A stretch of 64,000 nucleotides of DNA from Aureimonas jatrophae. GTDB taxonomy: Bacteria; Pseudomonadota; Alphaproteobacteria; Rhizobiales; Rhizobiaceae. The DNA lies in assembly GCF_900104035.1 (NCBI RefSeq), contig NZ_FNIT01000001.1:124001-188000 (forward strand). Direction: 5' to 3'. Under the pieces are notes generated by a model, which ran no database searches, was not told the origin of the DNA, and saw only the letters and a program-made list of their open reading frames with translations. Shown in pieces: positions 1 through 64,000 of the stretch. The first letter of the stretch is position 1; every line of letters begins with the position of its first letter. A program made the translations under genes and the position numbers.

Positions 1-216
1 GCGGGGCGGACCTGGTCCGACGACGAGGAGGCGGCGTTCCGGCGCCCGACGGTGGAGATGTTCGAGACGCAGTCGCATCCGCTCTACGCCTCCGCCCGAC
101 TGTGGGACGACGGCATCGTCGACCCGCGCCGCAGCCGGGAGGTTCTCGCCCTCTCGCTGTCGGCGGCGCTGAACGCCCCGATCGAGCCGACGCGCTTCGG
201 CGTCTTTCGCATGTGA
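1..216 (+). CDS. mccB: Methylcrotonoyl-CoA carboxylase beta subunit, C-terminal end (partial)
   Basis: The reading frame is open from the first base and ends in TGA at 214-216, giving the last 71 residues of a biotin-dependent carboxyltransferase. The segments [14 protein letters not shown] and [15 protein letters not shown] are typical of the C-terminus of acyl-CoA carboxylase beta chains, especially methylcrotonoyl-CoA carboxylase. The subunit transfers carboxyl from biotin to 3-methylcrotonyl-CoA in leucine breakdown. The biotin-carrying alpha subunit starts 7 bases downstream, followed by the next two pathway enzymes, which supports the substrate over propionyl- or geranyl-CoA. The 5' part lies outside the window. 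Confidence 0.88.
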
Positions 217-223
217 GGCCGCC

Positions 224-2215
224 GTGTTCCGCAAGCTCCTGATCGCCAATCGCGGCGAGATCGCCGTCCGCGTGACCACCACCGCTCGCCGGCTCGGCCT
301 TCGCACGGTCGCCGTGTATTCCGAGGCCGACCGCAACGCCCTGCACGTTCGCATCGCCGACGAGGCCGTCCTGATCGGTCCGGCCCCGGCCTCGGAAAGC
401 TACCTGAGCGCCGATGCGATCCTCGACGCGGCCCGGCGTACCGGAGCCGATGCCCTGCATCCGGGCTACGGTTTCCTGTCGGAGAATCCCGACTTCGTAA
501 AGGCCGCCGAGGCCGCCGGCCTCGTCTTCGTCGGCCCGCCCGCTTCGGCGATCCGCGCCATGGGCCTGAAGGATGCGGCCAAGCGCCTGATGGAGGCCAG
601 CGGCGTTCCGGTCGTGCCGGGCTACCACGGTGCCGATCAGGACCCGGAGCGGCTGGCCCGGGAGGCCGAGCGCATCGGCTTCCCGGTTCTCGTCAAGGCA
701 CGGGCCGGAGGCGGCGGCAAGGGCATGCGCCTCGTGGAGCGGCCGGAAGATTTTCGCGCCGCGCTGGACGGCGCCCGGCGCGAGGCCGAGGCGAGCTTCG
801 GCGACCCGGCGGTGCTGGTCGAGCGCTTCGTGTCCGCGCCGCGCCATGTCGAGATGCAGGTCTTCGCCGATGCGCATGGCAACGTCGTCCATCTCTTCGA
901 GCGCGACTGCTCGCTCCAGCGGCGCCACCAGAAGGTGATCGAGGAGGCGCCGGCTCCCGGGATGACGCCGGAGGTGCGCGAGGCGATGGGCCATGCGGCG
1001 GTCGAGGCGGCGCGCGCGGTCGGCTATCGCGGGGCGGGCACGGTGGAGTTCATCGCCGATGGGACGCATGGCCTGCGGCCCGACGGGTTCTGGTTCATGG
1101 AGATGAACACGCGGTTGCAGGTCGAGCATCCCGTGACCGAGGCGATCACCGGTCTCGATCTCGTGGAATGGCAGCTGCGGGTCGCGCGCGGCGAGCCGCT
1201 GCCGCTACGGCAGGAAGAGCTGCGCATCGGCGGCCATGCGGTGGAAGCGCGACTGTATGCCGAGGATGCGGCGCGCGGCTTCCTGCCCGCGACCGGGCGG
1301 CTGGAGCACCTGCGCTTTCCGGAAGCCACGCGCTTCACGACCGGTGCCCTGCGCATCGACAGCGGGGTGGAGGAGGGCGACGAGATCACGCCCTGGTACG
1401 ACCCGATGATCGCCAAGGTGATCGCCCACGGGGCCGACCGCGCCGCCGCGCTGGCGACCCTGAGCAACGCGCTGGACGGCGTGCGGGTCGTCGGGGCCAC
1501 CACCAACACCGCGTTTCTCGCACGGCTGGTCCGCCAACCGGACTTCGCCGCCGGGCGGCTCGACACCGGTCTGATCGCCCGACATCTCGACGCGCTAACC
1601 GAGGTTCCCGGGCCCTCGCCGGAGAGCGCCGTCGTCGCGGCTCTGGCGCTCGCCGGTCTCCTTGAGGCTCCCGCGACGGACGATCCATGGGCGCGCCTGC
1701 GCGCCTTTCGCAGCTGGGGCCGCGCGCACCTCCACGCGCAGCTCGTCTCCGGCACGGAGCAGATCGACCTGCGTCTCGAGCTGACCGAAGGGGGTGTCCA
1801 TTTCGCCGACGGAACCAGCCTCGCGATCCGTCGCGACGGTCGCGGCATCGCGGTGGAGCGCGAGGGCCACCGGCAGACCTTCACGATCGAGGCGACCCAT
1901 GGCGGGGTGACGCTCTTCGGGGCGGAGACGTCAACGAGCTTCCGCCTGGTCGACCCCCTGGAGCGGGATGGCGGCACGGCGTCGGGCGACGACGGCATCC
2001 GCTCGCCCATGCCGGGCGTCGTCACGAGGCTCCTGGCTTCGGTGGGGGACGAGGTCGCGGCCGGCACCCCGGTGCTGGTGGTCGAGGCCATGAAGATGGA
2101 GCACACGCTGCGGGCGCCGCGCGACGGACGGCTCGCCGAGATCCTGGTGCGCGAGGGCAGGCGCGTCGACGACGGCGACGTCCTGGCGCTTCTGGAGCCC
2201 GCAACCGATGGGTGA
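224..2215 (+). CDS. mccA: Methylcrotonoyl-CoA carboxylase alpha subunit (biotin carboxylase + biotin carrier)
   Basis: A 663-residue protein starting with GTG. The N-terminal biotin carboxylase opens with FRKLLIANRGEIAVR; the glycine-rich ATP-grasp loop KARAGGGGKGMR is near residue 165 and the metal/substrate motif EMNTRLQVEHPVTE near residue 290. The C-terminal biotinyl domain carries EAMKMEH, with Lys624 the expected biotinylation site. It carboxylates its own biotin with bicarbonate and ATP and passes the group to the beta subunit. Its end overlaps the start of mvaB by 8 bases, so it sits in one leucine-degradation operon. Propionyl-CoA carboxylase alpha chains are similar, but the neighbours favour MCC. 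Confidence 0.92.
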   Translation: MFRKLLIANRGEIAVRVTTTARRLGLRTVAVYSEADRNALHVRIADEAVLIGPAPASESYLSADAILDAARRTGADALHPGYGFLSENPDFVKAAEAAGLVFVGPPASAIRAMGLKDAAKRLMEASGVPVVPGYHGADQDPERLAREAERIGFPVLVKARAGGGGKGMRLVERPEDFRAALDGARREAEASFGDPAVLVERFVSAPRHVEMQVFADAHGNVVHLFERDCSLQRRHQKVIEEAPAPGMTPEVREAMGHAAVEAARAVGYRGAGTVEFIADGTHGLRPDGFWFMEMNTRLQVEHPVTEAITGLDLVEWQLRVARGEPLPLRQEELRIGGHAVEARLYAEDAARGFLPATGRLEHLRFPEATRFTTGALRIDSGVEEGDEITPWYDPMIAKVIAHGADRAAALATLSNALDGVRVVGATTNTAFLARLVRQPDFAAGRLDTGLIARHLDALTEVPGPSPESAVVAALALAGLLEAPATDDPWARLRAFRSWGRAHLHAQLVSGTEQIDLRLELTEGGVHFADGTSLAIRRDGRGIAVEREGHRQTFTIEATHGGVTLFGAETSTSFRLVDPLERDGGTASGDDGIRSPMPGVVTRLLASVGDEVAAGTPVLVVEAMKMEHTLRAPRDGRLAEILVREGRRVDDGDVLALLEPATDG

Positions 2216-3065
2216 CCGCGTTACGCTGTTCGAGGTCGGCCCGCGCGATGGCCTGCAGAACGAGGCGCGCCCCGTTCCGGCCGCCGACAAGATCCGGCTG
2301 ATTGATCTCCTGTCCGGCGCCGGCCTGCCCAAGATCGAGGCCGCAAGCTTCGTCAGTTCGCGTTGGGTGCCGCAGATGGCGGACGCAGCCGTCGTCATGG
2401 CGGGCATCCGGCGTGCGCCCTCGGTCCTGTACACGGCGCTCACGCCCAACCTGCGGGGGTTGGACGATGCGATCGCCTCGCGCGCCGACGAGGTCGCCGT
2501 CTTCGCCTCGGCCTCGGAGGGCTTCAGCCGGGCCAACATCAACTGCACGATCGCGGACAGCCTCGCGCGCTACCGCGAGGTGGCGGATGCCGCGCGCGCG
2601 GCAGGCCTTGCCGTGCGCGGCTATGTTTCCTGTATTACGCAGTGCCCGTTCGACGGCGCGGTCGAGCCGGACGCCGTGCGCCGCGTCGCCGACGCGCTGC
2701 TGCGGCTCGGCTGCTACGAGATCAGCCTTGGCGACACGCTGGGTCGCGCCGCGCCCTGCGAGATCGCATGTCTTCTGCGCAGCCTCGCCGACGACCTGCC
2801 GGCGGAGCGCCTCGCCGGGCACTTCCACGACACGTCGGGCCGGGCGTTACGGAACGTCGAGGTGGCGCTGGACGCCGGGCTGCGGACCTTCGACGCCTCG
2901 GTCGGCGGTCTGGGCGGCTGCCCCTACGCGCCCGGCGCGAGCGGCAACGTGGCGAGCGAGGCGCTCGCCGCGCGCCTTGCGGAACTCGGTCTCGAGACCG
3001 GCGTCGATATCGCGCGCCTGGCCGAGGCGGCGGCCTTCGCTCGAAGCTTGAGGAACCGAGCATGA
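2208..3065 (+). CDS. mvaB: Hydroxymethylglutaryl-CoA lyase
   Basis: A 285-residue TIM-barrel lyase of the HMGL family. It cleaves 3-hydroxy-3-methylglutaryl-CoA to acetoacetate and acetyl-CoA, the last step of leucine breakdown. The N-terminal FEVGPRDGLQNE carries the metal/substrate-binding Arg-Asp pair, FHDTSG provides a metal-binding His, and GGLGGCPYAPGASGN contains the active-site cysteine. The length matches the family (about 300). The ATG lies inside the end of mccA (8-base overlap) and the stop overlaps the next start in ATGA, so translation is probably coupled. Confidence 0.93.
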   Translation: MGDRVTLFEVGPRDGLQNEARPVPAADKIRLIDLLSGAGLPKIEAASFVSSRWVPQMADAAVVMAGIRRAPSVLYTALTPNLRGLDDAIASRADEVAVFASASEGFSRANINCTIADSLARYREVADAARAAGLAVRGYVSCITQCPFDGAVEPDAVRRVADALLRLGCYEISLGDTLGRAAPCEIACLLRSLADDLPAERLAGHFHDTSGRALRNVEVALDAGLRTFDASVGGLGGCPYAPGASGNVASEALAARLAELGLETGVDIARLAEAAAFARSLRNRA

Positions 3066-3862
3066 GCTACCGGACCTTGCGGGTGGAGCGTGACGCGCGC
3101 GGCGTGGTCACCGTGGCCCTGAACCGGCCCGCCAAGCGCAATGCGCTCTCGGTCGCAATGATCGACGATCTCACCAGCTTCGCGGCCGAGGCGAACCGCG
3201 ACGGTTCGCTGCGCGCGATGGTTCTGCGCGGCGAGGGGGAGGTCTTCTGCGCCGGCGGGGACCTCGAATGGATGCGGTCTCAGGTCGAGGCCGATCGCGA
3301 AACGCGCCGGCGCGAGGCACGACGGCTCGCCGCCATGCTGCGGGCGCTGAACGAGTTGCGCGCACCGTTGATCGGGGCGATCCACGGCGCGGCGCTTGGC
3401 GGCGGGGCGGGGCTCGCTGCCGTCTGCGACGTCGCGCTGGCTGTCGACGGAACGCGCTTCGGCTTCACCGAAACGCGGCTCGGCCTGATCCCTGCGACGA
3501 TCGGCCCCTATGTCATAGCGCGGCTCGGCGAGGGGCGGGCGCGGCAGGTGTTCATGTCGTCGCGCGTCTTCGACGCCGACGAGGCGGTCCGGCTCGGGCT
3601 CGTCGCGCGATGCGTCGAGCGGGCGGCGCTGGAGGCCGCGGTGGAACGCGAGGTCGCGCCCTATCTCCAGGCTGCGCCCGGCGCCGTGGCGCGGGCCAAG
3701 GCGCTCGCCCTCGATCTCGGCTCGCCCGTCGACGACGCGGCGATCGACCGTTCGGTCGAGGCGCTGGTTGACGCCTGGGACAGCGAGGAGGCGCGCGTTG
3801 GTATCGCCGCGTTTCTGGACAAGCGAAGCCCCCCCTGGGCGAGCGGTACGCGGAAGCCCTGA
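3062..3862 (+). CDS. liuC: Enoyl-CoA hydratase, probable methylglutaconyl-CoA hydratase
   Basis: A 266-residue crotonase-fold protein. The segments FCAGGDLEWM and HGAALGGGAGLAAVCD form the CoA pocket and oxyanion hole, and TRLGLIPATIGPYV is typical of methylglutaconyl-CoA hydratases. That enzyme makes HMG-CoA, the substrate of MvaB. The ATG start overlaps the mvaB stop by 4 bases. The order mccB-mccA-mvaB-hydratase closes the path from methylcrotonyl-CoA to acetoacetate. Specificity is inferred from context; the crotonase family itself is clear. The gene ends 18 bases before the convergent chloride transporter gene, leaving no room for an ordinary terminator. Confidence 0.85.
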   Translation: MSYRTLRVERDARGVVTVALNRPAKRNALSVAMIDDLTSFAAEANRDGSLRAMVLRGEGEVFCAGGDLEWMRSQVEADRETRRREARRLAAMLRALNELRAPLIGAIHGAALGGGAGLAAVCDVALAVDGTRFGFTETRLGLIPATIGPYVIARLGEGRARQVFMSSRVFDADEAVRLGLVARCVERAALEAAVEREVAPYLQAAPGAVARAKALALDLGSPVDDAAIDRSVEALVDAWDSEEARVGIAAFLDKRSPPWASGTRKP

Positions 3863-3880
3863 CCGGCGCGTCTCGTCGGA

Positions 3881-5248
3881 TCAGCCGTCCTTGTTCGCCT
3901 CCGCGGTTCGGCGATGGCGCAGGACGTCCGCCACGTAGTTGCGCGACAGGCTGTGGTAGAGCGGCGCGCCGGACACGAGCCGGGCCGTGCCGAAGCCGAT
4001 CAGCGAGGCCAGCATGACCGGCACGACGTTGGCCGAGTTGCCGGTCATCTCCAGGATGATCACGAAGGCTGTCATGGGCGCCTGGACGACGCCCGCGAAG
4101 TAGCCCGCCATTCCCAGCGTGGCGGCCAGCGCCGGCGCGGCGCCCAGAACCAGCCCGAGCGTCGAGCCCAGGCCTGCGCCCACCGCCAGCGAGGGCGCGA
4201 AGATGCCGCCGGGTATGCCCGAGACCATGGAGGCCAGTCCGGCGACGAACTTTTCCGCAAAGAACAGAGGCGACAGCGTTTCGCCCTCGATTGCCGATCG
4301 TGCCGCCTCGTAGCCCGTGCCGTAGGTGGTTCCGCCCGACAAGAGCCCGACAACCGCCACCACGAGACCGCAGGCGGCGGCCACCAGGACGATCCGCCCG
4401 CGGCTTCCCCGGGTCCAGCGTCGCACGCGGCGCATGAGAGTGAGGGCTCCGGCGCTGAACAGGGCGCCGAAGGCGCCGCCCATCGCACCGCACAGCACCA
4501 CCAGCACCCAGCCACGGAGCGAGACGACGCTCGCCTGACTTTCGCCGAAATAGGTGTAGTTGCCGGTCAGCGCGAGCGAGGCGAGGCCCGCCAGCACCAC
4601 GGCCGACAGGACGAGACCGTTGGTGCGCGCCTCGTAGGCGCGGCCCATCTCCTCGATCGCGAAGACGATGCCCGCGAGCGGGGTGTTGAAGGCCGCCGCG
4701 ATACCCGCCGCCGACCCGGCCAGGATCAGCCCGCGAGCCCGCTCCATGCCGCCGATCCGTCCGGCCGCCAGCATGATCGCCGCGCCGACCTGAACGGTCG
4801 GCCCCTCGCGCCCGATCGAAGCGCCCGACAGGAGACCGAGAAGGGTGAGAAGGATCTTGCCCACCGCGATGCGCAGCGACAGGAGAACGCCCCGATCCTC
4901 GTCGCGCTCGAAATGGCGGGCCGCGATGGCCTGGGGGATGCCGCTGCCGCCCGAGTTCGGAAAATAATGAAGCGCCAGATAGCTCGACAGGGCGAAGCCG
5001 AGGGGTGGCAGGAGAAGGGCCAGAAGCGGACCGGCCGTGGACACGCCCCGCAGGACGGCAAAGCCGCTCTGGGCGGCGTCCGCCAGCTTGGCGAAGGCGA
5101 CGCTGACAAGGCCGACCGCGAGCGCACCCGACCAGAACACGAGGCGCGGACGCCAGAGACGCTTCGACAGCCAGACCGCGCGCGAGCGCCGAAGCATCGG
5201 CGTGCGTCCAAGACGCCGGCGAGACGAGTGGCTGTTCGTATTCGGCAT
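3881..5248 (-). CDS. CLC-family chloride channel/transporter
   Basis: A 455-residue multi-pass membrane protein with the three CLC signature loops in order: GGSGIPQA, GREGPTVQ and GGIFAPSL. The GREGP glutamate is the external gate of CLC antiporters, and the IEEMGR segment retains the position used as the internal proton glutamate in E. coli ClcA, so Cl-/H+ exchange is plausible. GSGIP rather than the altered loop of fluoride-specific CLC-F proteins argues for chloride. I chose the ATG at 5248 (MPNTNSHSS); the frame runs further upstream but that extension looks non-coding. It is a stand-alone gene. Confidence 0.88.
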   Translation of the reverse strand: MPNTNSHSSRRRLGRTPMLRRSRAVWLSKRLWRPRLVFWSGALAVGLVSVAFAKLADAAQSGFAVLRGVSTAGPLLALLLPPLGFALSSYLALHYFPNSGGSGIPQAIAARHFERDEDRGVLLSLRIAVGKILLTLLGLLSGASIGREGPTVQVGAAIMLAAGRIGGMERARGLILAGSAAGIAAAFNTPLAGIVFAIEEMGRAYEARTNGLVLSAVVLAGLASLALTGNYTYFGESQASVVSLRGWVLVVLCGAMGGAFGALFSAGALTLMRRVRRWTRGSRGRIVLVAAACGLVVAVVGLLSGGTTYGTGYEAARSAIEGETLSPLFFAEKFVAGLASMVSGIPGGIFAPSLAVGAGLGSTLGLVLGAAPALAATLGMAGYFAGVVQAPMTAFVIILEMTGNSANVVPVMLASLIGFGTARLVSGAPLYHSLSRNYVADVLRHRRTAEANKDG

Positions 5249-5787
5249 CGACGCAAGACCACTGTTTCCCGAGATGGTCCGTGATGGGGGACGCGGCTGC
5301 CGATGTCGAGCGATACGGGTGGGCGAAGGCGAGATCGGCATGGAACGGACGCTGGCGTAACCCCTCGCAGGCACCGGCCAAGCCGGAACCGCGCCGTGTC
5401 ATGCGCGCCGGCCCATCAACCCGACACCCGCCAACGCCCGCCTCGCGCATCCGGGAAAACCGCTCGCCAAATGCCATCGATGCGATGCGGCGACCGATCA
5501 CATCGCTCGGACTCAACGGCCAGCGACGCCCCGAACGCAGCACATTTCGGTCGCCGCCCTGTCGGAACGCAGGGTTGCTATCGGACGGATTGCCGGGATC
5601 GGATGACCGTCTCGAAGATCGACGGCGGGGACAGCTTGCACGATCGCGCGTTCGCGGATCGCGAGCCAGCCTTACGAAGTCCATCGGGGGCGACCAGCGC
5701 TCGGTCCGACCATCGCCTATGCCCGCGGGAAACGCCGCGCCCCTGATCGCAGGACCACGGCTCTAATAGCGCTGGAACTCATAGGAA
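5249..5787. other. Intergenic region without a convincing gene
   Basis: About 540 bases lie between the chloride transporter start and the 3' end of the tRNA-Ser gene. Open frames exist on the + strand (for example 5303-5746), but their translations are Arg/Pro/Ser-rich, low in complexity, resemble no family I know and lack ribosome binding sites. The part nearest 5249 should hold the chloride transporter promoter. I see no repeat, RNA gene or strong hairpin. Confidence 0.5.
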
Positions 5788-5877
5788 TGGCGGAGAGGGA
5801 GGGATTTGAACCCCCGATACGGTTGCCCGTATGCCGCATTTCGAGTGCGGTGCATTCAACCACTCTGCCACCTCTCC
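5788..5877 (-). tRNA. tRNA-Ser (anticodon CGA)
   Basis: Read on the minus strand, the 90-nucleotide sequence begins GGAGAGG, which pairs with CCTCTCC before discriminator G and an encoded CCA. The anticodon stem is CCGCA/TGCGG around the loop CTCGAAA, so the anticodon is CGA, reading UCG. A long variable arm (about ATACGGGCAACCGTAT) and the T-arm GGGGGTTCAAATCCCTC are characteristic of serine tRNAs. It stands alone between the chloride transporter and dgkA genes. Confidence 0.96.
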
Positions 5878-5887
5878 GTCCGAGGTC

Positions 5888-5930
5888 GGCGACCGGGTCG
5901 CCGTTGCGTGGTCTGGCGCCCGGAAGGCGC
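5888..5930. terminator. Two GC-rich hairpins downstream of eptA-dgkA
   Basis: GGCGACC and GGTCGCC (5888-5902) form a perfect 7-base inverted repeat with a one-base spacer, and GCGCC/GGCGC (5916-5930) a second short one. They lie between the tRNA and the dgkA stop, so they may end eptA-dgkA transcription on the minus strand. There is no T-run, and the one-base spacer of the first is too short for an ordinary RNA loop unless pairs open. The terminator role is a guess. Confidence 0.3.
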
Positions 5931-6006
5931 GGGTCGTGTCCTACAAAGGTTCGATCCCGCACACAAGAGGAAATCGCTTGCCCGTCATGGGCGCGCAGGC
6001 GTCGGG

Positions 6007-6399
6007 TCAGATGCGCAGGAGCAGGGCGGCGACGGCAAAGCCGAGATTGCCCGCCAGAAGGCAGAACACCGCGAACGAGCCGAGGTCCTTGGCCTGCTTC
6101 GCGAAGGTCGAGATCTCGGGCGAGACGCGGTCGACGATCAGCTCGATCGCCGTGTTCAGCGCCTCGGCCGCCGCCAGGATCAACAGAAGCACGACCTGAA
6201 TCAGGAGCATGGCCGGCGATACGCCCGCGATCAGCAGAAGCGCCAGAAGGGCGGCCCCCAGCATGATCTCCTGCCGGAACGCCGTCTCGCCGAGGAGGCG
6301 CAGGAGGCCGGCGGCGGAGTAGCGCGCCGAGGCCAGGAGATGGTCGATGCCGCGCAGCTTGGCATGCGCCCGGCGATCGGCAGGCGCTTCGATGCTCAT
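6007..6399 (-). CDS. dgkA: Diacylglycerol kinase
   Basis: A 130-residue integral membrane protein, the usual size for prokaryotic DgkA, with three hydrophobic segments. The family signature is present as AEALNTAIELIVDRVSPE followed by KQAKDLGSFAV, which carries the Mg-ATP-binding and catalytic Glu/Asn residues. It phosphorylates diacylglycerol to phosphatidic acid. The start overlaps the stop of the upstream phosphoethanolamine transferase (ATGA at 6396-6399). That pairing fits, because transferring phosphoethanolamine from phosphatidylethanolamine releases the diacylglycerol this enzyme recycles. Confidence 0.93.
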   Translation of the reverse strand: MSIEAPADRRAHAKLRGIDHLLASARYSAAGLLRLLGETAFRQEIMLGAALLALLLIAGVSPAMLLIQVVLLLILAAAEALNTAIELIVDRVSPEISTFAKQAKDLGSFAVFCLLAGNLGFAVAALLLRI

Positions 6400-8051
6400 G
6401 GGGTGGTCTCCGACTGGGCGGTCAGACGCGCGGCGGCGGGCAGGGGCGCGCGGCATGGGGCGAAGGCATCGAGCGAAGCGTCGTAGACCGCCGTGCGCAC
6501 GTCGTTGAGCCCGATCAGCGTGTGGAAGAGGTTGTCGTGCGACAAGGGCTCGTTGCGACGACCGTCGAGGCAGGCGGTATCGAGGTCCATGCGCTGCGCG
6601 AAACGGGGCGAGAACCAGGCGATCATCGGAACGGTGGTCTGTGTCACGGGCGCGAGCAGGTAGGGCATGGCGTGCAGGTAGATGCCGTTCTCACCCAGCG
6701 ACTCCCCGTGGTCGGAGACGAAGAGCAGCGTGGTGTCGAGATCGTCCCGCGAAGCCAGGAGATCGATCGTCTCGGCCAGGACGTGATCGGTATAGCGGAT
6801 CGTGTTGTCGTACGCACGGACGATCTCGTCGCGTTGGCAGTCGGCGAACACGGCGGTGCGGCAGGCCGGCGCGAAGACCTCGAAGCCGTCGGGATAGCGT
6901 TCGAAATAGGTCGGACCATGGCTGCCGATCTGGTGGAGGACGATGACGGTGTTGCGCGTGATCGTGGTCAACTCGCGGCGCAGGCGATCGGTGAGGATGC
7001 CGTCGTGGCATTCCCCGCCGCTGCAGAAGCGCGGATCGTTGCTCTCCGGGAGGAAGGCGTAGGGGATGCGGTCCGCCACGTGGTAGGCGCCGCTGTCGTT
7101 GTCGATCCAGCGAACGTCGAACCCGGCCCGCACCAGGACGTCCAGCACGTTCTCGGACGAGCGGGCGGCGGCCTTCGAGTAGCGTTTGCGCGTCAGGTTC
7201 GAGAACATGCAGGGGACCGACACGGCGGTCGAGGTGCCGCAGCTCGATACGTTCGTGAAGGACACGACGCCGCGCCGGGCGAGCTCGGGGGTCGTGTCCC
7301 GCTCGTAGCCGTTGAGCGCGAACTGCTGGCTGCGCGCGGTTTCGCCGACGACGAGGATCGTCACCACAGGCTTGGTGGCGGACGCGAGGCGCGGTCCGGC
7401 AACGGCGTCCGTGCCGAGCGGCGCCGCGACGTAGGTCTCGGTCCCGATCTCCTGGTCGGCATATTTGTAGCTCGCGATCAGCGGCGCCACCGGATTGAGG
7501 CTTGCGATCAGGTCTCGGTGCATGCGGAAGGTCGAGGCGTAGCTGGGATAGAACGCCAGCACGATCGCGACGGTGACCGCAAGGCTCGGGACGATCACCG
7601 CCGAGTTCCACTTCGCCTTCTGCCAGAAGCGGCGGTGGCGGACGCGCACGACGGCGACCAGCAAAGCGGGAAAGAGCCCGAACAGAAGGAGGTGGAACAC
7701 CAGGCTCGACGTCAGGAGATGGTTCGCCTCGGCCGGATTGGTGAGCACGACATTCGCGATCATGTCGCGGTCGATCAGGATGCCGTAGCTGTCCACGAAG
7801 TACGAGGCGGTCGCCGATACGAGGATGAGCGCGATCAGCACCGGCTTGACGAGATACTTCACCGAGACCGACGTCAGGATCGCGAACAGGAGAAGAAAGA
7901 GCCCGATCCCGAGGCCCACGAGATGCAGCGGGTGATCGCCGAAGTAGGCAAAGCCCTTGCGCCAGAACGTGCCGTTGGTCGCGAAGATCAGGTAGGCCGA
8001 GACAAGCGCCACGAGGGGCACGCTGCCGATGGTCGGTCTGGGAAGGCGCAT
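6396..8051 (-). CDS. eptA: Lipid A phosphoethanolamine transferase (EptA/MCR family)
   Basis: A 551-residue inner-membrane protein with about five N-terminal membrane helices and a periplasmic sulfatase-fold domain. LVVGETARSQQFALNGYER binds metal, SCGTSTAVSVPCMFS carries the catalytic threonine and paired cysteines, and HQIGSHGPTYFERYP and FVSDHGESLGENG supply further metal ligands. It moves phosphoethanolamine from phosphatidylethanolamine to lipid A, lowering surface charge and typically raising resistance to cationic peptides. I chose the ATG at 8051 (MRLPRPTIG); one at 8093 is possible. The gene is coupled to dgkA and divergent from a two-component system, its likely regulator. Confidence 0.9.
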   Translation of the reverse strand: MRLPRPTIGSVPLVALVSAYLIFATNGTFWRKGFAYFGDHPLHLVGLGIGLFLLLFAILTSVSVKYLVKPVLIALILVSATASYFVDSYGILIDRDMIANVVLTNPAEANHLLTSSLVFHLLLFGLFPALLVAVVRVRHRRFWQKAKWNSAVIVPSLAVTVAIVLAFYPSYASTFRMHRDLIASLNPVAPLIASYKYADQEIGTETYVAAPLGTDAVAGPRLASATKPVVTILVVGETARSQQFALNGYERDTTPELARRGVVSFTNVSSCGTSTAVSVPCMFSNLTRKRYSKAAARSSENVLDVLVRAGFDVRWIDNDSGAYHVADRIPYAFLPESNDPRFCSGGECHDGILTDRLRRELTTITRNTVIVLHQIGSHGPTYFERYPDGFEVFAPACRTAVFADCQRDEIVRAYDNTIRYTDHVLAETIDLLASRDDLDTTLLFVSDHGESLGENGIYLHAMPYLLAPVTQTTVPMIAWFSPRFAQRMDLDTACLDGRRNEPLSHDNLFHTLIGLNDVRTAVYDASLDAFAPCRAPLPAAARLTAQSETTP

Positions 8052-8133
8052 GGTTCGGATCCCGAGGGACCGGACAAGCCCGGCCCGCGGCACCGCCTTA
8101 GCCGTCGCACCTCGGGGTTCGGCTGTCCGTTCC

Positions 8134-8149
8134 TATACGGTTTCGTATA
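8134..8149. promoter_or_regulatory. TATACG-N4-CGTATA palindrome in the eptA/two-component divergent promoter
   Basis: In the 168-base gap between eptA and the response regulator, TATACG (8134-8139) and CGTATA (8144-8149) form a perfect inverted repeat with a 4-base spacer. Its right arm runs into TATAAT at 8146-8151, a perfect -10 hexamer for rightward transcription; I find no good -35 upstream. The layout suits an operator controlling one or both divergent units, possibly autoregulation by the adjacent OmpR-type regulator, although those usually bind direct repeats. Confidence 0.5.
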
Positions 8150-8219
8150 ATCGGCGTCCGCGACGTGAGAGCGCTGGCGCGATCGCATAAGGATGCATCG
8201 GTTGCCGGGAGGAAAAGGC

Positions 8220-8900
8220 TTGAAGGTCCTGCTGATCGAGGATGACGCATCGAGCGCGGCCTATGTCTGCGCGGGACTGCGCGAGGAAGGGCACGAGGTC
8301 GACCACGTGTCGAGCGGGGCTCTGGGTTTGGAACTGGCGCTGACGCGCTCCTACGATACGGCGGTGATCGACCGCATGCTGCCGGATCTCGACGGGCTGT
8401 CGCTTCTCAAGGCCATGCGGGCGGCGGGCCAAAGGGTGCCCGCGATCTTCCTCACCGCGCTGGGCGGCGTCGACGACCGGGTCGAAGGGCTGGAAGCGGG
8501 CGGCGACGACTATCTCCTGAAGCCCTTCGCCTTCTCGGAACTGATGGCCCGCCTGAATGCCCTGGCCCGGCGTGCCGTGCCGGAGCGGCGCGAGGAGGTC
8601 GTTCTGACGGTCGGCGACCTGCAGATGAACCTGGTGGCCCGAACCGTGTCGCGCGCCGGCCGCTCCATCGACCTGCAGCCGAGGGAGTTCCGGCTCCTGG
8701 AGGTGCTGATGCGCAACCGCGGACGCGTCCTCACGCGGACCATGCTCCTGGAGCGCGTCTGGCAGTTCCACTTCGACCCCAAGACCAACGTCGTCGAGAC
8801 CCATGTCAGCCGTCTGCGCGGCAAGGTGGACCGGCCGTTCGGGCGCGAGATGATCCGCACGGTTCGCGGCTCGGGATATCTCCTCGATGCGGCTGCCTGA
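8220..8900 (+). CDS. OmpR/PhoB-family response regulator
   Basis: A 226-residue regulator: a receiver domain (VLLIEDD near the N-terminus, phospho-acceptor Asp51 in AVIDRMLPD, conserved Lys in LLKPF) followed by a winged-helix DNA-binding domain ending TVRGSGYLL. I prefer the TTG start at 8220 because GGGAGGA (8207-8213) sits 6 bases before it and the receiver begins there; an in-frame ATG at 8193 would add nine residues. The stop lies inside the start of the sensor kinase gene. Its divergence from eptA-dgkA suggests it controls lipid A modification, like PmrA or ColR. Confidence 0.88.
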   Translation: MKVLLIEDDASSAAYVCAGLREEGHEVDHVSSGALGLELALTRSYDTAVIDRMLPDLDGLSLLKAMRAAGQRVPAIFLTALGGVDDRVEGLEAGGDDYLLKPFAFSELMARLNALARRAVPERREEVVLTVGDLQMNLVARTVSRAGRSIDLQPREFRLLEVLMRNRGRVLTRTMLLERVWQFHFDPKTNVVETHVSRLRGKVDRPFGREMIRTVRGSGYLLDAAA

Positions 8901-10248
8901 CCGCTTCCGAACGATCTCGTTTCGCCTGTCGGTGGGCTACGGGCTGATGTTCGGCCTGTCGGCGCTCCTGATCATGGGCGTCACGTATGTCGCGGCGAGC
9001 ACGCAGATGCAGAGCATCGTGCGCGCCTCGATCGCCGAGGATCTCGAACTCTTCGTCCAGGCCTTCCGGGAGGGCGGCGTGCCGGCGCTGCGCGAGGAGG
9101 TCGAGGAGCGCGTCGACAGCGCCGCGGCGGACCGCTTCTTCCTGCTTCTGGGCCCGGATGGCGAGCGGCTGGGCGGCAACCTGCCGGTCCATGCCTGGAG
9201 AGCCGGCGCGAGCGCCGAGCCCATGGCGCGATCTCCGGTCGACCCGCCGGCGGAGGAGGCGGGGCAAACGCTGTATGCCGACGGGGTCGAACTCGGCGCA
9301 TACCGCGTCATGGCGGGGCGCCGATCGGACATCCTCGAGGAGATCCGGGCGATCCTCCTGTCGGCCATCCTGACGGGCGGGGTGATGACGGTGATGCTGG
9401 CGCTCGTGGGCGGCATCGTGGTGGGGCTCGGACCGAGCCGGCGCGTCGATGCGATCGCGGCGACCACCCGATCGATCGTGGAGGGCCGGCTCGACCTTCG
9501 TCTGCCGGTCTCGGGGCGAGGCGACGAACTCGATCGCCTGGCCACCGACATCAACGTCATGCTCGCTCGCATCGAGACGCTGGTGGAAAGCCTACGTCAG
9601 GTTTCGGCCGATATCGCGCATGACCTGCGCACGCCGCTGGCGCGGCTGCGGCAGGGGCTGGAGGGTATCGGCCGCTCGACCGACAGGACCGATCTGGAAC
9701 GCGCCGTCGCCGGGGCGGTGGCGGAGTCGGATGCCATCATCGAGACCTTCAACGCTCTTCTGCGCATCGCGCAGATCGATGCCGGGGCGCGCAAGGCGCG
9801 GTTCCAGACCGTCGATCTCACGGAGCTGACCGAACGGGTCGCCGACGCCTACGGCGAGGTGGCCGTGGATGCCGGGCACCAGCTGACGGCCCGGATCGAG
9901 CCGGGCCTGACGGCGGTCGGCGATGCCGATCTCCTGACGCAGGCGCTGGTCAACCTCGTCGAAAACGCGATCACGCACGTTCCCGCGCCCGGGCGCATCG
10001 CGCTCGCCGCGCGTCGCGGCGCGCAGGGCCCCGTGATCGAGGTGGCGGACAACGGACCGGGGGTTCCCGCTGAGGAGCGCGACAAGATCTTTCGCCGGCT
10101 GTATCGCCTCGACCGAAGCCGCACGACCCCCGGCCACGGGCTGGGCCTGGCGCTCGTGTCCTCGATCGCCGAGCTGCACGAGGCCCGCGTCGTGGTCGAC
10201 GACGGTCATCCCGGCCTCGTCATGCGTCTCCTGCTGCCGGCGGCCTGA
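8887..10248 (+). CDS. Membrane sensor histidine kinase
   Basis: A 453-residue kinase paired with the preceding regulator (14-base overlap). It has a membrane helix near residues 15-36, a periplasmic loop of roughly 120 residues, a second helix near 160-182, and a HAMP linker. The dimerisation domain has SADIAHDLRTPL, with His245 the phosphorylation site. The ATPase domain has the N-box LVNLVENAITHV, G1 ADNGPGVP and G2 GHGLGLALV. The periplasmic loop looks like those of ColS/PmrB-type sensors, but the ligand cannot be told from sequence. The gene ends inside a strong hairpin shared with convergent nhaA. Confidence 0.88.
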   Translation: MRLPDRFRTISFRLSVGYGLMFGLSALLIMGVTYVAASTQMQSIVRASIAEDLELFVQAFREGGVPALREEVEERVDSAAADRFFLLLGPDGERLGGNLPVHAWRAGASAEPMARSPVDPPAEEAGQTLYADGVELGAYRVMAGRRSDILEEIRAILLSAILTGGVMTVMLALVGGIVVGLGPSRRVDAIAATTRSIVEGRLDLRLPVSGRGDELDRLATDINVMLARIETLVESLRQVSADIAHDLRTPLARLRQGLEGIGRSTDRTDLERAVAGAVAESDAIIETFNALLRIAQIDAGARKARFQTVDLTELTERVADAYGEVAVDAGHQLTARIEPGLTAVGDADLLTQALVNLVENAITHVPAPGRIALAARRGAQGPVIEVADNGPGVPAEERDKIFRRLYRLDRSRTTPGHGLGLALVSSIAELHEARVVVDDGHPGLVMRLLLPAA

Positions 10249-10257
10249 GGCCGCCGG
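10237..10257. terminator. Bidirectional hairpin terminator containing the kinase stop codon
   Basis: CCGGCGGCC (10237-10245) and GGCCGCCGG (10249-10257) form a perfect 9-base stem around the loop TGA, which is the stop codon of the sensor kinase gene. The hairpin lies in the 15-base gap of the convergent pair kinase/nhaA, so it could end transcription from both sides. There is no clear T-run. Confidence 0.65.
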
Positions 10258-10263
10258 GGCGGA

Positions 10264-11475
10264 TCAGCCCAGCGCTTCGCGCTTGCCTGCCGCCCGCACC
10301 GGTTGGGGCGCCCAGCGCAGGACGATGGCGCCCACCGTCATGCTGAGAAGCGAGCCGACGAGGACGCCGACCTTCGTCTCGGCCTCGAGTTCGGGACGGC
10401 TCGCGAAGGCGAGGAGACCGATGAACAGGCTCATCGTGAAACCGACCCCGCACAAAAGCGCGACGCCGTAGACCTGGATCCAGCTGGCCCCGGCGGGGCG
10501 CTGCGCGAGCTTCAGCCGCACGGCGAGCCATACGGTCGCAAACACGCCGAGCTGCTTTCCGAGAAAGAGACCCAGCGCGACGCCGAGCGTGACCGGCGCC
10601 AGCAGCATCGAGCCCGTGAAGCCGGCCAGCGACACGCCGGCATTGGCGAAACCGAACAGCGGCAGCACGAGATAGGCCGACCAGGGAAGGAGCCCGTGCT
10701 CCAGGCGGTGCAGCGGCGAGGTCGCCTCGTCGGGCCGGCCGGGGCTTGCGCCGAGCGGGATCGTCAGCGCCAGCACGACGCCGGCGATGGTGGCATGGAC
10801 GCCGGAGCTGAACACGAAGAACCAGAGCGCAAGGCCGAGCAGCAAATAGGGCGCGAGCTGCCGCACGCCCGCCCGGTTCATCGCGACGAGGATCGCGACC
10901 ACCACGGCGGCGGCGCCCAGCATCGGCCAGGACAGGTCGGCCGTATAGAACAGGGCGATCACCACCACGGCGCCGAGATCGTCGAGGATCGCGAGCGCGG
11001 TGAGGAACACCTTGAGCGAGACCGGAACGCGGCTGCCGAGAAGCGCCAGGACACCCAGCGCGAAGGCGATGTCGGTCGCGGTCGGGATGGCCCACCCCCG
11101 AAGCGTTCCGGGCGACGACCAGTTCACCGCCGCGAAGATGAGGGCGGGCACGGCCATGCCGCCGACCGCCGCGACGCCGGGCAGAATGCGATCGGACCAG
11201 GACCGAAGCTGGCCGTCGAGCAGCTCTCGCTTGATCTCCAACCCGACCAGAAGAAAGAACAGGGCCATCAGCCCGTCGTTGATCCAGTGCAGGACGCTGA
11301 GCGGGCCGAGATAGGTACTGAGGGCCGCGAAGTAGGCGGGTGCTGCCGGCGAGTTGGCGACGATCAGCGCGAGCGCGGCGCTCGCCATCAGAACGATGCC
11401 GCCCCCTGTCTCGCCCCCGATCAGGGCACGGAAGGCGGAAAGCGGACGTCGAAGGGGAATGGACGGCAAGGGCAC
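10264..11475 (-). CDS. nhaA: Na+/H+ antiporter NhaA
   Basis: A 403-residue inner-membrane antiporter exchanging internal Na+ or Li+ for external H+. [30 protein letters not shown] and [18 protein letters not shown] are NhaA hallmarks; the Asp-Asp pair (about residues 165-166) and the Asp in ATDIAF match the ion-binding aspartates 163/164 and 133 of E. coli NhaA. C-terminal [13 protein letters not shown] is also conserved. I chose GTG at 11475 because AAGGAGAT lies just upstream and the conserved protein begins there. It follows the iol operon on the same strand after 120 bases that appear structured. Confidence 0.92.
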
Positions 11476-11595
11476 GGATCTCCTTCGCTGGCGGCCCGAC
11501 CAGCGTGAGAAAAACCTGCGAACCCGCCATGGACCCGCACCCGCGGTCGGTATCGCATCGCCCTCCCGCAGGCGCAAGGCTAGCGGGAAAGAGGT
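11476..11595 (-). promoter_or_regulatory. Structured 5' leader of nhaA, candidate cation-sensing RNA
   Basis: Between the iolB stop and the nhaA start the minus strand shows several nested stems. CGCTGG and CCAGCG (11486-11505) form a perfect 6-bp hairpin just before the AAGGAGAT ribosome site, preceded by a TTTTT run. Further up, CGCC and GGCG close a TGCGGGAG loop. Leaders of some bacterial nhaA genes carry Li+-sensing riboswitches (nhaA-I and nhaA-II motifs). I cannot match the consensus by eye, so the class is unproven. If transcription reads through from iolB, this could instead be an ordinary spacer. Confidence 0.35.
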
Positions 11596-12420
11596 CTAGC
11601 GATCCCGCTCCATGATCCATTCGACGTTCAAGTCGGGCACGAAGCGCCAGTTGCGACGCGGGCCCGCCATGACGTTGAGGTAGTACATCTCGAAGCCGTA
11701 GGGCGCGCCGCACGGGTGGTGCCCGCGCGGCACCAGCACCACGTCGCCGTCGTGCACCGCCATGGTCTCGTCGAGCTGGCGGTCGTCGGTATAGACGCGC
11801 TGGACGCCGAAGCCCGAGGCCGGGTTGAGGCGGTGGTAGTAGGTTTCCTCGAGGTAGGTGATGCGCGGGAAGTCGTCCTCGTCGTGCCGATGCGAGGGGT
11901 AGCTCGACCAGTGGCCGGCGGGCGTGAACACCTCGGTGACGAGGAGGCTGTCGCAGTAGTCCTCGTTCTCCATCGCGATGTTGTTGATGTAGCGCGTGTT
12001 GGTGCCGCGGCCGCGCTCGGTGAGCGTGATGCCGTCCGGCCCGATGCGCCGCGCCTCGTGGCCTCGCCGGCCGGGCGCCAGACAGACGGCGATCGTGCAG
12101 TCCGTCTCGGCGACCGCCTCCCAGCTTTCCTCGTTCGGCACGTAGAGACAGTGCGGCGGCGTGCGCTCGAAGACGCTCATGCGCTCGCCGAGCAGCCCCC
12201 AGTCGCGTCCGGCCGCCTGCAAGCGTGCCTTGCCCTCGACGACGACGAGGATGGCCTCGTTGGCGCCCGTCGCTTCACCCGCCCGCTCGCCGGCCCGCAG
12301 GCGGTGGAGCGAGAAGCCGACATAGCGCCAGCCGGCCGATTGCGCGGTGATCTCGTGTACCTTGCCATGGGTGCCGAACGGGCGGCGCAGAAGCGGCTTG
12401 GAGAGAAGCGGCGAGGTCAT
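11596..12420 (-). CDS. iolB: 5-deoxy-glucuronate isomerase
   Basis: A 274-residue protein of two cupin-like halves typical of IolB. It converts 5-deoxy-D-glucuronate to 2-deoxy-5-keto-D-gluconate in inositol breakdown. Recognisable stretches include AGWRYVGFSLHRL near the N-terminus and WSSYPSHRHD, with metal-binding histidines, followed by EETYYHRLNP and VPRGHHPCGAPYG. AGGAG precedes the ATG. It is the last gene of the inositol operon, 14 bases after iolE. Confidence 0.95.
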   Translation of the reverse strand: MTSPLLSKPLLRRPFGTHGKVHEITAQSAGWRYVGFSLHRLRAGERAGEATGANEAILVVVEGKARLQAAGRDWGLLGERMSVFERTPPHCLYVPNEESWEAVAETDCTIAVCLAPGRRGHEARRIGPDGITLTERGRGTNTRYINNIAMENEDYCDSLLVTEVFTPAGHWSSYPSHRHDEDDFPRITYLEETYYHRLNPASGFGVQRVYTDDRQLDETMAVHDGDVVLVPRGHHPCGAPYGFEMYYLNVMAGPRRNWRFVPDLNVEWIMERDR

Positions 12421-12434
12421 GATGTCTCCTGCGC

Positions 12435-13340
12435 TCAGGCTTCGGCGCGGTCGAGGCCGGTCTCGCGCGCCATGCGCTTGAGAGCCTGGAAGCCCATGTT
12501 CTGATAGCGGAAGGGTTCACGCACGAGGCTGTCCTGCTCGGCCTCGATCACCAGCCAGCCCTCGTAGCCGTGCTTGGCCGCGATCGCGAGAACCGGCGCG
12601 AAGTCGACGCAGCCTTCCTCGTCGCCCGGCACCGTGAAGGCGCCGCGCCGCACGCCCTCCAGGAACGACAGGTTCTCCTCGCGCACCTGCCGCGCGATCG
12701 CGGGCCGCACGTTCTTGGCGTGGATATGGGTGACGCGGTCCATGTAGCGCTCGGCGATGTCGGCCGGGTCGGCGTCGCCGAAGGTGCAGTGGCCGGTGTC
12801 GAGAAGGAGGCGGGTGTGGGGGCCGGCCATCGCCATGAAGCGATGGATATCGTCGGCCGACTCGATGATCGTGCCCATGTGGTGGTGGTAGCCCATCTTC
12901 ACGCCCTGGCCGGCGGCATGAGCGGACAGCGTCTCGTAGCCTTGGGAGAAGCGCTCCCACTCGGCATCCGTCATGACCGGGCGGTCGTTCACCGGCACAC
13001 CGTCGTTGCCGTGCACCGTGTTGGAGCATTCGCAGGCGTTGATGTGATCGCCGCCGGCATCTCGCACCATGTCGATGAAGCGCTGGAGCGCGGCGATCTC
13101 GGTCTCGACGTCGTTGACGAGGAGGTTGGTCGAGTGCCAGCCGGCGGCAAAGCGCAGCCCGTAGGCTCCCAGCGCCGCCTTCAGCGCCGTGCCGTCGTCG
13201 GGCATGAGGTGCCCCTTCTCGATACCGTCGAAGCCGATGCGCCGGCAGTCGGTCAGGCAGTCGTCGAGCGTCAGGTGCGCGCCGATCGAGTGGTCGTCGT
13301 CGTTGGTCCAGGCGATCGGGTTGGTGCCGTAGAGGATCAT
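12435..13340 (-). CDS. iolE: Inosose dehydratase (2-keto-myo-inositol dehydratase)
   Basis: A 301-residue TIM-barrel protein of the xylose isomerase/AP endonuclease 2 superfamily. It begins [13 protein letters not shown], a typical IolE start, and carries [11 protein letters not shown] and [14 protein letters not shown], which hold metal-binding His, Glu and Asp residues. It dehydrates scyllo-inosose to the diketone used by IolD. It lies 37 bases after iolD and 14 before iolB in the same operon. Confidence 0.95.
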
Positions 13341-13377
13341 GTCGGTCGGGTCCGGATGCGGGTGGAGACGGGCAGCG

Positions 13378-15219
13378 TCAGTTGACGAGGTTCTGGCGCG
13401 ACAGGTTCTCGACGTAACCCTCGCGGGCCGCCTCGATCGCGTCGGTGCGGCCGACCTCGGGGACAGCGACGTCCCACCAGTGGCCGCCGCCCGCCTCGCC
13501 GGGGCCGGGCGCGGGATCGGTGTCGATCACGACCACGGTCGGGCGGTCGCGCCCTCGCGCCTCGGTGACGAGGCGCTCGAGATCGGCGATGCCCTCGGCC
13601 TTCACCGCGTGGGCACCCATCGACGCCGCATGGGCGACGAAGTCGATCTCGGGCTGCGCCTCGACGCGCGAGTCGACATAGAGGTTGTTGAAGGGCGCGC
13701 CGCCCGTATGCTTCTGCAAACGATTGATGCAGCCGTAGCCCCGGTTGTCGGTCAGTACCACCGTGAAGGGCACGCGCCGCATGACGGCGGTGGCGAGTTC
13801 GGAGTTGGCCATCATGTAGGAGCCGTCGCCGACGAAGCAGACGATCTCGCGTTCGGGCAGGGCGAGCTTGGCGCCGAGCGCGCCGGCCAGCTCGTAGCCC
13901 ATGCAGGAGAAGCCATATTCCATATGGTAGCCGCCCTGGCTCGGCTGCCACAGGAGCTTCAGCGCGCCGGGCATGGTGCCGGCGGCGCAGAGCGCGATCG
14001 TCGCTTCGGTCGAGACACGCTGCACGGCGCCGATCACCTGCGCATCGGTCGGCAGCTCGTTGGAACGCTCGGCGGCCGGCGCCGCGCAATGCCGGTCGAC
14101 CTGCGCCAGCCAGTCGGTGCGCGAGGCCGCATCGGGCTCGGCGGCGCGATGGCTTCCCAGCGCCTGCGACAGCTTCTCCAGCCCGACCCGCGCATCGGCC
14201 ACCAGTGAGACGGCGCCGTGCTTGGCGGCGTCGAAGGCCTGGACGTTCAGCGAGACGAGACGGCGGCCGGGCGCCGAGAAGAGCGACCACGAGCCGGTGG
14301 TGAAGTCCTGGAAGCGCGTGCCGACGCCGAGGACAAGATCGGCCCGTTCGCACAGGGCGTTGGCGGCGGCCGAGCCGTCGACGCCGGCCGCGCCGAAGTT
14401 CATGGGATGGCTCTGGGGCAGGGCGGACTTGCCGGCCTGCGTCTCCACCACGGGAATGGCGTGGCGCGTGGCGAAGTCGGCCAGCGTCGCTTCCGCCTCG
14501 CTGAAGATCGCGCCGCCGCCGCAGACGATCACAGGGTTTTGGGCCGCGCGCACAAGATCGGCCACCTCGGCGAGTTCCCGCGCGTCCGGCTCGGGACGGC
14601 GGATGTGCCAGACGCGTGGCTCGAAGAAGGCTTCCGGCCAGTCGTAGGCCTCGGCCTGCGTGTCTTGGCAGAAGGCGAGCGTGACCGGACCGCAGGTCGC
14701 GGGATCGGTCATCGTTCGCAACGCGCGGGGCAGGGCGGTGAGAAGCTGCTCGGCGCGCTGGATGCGGTCGAAGTAGCGCGACACCGGACGGAAGCAGTCG
14801 TTGGCCGAAACCGTGCCGTCGTCGAAGTCCTCGACCTGCTGCAGCACCGGGTCGGGCCGGCGGTTGGCGAAGACGTCGCCGGGGATGAGAAGCACCGGCA
14901 GGCGGTTGACGTGGGCCAGCGCGGCGGCCGTCACCATGTTGGTGGCGCCGGGGCCGATCGACGAGGTGACGGCCATGGCGCGACGGCGCTTCTTGGCCTT
15001 GGCATAGGCGATGGCGGTGTGCGCCATGGTCTGCTCGTTCTGGCCGCGCCAGGTGGGCAGCGTGTCGCCGATGCCCTCCAGCGCCTCGCCGAGTCCGGCG
15101 ACGTTGCCGTGGCCGAAGATGGCCCAGACACCTTCGATGAAGCGCTCGCCCTCCGCGGTCATCTGGACCGAGAGCCAGCGCACCAGGGCCTGGGCAGCCG
15201 TCAGGCGGATCGTCGTCAT
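13378..15219 (-). CDS. iolD: 3D-(3,5/4)-trihydroxycyclohexane-1,2-dione acylhydrolase (ThDP-dependent)
   Basis: A 613-residue thiamine diphosphate enzyme that opens the inositol-derived ring to 5-deoxy-glucuronate. The N-terminus has [13 protein letters not shown] and [17 protein letters not shown]; the C-terminal ThDP-binding domain has [19 protein letters not shown]. The length fits the family. The start codon (MTTIRL) overlaps the iolC stop in ATGA, and the frame remains open far upstream, so the start was set by that overlap and by where homology begins. Confidence 0.95.
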
Positions 15220-17129
15220 CGTGTGCCTCCCGCAGCGCTCGCGCGCGCCTCGTCCCATAGCTTGCACAGCCTGAGGAAGCGACGCCGCATCTCGTCGACC
15301 GCCGCCTCGTCGTCGATCCCGCCCGTCATCCAGCGGCGCGCCGCATCGCCGAAGATCGTGCGCCCGACCGCAAAGCCGCGCACGAGGTCGAAGCCCGCCG
15401 CCACGCGGAACGAAGCCGCGAGTTCTTCCTCCGGCGCATCGAGGCCCAACACCACGATGCCGCGCGTACGACGGTCGTGGGCCTCGATCGCCTGAATGGC
15501 GTTCGACCAGGCCTCCGGCGTCCGCAGCGGCTCGAGCTTCCACCAGTCCGGGTAAACGCCGATCTCGTACCAGCGACGGATCAGCTGCGCGTTGGTCCCG
15601 TCGTCGACCGGGCCGACCTTGGACGGGATGATCTCCAGGAGGAACTCCAGCCCGTTGCGCCGCGACGCCTCGAACAGGCGCTTCACCGTCGTCTCCTGCT
15701 CGTCGCGCATCGCCGGCGCGTCGCCGGGATGGCAGAAGCACAAGACCTTCACGACGTTCTCGCGCGCCCATTCCTCCAGACCGCCGCAGTCGGGGCCGAG
15801 CTCGGGCTCGAGCGTCAGCGGGCGCGAGCCCGGCCACTCGGCCGGACGACCGATCCACAGGCCCGTGCCGGACGCGGCATGGAGCGCGCGGCGACCGATG
15901 CGGTTGTCGCACAGGATGCCGTAGCCTTGCTGCCCACCCTGCACGCCGAGGGCCGCCCGCAGGCACAGCTCCTTGAAGGCGCCACCCTTTTCCGGCGTGT
16001 AGCCCTCCATCTGCTCGAGCTGCATGCGGTGGTCGAAGGCGAAGACGCGCATCGTCTGCCGGTCGCCGTGCCGGTTGGTCGACCAGTGGATCTGCTCCAG
16101 CTCCGCGTCGTTGCGAAGGTCGGGGCGGACGACGCCACGCTTCAGGAAGAAGTCCAGTTCGGTCAGGCTCGGATAGGCCGGCGTGCAGCCGTGGCGCGAG
16201 ACCGCGAAGGCGCCGCAGGCGTTGGCGTATTCGAGGGCCTTCGGCCATGTCTCGTCGCCGAGCCAGCCCTTCAGGAGGCCGGCAAAGAAGCCGTCGCCGG
16301 CACCCAGAACGTTGAACACCTCGATCGGGAAACCGGGGCCGGACTGCGCCTCGTCGAGGCTCGCCGGGATCGCACCCTCGATCGCGACCGCGCCCTTGGC
16401 GCCGCGCTTGCAAACGAGGGTCGCGCTTGAAACCTTGCGCACGGCGCGCAGCGCCGCCAGCGTGTCGGTCGAGCCGCCGGCGATGTGGAACTCCTCTTCC
16501 GTGCCGACGATGAGGTCGAAGAGGTGCAGCGTCGACTGGAGCTTGGCCGTCACCGCGGCGCTCTCGACGAAGCGGCTCTCGCCGTCGCCGTGGCCGGCGA
16601 CACCCCAGAGGTTCGGCCGGTAGTCGATGTCGAGCGCGGTGCGAAGCCCGTGCGCCCTGGCCAACCGCAACGCCTTCATGACGGCGGCCTCGGTTCGCGG
16701 GTTGGAGAGGTGCGTGCCGGTGACGACGAGGGCGCGCGCGTCGGCGACGAAGGCCTCGTCGATGTCGTCCTCGGCGAGTGCCATGTCCGCGCAGTTCTCG
16801 CGGTAGAAGATCAGCGGAAAGGAGTCCTCGTCGCGGATGCCGAGAATCACTAGCGCGGTGAGGCGCTCCCGGTCCGTCTTCACGCCGCGCACGTCGACGC
16901 CCTCGCGCTCGAGCTGCTCGCGGATGAAGCGGCCCATGTGCTCGTCGCCGACCTTGGTGATCACCGCGCTCCTGAGGCCGAGGCGCGCCGCGCCGCAGGC
17001 GATGTTGGTCGGGCTGCCGCCGATATACTTGCGGAAGGATCCCATGTCCTCCAGACGCCCGCCGACCTGCGCGCCGTAGAGATCCACCGAGGAGCGGCCG
17101 ATCGTGATCACGTCGAGCTGGCGGGCCAT
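15216..17129 (-). CDS. iolC: 5-dehydro-2-deoxygluconokinase fused to a DUF2090 aldolase-like domain
   Basis: A 637-residue two-domain protein. Residues 1 to about 330 are a PfkB sugar kinase: ITIGRSSVDLYG at the N-terminus, GGSPTNIACGAARLG, and the catalytic FNVLGAGDGFFAG. It phosphorylates 2-deoxy-5-keto-D-gluconate. The remaining ~300 residues are a DUF2090 domain (FAFDHRMQLEQMEGYTP, LLEIIPSKVGPVDD), annotated elsewhere as the aldolase that splits the phosphorylated product into dihydroxyacetone phosphate and malonate semialdehyde. That would explain the absence of iolJ. The ATG at 17129 follows AGGAAG; the stop overlaps iolD. Confidence 0.93.
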   Translation of the reverse strand: MARQLDVITIGRSSVDLYGAQVGGRLEDMGSFRKYIGGSPTNIACGAARLGLRSAVITKVGDEHMGRFIREQLEREGVDVRGVKTDRERLTALVILGIRDEDSFPLIFYRENCADMALAEDDIDEAFVADARALVVTGTHLSNPRTEAAVMKALRLARAHGLRTALDIDYRPNLWGVAGHGDGESRFVESAAVTAKLQSTLHLFDLIVGTEEEFHIAGGSTDTLAALRAVRKVSSATLVCKRGAKGAVAIEGAIPASLDEAQSGPGFPIEVFNVLGAGDGFFAGLLKGWLGDETWPKALEYANACGAFAVSRHGCTPAYPSLTELDFFLKRGVVRPDLRNDAELEQIHWSTNRHGDRQTMRVFAFDHRMQLEQMEGYTPEKGGAFKELCLRAALGVQGGQQGYGILCDNRIGRRALHAASGTGLWIGRPAEWPGSRPLTLEPELGPDCGGLEEWARENVVKVLCFCHPGDAPAMRDEQETTVKRLFEASRRNGLEFLLEIIPSKVGPVDDGTNAQLIRRWYEIGVYPDWWKLEPLRTPEAWSNAIQAIEAHDRRTRGIVVLGLDAPEEELAASFRVAAGFDLVRGFAVGRTIFGDAARRWMTGGIDDEAAVDEMRRRFLRLCKLWDEARASAAGGTR

Positions 17130-17193
17130 GGCTTCTTCCTTGGAAAACGGCGGGCGGGGGGCAGGGGCGGCGACGGGCGCCGCCCGCAAGGCG

Positions 17194-18195
17194 TCAAGCG
17201 CCGAGCATGTCCGGGGTGAGCGTGACGGTCTCGCCGGTCTGGGACGAGCGGGTCGCGGCCTCGGCACAGGCGAGCGCGGCCACGCCGTCGCGCAAGGTCA
17301 CGGGGAAGGCGGACTTGTTCTCCACCGCGTCCACGAACGCCGTCCACTCCGTTTCGTAGGCGCGCATGTAGCGCTCGAGGAAGAAGTAGACGGGCTTGGC
17401 CGATGCGGCGCCGGCGGCCGTGATCTTCTCGACCGTGTTCTCCAGGACGTTGCGCGCCGAGAGCAGCCCCTCGGATCCCAGCAGCTCGACGCGCTGGTCG
17501 TAGCCGTAGCCGGCCCGGCGCGAGTTCTTGATCACCGCGATGCGTCCGTCGGCCCAGGTCATCGTGACCGCCGCCGTATCCACGTCGCCCGCCTCGCCGA
17601 TCGCGGGGTCGACGAGCGAGGAGCCGACCGCCGTCACCTTCTCCGGAGCGCCGCCCATGAGCCAGCAGGCCATGTCGAAGTCGTGGATCATCATGTCGCG
17701 GAACAGGCCGCCCGAGACCTTCACGTAGGAGACGGGCGGGGGCGCGGGATCGAACGAGGTGATCGAGAGAAGCTCGGCGCGCCCGATCTCGCCCGCGTCG
17801 AAGGCGGCCTTGAGGGCCGCGAAGTTCGGGTCGAAGCGACGGTTGAAGCCGATCATCACGCTCTCGCCGCCGACCGTCTTCTGGCAGGCCAACGCCCGCT
17901 CCAGCGACAGGTCCACCGGCTTCTCGCACAGAACCGCCTTGCCGGCAGCGCTTGCGCGCTCGATGAGGTCCGAATGGGTGTCGGTCGAGGTCGCGATCAG
18001 CACGGCGTCGATCGCGGGGTCGGCCAAAATCTCTTCGATCGTCATCGCCTTGGCGCCGGTGCGCTCGGCCAGCGACCGTGCCGCGTCGCTCACGACGTCG
18101 GCGACGGCGACGAGCCGCGAGTTCTTGTCGGCGGCGATCGAGCGGGCATGAACCTGGCCGATGCGGCCCGCACCCAGAAGCGCGACGTTGAGCAT
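17194..18195 (-). CDS. iolG: Inositol 2-dehydrogenase
   Basis: A 333-residue Gfo/Idh/MocA oxidoreductase that begins LNVALLGAGRIGQVHARS, an NAD-binding Rossmann motif. CEKPVDLSLERA has the catalytic EKP lysine, and FRDMMIHDFDMACWLMG the substrate-binding His/Asp typical of IolG. It oxidises myo-inositol to scyllo-inosose, the first catabolic step. The ATG at 18195 is where similarity begins; upstream codons in the frame are not conserved. It lies 64 bases before iolC and 19 after the hydroxypyruvate isomerase-like gene. Confidence 0.92.
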   Translation of the reverse strand: MLNVALLGAGRIGQVHARSIAADKNSRLVAVADVVSDAARSLAERTGAKAMTIEEILADPAIDAVLIATSTDTHSDLIERASAAGKAVLCEKPVDLSLERALACQKTVGGESVMIGFNRRFDPNFAALKAAFDAGEIGRAELLSITSFDPAPPPVSYVKVSGGLFRDMMIHDFDMACWLMGGAPEKVTAVGSSLVDPAIGEAGDVDTAAVTMTWADGRIAVIKNSRRAGYGYDQRVELLGSEGLLSARNVLENTVEKITAAGAASAKPVYFFLERYMRAYETEWTAFVDAVENKSAFPVTLRDGVAALACAEAATRSSQTGETVTLTPDMLGA

Positions 18196-18214
18196 GGGAG
18201 ATGATCCTCGAAGA

Positions 18215-19003
18215 TCAGTGGGAAAGGGTGAAGGCGTCGCGGAAGCGCTGGAGCGCAAGCTCCGAGTCGCTCTCGGGCCAGGCTTCCAGCCCGACGACGC
18301 CGCGGTAGCCCATGGCATCGAGCGCGCGGGCGATCGCGGGATAGTGGATCTCGCCGGTGCCCGGCTCGTGGCGCCCCGGCACGTCGGCGACCTGGATCTC
18401 GCCGATCAGCGGCAGCGCGCGGCGGCAGAGCTCGATGAGATGGCCCTCGCCGATCTGCGCGTGGTAGAGGTCGAGGTTGAGACGCAGCGAGGGTCGGTTC
18501 ACCGCTTCCACCAGCGCGATCGTGTCGGCGGCCTTGGCAAACGGCGTTTGCGGGTGATCCACCGCCTCGTTCAGGTTTTCCAGAACGAACACGACGCCAT
18601 GCTCCTCGCCGAGGTCGGCGATGCGCCGCAGCGTGTCCACCGCCTTCAGCCACATGGCGGGCGTCGTGCCGTGCGACTTCATGACCGGCAGGCCGTCGCC
18701 GTCGAGGCCCGTGCCGTGAAGGTTCAGGCGGGGGCAGCCGATCTCGTGGGCCACCGGGATCGACTGCCGCGCGGTGCGCAGCAGCTCGTCGGCGCCCGCG
18801 TCGTCCGCCAGCGTCCCCGTGACGTAGCCGGTCATCGACGAGAAGCGCGCGCCGGACGACGCGAGCGCCGGGATGTCGTGCTTCCGCCAGTCCCAGATCT
18901 CGACCAGAAAGCCGGCCTGTGTCAGGCGCGCGATCCGCTCCGCGACGGGAAGCTCGCGAAACAGCATCTCGGCGCAGGCGGCGAGCTGGAACGGTTGGGT
19001 CAT
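18215..19003 (-). CDS. Hydroxypyruvate isomerase-like TIM-barrel protein, first gene of the iol operon
   Basis: A 262-residue protein of the xylose isomerase-like AP endonuclease 2 family. FVLENLNEAVDHP, LRLNLDLYHAQIGEG, IQVADVPGRHEPGTGEI and VGLEAWPES carry the metal-binding acidic residues and closely resemble hydroxypyruvate isomerase (Hyi). IolI-type inosose isomerases are relatives, so its step in inositol breakdown is uncertain. As first gene of the operon it is preceded by the probable promoter and IolR site. Divergent from it is a glycerate 2-kinase, which would fit hydroxypyruvate/tartronate semialdehyde metabolism. I chose the start MTQPFQLA; an in-frame ATG at 19045 is less likely. 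Confidence 0.75.
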   Translation of the reverse strand: MTQPFQLAACAEMLFRELPVAERIARLTQAGFLVEIWDWRKHDIPALASSGARFSSMTGYVTGTLADDAGADELLRTARQSIPVAHEIGCPRLNLHGTGLDGDGLPVMKSHGTTPAMWLKAVDTLRRIADLGEEHGVVFVLENLNEAVDHPQTPFAKAADTIALVEAVNRPSLRLNLDLYHAQIGEGHLIELCRRALPLIGEIQVADVPGRHEPGTGEIHYPAIARALDAMGYRGVVGLEAWPESDSELALQRFRDAFTLSH

Positions 19004-19227
19004 CGCAGTCCGCAAAGGTTCGGGGAAGCCGTCAGCGCAGCCCATCGCGACCGACGTTCGGGCTTTCGCGCCGACCGTCCGAAAGGCGAGCCGTCATCCA
19101 GATCGGTAGCATCGGCTTCCTCCCGTCGCTGTCGATCCGCGTCCAACGCGAGATCGATCACCGAGACCGCGAGCCTCTTCGAGGGCTCTCAGCTGCACGA
19201 GCATTCGATATCACCTTCTCCGGTCGA

Positions 19228-19244
19228 TGCAAGCGACCGTTGCA
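19228..19244. promoter_or_regulatory. TGCAA-N7-TTGCA inverted repeat, possible operator
   Basis: TGCAA at 19228-19232 and TTGCA at 19240-19244 form a perfect 5-base inverted repeat with centres one and a bit helical turns apart. It lies 14 bases from the GGAA-N6-TTCC site in the same divergent promoter, so a second regulator may act here. I cannot name the protein. Confidence 0.4.
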
Positions 19245-19258
19245 TTTTTTGTTGTGTT

Positions 19259-19272
19259 GGAATTTTTGTTCC
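19259..19272. promoter_or_regulatory. GGAA-N6-TTCC palindrome, probable IolR operator
   Basis: GGAA (19259-19262), six bases TTTTTG, and TTCC (19269-19272), flanked by T and A to give TGGAA-N6-TTCCA. The RpiR-type repressor IolR of Sinorhizobium recognises GGAA-N6-TTCC in iol promoters. An RpiR-family gene lies about 3 kb away at 22093-22956, and the site is directly upstream of the inositol operon. The match is exact; binding is inferred. Confidence 0.75.
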
Positions 19273-19411
19273 ATATCGGTCGCCGGTCCGGGGAAGAACT
19301 CGGCATCCCGTTCGGCATCCGGACTTGTCCCTGCGGCCCGGTCGGGCATGATAAGTCCCGTTGACGAGATGCTCCGCTGCGGATCATCCCCTGTTCGAGG
19401 ACGACTGATCG

Positions 19412-20728
19412 ATGGCATCTGGACCGCGCGTCGACCAGGCGGCAGCGCCGGTCGCCCGTTTCCAAGGCGATACGCAGGCGCGAGCGATTCTCGCCGAACT
19501 CTTCGCGGCGGCGGTGTCGAGCGCCGACCCGATGCAGGTCCTTGCCCCGGCCCTGCCGGAGCGTCCGCGCGGCCGGTGCGTCGTGGTCGGCGCCGGCAAG
19601 TCCGCGGCGGTGATGGCGCAGGCCGTCGAGGCGGCCTGGACCGACGTCGATCTGTCCGGCGTGGTGGTCACGCGCTACGGCCACGGCGCGCCCACCCGCC
19701 GCATCGAGGTGCTGGAAGCCGCCCATCCCGTACCGGACGCGGCGAGCGAACAGGCCGCGCGCCGCATTCTTTTGGCCGTGCAGGGGCTGGGTCCGGAGGA
19801 CCTCGTGCTGGCGCTGATCTCGGGCGGCGGCTCGTCGCTGATGGCGCTGCCGGCCGGAGGGCTGACGCTCGACGACAAGCGCGCGGTCAACCGCCTTCTG
19901 CTCGCGTCCGGCCTCGGCATCAACGAGATGAACCAGGTTCGCCGCCGCTTGTCCGCCATCAAGGGCGGACGGCTCGCCGAGGCCGCCCATCCCGCCCGTG
20001 TGGCGACGCTGGTGATCTCCGACGTGCCCGGCGACGATCCGCGCGCCATCGCCTCGGGGCCGACCGTCTACGACCCCGAGGCGGCGGCGGACCTTTCGGC
20101 TCTGGCCCGGCGCCTCGGCCCGGCCTTGCCCGAGGCGGCCCGCCGGCTCCTGGTCGAAACGCCGCTGCCGCGCCCGCCGTTTGCGTCCGACGTGCGCATG
20201 ATCGCCACGCCGCAGATGGCGCTGGAGGCGGCGGCCGCGGTCGCTCGCCGGCATGGCCTTCGGCCGATTCTTCTGGGCGATGCGCTGGAGGGCGAGGCGC
20301 GCGAGGCCGGCACGTTGTTCGCCGGCATGGCGCGCTCGGTGCGCCGCCACGCGCAGCCAGCGGCAGCGCCCGCCGTTCTCCTGTCGGGCGGCGAGACCAC
20401 GGTGACGATCGGCTCGGCCGAGCCGGGGCGGGGCGGGCGAAACACCGAGTTCCTTCTGGCGCTCGCCGTGGCGCTTCGGGGCGAGCGGGGTATCAGTGCG
20501 ATCTCGGCCGACACGGACGGCATCGACGGCACCGAGGATGCGGCCGGCGCGGTGATCACCGCCGACACGCTGGAGCGCGCGCGACGGGCCGGCCTCGACC
20601 CCGCCGCCTTCCTTTCCGCCCACGACAGCTACACGCTGTTCCAGCGGCTCGGCGACCTCGTGGTCACGGGACCGACCCTCACCAACGTCAACGACTTCCG
20701 CGCCGTCCTTGTGCTTCCCGAGCCCTGA
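19412..20728 (+). CDS. Glycerate 2-kinase (MOFRL family)
   Basis: A 438-residue protein of the GckA/TtuD type. VVVGAGKSAAVMAQAVE, LVLALISGGGSSLMALP and INEMNQVRRRLSAIKGGRLAE belong to the DUF4147 N-terminal domain; SGGETTVTI and DTDGIDGTEDAAGA to the C-terminal MOFRL domain. These enzymes phosphorylate D-glycerate to 2-phosphoglycerate, feeding tartronate semialdehyde or hydroxypyruvate into glycolysis. The related name hydroxypyruvate reductase (TtuD) is widely applied to the family, but its members are kinases. It is divergent from the iol operon whose first gene is hydroxypyruvate isomerase-like. Confidence 0.88.
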   Translation: MASGPRVDQAAAPVARFQGDTQARAILAELFAAAVSSADPMQVLAPALPERPRGRCVVVGAGKSAAVMAQAVEAAWTDVDLSGVVVTRYGHGAPTRRIEVLEAAHPVPDAASEQAARRILLAVQGLGPEDLVLALISGGGSSLMALPAGGLTLDDKRAVNRLLLASGLGINEMNQVRRRLSAIKGGRLAEAAHPARVATLVISDVPGDDPRAIASGPTVYDPEAAADLSALARRLGPALPEAARRLLVETPLPRPPFASDVRMIATPQMALEAAAAVARRHGLRPILLGDALEGEAREAGTLFAGMARSVRRHAQPAAAPAVLLSGGETTVTIGSAEPGRGGRNTEFLLALAVALRGERGISAISADTDGIDGTEDAAGAVITADTLERARRAGLDPAAFLSAHDSYTLFQRLGDLVVTGPTLTNVNDFRAVLVLPEP

Positions 20729-20855
20729 GGGACCGCCGTGCGTCCCGTCCCACGGTTGGACGCTAGCCGGCTCATGCGCTAGGCCCGGGGCCGACCGCAG
20801 ACCCGCGCGCGGCATGGGCGAGCCGACAAGCGCGGTCAGGAGATGCGAGACGCCG

Positions 20856-22082
20856 ATGACCAAGCCGACCGCGTTCCTGGTTGCCCTTCTGATCGTGCTG
20901 GCGGGCTGCGCGTCGCGCCCCTACGCGACGCTCCTGTCCGTCGCCGATACGGTGCCGGGCGCCCATCTCGTGGACATGCTGGTGGCGACCACGCGCGCGC
21001 CCTCCAGCGTTCCGGGCGTCGTGTTCGCGAGCGAGCGAGGCTCCGGTCTCTCGGTCGAGAACATTCTCGTCTCGATCCCGCCGGATGGCGCGCGGCAGCC
21101 CGGCGCCGTGATCTATCCCAAGCGCAATCCCGGCGACCCATCACGCGAGTTCGTCGCCCTCCGGGTCGCACCGCTGGATGCCGCCGGCGCGCGAGCCTGG
21201 TACGACCGCGTGTCGGGATCGCGGCGGCGCGTCCTGATCTTCGTTCACGGGTTCAACTCGACCTACGAGGAGGCGGTGTTCCGCTTCGCCCAGATCAGTC
21301 ACGACACGGGCGTCGACGCCGCGCCGGTCCTGTTCACCTGGCCCTCGCAGGGCTCGATCTTCGGCTACCTCTACGATCGGGAAAGCGCCAACTACTCGCG
21401 CGACGCGCTGGAAGAGGTGATCCGGCAGGCCGTCGAGGACCCCGACATCGGCGAGATCACCCTCATGGCCCACTCCATGGGCAGTTGGCTGGCGATGGAG
21501 GCGCTGCGCCAATACGCGATCCGGCATGGCGACCTGCCGGCGAAGCTGCGCAACGTGGTGCTGGCCGCTCCCGACCTCGATATCGACGTCTTCCGGGCGC
21601 AGCTCGACGAGATCGGCCCGGCGGGGGACCGCATCACCATCTTCACGTCGCAGGATGACCGGGCGCTACTGGTGTCCCGCCGGCTGTCGGGAGGCGTCCA
21701 ACGTCTCGGCTCCGTGGACCTGACTCGGCCCGAGGTGGAAGCCGAGTTCGAGCGGCGCGGCATCAACGTCGTGGACCTGTCCGACATCCGCGCGGGCGAC
21801 AGCCTGAACCACACGAAGTTCGCCGAAAGCCCCGTCGTCGTGCAGGCGATCGGCCGGCGGCTGATCGCGGGCGACCGCGTGTCGGGTTCGCGCCTCAGCC
21901 TCGCCGAGACGATCGGCGCCACCGCGATCGGCACCGCGCAAGGGGTCGGCTCGGCGGTCGGCGCGACACTCACCCTGCCGGCCGCCGTGGTGGACCCGGC
22001 CGCGCGCGAGCGTCTGGGCGAGCAGGTCCGCAACACGGGCCGGAGCCTGGGTGGAACGGTGCTGACCGCAACCGGCCAGTAG
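20856..22082 (+). CDS. Alpha/beta-hydrolase lipoprotein (DUF900 family)
   Basis: A 408-residue protein with a lipoprotein signal: MTKPTAFLVALLIVLAGC places a lipobox L-A-G-C with Cys18 as the lipidation site. The central domain is an esterase-like alpha/beta hydrolase of the DUF900 type, with the oxyanion segment RVLIFVHGFNSTYEEA and the nucleophile elbow TLMAHSMGSWLAMEAL, and a candidate acid in FTSQDDRALLVS. The C-terminal 60 residues are Ala/Gly-rich. The substrate is unknown. The start was set by the signal; AGGAG lies 12 bases before the ATG. It ends 10 bases from the convergent RpiR gene. Confidence 0.78.
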   Translation: MTKPTAFLVALLIVLAGCASRPYATLLSVADTVPGAHLVDMLVATTRAPSSVPGVVFASERGSGLSVENILVSIPPDGARQPGAVIYPKRNPGDPSREFVALRVAPLDAAGARAWYDRVSGSRRRVLIFVHGFNSTYEEAVFRFAQISHDTGVDAAPVLFTWPSQGSIFGYLYDRESANYSRDALEEVIRQAVEDPDIGEITLMAHSMGSWLAMEALRQYAIRHGDLPAKLRNVVLAAPDLDIDVFRAQLDEIGPAGDRITIFTSQDDRALLVSRRLSGGVQRLGSVDLTRPEVEAEFERRGINVVDLSDIRAGDSLNHTKFAESPVVVQAIGRRLIAGDRVSGSRLSLAETIGATAIGTAQGVGSAVGATLTLPAAVVDPAARERLGEQVRNTGRSLGGTVLTATGQ

Positions 22083-22092
22083 AGCGCCGCGC

Positions 22093-22956
22093 TCAGTCGG
22101 TAGCGGTCCCGCGACGTAGGTCGGCGACGCCGAGCGCCAGCGTCATCGCCAGGGCCAGGCTCGCCGACAGCGAGCGGAAACCCTGGAAGTCGGCCTCCAC
22201 GACCTCGAACCAGATGCGCGCCGCCGACGCGATCGGGCTGAAGGGGCTGTCGGTGATCACGACGAGCGGCACGCCGTTCTCGGCGAGCAACCGCGCATGA
22301 TCCACCGTCGCCGAGGCGTAGGGCGTGAACGAGATGGCGAGCGCCGCGTCGCGACCTGTGGCGAAGGACAGCGTCTCGGGATCGGTGCCCATGGCCGAGC
22401 CGACCAGCAGGTTCCGCACGCCGAGCTTGCCGAGCGCATAGCTGAGATAGGACGTGACTGGGAACGACCGGCGCTGGGCGACGAGATAGATCGTCTCGGC
22501 GCGCGCCAGAAGCCGCGTCGCCTCCTCCACCGCCTCGATGTCGACCCGGTCGTGCAGCGAGCTGATGGAGCGCGTCGCGCTTTCGCACAAACCGTCCAGA
22601 AACGCCGCCGACTTCGACGCCCCCTCGGCCTTGGCGCGCAGCGAGAGCATGCGCTCGTCGTAGTTCGACACCTGGTTGCGCAGGCGTTCGCGGAACACGG
22701 CCTGCAGGTCCGTGAAGCCGGTGAAGCCGAGCGCCTGGCCGAACCGCACGAGCGTCGAGGGCTGGACGCCGGCATCTTCCGCGATCTTGGCGACCGTGCC
22801 GAGCGCGATCTCGTCGGGCTGCGCGAGGGCGAAGGTCGCGATCTGCTTCAAGCGCTTGGGCAGGCGCACCGAGCCGCTGGCCAGACGGTCGCGCAGCTCG
22901 GCAAAGCTCGCCGGCGGCTCGATCGCAACGGCATCGGGGTCCTCGGCCGGGGGCAT
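22093..22956 (-). CDS. iolR: RpiR-family transcriptional regulator, probable IolR
   Basis: A 287-residue regulator: an N-terminal helix-turn-helix of the RpiR type (ALGTVAKIAEDAGVQPSTLVRFGQ falls near residues 50-75) and a C-terminal SIS sugar-phosphate-binding domain (AETIYLVAQRRSFPVTSYL, AISFTPYASATVDHA). Rhizobial IolR repressors have this architecture, respond to a phosphorylated inositol intermediate and bind GGAA-N6-TTCC. One such exact site lies upstream of the iol operon here, and a GGAATATTCC palindrome lies in this gene's own divergent promoter. The symbol is given by context. Confidence 0.8.
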   Translation of the reverse strand: MPPAEDPDAVAIEPPASFAELRDRLASGSVRLPKRLKQIATFALAQPDEIALGTVAKIAEDAGVQPSTLVRFGQALGFTGFTDLQAVFRERLRNQVSNYDERMLSLRAKAEGASKSAAFLDGLCESATRSISSLHDRVDIEAVEEATRLLARAETIYLVAQRRSFPVTSYLSYALGKLGVRNLLVGSAMGTDPETLSFATGRDAALAISFTPYASATVDHARLLAENGVPLVVITDSPFSPIASAARIWFEVVEADFQGFRSLSASLALAMTLALGVADLRRGTATD

Positions 22957-23060
22957 GGGGCGACGGTTCCTCCTTTTCGCGCCGCAGGACGGGCGACGCG
23001 GTCTCGTCGGTTATCGACCATCCCGGTGGAACGCGAAATCCGCGTCTTGCCGAAACAGGC

Positions 23061-23070
23061 GGAATATTCC
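23061..23070. promoter_or_regulatory. GGAATATTCC palindrome between the RpiR and Gfo/Idh genes
   Basis: A perfect 10-base palindrome with the half-sites GGAA and TTCC, as in the IolR operator but with a 2-base instead of 6-base spacer. A further TTCC follows at 23076-23079, and GGAAC at 23029-23033 begins a weaker, imperfect repeat. It could be an autoregulatory site for the divergent RpiR gene, but the spacing differs from the known motif. Confidence 0.35.
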
Positions 23071-23109
23071 TTGTCTTCCACCGGACATCGAAGGGCGGGA
23101 GACGGGAGA

Positions 23110-24228
23110 ATGACGGGCGAGCGAACGATCGGCGTCGGTCTGATCGGGACGGGCTTCATGGGCAAGTGCCATGCGCTGGCCTGGAACGCCGTGGCGCCGA
23201 CCTTGGCGACGGGCCTGCGCCCGCGCCTGGTTCACCTCGCCGAGGCCGACAACACGCTGGCGCGGCAAAGGGCCGGCGAGTTCGGCTTCGCGCGGGCCAC
23301 CGGCGGCTGGCGGGACGTCGTGAGCGATCCGGAGGTCGACGTCGTCTCGATCACCGCACCCAACCCGTTGCATGCCGAGATGGCGCTGGCGGCCTTCAGC
23401 GCCGGCAAGCACGTCTGGTGCGAGAAGCCGATGGCGACCTCGCGCGCCGACGCTCGCGCCATGCGGGAGGCCGCCCGCGCGTCGGGCCGGGTCGCGGCCC
23501 TTGGCTACAACTACATCCAGAACCCGGCGATCCGCGAGATGGAGCGTGCCATCCGGGCGGGGGCGATCGGCCGGGTGAACCACGTGCGCCTCGAGATGGA
23601 CGAGGACTTCATGGCGGACGAGGACGCGCCGTTCGCCTTCAAGAACGGGGCGGCTTCGGGCTACGGCGCGCTGGACGACTTCGCGGTGCACCCCTTGTCG
23701 CTCGTGTGGCGGCTGGTGGGGCCGGTCGAGGCCGTGGTGGCCGACCAGACCCGGCCCTACCCCAGCCGCGAGGGTCGCGCGGTCGAGACGCACGAGATCG
23801 CCTCCGCGCTTCTGCGCCTTCGCGGCGGTGCGTCGGGCACGCTCGGCGTCAACCGCGCGGCGTGGGGACGGAAGGGCCGGATCGCGCTGCAGATCTTCGG
23901 CTCGCGCGGCACGATCGGCTTCGATCAGGAGCGCATGAACGAGTTCCAGATCTTCCAGCGCGATGGCGAGGCGCGCCTTGCGGGCTTTCGCACCGTTCTG
24001 GCGGGACCCGTGCACGAACCCTATGGCCGCTTCGTGCCGGCGCCGGGCCATTCGCTCGGCTTCAACGACCTGAAGGTGATCGAGGCGGGCGAGGTTCTGG
24101 CGGCGATCGAGGGACGCGAGGCACGCATCGTCGACTTCGAGACGGGCTTGGCGATCGAGGAAACGATCCATGCCATGGCCCGGTCGCACGCCGAAGGGCG
24201 CTGGATCGGCGTCGGCGAGGAGAACTGA
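23110..24228 (+). CDS. Gfo/Idh/MocA-family oxidoreductase, probable polyol or inositol-related dehydrogenase
   Basis: A 372-residue dehydrogenase. IGVGLIGTGFMGKCHALAW is the N-terminal NAD(P)-binding motif, HVWCEKPMATSRADA has the catalytic EKP lysine, and YGALDDFAVHPLSLVWRLVG provides Asp and His of the substrate site. The second domain is the usual GFO/IDH C-terminal fold (IFGSRGTIGFDQERMNE). The ATG at 23110 follows GGGAGA. Divergence from the probable iolR suggests the substrate is an inositol isomer or derivative, but this is inferred. It is clearly different from the operon's iolG. Confidence 0.8.
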   Translation: MTGERTIGVGLIGTGFMGKCHALAWNAVAPTLATGLRPRLVHLAEADNTLARQRAGEFGFARATGGWRDVVSDPEVDVVSITAPNPLHAEMALAAFSAGKHVWCEKPMATSRADARAMREAARASGRVAALGYNYIQNPAIREMERAIRAGAIGRVNHVRLEMDEDFMADEDAPFAFKNGAASGYGALDDFAVHPLSLVWRLVGPVEAVVADQTRPYPSREGRAVETHEIASALLRLRGGASGTLGVNRAAWGRKGRIALQIFGSRGTIGFDQERMNEFQIFQRDGEARLAGFRTVLAGPVHEPYGRFVPAPGHSLGFNDLKVIEAGEVLAAIEGREARIVDFETGLAIEETIHAMARSHAEGRWIGVGEEN

Positions 24229-24316
24229 GCCACGCCAGCGCTTGCCCGCCCGGGGCGGCGGTGCTTAACCTGCGATCTTCCATCCGGGGTTGCGGCGGGG
24301 GCCGGGGAGAGGGCGC

Positions 24317-27300
24317 ATGGGTCGGCTTGGAACGGGGCTCCTCGCGGGCTGGCTCATCGGCATGGCCGCGACCGGCGCCGCGCTCGCGCAAGGGGCGGAG
24401 CGACGCATCGTGCCGGCGCCCGGCAGCGATTACTACGGCCACGACTACGACATCCTGAAGGACGCGACGCAGGACCTGTGCGAAACGGCGTGCCTGTCCG
24501 ACAACCAGTGCCGGGCGTTCACCTTCAACACCGCCAAGGGCTGGTGCTTCCTGAAGAACGAGGCGGGCGAGTTGCGCGCCGCCGCCGGCACGGTCTCGGG
24601 CCGCATCGCGGAAGGAGCCGCCCCGGCCGCCGACGAGGCGACCCTGCGGCAGCGCGAGGGCGACCTGGCCTTTCTGGGACGCGAGACGCTGGATGCGGCG
24701 CGCAGCTTTCGCCTGGGACTTGCGGACGAGGCGGCCGATGCTTCCGCGCCGCGCGGCGAGGCGATCTGGCCGGCGGCCGACGTCGCCCTGGCCGCCCGTG
24801 ACTATGCGGGCGCCGGAAAGCTTTACCGCGAGGCGCTGCGCCGCGATGCCTCGTTGAGCCGCGCCTGGCTGGGCCTTGCGCTGGCCAGTCTCGACGACGT
24901 CGATCCGGCGACCGTCGGACTGTCCACCGAGGCGCGCCTGCCCGCCGCCGTCAACGCCTTCCTGACCGGAGCCGACGAGCGCGAGCGCGCCGCCGCGCTG
25001 GACTTCCTCGGCCGCACCCTGGCCGCGCAGGAGAACTGGCGCGAGGCGATCCGCGCCTACCGCCTGTCGGTCGCCACGCTGGCACGGCCCGATACGCAAT
25101 CGCGGCTCGACGCGGCGGTCGCCGAGCACGGGTTCCGCATCATCGGCAACTCCGTCGACAACAATGCCAGCTCGCCCCGCATTTGCCTGAACTTTTCCGA
25201 ACCGCTCGCGCCGGCCGTCACGGCCGGAGAGGCCGCCGGCGACTATCTGCAGGTCGAGAACGGCGACACCCTGCCGGTGACCGCCAGCGGTTCGCAGATC
25301 TGCGTCGACGGCGTGCGCCACGGCCAGCGCTACCGGATCGTCGCGCGGCGCGGCATTCCGGCGGCGAGCGGCGAAACGCTCGCCAAGTCGGCGGACAGCT
25401 CGATCTACGTGCGCGACCGCGACCCTTCGGTGCGCCTGTCGGGCAATGCCTACGTGCTGCCGGCCGGCGGCGAGGCGACCATTCCGGTGACCACCGTCAA
25501 CACCGACACGGTGGAGGCGCGCCTCCTGCGGATCGGCGACCGGGCTCTGGCCGGCGCGGTTGGCACGAGCCGCTTCCTCCAGCAACTGGAAAGCTACGAC
25601 GTCGACCAGATCGTCGCCAACGACGGCGAGGCGGTCTGGACCGGCGCGGTCGACGTCTCGCGCGAGGCCAACGAGGAGGTCGTGACCGCCATTCCGGTGG
25701 CTGCGATCCTCAAGGAGCAGAAACCCGGCGTCTATATCCTGTCGGCCAGGGCGAAGAACGCCCGCGCCGAGGACACGACGCCCGCCACGCAGTGGTTCGT
25801 CCTCACCGATATCGGGCTCACGAGCTTCGCGGGTGCGGACGGCTTCCACGTCTTCGCCCGCTCGCTCGGCACGGCGGATCCGCTCGCGGGCGTCCAGCTC
25901 CAGCTCGTGGCCGCCAACAACGAGATCCTGGGAAGCGTCGAGACCGACCGCAACGGCCACGCGCGTCTTGCACCCGGTCTCCTGCGCGGCACCGGCGGCC
26001 AGCGTCCGGCGCTCGTGACCGCGAAGCGGAACGGAGGCGACTTCGCCTTCCTGGACATGACCGCCGCCGCTTTCGACCTCGCCGACCGGGGCGTCGGCGG
26101 GCGCGCGGCGCCGGGCGCTCTGGACGTCTTCCTCACCCCCGAGCGCGGCATCTACCGCGCCGGCGACACGGTTCACCTGACGGCGCTTCTGCGCGAGGCG
26201 GGCGGGCGCGCGGCAACCGGCGTCGGCCCGGTGACGGCGATCCTGAAGCGACCGGACGGCGTCGAGGACCGGCGCTCCGTTCTTCACTCGCGCGAGGCGG
26301 GCGGCCTCGTCTGGGACGCGACGCTGCCCGGCGCGGCGATGCGCGGCATCTGGACCGCGCAGCTTCTTCTCGATCCGAAGCAGCCCCCGATCGGCTCGGC
26401 GACCTTCCGAGTCGAGGACTTCGAACCCGAGCGCATCCGCGTCTCGCTCGATGTTCCGGAGGGCGCGGTGGATCCGGCGGCGCCTCCCGTGCTCGGCGTG
26501 GAGGTGCGCACGCTGTTCGGCGCGGCCGGCGCGGGTCTTGCGGTTTCGGGCGAGGTGATCCTGTCGGCGACCGACCGCCTCGACCGCTATCCCGGCACGC
26601 GCTTCGGCCTCGCCTCCGACCAGCCGACCGCGACGCGCCTGCCCTTCGAGGGCGAGCCCACCGACGCGGAGGGGCGGGGGCAAATCCGCCTCTCGTCGTT
26701 CAATCTGCCCGGCACCACCAAGCCGCTGGAGGCGAGCATCCAGCTGCGCGTCAGCGATGTCGGCGGGCGCCCGGTCGAGGAGAGCGCCGCGCGCCCCGTT
26801 CGCGTGGACACGGGACGTCTGGGTATTCGCCCGTCCTTCGAGGGCACGCTCGGCGAGAACTCCGAGGCGGGGTTCGACCTCGTCGCGCTGGACGCGGCCG
26901 GCGAGCGGGCAGCGCTGGCCGGGGCGCGCTGGGTGCTCGATCGCATCCAGACCGACTACCAATGGTATTCCGCCAACGGTCGCTGGAACTACGAGACCGT
27001 GGAGCGCCGCGAGCGCATCGCCGACGGAAGCGTTGACATCGCCGCCGGCGAGCCGGCTCGCATCACGCGGCCGGTTCGGTGGGGCCGCTACGAGCTGACG
27101 CTGACCGACCCGGCGGGCGCCTCGCTTCCGGCCAGCGTCGCCTTCGAGGCGGGCTGGGGCAGCGCGCCGCGCACGGCCGAGACGCCCGACGTCCTGGCTC
27201 TGACGCTGGACAAGCCGCGCTACGCGGTCGGCGAAACGGCTCGCGTTCACATCGAGCCGCGTTTTGCGGGCCAAGCCCAGGTGCTCGTCCTGTCGGATCG

Positions 27301-29806
27301 GCTCGTATCGGTCCAGGAGGTTCCGGTTGCCGTGGGCGGAACCGATGTCGAGCTGCCCGTCACGGCCGACTGGGGACCGAGCGCCTACGTCACCGCCGTG
27401 GTCTACCGGCCGATGGACATCGAGGCACGGCAGATGCCGAGCCGCGCCATCGGCCTCGCCCATGCCGCGAGCGATCCGGGCGACGCGAAGCTCGCGCTGC
27501 AAGTGGACGCTCCCGAACAGGCGCGACCGCGCGAGCCGCTGGAGGTCGCGGTTCGCCTTGCGAACGCCGAGCGCGGCAAGCCAGCCTTCGTGACGCTCGC
27601 GGCGGTGGATGTCGGCATTCTCAACGTAACCGACTTCCAGCCGCCGGCGCCGTCCGAGTTCGTGTTCGGACAACGGCGCCTCGGCGTCGAGATCCGGGAT
27701 CTCTACTCGCGCCTGATCGACCGCATGCAGGGCGCGCCGGGGGCCGTGCGCTCGGGCGGTGATGCCGGCGCCTTCGGCGAGCGGCCGCCGCCGATGGATC
27801 AGCTCGTCGCCCTCTTCTCCGGCATCGTGCCGGTCGACGCGGACGGTGTCGCCCGGGTGCGCTTCGACGTGCCCGACTTCAACGGGACGCTGCGCCTGAT
27901 GGCGATCGGCTGGAGCGAGAATGGCGTCGGTGAAGCCCATCGCGATGTCGTGGTTCGCGACCCGGTCGTCGCTCAGGTGAGCCGTCCGTCCTTTCTCAGT
28001 CCCGGCGACCGCTCGCGCATCGCGATCGACCTCGACCATGTGGACGGTCCGGCCGGCAAGGTCGAGCTGACGCTGACCGGCACTGATGGTTCGCTTCGCC
28101 TCGGCGAGGGCGCGTCGGCGACGCTCGACCTTTCCGAGCGCGGTCACGCGCGCATCAGCGTGCCGGTCGATGTGGTCGCGGCAGGCGCGGGCGAGATGGA
28201 ACTCGCGATCGCGACGCCGGGCGGCGAGCAACTCGTTAAGCGCTTCGCGCTGCCGGTGCGCTCGATACAGCCGCGCGACCTGCGCAAGAGCCGCTTCGAG
28301 ATTGCAGGCGGAGGCGGCCGCCTGACGCTCGATCCGGCTTTGCTCGCCGACTTCCAGCCCGGAACGGAACGGCTGACGGTGTCGGTCACGAACCTGGCCG
28401 GTTTCGACGTCGCGGGTGTGGTCGCAAGCCTGGACCGCTATCCCTACGGCTGCACCGAGCAGCTGACGAGCCGGGCCCTGCCGCTCCTCTACCTCGACGA
28501 AACGGTGCTCGCCGCCGGCCTGCCGGGTGCGGGAGCGGACGATCTCCGGACGCGCGTGACGGGGGCGATCCAGGCGGTTCTGGCCAACCAGGACTCGTCG
28601 GGCGCCTTTGGCCTCTGGGCGCCCGGCAGCGGAGACCTGTGGCTCGACGCCTATGTCACCGACTTCCTGTCGCGCGCCAAGGAGCGCGGCTTTGACGTGC
28701 CCGCGGAAGGGTTGACGCTCGCACTCGACAATCTGGCGAACCAGGTCGGCTATCTCGGCGACACGCCCGACTGGGACCGCGCGTCCTACGCCTACTACGT
28801 GCTGGCGCGAAACGGGCGGGCGGCGATCGGCGACCTGCGCTACACGGCCGACAACGAGGCTGCGCGCTTCCGCTCGCCGCTGGCGCAGGCCCAACTGGCC
28901 GCCGCGCTCGGCTTCTATGGCGATCGTCTGCGCGCCGAGATGCTGATGCGGCAGGCGGCCGGCGCCGCCGAGCGGGGCGGCTCGGACGCACCCTCGCGCT
29001 CCGACTACGGCAGTCCCCTGCGGGACGGGGCCGGCGTCCTGACGCTCGCGCTGGAGACGGGGCAGGATGGGGTCGATCTTCGTCCGCTTCTGCGGCGCGT
29101 GAGCGAGGAGCGTGCGGCACGCCGGTACACCTCGACGCAGGAGGATGTCTGGTCGCTGCTCGCCGCCCACGCCGCCCTGGAGCGGGCGCCGCCGAACCTT
29201 GCGATCGACGGCACGCAGCGCAGCGGCGACTACACCACGTCGCTGGATGCGGCGGCCCTGGCCGGTGGGGGACCGCAGATCGAGAACCGGGGCGCTGCGC
29301 CCGTGTCGGCCTCCCTGACCGTGTCCGGCGTGCCGCAGGTCGCACCCGCGGCGGAAGCCTCGGGCTACGAGATCACGCGGCAGGCCTACACGATGGAGGG
29401 CGAGGAGGCAGACCCCGGCGCCGTTGCGCAGGGCGATCGTCTCGTGATGGTCGTCGAGGTCCTGCCCGTGGACCGCGCCGCGGCCCGCCTGATGATCGAC
29501 GATCCGCTTCCGGCAGGCTTCTCGATCGACAACCCGGCGATCCTGAAGGGTGGCGACCTCGCGGCGCTCGACTTCCTCGACCTCAGCGAGGAGGCGGCCC
29601 ACACCGAGTTCCGCTCCGACCGCTTCCTTGCGGCCGTCGACAAGGCCGAAGGGGAGACCGGCGTCTTCCGCTTCGCCTATGTCGTGCGCGCTCTGTCGCC
29701 GGGCGAGTTCGTGCATCCCGCGGCGGTCGTGGAGGACATGTACCGGCCCGAGCGGCGCGGGCGCACCGACGAGGGACGCGTGTCGGTGGTCGGGCCGCTG
29801 CGCTAG
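24317..29806 (+). CDS. Alpha-2-macroglobulin-like lipoprotein/periplasmic protein with PAN domain (YfhM type)
   Basis: A 1829-residue exported protein. A signal peptide (about residues 1-25) is followed by a PAN/apple domain with paired cysteines (CETACLSDNQCRAF, GWCFLKNEAGEL), a helical repeat region near residues 160-260, then the MG and bait-region domains of bacterial alpha-2-macroglobulins. The thioester motif C-T-E-Q is intact (Cys1379 to Gln1382 in YPYGCTEQL). Such proteins trap foreign proteases in the periplasm. PBP1C follows 9 bases later, the standard bacterial pairing, suggesting joint protection and repair of the wall. No lipobox is visible, unlike E. coli YfhM. Confidence 0.92.
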   Translation: MGRLGTGLLAGWLIGMAATGAALAQGAERRIVPAPGSDYYGHDYDILKDATQDLCETACLSDNQCRAFTFNTAKGWCFLKNEAGELRAAAGTVSGRIAEGAAPAADEATLRQREGDLAFLGRETLDAARSFRLGLADEAADASAPRGEAIWPAADVALAARDYAGAGKLYREALRRDASLSRAWLGLALASLDDVDPATVGLSTEARLPAAVNAFLTGADERERAAALDFLGRTLAAQENWREAIRAYRLSVATLARPDTQSRLDAAVAEHGFRIIGNSVDNNASSPRICLNFSEPLAPAVTAGEAAGDYLQVENGDTLPVTASGSQICVDGVRHGQRYRIVARRGIPAASGETLAKSADSSIYVRDRDPSVRLSGNAYVLPAGGEATIPVTTVNTDTVEARLLRIGDRALAGAVGTSRFLQQLESYDVDQIVANDGEAVWTGAVDVSREANEEVVTAIPVAAILKEQKPGVYILSARAKNARAEDTTPATQWFVLTDIGLTSFAGADGFHVFARSLGTADPLAGVQLQLVAANNEILGSVETDRNGHARLAPGLLRGTGGQRPALVTAKRNGGDFAFLDMTAAAFDLADRGVGGRAAPGALDVFLTPERGIYRAGDTVHLTALLREAGGRAATGVGPVTAILKRPDGVEDRRSVLHSREAGGLVWDATLPGAAMRGIWTAQLLLDPKQPPIGSATFRVEDFEPERIRVSLDVPEGAVDPAAPPVLGVEVRTLFGAAGAGLAVSGEVILSATDRLDRYPGTRFGLASDQPTATRLPFEGEPTDAEGRGQIRLSSFNLPGTTKPLEASIQLRVSDVGGRPVEESAARPVRVDTGRLGIRPSFEGTLGENSEAGFDLVALDAAGERAALAGARWVLDRIQTDYQWYSANGRWNYETVERRERIADGSVDIAAGEPARITRPVRWGRYELTLTDPAGASLPASVAFEAGWGSAPRTAETPDVLALTLDKPRYAVGETARVHIEPRFAGQAQVLVLSDRLVSVQEVPVAVGGTDVELPVTADWGPSAYVTAVVYRPMDIEARQMPSRAIGLAHAASDPGDAKLALQVDAPEQARPREPLEVAVRLANAERGKPAFVTLAAVDVGILNVTDFQPPAPSEFVFGQRRLGVEIRDLYSRLIDRMQGAPGAVRSGGDAGAFGERPPPMDQLVALFSGIVPVDADGVARVRFDVPDFNGTLRLMAIGWSENGVGEAHRDVVVRDPVVAQVSRPSFLSPGDRSRIAIDLDHVDGPAGKVELTLTGTDGSLRLGEGASATLDLSERGHARISVPVDVVAAGAGEMELAIATPGGEQLVKRFALPVRSIQPRDLRKSRFEIAGGGGRLTLDPALLADFQPGTERLTVSVTNLAGFDVAGVVASLDRYPYGCTEQLTSRALPLLYLDETVLAAGLPGAGADDLRTRVTGAIQAVLANQDSSGAFGLWAPGSGDLWLDAYVTDFLSRAKERGFDVPAEGLTLALDNLANQVGYLGDTPDWDRASYAYYVLARNGRAAIGDLRYTADNEAARFRSPLAQAQLAAALGFYGDRLRAEMLMRQAAGAAERGGSDAPSRSDYGSPLRDGAGVLTLALETGQDGVDLRPLLRRVSEERAARRYTSTQEDVWSLLAAHAALERAPPNLAIDGTQRSGDYTTSLDAAALAGGGPQIENRGAAPVSASLTVSGVPQVAPAAEASGYEITRQAYTMEGEEADPGAVAQGDRLVMVVEVLPVDRAAARLMIDDPLPAGFSIDNPAILKGGDLAALDFLDLSEEAAHTEFRSDRFLAAVDKAEGETGVFRFAYVVRALSPGEFVHPAAVVEDMYRPERRGRTDEGRVSVVGPLR

Positions 29807-29815
29807 GTCGCCCCG

Positions 29816-31879
29816 ATGCGGCAGCGGCAGTGGTTCGCGCTGGCGGGAGCGATCCTGGTGCTCGCGCTGGTCGGTGGAGGCTTGCGAACCCTCGACCGGG
29901 AGATCGCGCGCCGGGCCGAGCGCGTCCGGGAGCCCGAGACCGGCATGGTGGTGGAAGCACGCGACGGCGCGATGCTGCGCGCCTTCGCGGCCTCGGACGG
30001 GCGGTGGCGCCTGCCCGCCACGGAGCGCGACGTCGACGCGCGCTTCCTGCGCATGCTGGAGGGCTGGGAGGACAAGCGCTTCCGCTCCCATGCCGGCATT
30101 GACGCGATCGCTCTCGTCCGTTCGGCCTGGAGTTCCGCCCGGCACGGCCGGCTTGTGTCCGGAGGCTCGACGCTGACCATGCAGGCCGCGCGCCTCCTCG
30201 ACCGGCTGCCGACCGGCAGTTGGCGGGCCAAGGGCGAGCAGTTTCTGGGCGCCCTCGCGCTGGAGCGCGCGCTCGGCAAGGACGGGATCCTCGACCTCTA
30301 CCTGCGTCTTGCGCCCTATGGCGGCAACATCGAGGGCGTGCGGGCAGCGAGTCTGGCCTGGTTCGGTCACGAGCCGCGGCGGCTGACGGCCGGCGAGGCG
30401 GCGCTGCTGGTCGCCCTGCCGCAGAGCCCGGAGCGGTTACGCCCCGACCTTCATCCGGACCGGGCGCGTGCGGCGCGCGACCGCGTGCTCGCCCGCATGG
30501 CGCAGATCCGGGTCCTGTCGCCCGAAGAAGCGCACCATGGCATGGCCGAACCGATCCCGACGCGTCGGCGCGAGATGCCGATGCTGGCGGCTCACGCCGC
30601 GCAGGCGGCGCGCGACCGGGCGCTGGCGGCGCACGATACCCGCGCGCCGCGCCTGACGATCGACGCCGCGCTTCAGTCGCGGCTGGAAGCCTACGCCCGC
30701 GAGACGGTCGCCGGCCTGCCCGTTCCCGAAAGCCTGGCCATCCTCGTCAGCGACCATCGCACCGGCGAGGTCCTGGCGAGCGTCGGTTCACCGAACCTCC
30801 TGGATGCCGCTCGCGACGGGCATGTCGACCTGACGCTCGCGCCCCGCTCGCCGGGATCGACGCTCAAGCCCTTGATCTACGGCATCGCGTTCGAGCGCGG
30901 CGTCGCCCATCCCGAGTCCCTGATGGACGACCGGCCGCGCTCGTTCGCGGGCTACACGCCCGACAACTTCGATCACCTGTTCGAAGGAACGCTGACTGCC
31001 CGTCGCGCACTCCAACTCTCGCGCAACCTTCCGGCCGTGGAACTCCTGTCGGCGGTCGGTCCCTCGCGCCTCGTCGACCGGATGCGCCGTGCCGGTGCCG
31101 CGCCCGAACTCGGCAGCCGCACGCTGCCGGGTCTCGCCATCGGACTGGGCGGCGTCGGCCTGTCGCTGGCAGACCTCGTGCGCATCTACGGCGGCATCGC
31201 CCATGGCGGCGTCGCCGCGCCGCTGCACATCGGGGCTGCGCCCGCCGGGCGTGAGGGGATCGGCTCGCGCATCCTGTCCGAGCCGGCGAGCTGGTATCTG
31301 GCCTCCATTCTGGCGGGCGCCCCATCCACCGTGAAGGCATCGCCCGGCACGATCGCGTGGAAGACCGGGACCTCGTTCGGTTATCGCGATGCCTGGACGC
31401 TCGCCTTCGACGGACGCCACGTGGTGGGTGTATGGCTCGGGCGGCCCGACGGCGCGCCGGTGCCGGGCCTGATCGGGCAGGAGGCCGCCGTGCCCGTGAT
31501 GCGCGACGTCTTCGCGCGCATCGGCCCGCCCGTACCGCTGCCCGCGCCGCCGCCCGGCATTCTTGCCGATATCAGTCGTCTCCCGCCCGCCATGCGTCGC
31601 ATCGAGCCGAGCGGTCCTGCCGGCGGATCCACGGACGCGCCGGAGATCGTGTTTCCGCCGCGCGGCGCGCATCTCGAACTGGCCGGGGGAAACGGCGACC
31701 TGGCGTTGAAGCTGAGAAGCGGCCGACCGCCCTTCACCTGGTACATCGACGGGCGGCCGACGCTGACGGGCCTTTATGCCCGCGAGGCGATCTGGCGGCC
31801 GCGTGAGCCGGGTTTCGTCACGATCTCGGTGGTGGATGCCAGGGGCGCGGCGGCGACCACGCGCGTCTTCGTCGACTGA
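29816..31879 (+). CDS. pbpC: Penicillin-binding protein 1C
   Basis: A 687-residue bifunctional murein synthase with one N-terminal membrane anchor. The GT51 glycosyltransferase domain has EDKRFRSHAG (catalytic Glu85) and GGSTLTMQAARLL. The transpeptidase domain has SPGSTLKPL (nucleophile Ser348, Lys351), the SRN triad in LSRNLPAVE, and KTGTSFGYRDAW (Lys516). The last ~90 residues form the BiPBP_C domain typical of PBP1C. The start is 9 bases after the alpha-2-macroglobulin gene, so both are probably one transcript. Confidence 0.95.
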   Translation: MRQRQWFALAGAILVLALVGGGLRTLDREIARRAERVREPETGMVVEARDGAMLRAFAASDGRWRLPATERDVDARFLRMLEGWEDKRFRSHAGIDAIALVRSAWSSARHGRLVSGGSTLTMQAARLLDRLPTGSWRAKGEQFLGALALERALGKDGILDLYLRLAPYGGNIEGVRAASLAWFGHEPRRLTAGEAALLVALPQSPERLRPDLHPDRARAARDRVLARMAQIRVLSPEEAHHGMAEPIPTRRREMPMLAAHAAQAARDRALAAHDTRAPRLTIDAALQSRLEAYARETVAGLPVPESLAILVSDHRTGEVLASVGSPNLLDAARDGHVDLTLAPRSPGSTLKPLIYGIAFERGVAHPESLMDDRPRSFAGYTPDNFDHLFEGTLTARRALQLSRNLPAVELLSAVGPSRLVDRMRRAGAAPELGSRTLPGLAIGLGGVGLSLADLVRIYGGIAHGGVAAPLHIGAAPAGREGIGSRILSEPASWYLASILAGAPSTVKASPGTIAWKTGTSFGYRDAWTLAFDGRHVVGVWLGRPDGAPVPGLIGQEAAVPVMRDVFARIGPPVPLPAPPPGILADISRLPPAMRRIEPSGPAGGSTDAPEIVFPPRGAHLELAGGNGDLALKLRSGRPPFTWYIDGRPTLTGLYAREAIWRPREPGFVTISVVDARGAAATTRVFVD

Positions 31880-31976
31880 CGCCGGGTCCCGGTCCGCGCG
31901 CCCGACAATCGGCTCTAGGCGGCCGGCGGTCGGCATGGCATGGGATGCCCCAGTCCCGGCACATGAGTGGATCGCG

Positions 31977-32942
31977 ATGGAGCTTCCGACACCCAAGACC
32001 CTCGTGACGGTCGGCGAGATCGTGGTCGAGATCATGGCGACCGAGATCGGGCAGGTGTTTCTGGAGCCCGGTCCGCTGGTCGGACCCTTTCCCTCCGGTG
32101 CGCCGGCGATCTTCATCGACCAGGCGGCGCGCCTCGGGCAGCCCTGCGGCATGATCGCGGCGGTGGGCGACGACGACTTCGGCACGCTCAACATCGAGCG
32201 CCTGCGATCGAGCGGTGTCGACGTCTCGGCGATCGAGCGCCTGCCGGGCGTGCCGACCGGCACGGCCTTCGTGCGCTACGCCGCGGACGGAAGCCGCGCC
32301 TTCGTCTTCAACATTCCGCTGAGCGCCTCGGGCCATATTCGCCTGACCGAGGCCGGGCAGGCCCTTCTGAGCCGGGCCGACCACGTCCACGTCATGGGCT
32401 CGTCCCTGTTCTCGCCCGCCGTGGTCGCGGTGGTCCGCGAGGCGATCGGGCAGGTGAAGGCGCGCGGCGGCACCGTATCCTTCGATCCCAACATCCGGCC
32501 CGAGATGCTGGAGCGTCCCGGCATGCGCGAGGCGCTGCAGGAGATCCTGCAGGCCTGCGACCTCTTCCTGCCGAGCGGTTCGGAGCTCTTTCTGTTCACG
32601 AAGGCGCGCCACGACGCGGAGGCCGTCGCCGAGCTTCTCGCGCGAGGCATCCGGGCCATCGTCGTGAAACGGGGTGCCGAGGGCGCCACCTATCACGACC
32701 GAGACACGACGGAAGCGGTGGACGCCTTCCGCGTCCGCGAGGTCGATCCGACCGGCGCCGGCGACTGCTTCGGCGCGGGCTTCGTCTGCGCCTGGCTGCG
32801 GGGCGCTTCGCCGCGCGAGGCGCTGTTGCAGGCCAACGCCTGCGGCGCGCTCGCGGTCGGCGCCAAGGGGCCGATGGCGGGAACCGGCACGACGCGAGAC
32901 GTTCACAACCTGATTGCTGCCCACAAGGAGGTCCGCCTATGA
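31977..32942 (+). CDS. PfkB-family sugar kinase, probable tagatose kinase
   Basis: A 321-residue ribokinase-fold enzyme: TVGEIVVEIMATEIGQ at the N-terminus, PSGAPAIFIDQAARLG for substrate binding and the catalytic anion hole VDPTGAGDCFGAGF. The best-known relatives beside GatZ/KbaZ-like genes phosphorylate D-tagatose or 2-keto sugars. The ATG at 31977 was chosen because conservation begins there; one at 31935 is also in frame and neither has a strong ribosome site. The stop overlaps the next start (ATGA) after a good AAGGAGGT, so the two proteins are made together. Confidence 0.8.
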   Translation: MELPTPKTLVTVGEIVVEIMATEIGQVFLEPGPLVGPFPSGAPAIFIDQAARLGQPCGMIAAVGDDDFGTLNIERLRSSGVDVSAIERLPGVPTGTAFVRYAADGSRAFVFNIPLSASGHIRLTEAGQALLSRADHVHVMGSSLFSPAVVAVVREAIGQVKARGGTVSFDPNIRPEMLERPGMREALQEILQACDLFLPSGSELFLFTKARHDAEAVAELLARGIRAIVVKRGAEGATYHDRDTTEAVDAFRVREVDPTGAGDCFGAGFVCAWLRGASPREALLQANACGALAVGAKGPMAGTGTTRDVHNLIAAHKEVRL

Positions 32943-34234
32943 CCACCGCGACCGACCGCTTCGCCCGCATCGCCGAGCGCTTCCGCGCCGGCGAGCCCGC
33001 CGGCATCTGCTCCGTCTGCTCGGCCCATCCGGTCGTGATCGAGGCCGCCCTGCGCCATGGCCTCCGGCGTGGAACCGACGTCCTGATCGAGGCGACCTGC
33101 AACCAGGTCAACCAGGATGGCGGCTATACCGGCATGACGCCGGCCGACTTCCGCCGCTTCGTCGAGCGCATCGCGGCCGAGGTCGGCTTTCCGCTCGATC
33201 GTCTCGTCCTCGGCGGCGATCATCTCGGCCCCAACCCCTGGAAGGCGCTGGCGCCGGATGTGGCGATGCAGCGGGCCGAGGTCATGATCGCGGCCTTCGC
33301 GGAGGCGGGCTTCACGAAGCTGCACCTCGACACCTCGATGGGCTGCGCGGGCGAGCCGCCGGCGCTCGCCGACGCGGTCGTGGCGGAGCGCGCGGCGCGT
33401 CTGGCGGCACGGGCCGAGCAGAGCGTCGCGGGGCGAGCCGGGAGCCGGCCGGTCTATGTCGTCGGCACCGAGGTTCCCGTGCCGGGTGGCGCCTTCGAGG
33501 CGCTCGACCATCTTGCGGTCACCACGCCGGATGCGGCGCGCCGCACGATCGAGGTGCATCGCGAGGCCTTCGCGAAGGCCGGTCTCATGGACGCCTTCGG
33601 CCGCGCCGTGGGGGCCGTGGTGCAGCCGGGCGTCGAGTTCGGCAACGCCGAGGTCGTGGTGTTCGAGCCGGACAAGGCGCAGGCCCTGTCGGCCGTGCTT
33701 GGCGATCTGCCGGGCTTCGTGTTCGAGGCCCATTCCACGGACTACCAGCCGGTGGAGGCCCTGGCCGCGCTGGTGCGCGACGGCTTCGTGATCCTGAAGG
33801 TCGGGCCCTGGCTGACCTTCGCGCTGCGCGAGGCGCTCTACGGCCTGTCGGTCGTGGCCGAGATCCTGGCGCCGGAGCCCGGCGGCGAGACGCTGCCTGA
33901 AACCATGGAGCGCGTCATGCTCGGCGCCCCCGACAACTGGCGCAAGTATTATCCGGGCACCGAGGCCGAGCAGCGCATCCAGCGCCATTACTCGTTCAGC
34001 GACCGCATCCGCTACTACTGGCCGGAACCCGAGGCGCAGGCGGCGGTGGACCGCCTGCTCGACCGCCTGGGCGATACCGACATTCCGCTGCCGCTGGTGA
34101 GCCAGCATCTCGGTCAGCTCTACCCGTTGGTGGAACGGGGCGCGGCTCAGCCGCGCGCGTCGGCGCTGCTTCTCGCCAGCGTCGAGCGCGTTCTCGACAT
34201 CTACGCCGACGCCATCGCCGCGTCCCGCGATTGA
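32939..34234 (+). CDS. GatZ/KbaZ-like protein (tagatose-bisphosphate aldolase non-catalytic subunit family)
   Basis: A 431-residue TIM-barrel protein. ICSVCSAHPVVIEAAL, EATCNQVNQDGGYTGMTP, LGGDHLGPNPWK and KLHLDTSMGCAGEP are family signatures and carry possible metal ligands (the His in GGDHLGP, the Asp/Cys further on). In E. coli GatZ stabilises the aldolase GatY, but no GatY/KbaY gene is in this window. Several members of this family are metal-dependent 4-epimerases of tagatose or fructose 6-phosphate. With the coupled kinase, an epimerase role is a serious alternative. Confidence 0.85.
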   Translation: MTTATDRFARIAERFRAGEPAGICSVCSAHPVVIEAALRHGLRRGTDVLIEATCNQVNQDGGYTGMTPADFRRFVERIAAEVGFPLDRLVLGGDHLGPNPWKALAPDVAMQRAEVMIAAFAEAGFTKLHLDTSMGCAGEPPALADAVVAERAARLAARAEQSVAGRAGSRPVYVVGTEVPVPGGAFEALDHLAVTTPDAARRTIEVHREAFAKAGLMDAFGRAVGAVVQPGVEFGNAEVVVFEPDKAQALSAVLGDLPGFVFEAHSTDYQPVEALAALVRDGFVILKVGPWLTFALREALYGLSVVAEILAPEPGGETLPETMERVMLGAPDNWRKYYPGTEAEQRIQRHYSFSDRIRYYWPEPEAQAAVDRLLDRLGDTDIPLPLVSQHLGQLYPLVERGAAQPRASALLLASVERVLDIYADAIAASRD

Positions 34235-34291
34235 CCGGCCGTCAGCGCCGCGGGCCGCAAGCGGGGCACGAGCCGCGCGCCCCATGGCGGC

Positions 34292-34316
34292 GGAACCACG
34301 CCCATTCTCCGCAGTT
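34292..34316 (+). promoter_or_regulatory. Possible EcfG-type (general stress) promoter
   Basis: GGAAC (34292-34296) is followed after 16 bases by AGTT (34313-34316). The alphaproteobacterial general-stress sigma factor EcfG recognises GGAAC-N16/17-CGTT, so this differs at one base. It lies 33 bases before the start of the alpha/beta hydrolase gene. A chance match cannot be excluded. Confidence 0.35.
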
Positions 34317-34349
34317 GGACGCCCGACGATCAACTTCGGAGTTCCCCGC

Positions 34350-35168
34350 ATGGCCTATATCGAAGCCAAGGACGGCACCCAGCTGCACGTGAAGGATATG
34401 GGACAGGGCCGTCCGGTCCTGCTGATCCACGGCTGGCCGCTCACCGGCGACATGTTCGAATACCAGACGCTGGCGCTCCTCGAGGCCGGCTTTCGCGTGA
34501 TCACCTACGACCGGCGCGGCTTCGGCCAGTCGGGTCATCCGGCCACGGGCTACAACTACGACACGTTCGCCGACGATCTCGCCTCGGTGATCGAGGGTCT
34601 CGACCTTCGCGACGTCGCCTTGGTCGGCTTCTCGATGGGCGGCGGCGAGATTGCCCGCTACCTCAGCCGCCACGGTGCGTCGCGCATCTCGAAGGCGGTG
34701 CTGGTCGCCTCGGTCGCGGGCTACCTTCTCAAGGACGACACCAACCCGGACGGCGTCGACGCCAGCGTCTTCGAGGACATGAAGCTGCAGATCCGCAAGG
34801 ACCGCTTCGCCTTCCTCCAGAGCTTTGCCAAGACCTTCTACGGCGTCGGCATGATCTCCAGCCCGGTCAGCCAGGGCATCCTCGACTGGAGCTTCATTCT
34901 CGCCGTCATGGCGAGCCCCAAGGCCACGGTGGATTGCGTGGACGCCTTCGGCAAGACGGACTTCCGGCCCGACTTCAAGGCCTTCACCATTCCGACCCTC
35001 GTGATCCATGGCACGGGCGACAAGACCGTGCCGATCGACCCGTCCGGCCGCGCCGCCGCCAAGGCGATTCCGAACGCCAAGCTGATCGAGTACGAGGGCG
35101 AGCCGCACGGCCTGTTCGCCACCGCGCCCGAGCGACTGAACGACGATCTGCTCGCCTTCCTTCGCTAG
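34350..35168 (+). CDS. Alpha/beta hydrolase, cofactor-free haloperoxidase/esterase type
   Basis: A 272-residue alpha/beta-hydrolase of the non-haem chloroperoxidase group. PVLLIHGWPLTGDMFEYQ gives the oxyanion hole, LVGFSMGGGEIARYL the nucleophile serine, HGTGDKTVPID the acid, and YEGEPHGLFATAPERL the histidine. The natural activity of such enzymes is esterase or perhydrolase; halogenation is an in-vitro side reaction. There is no signal peptide, so it is cytoplasmic. The ATG at 34350 is preceded by GGAG. A strong hairpin follows the stop. Confidence 0.85.
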   Translation: MAYIEAKDGTQLHVKDMGQGRPVLLIHGWPLTGDMFEYQTLALLEAGFRVITYDRRGFGQSGHPATGYNYDTFADDLASVIEGLDLRDVALVGFSMGGGEIARYLSRHGASRISKAVLVASVAGYLLKDDTNPDGVDASVFEDMKLQIRKDRFAFLQSFAKTFYGVGMISSPVSQGILDWSFILAVMASPKATVDCVDAFGKTDFRPDFKAFTIPTLVIHGTGDKTVPIDPSGRAAAKAIPNAKLIEYEGEPHGLFATAPERLNDDLLAFLR

Positions 35169-35176
35169 GCCCGACG

Positions 35177-35209
35177 GGACCAGCCGGGCGACAGGCGCCC
35201 GGTTGGTCC
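35177..35209. terminator. Strong bidirectional hairpin terminator
   Basis: The arms at 35177-35190 and 35196-35209 pair over 14 positions, 13 Watson-Crick and one G-T, around the loop ACAGG. The hairpin fills the 52-base gap between the convergent hydrolase and RibD-like genes, which is where a shared terminator is expected. A clear T-run is missing. Confidence 0.75.
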
Positions 35210-35220
35210 ACGGCCTCTCG

Positions 35221-35922
35221 TCAGCCGGGCAGGACCTCGTAGCGCAGGTGGACCGCGCCGTGGTCGAGCCGGTCGCAGCCGATCAACCGCAACTTCACCC
35301 GATCCTTGAGGCCGCCCGGAAAGGCGACGATCCCCTGAACGTCGAGGTCGGCGTCGAGCGCCGGCGCGATCACGACGCTGAATTCCGCCACGAGACCGGC
35401 AGCCAGAAACGCGCCGTTGATCTCGGCCCCGCCTTCCAGAAGCAGCTTGGAAACGCCGAACTCGCGCTTCAGCGTGACCAGCGCCGCCCGCAGGTCGATG
35501 TCGGGCGTCTCCGACACGATAAAGGACACGCCGTCGGCCGCAAGCTCCGCCAGATGCGCGTCCTCGACCGCGCTTCCGAGCACGACCACCGCATGGTCGC
35601 CGCCGATGGCGTCGCCGCGGAAGTGGACGCGGCCGCGTCGGTCGAAGGTGACCGCGATCGCCGGCGCCTCGCGCTGTGCGACACGGAGCGGGCGGGGCGG
35701 TGGCTCGAACTGGACGGGCGGGTGCGGTTCGCCCTTCGCCATCTCCTGCATGGTGGCGCGGCCGACGATCCAGCCGTCGCCGCCGTAGCGGTCGTGCAGT
35801 TCTTCGGTCATGCGGCCCCAGTCCTTCACGACGCCATCCGGGCTCGCGGTGAAGCGGCTGGGGTGCAGGCGTCCGTCAATCGAGGTCACCATGTGGCAGA
35901 CGATCGTCGGTAGCTCGCTCAT
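35221..35922 (-). CDS. RibD C-terminal / dihydrofolate reductase-like oxidoreductase
   Basis: A 233-residue protein of the RibD_C fold: IVCHMVTSIDGRLHP near the N-terminus, DGWIVGRATMQEMA, and the NADPH-binding LLLEGGAEINGAFLAAGLV. In riboflavin synthesis this domain reduces the ribosylamino-pyrimidine, but single-domain members like this one lack the deaminase half, lie outside rib operons and have unknown substrates. ATG at 35922 follows AGGAG. It is probably a separate unit, sharing only a terminator with the hydrolase. Confidence 0.8.
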   Translation of the reverse strand: MSELPTIVCHMVTSIDGRLHPSRFTASPDGVVKDWGRMTEELHDRYGGDGWIVGRATMQEMAKGEPHPPVQFEPPPRPLRVAQREAPAIAVTFDRRGRVHFRGDAIGGDHAVVVLGSAVEDAHLAELAADGVSFIVSETPDIDLRAALVTLKREFGVSKLLLEGGAEINGAFLAAGLVAEFSVVIAPALDADLDVQGIVAFPGGLKDRVKLRLIGCDRLDHGAVHLRYEVLPG

Positions 35923-36081
35923 GCCGGGGGCTCTCCTTCTGTTGTGCCGGCGCTTGCCGCACGTGTTGCCGTCCAAGACCCGCCCTGTCGCACCGGGCGG
36001 TCGCAAGCCGGGTCGTGGCGAGGCCAACGTCCGCCAGGGGGAAAGGGTCCGAGCGCGACAACCCGGATGGGGCCCCGCGCG

Positions 36082-37530
36082 CTACTTGCGCTGGCCCGCC
36101 TTGACAGCCTTCAGAAGCGTACCAGAGACTTCGGCGCCGGCGTCGTGCGGCAGCACCAGGAACCGCAGCGACGTGAGGATGCCGATCGCGCCCATCAGGC
36201 CGATCGCGATCTGGAAGTCCGGCAACATCGCATCGGCCTCCATGGTGCCCGTGCCCGCCAGCACGCTGAGGCGGATCAGGAGCGCGGCGCCGGCCACCGC
36301 CAGAAGCACGGAGAGTTGCTGCGTCATCGACGAGAACGTCGTCGCGGCGCCGCGCTCGTGCGCCTCGACATCGGCAAAGGTGATGGTGTTGAGCGCGGTG
36401 AACTGCATCGAGCGCGTCAGGCCCGCCACGAACAGGAGCACGAGGAGGAGAACGCGAGGCGTCTGCGTGTCCACGAACGCAAAGGCCGCTACCGAGGCCG
36501 ACGCGAGAATGCCGTTCGCGACGAGAAGCGTGCGAAAGCCGAAGTGGCGCAGCGTCCGCGTGGTCACGACCTTCATGGACAGGTTGCCGAGGAAGTAGAC
36601 GAGCATCAGCGTGCCCGTCTCCACCGCGCTCAGACCCATGCCCACCTGAAACAGAAGCGGCAGCAGAAAGGGCGTCGCGTTGATCACCATGCGCGCCACG
36701 GTTCCCGTCACCAGCGACGAGATGGCGAAGGTCTGGGTCGACAGGACGCGCAGATCCACGAGCGGATACGCGGCGCGGCGCAGGTGTCGAACCGCCAGCC
36801 AGCCGAAGCCGAGGCCGAGGACCGTCAGCAGTCCCGCCAGCACGCCGGCGTCCTGCGACAGGAGTTCCAGGCCGACCAGGATCAGGGCGAGGGCAGCCGA
36901 CGTCCACAGGAAGCCGAGGCGGTCGAAGGGACGCGGCGTCTCGCGGTCGCCGCCCGCCATGAAGGCCAGCGTCAGCGCGACGCCGATCGCGCCGATCGGC
37001 AGGTTGAGCAGGAAGTTCCAGCGCCAGCCGGCGTGGGTCGTGATCCAGCCGCCGAGCACTGGGCCAATCACCGGTGCGATCAAGGCGGGCCAGGTGATCA
37101 GGGCGATGGCATCGACGAGTTCGGATTTCGGCGTGTTGCGCAGGACGATCTGGCGGCCCACGGGCGTCATCAGAGCGCCGCCGACGCCCTGTGCGATGCG
37201 GGCGGCGGCAAACGACCAGAGACCCTCCGCCATGGCGCAGGCGAGCGAGGACAGCGTGAAAAGCACGATCGCGCCAAGAAAGACGTTGCGTGCGCCCCAG
37301 CGGTCGGCGAGCCACCCGGCCGGCGGGATGCACACCGCCATGGCCAGAAGATAGGCCGTGAAGCCGACGTTGAGGCTGACGACGTCGGTGCGGAAGTCGG
37401 CCGCCATGGCGGGCAGCGAGGTCGCGATGATCGTGCCGTCCAGCGCCTGCATGAAGAAGGCCACCGCCACGATCGCCGCCACGAGGCGGGGGCGGGAAAC
37501 GGTGGCGCTGTCCGATGTCGTCGCGGTCAT
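36082..37530 (-). CDS. MFS multidrug exporter, DHA2/EmrB type
   Basis: A 482-residue membrane protein with about 14 predicted helices. FFMQALDGTIIATSLPAMA, GWLADRWGARNVFLGAIVLF and FAAARIAQGVGGALMTPVGR are the helix-1, loop 2-3 and helix-4 signatures of the DHA2 drug:H+ antiporters, and GPVLGGWI is antiporter motif C. Substrates cannot be predicted. There is no membrane-fusion partner nearby, so it may act alone. It follows the kinase/receiver pair on the same strand after a 97-base gap containing a hairpin, so it might be separately transcribed. Confidence 0.85.
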   Translation of the reverse strand: MTATTSDSATVSRPRLVAAIVAVAFFMQALDGTIIATSLPAMAADFRTDVVSLNVGFTAYLLAMAVCIPPAGWLADRWGARNVFLGAIVLFTLSSLACAMAEGLWSFAAARIAQGVGGALMTPVGRQIVLRNTPKSELVDAIALITWPALIAPVIGPVLGGWITTHAGWRWNFLLNLPIGAIGVALTLAFMAGGDRETPRPFDRLGFLWTSAALALILVGLELLSQDAGVLAGLLTVLGLGFGWLAVRHLRRAAYPLVDLRVLSTQTFAISSLVTGTVARMVINATPFLLPLLFQVGMGLSAVETGTLMLVYFLGNLSMKVVTTRTLRHFGFRTLLVANGILASASVAAFAFVDTQTPRVLLLVLLFVAGLTRSMQFTALNTITFADVEAHERGAATTFSSMTQQLSVLLAVAGAALLIRLSVLAGTGTMEADAMLPDFQIAIGLMGAIGILTSLRFLVLPHDAGAEVSGTLLKAVKAGQRK

Positions 37531-37548
37531 GGCGCGATGCGATCCTCC

Positions 37549-37573
37549 CTGCGGCCTCTTGGGCGGGCCGCAG
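37549..37573 (-). terminator. Hairpin between the receiver gene and the MFS exporter gene
   Basis: CTGCGGCC (37549-37556) and GGCCGCAG (37566-37573) form a perfect 8-bp stem with a 9-base loop. On the minus strand it follows the receiver gene and directly abuts the GGGAGG ribosome site of the exporter gene. It may terminate the upstream unit or influence exporter translation; a T-run is lacking. Confidence 0.45.
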
Positions 37574-37627
37574 CGACTTCTGCGCCCCTGCCGCCGCGAA
37601 GGAAAGGAAAACTTACGACGCCCGGCG

Positions 37628-38026
37628 TCAGTCCGATCGGACCTGCGTCAGGGCATCCAGCGCGTCGACGAGCGAGGCCGGGCGATAGGGCTTGCTGAGA
37701 AACACGCCGTGCGCCGGCATCTGGTCGGAGCCGATGCGGACATGGCCCGACGTGACGATGACCGAGACCGGCGGCCATCGCTCGCGCACGGCATGGGCCA
37801 GCTTCAGCCCGTCCATCGTGCCCGGCATGTCGATATCGGTGAAGAGGATGCGGATGTTGTCGTGCTGTTCCAGAAGCTCGAGCGCGCGGGCGGCATGGGA
37901 CGCGCCATAGACCGTGAACCCGGCATCCTCGATCATGTCCATCGCATCCATCAGCAGCAGCGGTTCATCCTCGACGACGAGGATGCCGATGCGGGATCGA
38001 TCAAAGGGTCTTGGCGTGGCCGTCAT
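37628..38026 (-). CDS. Single-domain response regulator
   Basis: A 132-residue stand-alone receiver: ILVVEDEPLLLMDAMDMIE, phospho-acceptor in ILFTDIDMPG, the switch Ser/Thr in VIVTSGHVR and the Lys in FLSKPYRP. It has no output domain, so it acts by protein contact or as a phosphate sink. The start overlaps the stop of the HWE kinase gene (ATGA), making them a cognate pair. HWE-kinase/receiver pairs often feed the general stress response in this group, but nothing here proves it. Confidence 0.88.
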   Translation of the reverse strand: MTATPRPFDRSRIGILVVEDEPLLLMDAMDMIEDAGFTVYGASHAARALELLEQHDNIRILFTDIDMPGTMDGLKLAHAVRERWPPVSVIVTSGHVRIGSDQMPAHGVFLSKPYRPASLVDALDALTQVRSD

Positions 38027-39087
38027 GCTGTCTCGTCGCGTCGGCCGCTCGGGGTCAGCGAGCCGTTCAATGTGTAGATAAGACCGCCGGGTTCATAATC
38101 GCTTGCGGCAGATCCGCCGAAATAGCTCGGCACGATCCGCTCGGTCAGCTTCGAGCCGAAGCCCCGGCGTTCGGGCGCCGCGACGGGCGGGCCCCCGCGC
38201 TCCTCCCAGACGAAGGCGAAGCGGTCCTGCGGCCCGACGTCCCAGCGAACGCTGACGCGGCCCTCGTCGGTCGACAGCGCGCCGTACTTCACGGCGTTGG
38301 TCGACAACTCGTGGATGGCGAGCGCCAGTCCCAGCGCCTGCTGCGCCTCGACGCGCGCCGGAGGGCCCTGAAGCGTCACGCGCTCGCCGTCCGCGCAGTG
38401 AGGCGCGACCGAGGCCGCGACCACCGCGGCAACGTCCGAGGCGGCCCAATCCGTCGCGGTCAGAACGTCCTGGGCACTGGCCAGGGCCTGGATGCGCGCC
38501 GATGCTTTTTCGGACGCGTCGCGCGTATCGAGCGCGTTGCGCAGGCTCTGCGACACGACGGCCTGGACCATCGCGAGCGTGTTCTTCATGCGGTGGGAGA
38601 GCTCGCGCTGCAGAACCGCCTGCTGACGCACGCGGGCCTGCTGATCGTCCAGAAGGCTCTTCTGCCGCGACAGGAGCGAGCGCGTCTGGGCCCGCTCGAC
38701 CCGAAGGCTTCGGACCGCCCGATGCGTGACGTGGATCAGGAGAAGATCGACGCTGACGACGCCGATATAGAACAGGAGGGCGACCGCGACCGACGGGTTC
38801 ATGGTGAAGACGCCGACCGGCGGGATGAACCAGTACCATGCCGCCAAGCCCGACAGGACCGCGCAGGCGACGCCCGGCCACAGGCCCGCGAAGAAGGCCG
38901 TCAGAATGACCGCCGGAAAGAAGGTCAGATAAGGAAAGCCGGCCGGCAGGACGTGGTCCGAGGCGAAGCGAACGCCGAGCGCCGTCAGGAAGGCGAGGGC
39001 TGCCAGGGTCCAGGCGGCCAGCGGCGTCGACGAGATGCGTTCCGCCCAGACGAATGCCTTCATGCCCGCCAACCTCGAATAGCCCAT
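38023..39087 (-). CDS. HWE-family sensor histidine kinase with DUF4118-type membrane domain
   Basis: A 354-residue kinase. The N-terminal ~125 residues hold about four membrane helices like the DUF4118/KdpD-type module (FPAVILTAFFAGLWPG). A short coiled linker leads to the H-box RELSHRMKNTLAMVQ (His165), the N-box ALAIHELSTNAVKYGAL and the W-x-E motif WEERGG (near residue 294) that define HWE kinases. The sensed signal is unknown. An in-frame ATG at 39063 is an alternative start. It is translationally coupled to the following receiver. Confidence 0.87.
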   Translation of the reverse strand: MGYSRLAGMKAFVWAERISSTPLAAWTLAALAFLTALGVRFASDHVLPAGFPYLTFFPAVILTAFFAGLWPGVACAVLSGLAAWYWFIPPVGVFTMNPSVAVALLFYIGVVSVDLLLIHVTHRAVRSLRVERAQTRSLLSRQKSLLDDQQARVRQQAVLQRELSHRMKNTLAMVQAVVSQSLRNALDTRDASEKASARIQALASAQDVLTATDWAASDVAAVVAASVAPHCADGERVTLQGPPARVEAQQALGLALAIHELSTNAVKYGALSTDEGRVSVRWDVGPQDRFAFVWEERGGPPVAAPERRGFGSKLTERIVPSYFGGSAASDYEPGGLIYTLNGSLTPSGRRDETA

Positions 39088-39314
39088 CGCCCCGGGGCCG
39101 CGTTTCTAGAATGCGTCGGGCGGCTGGGCCACAACAGCTTCGTTGCCCGTCGAACAGGGCCGGCGAGCCGGTCGGTTCGCTCATGGCGACCGTGCGTTGT
39201 GTCCACTCTGGCTTGCCGGAAGGTGGAGTGCCAACAAGCTTGACGGCAAGCCTCCGCCGTTCATAGGCCGAGCCCGAGGCAGGCAGGCGACACTCCGTGC
39301 GAGAGGCGAGAACC

Positions 39315-40466
39315 ATGATCCGGACGCTGGCGGTTTCCGGTTACCGCTCCTTGCGCGACCTTGTGCTTCCCCTGGAGCAACTGACGGTCGTGACCGGTGC
39401 CAACGGAACCGGCAAGACGAGCCTTTATCGTTCGCTGCGCCTTCTCGGCGAGACCGCTCAAGGGCGGCTCGTCGCCTCGCTCGCGGCCGAGGGCGGGCTG
39501 ACCTCGGTTCTCTGGGCCGGGCCGGAGCGCATCGGGCGTGGGGTGCGCGAAGGGCGGTATCGCGTGGAAGGAACCGTTCGCAAGGGGCCCGTCAGCCTGC
39601 GGCTCGGCTTCGGCGACGAGCATGCGGGCTATGCGCTCGATCTCGGCATGCCGAGCGCCGAGAACCCGTTTCCCCTGGACCCCGCGATCAAGCGCGAGGC
39701 CATGTGGACCGGCGGGCGCCTGTCCCACGCCTCGATCTTTGCCGACCGCCGCGGCGGTCTCGTGCGTCTTCGCGACGCCGCGGACGGCACGTGGCGCGAG
39801 GCGGCACGCGATTTGTCGCCCTTCGACTCCATGATCACCCACTGCGCCGATCCGCTCCACGGCGCCGAACTTCTGCTTCTGCGCGAGCGCCTGCGCGACT
39901 GGCGCTTCTACGACGCGCTGCGGACCGATCCCCAGGCGCCGGCACGCCGGCCGCAGGTCATGACCTATACGCCTGTACTGGCGAGCGACGGATCGGACCT
40001 GTCGGCCGCGATCGCGACGATCCGGGCGATCGGCGACGAGGACGCTCTGGAGCAGGCCGTGGACGATGCCTTCCCCGGCTCGCGTCTTTCGATCGAGCCG
40101 GGCGAGAACGGCGGTTTGGCGCTGCGCCAGCACGGCCTCCTGCGCCCCCTTCGGCCGGCCGAACTCTCCGACGGGACGCTCCGGTTCCTGCTTCTGTGCG
40201 CCGCGCTTCTTTCGCCGCGCCCGCCCGGGCTGATGGTCCTGAACGAGCCGGAGGCTAGCCTCCACCCGGACCTGATGCAGCCTCTCGCACGCCTCCTGTG
40301 GCAGGCCTCGCGTGCCTGCCGCATCGTGGTGGTCAGTCACAGCGCCGCGCTGATCGCCGCGCTCGGGCGCGAGGGCGAGGCAGGCGAGATCCGTTTGGAG
40401 AAGCGCTTCGGCGAGACCGTCGCGCCGGACGTCGATCCGCCGCGCTGGGAATGGCCGAAGCGCTGA
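39315..40466 (+). CDS. AAA/ABC-type ATPase of unknown function
   Basis: A 383-residue RecF/SMC-like ATPase. Walker A is TGANGTGKTSLYRSL near residue 35; LSDGTLRFLLLCAALL is an ABC-signature-like stretch; Walker B is GLMVLNEPEASLHPDLM; the switch histidine follows in VVVSHSAALI. There is no TOPRIM nuclease domain and no partner gene, unlike OLD or Gabija defence systems. Related genes are scattered through proteobacteria and often called DUF2813 or AAA-21 ATPases. Function unknown. The ATG at 39315 follows GAGAGGCGAG. Confidence 0.75.
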   Translation: MIRTLAVSGYRSLRDLVLPLEQLTVVTGANGTGKTSLYRSLRLLGETAQGRLVASLAAEGGLTSVLWAGPERIGRGVREGRYRVEGTVRKGPVSLRLGFGDEHAGYALDLGMPSAENPFPLDPAIKREAMWTGGRLSHASIFADRRGGLVRLRDAADGTWREAARDLSPFDSMITHCADPLHGAELLLLRERLRDWRFYDALRTDPQAPARRPQVMTYTPVLASDGSDLSAAIATIRAIGDEDALEQAVDDAFPGSRLSIEPGENGGLALRQHGLLRPLRPAELSDGTLRFLLLCAALLSPRPPGLMVLNEPEASLHPDLMQPLARLLWQASRACRIVVVSHSAALIAALGREGEAGEIRLEKRFGETVAPDVDPPRWEWPKR

Positions 40467-40474
40467 TTTGAATC

Positions 40475-40493
40475 CCCGCGGCGGCGGCGCGGG
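40475..40493. terminator. GC-rich hairpin between the convergent ATPase and sod genes
   Basis: CCCGCG (40475-40480) and CGCGGG (40488-40493) form a 6-bp stem with a 7-base loop in the 39-base gap between the stop codons of the two convergent genes. On the minus strand TTTCC precedes it. It is a modest candidate for a shared terminator. Confidence 0.45.
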
Positions 40494-40505
40494 AAAGACC
40501 GGCCC

Positions 40506-41255
40506 TTAGCGCTGAAGGGCGGCCGCGTAGTTCTGCGAGACCTGCGTCCAGTTCACCGCCTCCCACCAGGCCTTCAGGTAGTCCGGTCGGCGATTGTTGT
40601 ACTTGAGGTAATAGGCGTGCTCCCAGACGTCGTTGCCGAGCACGGGTGTGCCCTTCGTTTCGGCGACGTCCATCAGGGGGTTGTCCTGGTTCGGCGTCGA
40701 GGTCACCGCCAGCTTGCCGCCCTCGTCCACGATCAGCCAGGCCCATCCCGAGCCGAACCGATCGGCGCCGGCCTTGTTGAAGGCCTCGCGGAAGGCATCC
40801 ATGGAGCCGAAGCTCGACTCGATAGCCGAGGCCAGTTCGCCGGACGGCTCGCCGCGCTGGCCCTCGGGTGCCATGATGCGCCAGAAGAAGCTGTGGTTCC
40901 AATGGCCGCCCGCATTGTTGCGGATCGCGGCCGACCGCTGTCCGGCCGTCGCGACAAGCTCCTCGAGGGTCAGCCCGGAGAGGGCGCTGTCACCTTCCAC
41001 CGCCTTGTTGAGGTTGTTGACGTAGGCCTGATGGTGCTTGGAATGATGGAGTTCCATGGTCTGCGCGTCGATCACCGGGTCGAGCGCGCCGTAGGCATAG
41101 CCGAGTTCCGGCAGCGCGAAGGGTGCCTTGGCCTCGGCCTGGCTTTGCGCGGTGGGCTGAGCGGCGGACTGCTGCGCGGCAGCCGGCATCGAGGGCGCGA
41201 GTCCCATCACCAGGGCGACGGCGAACAGGGAGGCGGCGGAGCGAAGGCTCGACAT
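40506..41255 (-). CDS. Exported Fe/Mn superoxide dismutase
   Basis: A 249-residue protein. Residues 1 to about 27 ([20 protein letters not shown] then PSMPAAA) form a signal peptide, so the enzyme acts in the periplasm. The mature part is a standard Fe/Mn-[16 protein letters not shown] and [10 protein letters not shown] contribute metal-binding histidines, and [18 protein letters not shown] the Asp and His. Metal choice cannot be told reliably. It removes superoxide outside the cytoplasm. Most Fe/Mn-SODs lack a signal; periplasmic ones are usually Cu/Zn. The gene stands alone. Confidence 0.9.
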
Positions 41256-41630
41256 GATGGAGGGCTCTCCAGGAAGGGGGTCGATCATTGCCCAATGCCG
41301 GCGACTGGTCGCCGTTGCAAAAACAAGTCGTGATCCGTCCCCATCCTCCGCAGGCGGATCGCGCATGGCATCGTGTGATGGCGCGCGTCCGAGGCCGCTA
41401 GGCGAGGTGGACATCGAACGCATGCGCGCTCGACCACGGCGGGGAACGTTCGAAGCGAGAAGCCCTTCCCCTCGTATGGGCACGCTGCGGTCCTCCATGC
41501 TAGGACGCCGTGCCATCCAGCCCGTGCGTCGGGATCTCGACGTGCGGTCCGGGCGCAGTGCCGCAGGTCCGAACCGTGCCTTGCGCTCGCGGCGACCCAG
41601 ACTTATTGCCTGTCCAACGAAAGGCCGGCC
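41256..41630. promoter_or_regulatory. Divergent intergenic region between sod and the LOV gene
   Basis: About 375 bases without a gene. GGCGAC and GTCGCC at 41300-41313 form a perfect 6-base inverted repeat (spacer TG) 45 bases upstream of the sod start, a possible operator. The rest should hold the LOV-gene promoter; ACTTATT near 41611 is the only AT-leaning stretch. No GGAAC-N16/17-CGTT stress promoter is visible, and no open frame looks real. Confidence 0.45.
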
Positions 41631-42191
41631 GTGGAAGAACCATCGATTCCGTTCGAGTTGCGGGATTATTTCGAGCGCTCGAACATCGCGTTGGCTCTGG
41701 CCGCCGCGGAGCCGGACAACCCGCTCGTTCTCGTCAACGAGAAGTTCCGCTCGCTGACGGGCTACGCGGACGACGACGTGATCGGGCGCAACTGTCGCCT
41801 CCTCCAGAAGGACGTCGAGAACCGCGAGGCGCGAGAGCGCATCCACGCGTTTCTGGAGGGCGATGCTCAGGCCAGCGTGCGCACGCCCATCATCAACTTC
41901 CGCAAGAACGGCGAGCCCTTCGTCAACCTCCTCTACATGTCGAAGCTGCGCGACCGCTCGGGGCGTCCGCGCTTCCTGTTCGCCTCGCAATACGACATCA
42001 GCCGCTCGCACCCCGAACGCCTGGCCGAGTACGACGCCGAACTCGCGCGGACGCTGTCGCGCATGACACCCGCCCTGTCCGAGAACGGCATCGTGATCGA
42101 GGGTACGCTGATGGCCATCGCCAACGCCGCGTCCCTGATCGCTCAGGCGAAGGTCACCCTGTCGGACCTCGACGGTCCGGACCTCTCCTAG
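41631..42191 (+). CDS. LOV-domain blue-light photoreceptor (short LOV)
   Basis: A 186-residue protein. Residues ~10-115 are a PAS/LOV domain with the flavin signature GRNCRLLQ; Cys55 is the photoactive cysteine that forms the flavin adduct. [32 protein letters not shown] and FASQYDIS supply the other FMN contacts (Asn, Asn, Gln). The C-terminal ~65 residues are mostly helical, with no output domain, so it must signal by contact. GTG start after AAAGG. It lies 19 bases before the CheB/CheR-HWE kinase gene, suggesting light input to that kinase. Confidence 0.9.
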
Positions 42192-42210
42192 AACCCCGAA
42201 AGACCGCCGA

Positions 42211-45200
42211 GTGGACACGTCGAACGCCATGCCCGACCCCGCCAAGGCGCCGGTCCACGATTTCGGACCCGTGGTGGGGATCGGTGCGTCGGCCGGCGGC
42301 CTTGAGGCGTTGCGGGAGATGCTGTCGGGCGCGCGGCTGCCGACGGGCCTCAGCTTCGTCGTCGTTCAGCACCTCGACCCGAACCACGAGAGCATGCTCG
42401 CCCAGCTCCTGGACCGGCACACGGACCTCGAGGTCCTGCAGTGCGAGGGCGGCGAGCGCATCGAGGCCGATAAGGTCTACATCATTCCGCCCGGGCGGGG
42501 CCTGGCCATCCGCGAGGGCGTCCTGGAGCTGCGGGACTTCGCCCAGCCTCGCGGCCTGCGCCGGCCGATCGACGACTTCTTCCAGTCGCTCGCCGTCGAC
42601 CAGCAGGCCAACGCCGCCTGCGTGATCCTGTCGGGCACCGGCGCCGACGGCACGACGGGCCTGCGGGCGGTCAAGGAGCATGGCGGCGTCTGCGTGGTGC
42701 AGCAGCCCGAGAGCGCGCGCTACGACGGCATGCCGCTGTCGGCCGTCGGAACGGGGCTGGTCGACTTCGTGAAGGCGCCGGGCGAGATCGTCGCTTGTCT
42801 CGACGACTTCTTTCGCCGGCGCGGCACGGACCCGAGCGAGGCCGAAGCCGAGATCGTCGCCGATCACATGGACGAGCTGTGCCGCGTGGTGCGGCAGGCC
42901 GTCGGGCACGACTTCTCGGGCTACAAGCGCACGACGCTGGTGCGGCGCGTGGAGCGCCGCATGCATGTTCTGGGCATCGAGACAGGCCGGGGCTATCTCG
43001 CGCGCGTCCGGACCGATGCGGGCGAGTGCAGCGCCCTGTTCCGCGATCTTCTGATCAACGTGACGCGCTTCTTCCGCGACCCCGAACTCTTCGAGGTGCT
43101 GCGCCAGCGCGTGATCGAGCCGCTGGTGCGCGAGCGCGAGGTCGGCGAGGACGTGCGCGTCTGGATACCGGGCTGTTCGAGCGGCGAGGAAGCCTACTCG
43201 ATCGCCATGCTCTTCGCCGAGGCCTGCCGCACCGTAGGCGTGACGCAGGGCATCCAGATCTTCGCCACCGACATCGACGAGCAGATGCTGCAGATCGCCC
43301 GCGAGGCGAGCTATCCGGCCAACGCCCTGGCCGACATCCCGCCCGCCTTCCGCGAGCGCTACGTCATTCCCCATGCCGAGCGGTTCTCGATCTCGCCCGA
43401 GATCCGCGACATGATCCGCTTCTCGAACCACAGCCTCGTCAAGGATCCGCCGTTCTCGCGCGTGGATCTCGTGTCCTGCCGCAACCTCCTGATCTACTTC
43501 GACGACCGGCTTCAGCAGTCGGTGCTGCCGCTGCTCCACTACGCGATCCGACCCGGCGGCTACCTGTTCCTCGGTCCCTCCGAGAGCATCGGGCGCTTTG
43601 AGCAGCTCTTCCATGTTCTCGACCATCAGGCGCGGTTGTTCGAGCGCCCGCCCGGCTCGCCGCGCTACCCGATCGACCTGCCGAGCGGATTGCAGCGCGG
43701 CCAGACGCGGCGTGCCGACGGCGATGGCCGCTCGGCCCGTCAGGCGGCCACCGACGAGGCGACCTCGCTTCGCCGCGTCGTGGAGCGCTACGCGCCGCCC
43801 TCGATGGTGCTCGACCAGGACGGGGCCATCATCGCCGCCTATGGCCGCCTCAGCCGCTACTTCGACTTCCCCGTGACGCGCACCGGCGGATCCAGCGCGA
43901 TCAACCTCGCGCGGCCGGGGCTGCGCGACGTCATCGGTCCGCTCCTGCGGCAAAGCCGCGACGGCAAGAAGCGCCTCGTGGCGCGCGACGTCGAGGTGGC
44001 GTCCGAATACGGGGTCCAGCCGATCGACGTCGTCTGCGATCCGCTGCCGGACGGCACCACGCTCCTGGTGCTGCGCGATACCGATGCCTTCCGCGCCGCC
44101 AGCGATCCCGATCTCGTGGAGATGGATACCGAGGGCGATCACGTCGAACTTCTCGAGGAGGAACTGCGCCACACCCGCCACCGCCTGCGCTCGGCCGTGG
44201 AGGAGCTGGAAACGGCGAACGAGGAGCTGAAGAGCTCCAACGAAGAAATGATGTCGATGAACGAGGAGCTCCAATCGACCAACGAGGAGCTGTCCACCGT
44301 CAACGACGAGCTGAAGACCAAGGTCGATCAGCTGACGGTCGCCAATTCCGACCTGCGCAACTTCTTCGACTCCACCGACCTGGCGGTCGTGGTGCTGGAT
44401 CGCGACCTGCGCATCCGCAGCTACACGGCGGCCGCGACCTCGATCTTTCCCCTCCAGCCGGCGGACCGGGGGCGGCCGCTCGCCGACGTGTCGAGCCGCT
44501 TGCCAGGGCACGAGCACATCGAGGACGCCGCCGCGGTCGCGGCGGGCGGCTCCGTCATTCAACGGCGCGTGGCCATGCGCGACGGGTCGCGCACCTTCTC
44601 GCTGCGCGTCCTGCCCTACCGCACGCAAAGCGACAGCACCGACGGCGCGACGCTGGTCTTCACCGACATCACCGACGCGCTGTCGCTGGAGCGTGAGCTC
44701 GCCGCCGAGCGCGACCGCCTGGACCTCGCCATCAAGGCCGGCGGCATCGGCATCTGGGAGCTCAAGCCCGACGAGGGCAGCGTGACCCTGGATGCGGTCG
44801 CCGCCTCGCTGATGGGCATGGGCCAGACCGAGAGCGGTCCGCTGGCGAACCTCCTGTCGCGCATCGCGGAAGGAGACCGGGGCGAGGTCGAGCTGGCGCT
44901 GCGCATGACCGCCGAGGGCAGCGAGGACTTCGATACGCGCTTTCGCGTCGAGGCCGGCGAGACGCGGTGGATTCGTTCCTTCGGCCGCATGGTGGCGGGC
45001 AGCCGACCGCGCCGGCTGGTCTGCGTGTCGATCGACGTGACGCGCGAATACGCGCTGGCCGAAACGCGCGAGCTGATGCTGCGCGAGATGAACCACCGCG
45101 TGAAGAACCTCTTCGCGATCATCGGCGGCATGATCTCGGCGGCCGCGCGCACCCATCGCGACGTGGACGTCCTGTCGGCCGATCTTCGCGACCGCATCGC

Positions 45201-45645
45201 GTCGCTCGGCCGCGCCCATTCGCTGGCCTCGCCGCTGGACGGGCAGGACTCGACCAATCTGCGCAACCTCGTCGAGACGACGCTCCAACCCTATCGCGAA
45301 AGTGCCTCCATCGCCGTCGAGGGCGAGACGCGTCTGGTGCGGTGGCGTTCGGTCTCGCCGCTCGCCCTGATCCTGCACGAGTGGGCGACGAACTCGGTGA
45401 AGTACGGTGCGCTGGGTTCGGGCGGCCGGCTGGCCGTGCGTTGGGACCCGCGCGGAGACGGATGCGAGTTGCAATGGGACGAGGAATTCCCGCATCGGGA
45501 CCATTCTCCCGACGGTGGTGGCTTTGGAACCCTTCTCGTAGCCACCTCCGCGCGCCAGATAGGGGCCACGATCGAACGCATGGGGGAGCCCACGCGCTAT
45601 CGCCTTGCCCTTCGTCTCCCCGGGACCGTGTTCGCAGATGACTAA
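42211..45645 (+). CDS. CheB-CheR-PAS-HWE histidine kinase hybrid
   Basis: A 1144-residue protein. Domains in order: CheB methylesterase ([12 protein letters not shown] with Ser27, [13 protein letters not shown]); CheR methyltransferase from about 220 to 490 ([20 protein letters not shown] near 321, [12 protein letters not shown]); a Glu/Asn-rich coiled coil at about 640-710; two PAS-like regions (about 710-830 and 840-950); and an HWE kinase with [12 protein letters not shown] (His962), [14 protein letters not shown] and the WDE motif at Trp1089. Similar hybrids occur away from chemotaxis clusters. GTG start chosen; an ATG at 42229 is possible. It overlaps the receiver gene by 8 bases. Confidence 0.9.
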
Positions 45646-45997
45646 AACCGTTCTGATCGTCGAGGACGAGCTCTTCGTCGCGCTCGACATCCAGGACATC
45701 GTGGAGGCCATCGGCTGCGACGTCGACGGTCCCTACCAGACCGTGACCGAGGCGCTCGGCGCCGTGGACCGGCATCAGCCCGACTGCGCCGTGCTCGATG
45801 TCCGCCTGCTCGACGGCGAGGTGTTTCCGGCCGCCGACCGCCTGCGCGACGACGGCGTGCCGCTCGTCTTCCACTCGGGCCACGTCGACGAGCGCGACCT
45901 CAAGGGGCGCTATCCCGACGCGCTGCTGTGCCCCAAACCCTCCGCGCCCGTCGAACTGCGTCGCGTCATCGAGCGGGCGCTCGCCGCGCGCCGCTAG
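45638..45997 (+). CDS. Single-domain response regulator
   Basis: A 119-residue receiver: TVLIVEDELFVALDIQDIVE, phospho-acceptor in CAVLDVRLLDGE, PLVFHSGHVDERDL and the lysine segment LLCPKPSAP. There is no output domain. It overlaps the HWE kinase by 8 bases and is its obvious partner, so the LOV protein, kinase and receiver form one operon. Its last four bases overlap the last four of the convergent phnN. Confidence 0.88.
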   Translation: MTKTVLIVEDELFVALDIQDIVEAIGCDVDGPYQTVTEALGAVDRHQPDCAVLDVRLLDGEVFPAADRLRDDGVPLVFHSGHVDERDLKGRYPDALLCPKPSAPVELRRVIERALAARR

Positions 45998-46605
45998 ACC
46001 CCGGCGGCCGGCTGTGTCTCCGGGAGCAGGTCCAGAAGCTCGCGCATGTGGCTGGCCAGACGCTCGGCTCCCGCCTGCGCGGAACCTGAATTATCGATCC
46101 GCACCGACCGGACCGTGCCGGGCGGCAGGACGAGCGGCGCCTGCCGCGACAGGCGACGGGCGATCTCCTCCGCGGTCTCGCGGCCGCGTTGCCGGATGCG
46201 TTCGACGAGCACGTGGTCGGGAGCGGTGATCTCGGCGACCGCCAGGCGGCCGAACCGCTCCGCCGCTTCGCGCAGCGAGCGGCGCGACAGGTTGGCGACC
46301 ACCAGCGATCCCGCCTCCAGGTCACGTTCGATCTCGCACGGCAGACCGTAGGCGAGACCATGTGCGCGCCAGGTCAAACAGAACGCGCCCGTGCGCTCGC
46401 CCTGCTCGAATGCCGTTATGCTGCAGCTTGCATGGTCCTCGGTCGCCCCGTCGGGCGGTCGCGTGATGACGCGCTGCGCGAGACGAAGGCGCGGCTCCCG
46501 GCCGATCGTATCCAGCGCCATGCGCAGGAGCGTGTCCTTGCCCGCCCCGCTCGGGCCGACGACCGCAAGAAGGATGCCGGGCGAGGGGACCCGTTCAGGC
46601 GACAC
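45994..46605 (-). CDS. phnN: Ribose 1,5-bisphosphate phosphokinase
   Basis: A 203-residue P-loop kinase of the guanylate-kinase-like family. LLAVVGPSGAGKDTLLRMAL is the Walker A region, and RVITRPPDGATEDH resembles the corresponding PhnN segment. It phosphorylates ribose 1,5-bisphosphate to PRPP, the last step of C-P lyase product salvage. GTG start at 46605, 11 bases inside the phnM end. It is the last gene of the phn operon. Confidence 0.92.
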   Translation of the reverse strand: MSPERVPSPGILLAVVGPSGAGKDTLLRMALDTIGREPRLRLAQRVITRPPDGATEDHASCSITAFEQGERTGAFCLTWRAHGLAYGLPCEIERDLEAGSLVVANLSRRSLREAAERFGRLAVAEITAPDHVLVERIRQRGRETAEEIARRLSRQAPLVLPPGTVRSVRIDNSGSAQAGAERLASHMRELLDLLPETQPAAGV

Positions 46606-47731
46606 GGCGGCCCTCGCGCCACACGCCGCGCACCACCGGCGGCTCGCCGGTGCGCGCGGGAGCCCGCGCGTGGACGAGATCGGCGCGCAGGCCCAGCTCG
46701 ATCGCGCCGCGATCCGTGAGGTTCGCGGCCCGGGCGGGCGTCTGCGTCACGGTGCGCGCCGCGCGCGGCAGGCCGATCCGGTCCGAGAGGAGGAAGATCG
46801 CCTGCATCAGGCTGAAGGGCACGTAGTCCGACGACAGGATGTCGAGGACGCCGTCCTCCACCAGCGTCGCCGCCGAGACGTTGCCGGAATGCGAGCCGCC
46901 GCGCACCACGTTGGGCGCGCCCATCAGGACGCTGAGGCCGGCCCCGTGCGCCGCGCGTGCGGCCTCGAGGCTCGTCGGGAACTCCGACACCGCGACGCCC
47001 TCGCTCACCGCCTCCTCGACATGGGCGAGCGTCGCGTCGTCGTGGCTGGCCAGCGTGATGCCGCGTGCGCGGCAGTGCTCGACGATCGCCTGCCGGTGGC
47101 GGGCGGAGTAGGTCGCGGACTGCTGAAGGCGCCGATCGATGAAGGCCTGGAAGGCGGCGTCCGACAGGCCGCGCTTCGTCTTGTAGTAGAGCGTGTACTG
47201 CTCCATCGACTGGAACTGCCGCTGACCAGGCGCGTGGTCCATCAGCGAGGCGAGCGACACGTTCGGGTCGTCGCGGAACTGGTCGAGCGCGTCGAGGACG
47301 TCGGGCGCGGAGACCTCGCAGCGCAGGTGGAGGCGATGCTCGGCCCGCAGGCGTCCGTCGCGATTGGCGTGCTCGATCGCATCCGCCAGCCGCCGCATCT
47401 CGGTCGGGTCGAAGCCGCCGTCCTCGTCGGATCCCATGCGCAGGCAGTCGAAGACGGTGGTGATGCCCGATGTCGCGATCTGCCCGTCATGCGCCTGCAC
47501 GGCGCCGAGCATGTTCCAGTGGACGCCGGGGCGGGGCGAGTAGTGGCCTTCCAGGTGGTCGGTGTGCAGTTCGACGAGCCCGGGCAGGAGGATGTCGCCC
47601 TCGCAGTCGTGCCCGGTCGCGGTCGATCCCGCCGAGATGTCGGCGATGCGCCCGTCGCGCACCAGAAGGCTGCCGTGGACGATCTCGTCGGGAAGCACGA
47701 TCGCGGCGTTGGTGAAGACCTGTTCGGACAC
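46595..47731 (-). CDS. phnM: Alpha-D-ribose 1-methylphosphonate 5-triphosphate diphosphatase
   Basis: A 378-residue amidohydrolase-superfamily enzyme. LLPGLVELHTDHLEGHYSP holds metal-binding residues, and ITLASHDDATLAHVEEA and LDILSSDYVPFSLMQA the later His and Asp ligands. It removes pyrophosphate from the triphosphate made by the PhnGHIJ-associated step, giving the substrate of PhnJ. I chose GTG at 47731 (SEQVFTNAAIV), just after the DUF1045 stop; no ATG fits. The frame is open upstream but only as a shadow of the preceding gene. Confidence 0.92.
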   Translation of the reverse strand: MSEQVFTNAAIVLPDEIVHGSLLVRDGRIADISAGSTATGHDCEGDILLPGLVELHTDHLEGHYSPRPGVHWNMLGAVQAHDGQIATSGITTVFDCLRMGSDEDGGFDPTEMRRLADAIEHANRDGRLRAEHRLHLRCEVSAPDVLDALDQFRDDPNVSLASLMDHAPGQRQFQSMEQYTLYYKTKRGLSDAAFQAFIDRRLQQSATYSARHRQAIVEHCRARGITLASHDDATLAHVEEAVSEGVAVSEFPTSLEAARAAHGAGLSVLMGAPNVVRGGSHSGNVSAATLVEDGVLDILSSDYVPFSLMQAIFLLSDRIGLPRAARTVTQTPARAANLTDRGAIELGLRADLVHARAPARTGEPPVVRGVWREGRRVA

Positions 47732-47742
47732 GTTCTGGACTT

Positions 47743-48429
47743 TCAGGATGCGGAGGCGTTCGGAGGGCGGAAGGCGTGGCGCGAATGGACCGTGAAGGGC
47801 CCGCCGGCCTCGCGCTCGACGAAGAGGGCGAGAGCGTCGACGGTGAGCGGCCGGTCGATCGCCTTGTCGAAGCGCGCCGCGAGCATCGGTGCCAGCTCGG
47901 CCGCCTCGGCGTCGTCGGTGCGCCCGGTCAGGGTCATGTGGAAGCGGAATTCCTCGAAGACATGGGGATAGCCCCATTCGGCGAGATAGGCCCGCTGGCG
48001 CTCGGTGAGACGGTCGGGCCGGCGCCGCTCGAACTCGGCGGGCGTCAGCGGCGCGCGGAACGGCTCGAAATGGCGCACGGCCTCGGCGACCATGGCGTCG
48101 AGCGCGGGTTCGGGGTCGCCCGGCACGAGCGCGAAGAAGCCATCGCTGCGGCTGAGGGTGAGGCGTGCGATCACCGGCGCCTCGCGCGTCGCCGCAAAGC
48201 GCGCGAGTTCGGCATCCAGCGCGTCGAGACCGACGCCCTCCGCCAAGCGGAACGGCGCCTTGACGGTCGCGTGGAAGCCGTAGCGCGCGGGATCGGCGAC
48301 GAGCGGGTCGAGGCCCTCGTCGGGCGCGCGCGTGGCCTCGCCGGTGAAGGCGTCGCGCCCGAGCCACTCGGCGGCCAGGCGCGTGAGCGGCGCGTCCTGC
48401 GCCGGTGCGTAGTAGAGGGCGGCGCGCAT
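47743..48429 (-). CDS. DUF1045 phosphonate-operon protein, 2H phosphoesterase superfamily
   Basis: A 228-residue protein with two H-x-T motifs, GFHATVKAPF (His53, Thr55) and RFHMTLTG (His164, Thr166), the double signature of 2H phosphoesterases. These enzymes open cyclic nucleotide-type phosphates. Homologues occur mainly in phn operons, where the function has not been firmly assigned as far as I know. C-P lyase releases 5-phosphoribosyl 1,2-cyclic phosphate, which PhnP normally opens; no phnP is in this operon, so this is the prime candidate replacement. The start overlaps the phnE stop by one base. Confidence 0.85.
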   Translation of the reverse strand: MRAALYYAPAQDAPLTRLAAEWLGRDAFTGEATRAPDEGLDPLVADPARYGFHATVKAPFRLAEGVGLDALDAELARFAATREAPVIARLTLSRSDGFFALVPGDPEPALDAMVAEAVRHFEPFRAPLTPAEFERRRPDRLTERQRAYLAEWGYPHVFEEFRFHMTLTGRTDDAEAAELAPMLAARFDKAIDRPLTVDALALFVEREAGGPFTVHSRHAFRPPNASAS

Positions 48430-49235
48430 CAGATGACGCGCCGGCGCAGGGTCTGAGAGATCACGTCCATCACGCTCACCGATAGCACAACGACGATCAG
48501 GATTGCGGAGGCCTGCGGATAATAGAAGCCGCGGATCGTCTCGAACAGGACCTGCCCGATGCCGCCGGCACCGATGACGCCGAGAACCGTGGCGGCGCGC
48601 ACGTTGGACTCCAGGCGATAGAGCGAGAAGGAGATCCAGAGCGGCAGGACCTGCGGGATCACGCCGAAGACGACCTGCTGCAGGCGCGAGGCGCCGGTCG
48701 TGCGGATCGCCTCCACGGGGCGCGGGTCGATCGCCTCGACCGCCTCCGAGAAGAGCTTGGCGAGAATGCCGGTCGTGTGAATGAAGAGCGCCATGACGCC
48801 CGCGAACGGCCCGAGGCCCACGGCCACGACGAAGAGCACGGCGAAGACGACCTCGTGGATCGCGCGGAAGAGGTCCATCAGGCGGCGCGCGGGCTGGTGG
48901 ATCCACCAAGGCGCCATGTTGCCGGCCGACAGGATGCCGAACGGGATGGAAAGGAGCACCGAGAGGAACGTACCCCAGATGGCGATCTGGATCGTCACCA
49001 TCATCTCGGAGAGGTAGTAGCGCCAGTCGGAGAAGTCGGGCCGGAGGAAACCGCTCGCGTATTCCGCCATGTTGCCGGCGTCGGTGAAGAGAAAGGGCCA
49101 GCGGCCCATCTCGGCCGGGCCCCAGCTCCAGGCGAGGGCGCCGACGAGAAGCGCAAGGCTTGCGAGAGTGCTCCAGCGGGGTGCGGGTGCGCGGCCGGCG
49201 TCGCGCGCGTCGGTGGCGGTGCTGGCTGCGGTCAT
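48429..49235 (-). CDS. phnE: Phosphonate ABC transporter permease
   Basis: A 268-residue membrane protein with about six helices and the binding-protein-dependent permease loop ([20 protein letters not shown]) that contacts Phn[15 protein letters not shown] and [11 protein letters not shown] are PhnE-like. I chose the ATG at 49235 because GGAGG lies 7 bases before it; an ATG at 49253 has no such site. Some relatives have two phnE genes; only one is here. It follows phnD after a 76-base gap. Confidence 0.93.
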
Positions 49236-49311
49236 GGTGGCCTCCGGTCTCATGAGCCGTGGGTGCCGACCGGGACGGCAGGCCCCGCCCCGATCGAATC
49301 GCGTGGATTTT

Positions 49312-50304
49312 TCAGCCCTGCGGAAGCTGGGCGAGGCGTGCCTCGTAGGTCGCCTTGCGGGCTTCGAGGTCCTTGACCTTCTCGGCCTTGGCCACGGCGG
49401 AGAGCTTGACGTCGCCCTTCGTCTGGGCGATCGACTTGGTGAGCTCCATCACGCGGATCGGCAGGAGCTGGTCGTCGCTGGAGGCGCGGAACGGACCCCA
49501 CTCGAGGCCGGCCAGCGTCTTCATCTCTTCGGCCTTGTCGCCCTTGGTGCGATCGGTGCCGTAGTCGAGGACGAAGGTCCGGATCTTGTTCTTCGTCTCG
49601 GCAGACAGGTCCTGCGACCAGACCAGCGGGTCGGACGGGATCAGCGGCGAGCGCCAGATCACCTTGATCTTCTCGAACGCGGCGGGCTGGTTCTTCTCGA
49701 TCAGCGCCATATTCTCGGTGTTGTTCGCGGCGGCGTCGAGCTGGCCGTTCGCCACGCCCATCGCGTTGGTCTCGTGATTGGCGTTGGTGACGTTCCGGAA
49801 GCAGGTCTTCGGGTCGACGTTACGCGCCGCGAAGATGAACGTCGTCGGCACGAGATAGCCCGAGGTCGAATTCGGGTCGCCAAGGCCGAAGTTGACGGAC
49901 TTGTCGCATTTCATGAGGTCGTCGACGCTGGTAAGCGGCGAGTCCTTGGGGGCGAGGATCAGCGAGTAGTAGCCGGGCTCGCCGTCGGCCGGCACGGTCT
50001 GCGCAAAGACCTCGCCCTTGGCGCGGTCGACGGCTTCCATGGCCGACTTGTTGCCGAACCAGCCCATCTGGACTTTGCCGAAGCGCATGCCCTCGATGAC
50101 GCCGGCATAGTCGGTGGCAAAGAAGGGCTCGATGTCGAGACCGGTCTCGCGCTTCATGTCGGCGAGGAACGGCTCCCACTTCGTGCGCAGGTTCTGCTGC
50201 GACTCGGTCGAGATGATGCCGAAGCTGACGGTCTCGGCCATGGCGGGCAGGGCCACCGCGGAGGCGAGCGCGAGCGCCGCCAGACCCTTGAGGATCGCGT
50301 TCAT
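49312..50304 (-). CDS. phnD: Phosphonate ABC transporter substrate-binding protein
   Basis: A 330-residue periplasmic protein. [20 protein letters not shown] then AMA is the signal peptide (about 23 residues). The mature protein has [14 protein letters not shown] at its start, a typical PhnD entry strand, [20 protein letters not shown], and [18 protein letters not shown], which forms the phosphonate-binding pocket. It captures alkylphosphonates for PhnCE. It lies 24 bases after phnC. Confidence 0.95.
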
Positions 50305-50328
50305 TGCAGTCTCCGATGTTGGGTTGGT

Positions 50329-51177
50329 TCAGACGGCTTCGAGAGCCGCTTTCCTGGGCTGGCGCGCCGGCTCGCGCCGGTCGGCTTCGTGTGCCGCCGG
50401 GGCATCCGGCAGGACGAGTTCCTCCGAGGCCGAACCGTAGAGCTCGGACAGGAAGTCGTTGGTGAGCGCCGTCGAGGGGCCGTCGAAGACGATCTGCCCG
50501 TCGCGCATGGCGATCGTGCGTGCGAAGTAGCGCCGGGCGTACTCGACCTGATGCAGCGAGACGAGAACCGTGATGCCGTCGGTCCGGTTGACCTCCGACA
50601 GGACGTCCATTACGCGGCGCGCCGAGGCCGGGTCGAGCGAGGCGATCGGCTCGTCGGCCAGAAGAATGCGCGCCCGCTGCACCAGGGTGCGCGCGATCGC
50701 GGCGCGCTGCTGCTGGCCGCCCGACAGCGTCGAGGCGCGCTGGGCGCCTGTCTGGCCGATGCCGACGCGGGCAAGCGCCGCGTGCGCCTCCTGCCGTTCG
50801 GGCCGACGGAAGAGACCGAGCGTGCCGCGCCAGCGCGGAATGCGGCCGAGCGTTCCGATCAGGACGTTGGTCAGGACCGACAGGCGCGAGACGAGGTTGA
50901 ACTGCTGGAAGATCACCGACACGTCGCCGCGCACCTCGCGGGCACCCGGCGCCATGCGTCCCGCGCCTTGCGCCAGCGTGCCGAAGATCTCGACGCGCGA
51001 GGCCTCGCCCTCGCCGGTCTCGAGGCCGGCGAGGTGACGGATGAGCGTCGACTTGCCGGAGCCGGAGGCCCCGATCAGCGCCACCATCTCGCCCGCTCCG
51101 ATCCGCAACGAGACGTCTGACAGGGCCTTCGTGGTGCCGAAGCGCTTGGATAGTCGGGATACGGAGATCGCGGTCAT
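50329..51177 (-). CDS. phnC: Phosphonate ABC transporter ATP-binding protein
   Basis: A 282-residue ATPase. Walker A is GASGSGKSTLIRHL, the Q-loop VIFQQFNLVSRL, the ABC signature LSGGQQQRAAIAR, Walker B LLADEPIASLD and the switch histidine in VSLHQVEYA. It energises uptake through PhnE. A C-terminal extension of about 25 residues rich in Arg/Ala/Glu has no known role. It lies 31 bases after the hexapeptide acyltransferase gene and 24 before phnD. Confidence 0.94.
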   Translation of the reverse strand: MTAISVSRLSKRFGTTKALSDVSLRIGAGEMVALIGASGSGKSTLIRHLAGLETGEGEASRVEIFGTLAQGAGRMAPGAREVRGDVSVIFQQFNLVSRLSVLTNVLIGTLGRIPRWRGTLGLFRRPERQEAHAALARVGIGQTGAQRASTLSGGQQQRAAIARTLVQRARILLADEPIASLDPASARRVMDVLSEVNRTDGITVLVSLHQVEYARRYFARTIAMRDGQIVFDGPSTALTNDFLSELYGSASEELVLPDAPAAHEADRREPARQPRKAALEAV

Positions 51178-51208
51178 GCGGTTCGCTCCATGGATCCGTC
51201 AGACAATG

Positions 51209-51874
51209 TCATGCCGCCGTGGGCTGGCCGTGACGGTTCGGTGAAGCTTGCGTGACACCCTCGTATCGATCGAGGAACGCGGCCGCGTCGAGCTGCCGGA
51301 AATCCTCCAGCGCCGCGAACAGCCGGTCGTGCGGCCAGTCCCACCAGCGCAAGCGCTCCATCCGCGCGCCGAGCCCCTGCGCGAAGCGCTCGCGGATGAG
51401 ACGCGCCGGCACGCCGCCGACCACCGTGTAGGGGGCGACGTCGCGCGTCACGACCGCGCCCGCGCCGACCACCGCCCCGTTGCCGACGGCGATGCCGGCG
51501 AGGATCGTCGCGCCATGGCCGATCCACGTGTCGTGGCCGATCGTGACGGCATTGGCACGGCGTGCGGCGAAGAAGTCGGCCTCGTCGGCCGCGCCGTCGA
51601 AGTAGTCAGCCGCGCGATAGGTGAAGTGATGGAGCGTCGCGCGGTCCATCGGGTGGTCGGTCGCGTTGATGCGCACGCTGGCCGCGATGTTCGAGAACTT
51701 GCCGATGCGGGTCGCCCAGATGCGGCAGTCCTGCATGACGTAGGAATAGTCGCCGAGCTCGGTCTCGGAGAGGACGGAGCCCGCCTCGACCTCCGTGTAG
51801 CGGCCGAGCGTCGAGCGCTCGACCTCCGCCGTCGGATGGATGCGGGGCGTGTGTTCGGAGAGCTTGGGGCTCAT
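51209..51874 (-). CDS. Hexapeptide-repeat acyltransferase of phosphonate operons
   Basis: A 221-residue left-handed beta-helix protein. Hexapeptide repeats run through about residues 15-75 and 105-165 ([38 protein letters not shown]), ending [10 protein letters not shown] as in xenobiotic acetyltransferases. A subfamily of such enzymes is specific to phn operons and may acylate aminophosphonates as PhnO does, though PhnO itself is a GNAT protein. The substrate is unknown. It is translationally coupled to phnL (ATGA). Confidence 0.82.
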
Positions 51875-52605
51875 GCGGCAAGCCTTGCGGAGAAGCGGGA
51901 GACGTCGAGGATGCGGGTCGCGACGGCCTCGCGCACCGGCTCGTCGTGGAAGATGCCGAGGATCGCGACGCCCCGCACCAGCTTCTCGCGAATCATCGCC
52001 ACCACGACGTCGCGGTTGGCGCTGTCGAGCGAGGCGGTCGGCTCGTCGAGCAGGAGGATCGGATGATCGGTCAGGAAGCCGCGCGCGATGTTGACGCGCT
52101 GCTTCTCGCCGCCTGAGAACGTGGCGGGCGGCAGGTCGAAGAGGGCTTCCGGCAGGTTCAGCCGCGCCAGCATCGCAGCGGCCCGCGCCCCCGCCTCGTC
52201 GCGCCCGACGCCGAGCCGCACCAGCGGGTCGGCCACGACCTCCAGCGCCGAGGCGCGCGGCACGGCGCGCAGGAACTGGCTGACATAGCCGATCGAGCGC
52301 TCGCGAAGGCGCAGGACCGTGCGCGGGTCGCCTGCGCCAAGGTCCTCCATCGCACCCGTCCCCGCATCCCGGACGAGGATCGCGCCCTCGTCCACGGCGT
52401 AGTTGCCGTAGACCATGCGCAGGATCGACGACTTACCGACGCCCGATGGTCCGCCGAGCACGACGCATTCGCCGGCTCGAAGCGAGAAGGCGACGTTCCG
52501 CACGACCGGCAGGCGCAAGCCCCCGCGCAGGTGCATGGTGAAGGATTTGGCGACGCCGTCGACGGAGAGGAGCGCTTCGCCGGCCGGGGAGGGTATCGTG
52601 GACAT
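51871..52605 (-). CDS. phnL: C-P lyase system ABC-type ATPase PhnL
   Basis: A 244-residue ATPase: [19 protein letters not shown], Walker [18 protein letters not shown] signature [14 protein letters not shown], Walker [12 protein letters not shown] and [12 protein letters not shown]. PhnL is not a transporter subunit; it associates with PhnK on the C-P lyase core and is needed for activity. It starts 2 bases after phnK and overlaps the acyltransferase gene. ATG at 52605. Confidence 0.93.
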
Positions 52606-52607
52606 CG

Positions 52608-53387
52608 TCAGGATTCCGGGATCGAGGCGACGAGGAGCTGGGTGTAGGGGTGGTGCGGATCGTCGAGGACGCGGTCGCTCAAGCCCTCTTCCACGATCTC
52701 GCCGCCGCGCATCACGATCATGCGCTGCGACAGGAGCCGGGCAACCGCGAGGTCGTGCGTCACGATGACGACCGACAGGCCGAGATCGGCGACGAGGCCG
52801 CGCAGGAGGTCGAGCACGCGCGCCTGGACCGACACGTCGAGACCGCCGGTCGGCTCGTCCATGAAGACGAGGCGCGGGTGGGTGACGAGGTTGCGCGCGA
52901 TCTGCAGTCGCTGGCGCATGCCGCCCGAGAACTCGCTCGGCCGGTCGTCGATGCGCTCCGCGTCGATCTCGACGCGGCCGAGCCAGTCGCCGGCCGTCTC
53001 TCGCAGGCGTCCGTAGTGCCGCTCGCCCACCGCCATCAGGCGTTCGCCGACATTGGCGCCGGCCGAAACGCGCATGCGAAGCCCGTCGGCCGGGTTCTGG
53101 TGCACGAAGCCCCAGTCCGTGCGCATCAGGAAGCGGCGCTCGGCCTCGCTCAACGAGGCGAGGTCGCGCGTCTCGCCGTCGCGCATTCGGTAGGAGACGC
53201 TGCCGGCGGAGGGCTCCAGACGCGCCGAAAGGCAATGGAGCAGCGTCGTCTTGCCGGAGCCGGACTCGCCGACGATGGCCAGGACCTCGCCCGGCCAGAG
53301 GTCGAAGGAGATGCCGGTGCAGCCGATCCGCGCGCCGTAGCGCTTCTCGAGGGATCGCACGGTGAGAAGCGGGGTTTCGGCGCTCAT
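52608..53387 (-). CDS. phnK: C-P lyase core-associated ABC-type ATPase PhnK
   Basis: A 259-residue ATPase with Walker A GESGSGKTTLLHCL, ABC signature FSGGMRQRLQIARN, Walker B VFMDEPTGGLDVS and switch VTHDLAVARLL, similar to oligopeptide-transport ATPases. In E. coli PhnK binds the PhnGHIJ core as a dimer. Its start overlaps the phnJ stop (ATGA), which fits close assembly with that subunit. Confidence 0.94.
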   Translation of the reverse strand: MSAETPLLTVRSLEKRYGARIGCTGISFDLWPGEVLAIVGESGSGKTTLLHCLSARLEPSAGSVSYRMRDGETRDLASLSEAERRFLMRTDWGFVHQNPADGLRMRVSAGANVGERLMAVGERHYGRLRETAGDWLGRVEIDAERIDDRPSEFSGGMRQRLQIARNLVTHPRLVFMDEPTGGLDVSVQARVLDLLRGLVADLGLSVVIVTHDLAVARLLSQRMIVMRGGEIVEEGLSDRVLDDPHHPYTQLLVASIPES

Positions 53388-54250
53388 TCCGCGGCCTCCC
53401 CGAACGCTGCCGCACCGGCGCGCTGCGTCTCGCAATGATCGGTGTCGGAGCAGACGAACATGCGTCCACCCCGGTCGTCGGTGACGACCTCGTCGAGATA
53501 GACCCCGCGCGAGCCGCACAGCGCGCAGGGCTGCGAGAAGCGCTGGACCGCGAATGGATGGTCCTCGAAGTCGAGGCTGCGCACCCGCGTGTAAGGCGGT
53601 AAGGCGTAGATGCGCTTCTCGCGGCCCGCGCCGAAGAGCTGGAGCGCCGGCGACACGTCCATCTTCGGATTGTCGAACTTCGGGATGGGCGAGGGGTCCA
53701 TCACGTAGCGGCCCTCGACCTTGACGGGATAGGCGTAGGTCGTCGCGATGTGGCCGTGGCGCGCGATATCCTCGTAGAGCTTCACATGCATCAGCCCGTA
53801 TTCCTCCAGCGCGTGGAGCGTGCGCGTCTCGGTCTCGCGCGGCTCGAGGAAACGCAGCGGCTCGGGGATCGGCACCTGGTAGACGAGGGTCTGCCCGGCC
53901 CGCAGCGGCGCCTCCGGGATGCGGTGGCGGGTCTGGATGATCGTCGCCCCGCCGGTGCGCGTCGTGGTGGCGACGCCCGACACGGTCTCGAAGAAGGAGC
54001 GGATCGACACGGCGTTGGTGGTGTCGTCGGCGCCCTGGTCGATCACCTTCAGCGTGTCGTCGCGGCCGATGATGGCGGCGGTCACCTGCACGCCGCCCGT
54101 GCCCCAGCCGTAGGGCATGGGCATTTCGCGGCTGGAAAAGGGCACCTGATAGCCGGGAATCGCGATGCCCTTCAGGATCGCGCGCCGGATCATGCGCTTG
54201 GTCGCCTCGTCGAGATAGGCGAAGTTCACAGCGGGAAGGGCGGCGCTCAT
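53384..54250 (-). CDS. phnJ: Carbon-phosphorus lyase, radical SAM subunit
   Basis: A 288-residue protein that breaks the C-P bond by radical chemistry. The four conserved cysteines lie at 242, 245, 267 and 273, the same spacing as E. coli 241, 244, 266 and 272; three bind the iron-sulfur cluster and the last is the proposed thiyl site. PYGWGTGGVQVTAA and YEDIARHGHIATTYAYPV are highly conserved. Both ends overlap neighbours by 4 bases. Confidence 0.97.
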   Translation of the reverse strand: MSAALPAVNFAYLDEATKRMIRRAILKGIAIPGYQVPFSSREMPMPYGWGTGGVQVTAAIIGRDDTLKVIDQGADDTTNAVSIRSFFETVSGVATTTRTGGATIIQTRHRIPEAPLRAGQTLVYQVPIPEPLRFLEPRETETRTLHALEEYGLMHVKLYEDIARHGHIATTYAYPVKVEGRYVMDPSPIPKFDNPKMDVSPALQLFGAGREKRIYALPPYTRVRSLDFEDHPFAVQRFSQPCALCGSRGVYLDEVVTDDRGGRMFVCSDTDHCETQRAGAAAFGEAAE

Positions 54251-55350
54251 TCGGCGGCCTCCTTATGTGCCGCTTCGCGCTCACGAGACGCTTCGCGCTC
54301 GGCGTTGATCGTGCGCAGAAGGTCGAGCTCGGCCTGGAAGTCGACGTAGTGCGGTAGCTTCAGGTGCTCGACGAAGCCGGTGGCGGCGACGTTGTCGCAA
54401 TGCTCCAGCACGAACTCCTCGTCCTGGGCGGGCGAGCGGCGCTCCTCGCCGAACTCGTCGGCGCGCAGCGCCCGGTCCACGAGGCTCATCGCCATGGCCT
54501 TGCGCTCCGACTGCCCGAAGACGAGGCCGTATCCGCGTGTGAAGCGGGCCGGCTCGTCGCCCGTGCCGACGAACTGCGCGACCATCTGGCATTCCGTAAC
54601 GCGAACCCGGCCGATCGTGACGGGAAAGCCGAACTCGGGCAGGTCGACCTCGACATCGACGAGACCGATGCGGATCTCGCCGACGAAGGGATGGGTGCGG
54701 CCGTAGCCGCGCTGCGTGGAATAGCCGAGCGCGAGGAGGAAACCCTCGTCGCCGCGTGCCAGAGCTTGCAGGCGAAGGTCGCGGTTCGCGGGAAAGTCGA
54801 GCGGGTCGCGCGTGATGTCGCCCGGCTCTCCCAAGGGATCGCCGTCCGGTTCGATCAGCCCCTCGCTTCCGAGGATGTCGGTGACGCGGGGCGTGCGCGG
54901 CAGCGTCTCCGCCGCTCGACGCTCGGGCGCGGCGACCGGCGCGTCGCCGGTGAGCGAGGGATCGAGCAGGCGGTGCGTGTAGTCGAAGGTCGCGCCCAGA
55001 AGCTGGCCGCCCGGCAGATCCTTGTAGGTCGCCGAGACGCGGCGCTCGAGATGCATCGCGCCGGTATCCAGCGGCTCGGCCGCCCGGAAGCGCGGCAGCG
55101 TCGTGCGAAAGGCGCGGATCAGGAAGATCGCCTCGATCAGGTCGCCGCGCGATTGGCGCACGGCCAGCGCGGCGAGCTCCGGGTCGTAGAGCGAGCCCTC
55201 CGCCATCACGCGGTCGACGCCGAGCGCGAGTTGCGATGCGATCTGCTCAATCGTGAGAGCCGGCAGCGCACGATCGCCGCGCCGCCGGTCGGCAAGCAGG
55301 CGGTGCGCGTTGCGGATGGCGGCCTCGCCGCCCTTCACGGCCACATACAT
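54247..55350 (-). CDS. phnI: C-P lyase subunit, purine nucleosidase-like
   Basis: A 367-residue core subunit starting YVAVKGGEAAIRNAHRLLA, an unmistakable PhnI N-terminus; QIASQLALGVDRVMAEGSL and ATFDYTHRLLDPSL follow. PhnI with G, H and L attaches the phosphonate to ribose of ATP, displacing adenine. It starts 3 bases after phnH and overlaps phnJ in ATGA. Confidence 0.97.
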   Translation of the reverse strand: MYVAVKGGEAAIRNAHRLLADRRRGDRALPALTIEQIASQLALGVDRVMAEGSLYDPELAALAVRQSRGDLIEAIFLIRAFRTTLPRFRAAEPLDTGAMHLERRVSATYKDLPGGQLLGATFDYTHRLLDPSLTGDAPVAAPERRAAETLPRTPRVTDILGSEGLIEPDGDPLGEPGDITRDPLDFPANRDLRLQALARGDEGFLLALGYSTQRGYGRTHPFVGEIRIGLVDVEVDLPEFGFPVTIGRVRVTECQMVAQFVGTGDEPARFTRGYGLVFGQSERKAMAMSLVDRALRADEFGEERRSPAQDEEFVLEHCDNVAATGFVEHLKLPHYVDFQAELDLLRTINAEREASREREAAHKEAAE

Positions 55351-55353
55351 GGC

Positions 55354-55959
55354 TCAGGCCTCCGTGATGCGGGTCGTGCGCGGCAGCGCGAGAAGCCGCG
55401 TGCCCGCGACGAGCACGTGATCGTGGCCCCGCGGAAAGAGGGCGGCGTTGGCGCGGCGCGCGGCCAGGAAGCCCTCGGGAAGACCGAGCGGCGCGACCGC
55501 CCGGCTCGTCTGGATGCCGGGGCCCTCAAGGCGCAGTGGTGCGCCGCCTTCCAGCGCCGCAACCGTCACGATGAGTGTCGCGGAGCGGTCGGGATAGGTG
55601 TCGGTGCCGATGGGCAGCGCCGCCCGGACGGCCGGGTCGCTTCCGCGCGCGAGAAGCGCGAAGACGGCGTCAGCCGGATCGGAGACCACGGGCGCGTCGG
55701 TCTGAAAGGCGATCCAGGCCGCCGTCGCCTCGTCGCGCTCCTCGAGATACACCGCCGCGTCGGCGTCTGCGAGCGTCGCCAAAAGAGCCGCCGCCGCCGG
55801 CTCGATCCCCTCGGGCACGGTGACGACAGGCCCGAGGTCGGCGATGGTGCCGGGGCGGGCGAAGGCGTCCATGACGGCGCGGAAGACGCGCTGCGCATCG
55901 TGGACCGGATCCTCGAAGCCGCCCGTGACGGCGTCGGCGGCAAAGCTCGTCCGGCTCAT
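55354..55959 (-). CDS. phnH: C-P lyase subunit PhnH
   Basis: A 201-residue core subunit. DPVHDAQRVFRAVMDAFARP near the N-terminus and GTDTYPDRSATLIVTVAALE are family landmarks; the C-terminus FPRGHDHVLVAGTRLLALPR also fits. Structural subunit of the PhnGHIJ core, related to PLP-enzyme folds but without the cofactor. It lies 2 bases after phnG. Confidence 0.95.
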   Translation of the reverse strand: MSRTSFAADAVTGGFEDPVHDAQRVFRAVMDAFARPGTIADLGPVVTVPEGIEPAAAALLATLADADAAVYLEERDEATAAWIAFQTDAPVVSDPADAVFALLARGSDPAVRAALPIGTDTYPDRSATLIVTVAALEGGAPLRLEGPGIQTSRAVAPLGLPEGFLAARRANAALFPRGHDHVLVAGTRLLALPRTTRITEA

Positions 55960-55961
55960 GA

Positions 55962-56426
55962 TCAGTCCTCGCCGCGCGCGAGCGTGAAGAAGTCGACACG
56001 CGTCGCCGCCGTCTCCTCGGCGCTATCCCGAAGCGCGTCGGCGTCGGCCGCAATGACGGGGGCCACCACGTCGCGCTCGATGCGCTCGCGCCAGTCCGGG
56101 TTCTGCCAGAGGGCGTCGAGATGGGCGGCCATACGGGCCTTTTCGCCATCGCGCCCGAGGATCATCGCGTGGCCGATCTCGCCGCTCACGAGGCGCACCG
56201 AGGCGCGCGAGACGCTGGCCTCGCCGAGGTTGAACGCCGCGCCGCCGCCGCCGGCCCGGCCGCGTAGCATGACGAGGCCGATGTCCGGACCGCGCACGGG
56301 CATGGCATCCGGCCGCTGATCCAGCGCCTCGTAGCGTTCCGCCAGAAGCGCGGCCGGCGCCAGCGCGAAGGCGGAGGCGGCGCGGCGTCGTCCGGTGTGC
56401 GCGGTTGCGTCTGTCGGCTCGGTCAT
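55962..56426 (-). CDS. phnG: C-P lyase subunit PhnG
   Basis: A 154-residue protein, the usual size. VRGPDIGLVMLRGRAGGGGA, FNLGEASVSRASVRL and GEIGHAMILGRDGEKARMAA match PhnG. It is the first gene of the operon and part of the nucleosidase core. I chose the ATG at 56426 because AGGG lies about 10 bases upstream; another ATG at 56435 directly abuts that site. The promoter region holds the TGTCTAGACA palindrome. Confidence 0.94.
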   Translation of the reverse strand: MTEPTDATAHTGRRRAASAFALAPAALLAERYEALDQRPDAMPVRGPDIGLVMLRGRAGGGGAAFNLGEASVSRASVRLVSGEIGHAMILGRDGEKARMAAHLDALWQNPDWRERIERDVVAPVIAADADALRDSAEETAATRVDFFTLARGED

Positions 56427-56454
56427 CTTGCGCATCCCTATCGATTTGTCTATT

Positions 56455-56464
56455 TGTCTAGACA
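56455..56464. promoter_or_regulatory. TGTCTAGACA palindrome, probable PhnF operator
   Basis: A perfect 10-base palindrome 29 bases before phnG and 78 before phnF. GntR regulators of the HutC subfamily recognise GT-N-TA-N-AC-like sites, and PhnF of mycobacteria binds a TGGTATAGACCA-type sequence; TGGTATAGCC also occurs at 56481-56490. The left arm is part of a tandem ATTTGTCT repeat (56444-56459). The site is placed to control both divergent units. Confidence 0.6.
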
Positions 56465-56541
56465 TACGATCCGATGGGTTTGGTATAGCCGATCGCTCGT
56501 GACGAGACGATGACATTTTTCCCTAAGCGGGCAGACGCGAC

Positions 56542-57261
56542 GTGAACTCGAACGACGATGGCGTGACGCGCTGGCGCCGCGTGGCGGACCGCATCCGGGC
56601 CGGTATCGCGAACGGGTCGATCGCCGAGCGCCTCGCACCCGAGATGGATCTGGCCGACGCCTACGGGGTCAACCGGCATACGGTGCGCCGGGCGATTCAG
56701 GCGCTCGCCGAGGAGGGGCTGGTGCGGGCCGAGCGGGGGCGCGGTACGTTCGTCAACGCGCCGGCCCCGCGCATCAGCTATCCCGTGGGCGCGCGAACGC
56801 GCTTCTCGGAAAACCTCGCGGCGACGGGACGTCGCCCGGTCGGGCACCTGATCCGGGCCAGCGCCGCGCGGGCCGATGCGGCGGTCGCTAAGCTTCTCGA
56901 ATGCGAGACCGGCGCCGCGCTCCATCGCCTGGAGACGCTGCACGTGGCGAGCGGCCTGCCGCTCTCGGTCTCGACCTGCTTCTTTTCGGCGGCGCGCTTT
57001 CCCGGCATCGTGCAAGCCTATGCCGAGACGGGCTCGATCACCGAGGCGCTGAAGCTGGAAGGGCTCGAGGACTACCGGCGGCGCGAGACGCGCATCACGG
57101 CCGAGCGCGTCCATCCGGCGGACGCCGAACATCTTGCGGTGCCCGCCGACAGCCTCGTCCTCGTCTCGACGGCCGTTGACGTCGATCCCGCGGACCGTCC
57201 GGTTCAGGCCATGCGCACGCGCTTTCCCGCGGACCGGATGGAACTGGTCTTTCGCCCCTAG
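56542..57261 (+). CDS. phnF: PhnF, GntR/HutC-family regulator of phosphonate use
   Basis: A 239-residue regulator. The N-terminal winged helix-turn-helix has RRVADRIRAGIANGSI, LADAYGVNRHTVRRAIQALA and LVRAERGRGTFV. The C-terminal UTRA ligand domain includes GAALHRLETLHVASGLPLS. It is divergent from phnG, the usual place of phnF, and presumably represses the operon until phosphate is short. A Pho box (tandem CTGTCAT-type repeat) is not evident nearby. It ends 7 bases before the convergent DUF779 gene. Confidence 0.93.
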   Translation: MNSNDDGVTRWRRVADRIRAGIANGSIAERLAPEMDLADAYGVNRHTVRRAIQALAEEGLVRAERGRGTFVNAPAPRISYPVGARTRFSENLAATGRRPVGHLIRASAARADAAVAKLLECETGAALHRLETLHVASGLPLSVSTCFFSAARFPGIVQAYAETGSITEALKLEGLEDYRRRETRITAERVHPADAEHLAVPADSLVLVSTAVDVDPADRPVQAMRTRFPADRMELVFRP

Positions 57262-57268
57262 ATCGGGG

Positions 57269-57607
57269 TCAGGCCGGAACGGCGCAGACGGTCGAGCGCG
57301 TCAGGAAGCGTCGCTCGCGCCCGTTGTCGAGCGAGAACATGCCGCCGCGCCCCGGCACCACATCGAGGATGAGGTCGGTGTGCTGCCAGACCTCGAATTG
57401 CGCGCCGCCGATATAGACGGGCGTCCCGTCGGGCAGCGTGCCGAGCAGCACGTCGCTCTCGCCGATGCGGAACTCGCCCTGCGGGTAGCACATGGGCGAG
57501 GACCCATCGCAGCAGCCGCCGGACTGATGGAACAGCACCGGGCCGTGGTCGGCCTTGATCTCGGCTAGGAACGCCATCGCCTCCGGGGTGGCCGTCACCT
57601 TGTCCAT
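57269..57607 (-). CDS. DUF779 family protein, aldehyde dehydrogenase partner
   Basis: A 112-residue protein with the family pattern HQSGGCCDGSSPMCYPQGEF, a Cys-Cys...Cys cluster that could bind metal, and FEVWQHTDLILDVVPGRGGM. DUF779 genes nearly always sit beside aldehyde dehydrogenase genes of the ExaC/AdhA type, as here (62 bases after it). The function is unknown to me. GGAGG stands before the ATG at 57607. Confidence 0.85.
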   Translation of the reverse strand: MDKVTATPEAMAFLAEIKADHGPVLFHQSGGCCDGSSPMCYPQGEFRIGESDVLLGTLPDGTPVYIGGAQFEVWQHTDLILDVVPGRGGMFSLDNGRERRFLTRSTVCAVPA

Positions 57608-57669
57608 CGAAAGCCTCCGTCGCGGGGAAACGCCGGCGCGGGAAAGCCCCGCGCCGGCAGGTCGCTGGA

Positions 57670-59190
<1,521 letters not shown>

Positions 59191-59318
59191 CGTCGTTCCT
59201 CCCTAGAGGCCGCGCGGCGTTTTCGTCGTCGCGGCATCGACGCCCGATGGAGCGCCGTGATTCCGGCCGGCTTGTGACTCGTCGCGCACCGCCGGCTGAG
59301 AGGCCGATCCTTTGCCTG

Positions 59319-59346
59319 CGCGCCGCCCCCGTCAAGAGGCGGCGCG
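59319..59346 (-). terminator. Strong GC-rich hairpin after the efe operon
   Basis: CGCGCCGCC (59319-59327) and GGCGGCGCG (59338-59346) form a perfect 9-bp stem with a 10-base loop, 12 bases past the stop codon of the last efe gene on the minus strand. No T-run follows. It would separate the iron operon from the aldehyde dehydrogenase gene. Confidence 0.6.
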
Positions 59347-59358
59347 TGCGGCGTTCGA

Positions 59359-60174
59359 TCAGTCGAGGCCGAGCTTGCCGCGCAGCGTCGACAGGTCCTC
59401 GGCCAGCGTGTTGACGTTGGCGGCCAGCACGCGACGGTCCGCGTCGGTCAGCTCGGAATAGTGGGCGTAGCCCTCGCCCTTGCGGTACTTGTCGAGCGTT
59501 GTGTCGACGGTCGTGAAGCTGGCGTCGACCTTCTGGACGAAGGCGGAGTCCTCGGTCTCGATCAACGGGCGCACGAGGTCGAAGATCTTGCGCGAGCCGT
59601 CTGTGTTGGCCTTGAAGTCCCAGAGGTCGGTGCCGCTGTAGCGGTCCTCCTCGCCGGAGATCTTGGTGGCCGCGACCTCCTCCATCAGGACCGCCGCGCC
59701 GCCGACCACCTTCTCGGGCGGCAGCGCCATCTCCTCGATGCGGCCCCGGAGGTCCTCGACATCCGCCATCAGCTTGTCGGCGATGGGGGCGAGGCCATCC
59801 GTCGTGCCTTCCGCGAAGAGTCCGTGCTCGATCTTGTGGAAGCCGGTGAAGGCGGGGTCCTTCTCGGCGAGCTCGTGGTCGTCGGCGCGGGAGTCCACGG
59901 ACACGTCGAGGTCGCTGAAGAGTTCGGCGATCGGCTCGATCGCTTCCCAGCTCATGCGCGTCGGCGCGAACAGCGACTTGGCGCGCTCGACGTCGCCGGC
60001 CTTCACCGCGTCCGTGAAGCTCTTGGTGTCCGCGACGAGCTTCTCGGTCTTCTCGGACACGTAGATCTTGTACTCGGCCACCGGCTGGACGATGTCGAGC
60101 GGCGAGACAGCGGCGAGCGCCGGGCCTGCCAGAAGCAGCGAGAGGGTCGTGGCGCGAAGGATCCGCGAGGTCAT
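59359..60174 (-). CDS. Imelysin (peptidase M75) family periplasmic protein, EfeM-like
   Basis: A 271-residue protein. A signal peptide (MTSRILRATTLSLLLAGPAL, then A) precedes a single imelysin/M75 domain with the GFHKIEHGLF motif (H-x-x-E metal site) and the partner helix VDASFTTVDTTLDKYRKGEG. This is the EfeM form that lacks the cupredoxin domain of EfeO. It ends the efe operon, 17 bases after efeB, and may bind iron for delivery or storage in the periplasm. Confidence 0.87.
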   Translation of the reverse strand: MTSRILRATTLSLLLAGPALAAVSPLDIVQPVAEYKIYVSEKTEKLVADTKSFTDAVKAGDVERAKSLFAPTRMSWEAIEPIAELFSDLDVSVDSRADDHELAEKDPAFTGFHKIEHGLFAEGTTDGLAPIADKLMADVEDLRGRIEEMALPPEKVVGGAAVLMEEVAATKISGEEDRYSGTDLWDFKANTDGSRKIFDLVRPLIETEDSAFVQKVDASFTTVDTTLDKYRKGEGYAHYSELTDADRRVLAANVNTLAEDLSTLRGKLGLD

Positions 60175-60191
60175 GTCATCTCCGATGTGGG

Positions 60192-61487
60192 TCAGGAAGG
60201 GATGTCGCGAGCCGCCGCGAGAAGCGTGCGACCGAGGAAGTCAGCTTCGTCGCGTACGCCCGGCAGGGCGAAGAAGTACCCGCCGCCAACGGGCTTGATG
60301 TATTCCTCCAGCGGCTCGCCATCGAGGCGCCGCTGGACCGCGATGAAGCTCTGCTCGAGGTCGGCCTGGTAGCTGATGAAGAGGAGGCCCTGGTCGAGCT
60401 GGCCGTTCTTCGTCACGCCGTTGGAGTAGTTGAAGGGGCGGCGCAGCATCAGGCTCCGCTCGGTGCCCGCCGTGCGCGCGTTGGCCAGCCGGATATGGGC
60501 GTCGAGCGGCGTGACCGCGCCGTCCGGGTCCTTGGCGTAGTCCGGCACGTCGCCTTCCGTCCGCCCGTCGAAGGGCGCGCCGGATGCCTTGCGGCGACCG
60601 ATGATGCGCTCCTGCTCGCCGAGCGGGGTGCGGTCCCAGCGCTCCACGAAGTTACGGATGATGCGCACGGCCTGATAGCTGCCGCCGCGCGCCCAAGTGG
60701 GCTCGTCGGTACCGTTGCCGCCCACCCAGACGATGCGGTCCATCTCGGGCGCGACGCGGGAATCCGGGTTGGCCGAGCCGTCGCGGAAGCCCAGGAAGTT
60801 GCGCGCGCTCTCGGTCGAGCCGTCGGCTTTCGGCGGCAGGATCGGAACCGTGCCCTCCTGCTTCCAGCGGATCACGAGGAGGTCGGGCAGCGTCTTGATG
60901 ATGTCGCGCAACGCATAGATCGTCGCATCCGCCGTGTTGGCGCAGATCTGGATCGACAGATCGCCGTGGCAGAGTTCGGCATTCAACGCGTCGTTGCGGA
61001 ACTTCGCCATGCGTTGGAGCCGTGCCGGCATCAGCGGCTGCGCCCAGGGGCGATCGGCAAAGAAGCTGTGGCCGAGCGAGAGCGTCAGCGTCAGGTTGTC
61101 GGGCGAGACCACGGGGCCGAGGATGCCGCTGTCGGCCGGCGGAAGCCTGGGGTCGAGCTCCGGCACGGGGCCGCCCGCCATCAGGAAGCGGAAACGCTCC
61201 GTGAGCGTGCGGAACAAGCGCTCGACATCGTCCGGCGTCTGCGCCAGCGTGTCGAAGGCCACCATCATGCCCGCCGCCGGGCGAGGCGTGACGATGCCGG
61301 CCTGGTGCTCGCCGTGGAACGGGACGATCTCGTGCGCCTGATCGGTGCGCGGCGCATCCGCGACCTGACCCGGTCGCCCCTCGGCCGCGCGGGCGACACC
61401 GGCCAGCGTCGCGGCGGCGGCACCGCCGGCCGCGCCGAGCAGAAGGCGGCGGCGGTTGGTGACCGGGCCGTTCGCCGAGCGCGTCAT
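60192..61487 (-). CDS. efeB: Deferrochelatase/DyP-type peroxidase EfeB
   Basis: A 431-residue haem peroxidase exported by the Tat pathway: [20 protein letters not shown] is a twin-arginine signal. [10 protein letters not shown] contains the DyP distal Asp motif, and [10 protein letters not shown] the proximal histidine region. EfeB oxidises ferrous iron or removes iron from haem to feed EfeU. Its start overlaps the efeO stop (ATGA). Confidence 0.93.
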
Positions 61488-62677
61488 GCGCCACCCTCCG
61501 AAAGGCCGAGCTTGGCGTTCAGCGTGTCGAGCGCGTCCGCGAGCGCGCGAACCTCGCCGGCCAGTTGCGCCCGTCGTGCGGCATCGACCGTTTCGAAGGA
61601 CGGGTAGCCAGCCGCGCGCTTGAGCGAGGCGAGGTCGGCGTCGAGACGCGCCATGCGGCTTTCCACGTCGGGAAGCGCGGCGGGCGCGCTCGCCTCGGCC
61701 ACCGGCCTCAGAAGCGTTGCAACCTTGCGAATGCCGGAAAGCTCCGCCTCGACCTCCGCAAGGTCGTCGCCGTTGTAGCTCGACGCCCTGTCCGCCAGGC
61801 GCGTATCGGCCATGGCGCGCAAGCTTCGCACCGCGCCCTGAGCCATCTCGTCGGGGGCCAGCCGTGCCGCGCGCAACCGGTTCTTCAGCGCGGCGGCATC
61901 CAACGCCAGCTTGGCGGAGACAGGCGCCAGACCCTCAACGCTCGCGTCGTGGAAGAGACCGTACTCGATGCGGTGGAAGCCGACGAAGGCGGGGTCGGCC
62001 TCGCGACCCGCCAGATAGGCGGCGGACGGGTCGAGCGCGTCGCGCAGATCGGCAAAGCGGGCAGCCACAGCCTCGGCGCGCAGGTAGGGGAGGCGGGCCG
62101 CGGCGTAGCGCGCGCGAGCCTCCTCGAGGCTGCCGGACTGAACCGCGCGATCGAGGTCCTGCGCGGCCGACTCCATCTTCGCGCCCTGCATCGCCAGAAA
62201 CACCTGGTATTCGGCAAGCGGCCCGATGAACGCGGTCAGTTCGGGCTTTGCGGGACCGGCGCCGTCCGCTGCGGGCGTGACGGTGAGCACGCCCCGCGGG
62301 TTCGACAGGAGACCGCAGGTGATCGCGTAGCGGCCTTCGCGCAGGCGCGCCGACAGGGTCTGCGACAGGCCGGGAGCGATGTTCTCGCGCTCCTCGACCA
62401 CCATCACGCCGTCGAGGATCTCCCATTCCACGACGCGGTCCGACCGGTTGACCACGCGAAAGGTCGAGCGGCCCGCCGGAACGCTGATCGCGTTCGGCTC
62501 GCACGCGCCGTCGCGCAGCGTCACGGTGATGGCATCGTCGGCCGAAGCGCCGGCGGATGCGCGCATCGAGGCGACGGTGAAGAGCCCGCCACCCGCCACC
62601 ATCAGGAGCGCAGCGCCCGCGACGCCCCAACGCAAGAGATGGCGCGGCGGCGCGGCGGTGTCGGATGCGGCGGTCAC
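61484..62677 (-). CDS. efeO: Iron uptake periplasmic protein EfeO (cupredoxin + M75)
   Basis: A 397-residue protein: an N-terminal membrane anchor/signal, a cupredoxin domain (about 45-135, [33 protein letters not shown]), and an imelysin/M75 domain with [10 protein letters not shown] (H-x-x-E). It probably binds ferrous or ferric iron and passes it to the EfeU permease. I chose GTG at 62677: GGAGG lies about 9 bases upstream and GTGA overlaps the efeU stop; the frame is open further upstream. Confidence 0.92.
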
Positions 62678-63516
62678 GACAGCGCCTCCGCCGTCCGCCG
62701 CGCCGGTCGGGCGGGCGCCGCCGGTCGCAGGAACAGCCAAAGCGCTACCGCGAGGTACCCGACATAGAGAATCACCTCGCCGAGGGTCGGATCGGCCTGG
62801 TAGCCGAACAGGCCGGACAGAACCGAGCCCGCGACGCCATCGGTCGGAAGCACCGAGGTGAGGTCGACGACGACGCCCTGCAGGCTGTTCCAGACGCCGG
62901 CCTCGTGCAGGTGACGCAGCGAGCCCGCGAAGATGCCGGCCGCGACGAACAGGATGAAGACGCCGGTCCAGCGGAAGAACCGCGACAGGTCGAGACGGAT
63001 GCCGCCGCGATACAGGATGTAGCCGACGACGCCCGACACGAGGATGCCGAGAAGCGCGCCGAGGGGGCCGGCCGCGCCGGGGCTCTGCTGGAAGATCGCG
63101 AGCAGGAAGAAGACTGACTCAAGTCCCTCGCGCGCCACGGCGAAGAAGACGAGGCCGATCAGCGCGAGGCTGGGCGTCGCCGATCGCATCAGCGCCGCGT
63201 CGATCGAGGTGCGCAACTCGTGGCCGATCGATCGCGCGGCCCGGCGCATCCAGAGAACCATGGAGGTCAGGATCGCGACCGCGACGAAGCCGACCAAGGC
63301 CTCGAAGAGCTCCTGCGTCGCCTGCGGAAATTCGGCGCTCGCCAGCTGCAGCGCCGCTCCGACGAAGAGTGACAACGCGGCGGCCAGGAAGATGCCGATC
63401 CAGACCGCCGGCATCCAGGCCGCGCGACCCGTGCGCGCGAGGTAGCTGGCGACGATGCCGACGACGAGGGCGGCCTCGAGGCCTTCGCGCAGCATGATCA
63501 GAAAGGGAACGAGCAT
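62674..63516 (-). CDS. efeU: Ferrous iron permease EfeU
   Basis: A 280-residue membrane protein of the FTR1/OFeT family, close to E. coli EfeU (276). It starts LVPFLIMLREGLEAALVVGI, with the first R-E-x-x-E iron motif, and has a second in AVAREGLESVFF. About seven helices are expected. I chose ATG at 63516 because E. coli EfeU begins at that point; an ATG at 63528 is possible. It is the first gene of efeUOB-M, downstream of the Irr-like box. Confidence 0.93.
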   Translation of the reverse strand: MLVPFLIMLREGLEAALVVGIVASYLARTGRAAWMPAVWIGIFLAAALSLFVGAALQLASAEFPQATQELFEALVGFVAVAILTSMVLWMRRAARSIGHELRTSIDAALMRSATPSLALIGLVFFAVAREGLESVFFLLAIFQQSPGAAGPLGALLGILVSGVVGYILYRGGIRLDLSRFFRWTGVFILFVAAGIFAGSLRHLHEAGVWNSLQGVVVDLTSVLPTDGVAGSVLSGLFGYQADPTLGEVILYVGYLAVALWLFLRPAAPARPARRTAEALS

Positions 63517-63619
63517 GGGGCCGGTCATCCGAAAAGGGCTGGCGCCAGGCGGTCGCGGGCGGGCCGGACCGGGCGCGACCGCTATAAACCTTTCCCAAAT
63601 ACTCATCAATAAAAAGTGT

Positions 63620-63636
63620 TTTTGAATTGTTCTAAG
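63620..63636. promoter_or_regulatory. Irr-box-like (ICE) inverted repeat upstream of efeU
   Basis: TTTTGAATTGTTCTAAG is an imperfect inverted repeat with halves TTTTGAA and CTTAGAA around TTG. The iron control element bound by Irr in rhizobia has TTTAGAA halves spaced by three bases; each half here differs at one base. It lies about 105 bases before efeU in the most AT-rich patch of the region. The divergent UbiB-like gene could share it. Confidence 0.55.
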
Positions 63637-63763
63637 TAACGATGCCTCCGATCGACGATCATCCGCGCTGAGACGATCGGTCCGCGATCGTTCGGTTGCC
63701 TGAAACCGGCCGCGGCTTACCTGCGGGCTGGAGTGTCTCTCGAGTGTTCCAAGGTCCGGTTCC

Positions 63764-64000
63764 ATGTCGCGCCAGCCACCCTTTTCCGCCGGATCTCCCG
63801 TTCCCAGCCGCCGCCTGTCGCGCCTTGCGCGTCTCGGCGGCATGGCCGGCGGCCTGGCGGGCGGCGTGCTTCTCGACGGCGCGCGGCGCCTTGCGTCGGG
63901 CGAGCGCCCGCGCTGGGAGGACCTCGTGCTGACGCCTGGCAATGTCGCGCGTGTGACCGACCAGCTCGCGCAGCTGCGCGGCGCGGCGATGAAGATGGGC
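63764..64000 (+). CDS. ABC1/UbiB-family atypical kinase, N-terminal part
   Basis: The first 79 residues are in the window and the frame runs off the end. PSRRLSRLARLGGMAGGLAG, then LLDGARRLASGERPRW, then LAQLRGAAMKMG match the N-terminus of AarF/ADCK3-like proteins, where the A/G-rich K-x-G-Q stretch replaces a normal P-loop. Relatives support ubiquinone synthesis or lipid handling. It is divergent from the efe operon with a 247-base gap. Confidence 0.85.
   Translation, partial: MSRQPPFSAGSPVPSRRLSRLARLGGMAGGLAGGVLLDGARRLASGERPRWEDLVLTPGNVARVTDQLAQLRGAAMKMG

Follow-up and report, generated by a model that had tools for sequence, protein, structure and literature searches.

A short LOV protein and an adjacent CheB-CheR-PAS-HWE histidine kinase as a putative split blue-light two-component system in Aureimonas jatrophae

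We analysed a 64-kb window of the Aureimonas jatrophae genome (GCF_900104035.1, NZ_FNIT01000001.1, positions 124,001–188,000; coordinates below are those of the window). Three genes lie in close succession on the plus strand: a GTG-started gene for a short, RsLOV-like LOV protein of 186 aa (41631–42191), a GTG-started gene for a histidine kinase of 1144 aa (42211–45645) and an ATG-started gene for a single-domain receiver of 119 aa (45638–45997). The gap between the LOV and kinase genes is 19 bases and the kinase and receiver genes share 8 bases, in agreement with the original prediction. The LOV protein had only PAS family matches in Pfam (PAS_9), as expected for a LOV protein without an output domain. 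A general-stress (EcfG) promoter ahead of the LOV gene was considered and rejected, the sole strict match in the window being located elsewhere, at 32880. The relaxed EcfG motif occurred in 21 of 81 upstream stretches (window included) versus a shuffle mean of 3.1, with form and position convincing solely in one Sphingomonas subclade.

The codon of the photoactive cysteine, Cys55 in the motif GRNCRLLQ, is at 41793–41795 (plus strand), and Cys was found in 85/85 aligned rows. N54, R56, L58, Q59, N89, N99 and Q120 were equally invariant; the Asn and Gln residues among these (N54, Q59, N89, N99, Q120) are taken to be FMN contacts. The AlphaFold2 model (mean pLDDT 89.6) predicted an RsLOV-type arrangement, with a LOV core and C-terminal helices at residues 128–151 and 166–180. 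Based on these helices and on conservation, the C-terminal segment (42012–42170, plus strand) is a candidate output surface; mean conservation was 0.735 for residues 154–180, 0.71 for the LOV core and 0.636 for helix 128–151. In a Foldseek search with this model, rows 1–13 were all RsLOV chains (176–185 columns, TMq 0.66–0.70, rmsd 5–7), and the matches to PpSB1-LOV and DsLOV were weaker and covered fewer columns. Like the window protein, PpSB1-LOV, DsLOV and other short LOV proteins consist of a LOV core without a fused output. RsLOV of Rhodobacter sphaeroides (PDB 4hj3, 4hj4 and 7ob0) resembles the window protein in size class, Cys55, N-terminal helix and C-terminal helices, at 28–30% identity. 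The RsLOV equivalents of the FMN-contact residues appear in a 2021 paper (PMC8246142), according to which the physiological function of RsLOV is unclear. By eye, the LOV C-terminus (REHHHMMNTTFDTIAN) resembled the REMNHRVKN... of HWE kinases, but its reading as a degenerate HWE phosphoacceptor domain was rejected, as similarity was undetectable (hhalign probability 0.2 to 0.8 percent against the HWE domain of the adjacent kinase and 10 HWE/LOV-kinase sequences). Mr4511 of Methylobacterium radiotolerans, with C71, Q112 at the canonical Trp position and 164 aa in its description (PMC7596710), was excluded from the family because its numbering does not fit the family spacing (C55, V98).

The kinase has the domain order CheB, CheR, PAS-like, coil, PAS, PAS and HWE kinase. 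Its Pfam matches were CheB_methylest (residues 22–195), CheR_N (220–269), CheR (283–473), PAS_10 (715–821) and HWE_HK (959–1039). The CheB methylesterase domain spans 42274–42795 (plus strand; E 4.9e-52 for the whole protein) and starts at residue 22, with no match to the N-terminal receiver typical of chemotaxis CheB. The CheR methyltransferase domain spans 42868–43629 (plus strand; E 5.7e-56) and includes both CheR_N and the SAM-binding domain. Ser27 (83/83 aligned rows), His54 (83/83) and Asp146 (84/84), the CheB catalytic triad, were invariant, as were the CheR motif GCSSGEE and R286 (83/83), so that the CheB and CheR motifs can be regarded as intact, as had been proposed. A heptad coiled coil in which Glu-Glu pairs recur (44152–44355, plus strand) showed the highest mean conservation (0.906) among eight segments compared. 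The second PAS domain (about residues 838–945), absent from the Pfam output, matched PDB chains of the FixL-type and sensory-box PAS kinds. The HWE dimerisation and phosphoacceptor domain (45085–45327, plus strand; E 1.3e-14, 55.1 bits versus a cut-off of 22.8) is followed on the same strand by the kinase catalytic domain, which extends to about 45600. Of the kinase residues, the phosphoacceptor His962 and, in the WxE motif, W1089 and E1091 were conserved in 82/82 aligned rows and N1061 of the N-box in 82/83.

The receiver matched Response_reg (residues 5–88) at 30.5 bits, barely above the cut-off of 30.2, and D10, the phosphoacceptor Asp54 and K100 were invariant (68/68 aligned rows). Its top NCBIfam matches, all under the cut-off, were PRK13435 receivers and the PhyR receiver. 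The FATGUY single-domain regulators MrrA and SdrG carry the motif PFxFATG(G/Y), as given in PMC5964349. This motif is missing from the window receiver, which has FHSGH instead, with F78, S80 and H82 present in 68/68 aligned rows.

The co-occurrence of the genes, proposed as a check of the original prediction that would refute it if the neighbourhood were not conserved, was examined in both directions and proved strongly conserved. A scan with only the C-terminal half of the LOV protein as the query gave 128 loci, the best 80 of which included Aureimonas, Methylobacterium, Sphingomonas, Novosphingobium, Rhodobacteraceae and others. In all of these 80, a relative of the kinase directly followed the LOV gene and the two were separate open frames, never a single-chain LOV kinase. 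Since the loci were selected by LOV alone, this co-occurrence is more than chance. Within the same 80 loci, a receiver lay beside the pair in 63, and no receiver match was found near any of 15 Methylobacterium-type loci. The conserved core is therefore the LOV-kinase pair; of the proposed three-gene system, the pair was upheld and the receiver was not a constant member. In the reverse, kinase-based test, among 40 plasmid records listed, all 13 kinases with at least 49% identity had a short LOV gene directly upstream (11 by LOV match, 2 by sequence check), and no LOV gene was seen beside any of five examined plasmid kinases with <35% identity. In a family sample, the 6 genomes with a short LOV protein (of 199) were the same as the 6 with an E=0 kinase match (of 198). 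The tree distances of LOV and kinase were correlated across 98 loci (r=0.95, with 0/999 permutations as high), partly reflecting shared descent. No viral copies were confirmed.

The pair was kept across gene layouts: the two genes mostly share a strand, and G020, G124 and the RsLOV-type loci have them back to back. At one of the latter (L230), the LOV protein equals RsLOV at 153/153 residues and its gene stands back to back with that of a CheB-CheR-PAS-HWE kinase, together with a receiver gene. The RsLOV-type kinases form a separate clade with 34–38% identity to the window kinase over nearly the full length; at the window locus, unlike at these loci, the LOV gene lies upstream of the kinase in one operon. 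Fused LOV-HWE/HisKA2 kinases (NF052306, blue-light-activated histidine kinase; PRK13559) combine the same LOV input and HWE output in one chain, whereas in the window sensor and kinase are split and the kinase additionally has CheB, CheR, PAS domains and a coil. The NF052306 profile was itself divided between the two proteins, with positions 28–140 matched by the LOV protein and 141–333 by kinase residues 945–1137; each part scored below the whole-protein cut-off, as expected of half a profile. LovK/LovR is a LOV kinase with a single-domain receiver (PMC5964349, PMC11481889). Our literature search returned no description of the LOV-kinase pair or of the trio; an earlier mention of the RsLOV neighbour is possible.

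Because the pair is conserved in both directions, the catalytic residues are kept and the RsLOV-matching locus has such a kinase, the LOV protein most likely serves the kinase as a detached light input, the two together being a split form of the fused LOV-HWE kinases. With the neighbourhood conserved both ways and the photoactive cysteine and FMN-contact residues invariant (85/85), we infer with good support that a separate blue-light sensor acts on the kinase, as originally proposed. Gene adjacency as such indicates functional linkage rather than contact. It is unlikely that the two genes merely share regulation, with the LOV protein regulating something else by light and being co-transcribed with the kinase in one stress response without contact. 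Short LOV proteins of the wider type can have another role, since no kinase was found in the stretch read at two of 13 Rhodobacteraceae-type loci (L217, L219) and one RsLOV-type locus (L233); however, the pairing in 80/80 and 13/13 loci, its retention in both co-directional and back-to-back layouts and the absence of any further gene family in >22/80 loci argue against shared regulation as the sole link. The last count comes from a coarse neighbour clustering that recovered the kinase in just 67/80 and LOV in 42/80 loci and included antisense frames.

The reading of the locus that we consider probable is a split blue-light two-component system, in which the short LOV protein acts on the adjacent kinase and, more speculatively, methylation of the kinase's own coil would give adaptation. 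The LOV protein would bind FMN and form a Cys55-flavin adduct in blue light, upon which its C-terminal helices would repack, either as a dimer or with an exposed surface. According to a review (PMC9614035), RsLOV is dimeric in the dark and monomeric in the light, and this light-dependent dimer already serves as a tool in optogenetics. The repacking may alter a contact with the kinase, most likely at its coil/PAS/HWE end, and thereby switch His962 autophosphorylation in one direction or the other. Phosphotransfer would then proceed to the lone receiver or, where this is absent, to another receiver. That short LOV proteins probably signal via a partner protein was suggested in PMC4335406. Until now most of them have been without known partners. 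As the LOV protein at L230 equals RsLOV and is encoded back to back with the kinase, the conserved neighbour represents a specific, testable partner for RsLOV, and also for a short-LOV family spanning several alphaproteobacterial orders. For the control of kinases by light, the pair also provides a naturally occurring sensor-in-trans design.

The locus is also a place to ask which substrate CheB-CheR-kinase fusions methylate. The genome had 19 MCP-signal matches and two other CheR matches, none of them inside the window, confirming that no chemoreceptor is nearby; the closest che-type genes lie at a distance of about 290 kb (C23:457–469 kb). Methylation of a separate partner by the kinase, also part of the original prediction, was unsupported, as a pattern search found the MCP motif near just 3 of 109 related loci. 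A chemotaxis satellite that resets MCP methylation by light is highly improbable for the same reasons and because the Pfam matches of the kinase include no CheA or CheW domain, even though its CheB and CheR sites are intact, the genome encodes MCP-type proteins, two MCP genes lie directly upstream in Rhizobium rhizoryzae, and loss of RsLOV is cited as affecting chemotaxis genes (PMC4335406). The strict MCP methylation consensus had no match in the kinase sequence. The kinase's own coiled coil, with its Glu-Glu pairs, is a candidate methylation target and a better one than a separate partner. The fused CheB and CheR domains would then, speculatively, add methyl groups to glutamates of this coil and remove them again, a way of tuning the kinase that may provide adaptation to steady light. 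A more far-reaching and rather doubtful extension is that RsLOV-type proteins are detachable light subunits of a self-adapting kinase, moved on or off by light while CheR and CheB mark its Glu-Glu coil. If true, this would be a soluble two-component system with a chemotaxis-style light memory and without a chemoreceptor.

Eight CheB-CheR-PAS-HWE kinases without LOV (G165, G116, G759 and the plasmid-encoded H25, H27, H28, H30 and H34) resembled the window kinase in domain order, as judged by similarity, and in the type of heptad coil, and a receiver match adjoined six of them. G759, a short-coil kinase related to both clades, had no LOV gene within the 9 kb read; its 1541-aa open frame was rejected as a LOV-kinase fusion, the region before CheB having neither a Pfam nor a LOV match. 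A separate CheB gene adjoined 5/8 of the LOV-less kinases versus 1/109 LOV loci with one nearby, so that LOV and separate CheB look like alternatives. This contrast and the good conservation of the last LOV segment would fit a LOV protein that is a methylation substrate through its C-terminal helices, a light-gated partner of CheB/CheR, or a replacement of the CheB-like subunit encoded beside LOV-less kinases. We regard these roles as quite improbable, given that a coil-like Glu-pair site was absent by eye from the LOV C-terminal helices and that the LOV-less comparison comprises eight loci only. The coils of the two groups also differed in length, with an extra 14-residue, two-heptad stretch in 7/8 LOV-less kinases and in 0/97 LOV-linked kinases spanning that place.

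In the window, a short LOV gene (41631–42191), a CheB-CheR-PAS-PAS-HWE kinase gene (42211–45645) and a lone receiver gene (45638–45997), all on the + strand, were assigned from the sequence and with Pfam. The LOV and kinase genes were spaced by 19 bases, and the kinase and receiver genes shared 8 bases. The original prediction of this three-gene arrangement was correct in coordinates, gap and overlap, and its domains were confirmed by Pfam. The window (C23:124001–188000) belongs to a 4.59 Mb genome of 25 contigs with 17 HWE matches and 19 MCP-signal matches. Beyond the LOV of the window, this genome had three more LOV matches, whose open frames measured 499, 527 and 635 aa; the two shorter frames also carried HWE matches. 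The closest named relative among the matches listed was Aureimonas sp. AU4 (91% identity across the LOV protein). Another HWE kinase (DUF4118-HWE), paired with a separate lone receiver (37628–39087, − strand), was located 2.5 kb upstream of the LOV gene. An open frame divergent from the LOV gene (40506–42245, − strand), identified by eye as a superoxide dismutase-like protein, was also present in Aureimonas sp. AU4 (L095) and absent from five other Aureimonas loci checked.

The genome collections searched were samples. The short LOV protein (at least 120 bits across most of the query) was found in 6 of 199 genomes of the same family, own genome counted, and a separate kinase search in 198 same-family genomes gave E = 0 in those same six. 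Its distribution is patchy, about 3% of the family sample. The order sample (397 genomes) added two LOV carriers, G411 and G510, in each of which the kinase accompanied the LOV; no receiver match was found near the pair in G411. In the class sample (385 genomes), no LOV exceeded 121 bits except in the own genome. In a contig scan of genomes with the LOV C-terminal half alone, from which the best 80 of 128 relatives were taken, a kinase relative was located downstream of the LOV gene on the same strand in 80/80 loci, a proportion that applies to this LOV clade and not to short LOVs generally, since loci were selected by LOV similarity to kinase-linked founders. The kinase was truncated by the contig end in L132 and L139. 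A receiver match followed the kinase in 63 of these 80 loci; the other 17 were L132, L139 and 15 Methylobacterium-type loci (14 Methylobacterium or Methylorubrum and one Beijerinckiaceae MAG). Broken copies were observed of the LOV gene in L147 and of the kinase gene in L149, L167 and L174. LOV and kinase tree distances were correlated (r = 0.95, a value that includes shared ancestry). One genome (G020) with a LOV-kinase pair elsewhere carried a second, highly similar short LOV on a contig of 10.3 kb, close to its end (C22, L045).

Cys55 and the FMN-contact residues were identical throughout 85 aligned LOV proteins (the window, the 80 loci and four more). The catalytic residues of CheB, CheR, HWE and receiver were retained in every aligned row or in almost all of them, with gaps corresponding to partial genes, which argues against decay of any part. 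At LOV residue 98 (41922–41924), the usual LOV Trp position as aligned by eye, 77 of the 85 proteins had Val and eight had Ile. The flavin triplet may therefore be less quenched, which bears on singlet-oxygen or reporter uses.

The association also held from the kinase side. The kinase matched 228 plasmid records, 40 of which were listed. Identity was at least 49% in 13 of the 40; among the others listed, those that spanned 80% or more of the kinase reached at most 34.2%. A LOV match (E ≤ 1e-30) was directly upstream of the kinase in 11 of the 13; the other two (Sagittula) encoded a 178-aa LOV protein in the same position, with RNCRFLQ and 40–41% identity. No LOV match was found in the five weaker records examined (H25, H27, H28, H30 and H34). 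These five and G165, G116 and G759 served as LOV-less controls. A separate CheB gene was nearby in 5/8 controls versus 1/109 LOV loci, the latter including the kinase-less L217, L219 and L233. The LOV-less CheB-CheR-HWE kinases with a separate CheB-like gene (301–368 aa) nearby were those of L234 and L242–L245; in four of these five, that gene was upstream, where other clades have the LOV gene. LOV-linked kinases had a shorter coil: a 14-residue, two-heptad stretch was missing in 97/97 kinases spanning it and present in 7/8 LOV-less kinases. Across 28 coil columns, 96 LOV-linked kinases had 14 letters and L222 had seven, versus 28 in the LOV-less kinases with the stretch (L132 and L174, which do not span the place, were left out). 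The exception was G759, with a short coil yet no LOV within the 9 kb read. In a tree of 107 kinases, 90 window-type kinases grouped together with a node support of 0.0 and nine RsLOV-type kinases with a support of 1.0; the tree did not resolve the placement of these two groups relative to G759 and H27.

The top solved structure in both sequence-profile and fold searches (LOV model pLDDT 89.6) was RsLOV, the short LOV protein of Rhodobacter sphaeroides. From the family of the Cereibacter flavus genome (248 genomes), every additional LOV match in an open frame shorter than 310 aa was taken, 13 in total. A CheB-CheR-PAS-HWE kinase was adjacent to 11 of the 13, back to back in six; in L214, it started 784 bases past the LOV gene. 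In the genus of one such genome, 5/5 genomes had an RsLOV-type LOV and 4/5 the kinase. The L230 LOV matched the RsLOV PDB chain fragment in 153/153 residues; judged by sequence, L230 encodes RsLOV itself, and on this identity we assign its genome to R. sphaeroides or to a very closely related strain. There (G1217:C1:256500–271500), RsLOV was back to back with a kinase (CheB, CheR, two PAS, HWE), followed by a receiver, on the opposite strand. This receiver scored just below the Pfam cut-off (28.6 versus 30.2 bits) and matched the window receiver at E = 2.7e-10. In the portions consulted of the literature, no mention of the kinase neighbour was found. RsLOV is described as a dimer in the dark that dissociates in light (PMC9614035), and its physiological function as unclear in a 2021 paper (PMC8246142); its loss is cited in a 2015 paper as affecting genes for pigment, photooxidative stress, chemotaxis and carbohydrate (PMC4335406). 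L233 (G1219:C31) had an RsLOV-type LOV and a nearby receiver of the same type with no kinase match between them; its kinase may have been lost.

According to the 2015 paper (PMC4335406), short LOVs probably signal via a partner protein. The NCBIfam profile of fused blue-light-activated LOV-HWE kinases (NF052306) was covered piecewise by the window LOV and kinase, at about 94 bits each versus a whole-protein cut-off of 450, and the pair therefore looks like that kinase in split form, with LOV and HWE kinase as two proteins instead of one polypeptide. Signal output would be carried by the C-terminal helices of the LOV protein, whose last segment (154–180) had a conservation of 0.735 versus 0.71 for the core. 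Neither an output domain nor the FATGUY motif was present in the window receiver, whose best profile matches, all below cut-off, were PRK13435 receivers and the PhyR receiver; it could possibly pass the signal on to the general stress response.

The kinase coil (648–715) had the highest mean conservation of eight segments (0.906; CheB 0.831, CheR 0.788) and contained Glu pairs at seven-residue intervals (EELETA, EELKSS, EEMMSM, EELQST, EELSTV). A methylation substrate would require invariant glutamates within a coil, and we hypothesize that the coil might be self-methylated. A loose form of the MCP methylation site fitted three of these glutamates, but also had two matches in the CheB domain; the strict form fitted none. 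Since LOV-less fusions have the same coil, its methylation would belong to the whole kinase type.

GGAAC-N17/18-GTT, which we take to resemble the EcfG (general stress sigma) promoter consensus, was located about 116–118 bases 5′ of the LOV gene in one Sphingomonas subclade (L156, L157, L159, L160, L167, L169, L170, L172 and L174), with a fixed distance and diverged spacer. The window had only a relaxed match upstream of the LOV gene, at a different distance. An MCP motif was near only 3/109 loci; this and the neighbour counts were pattern-based, over stretches of a few kilobases. On the Rhizobium rhizoryzae plasmid unnamed4 (L238), two methyl-accepting chemotaxis genes immediately preceded the LOV-kinase-receiver operon and shared its strand.
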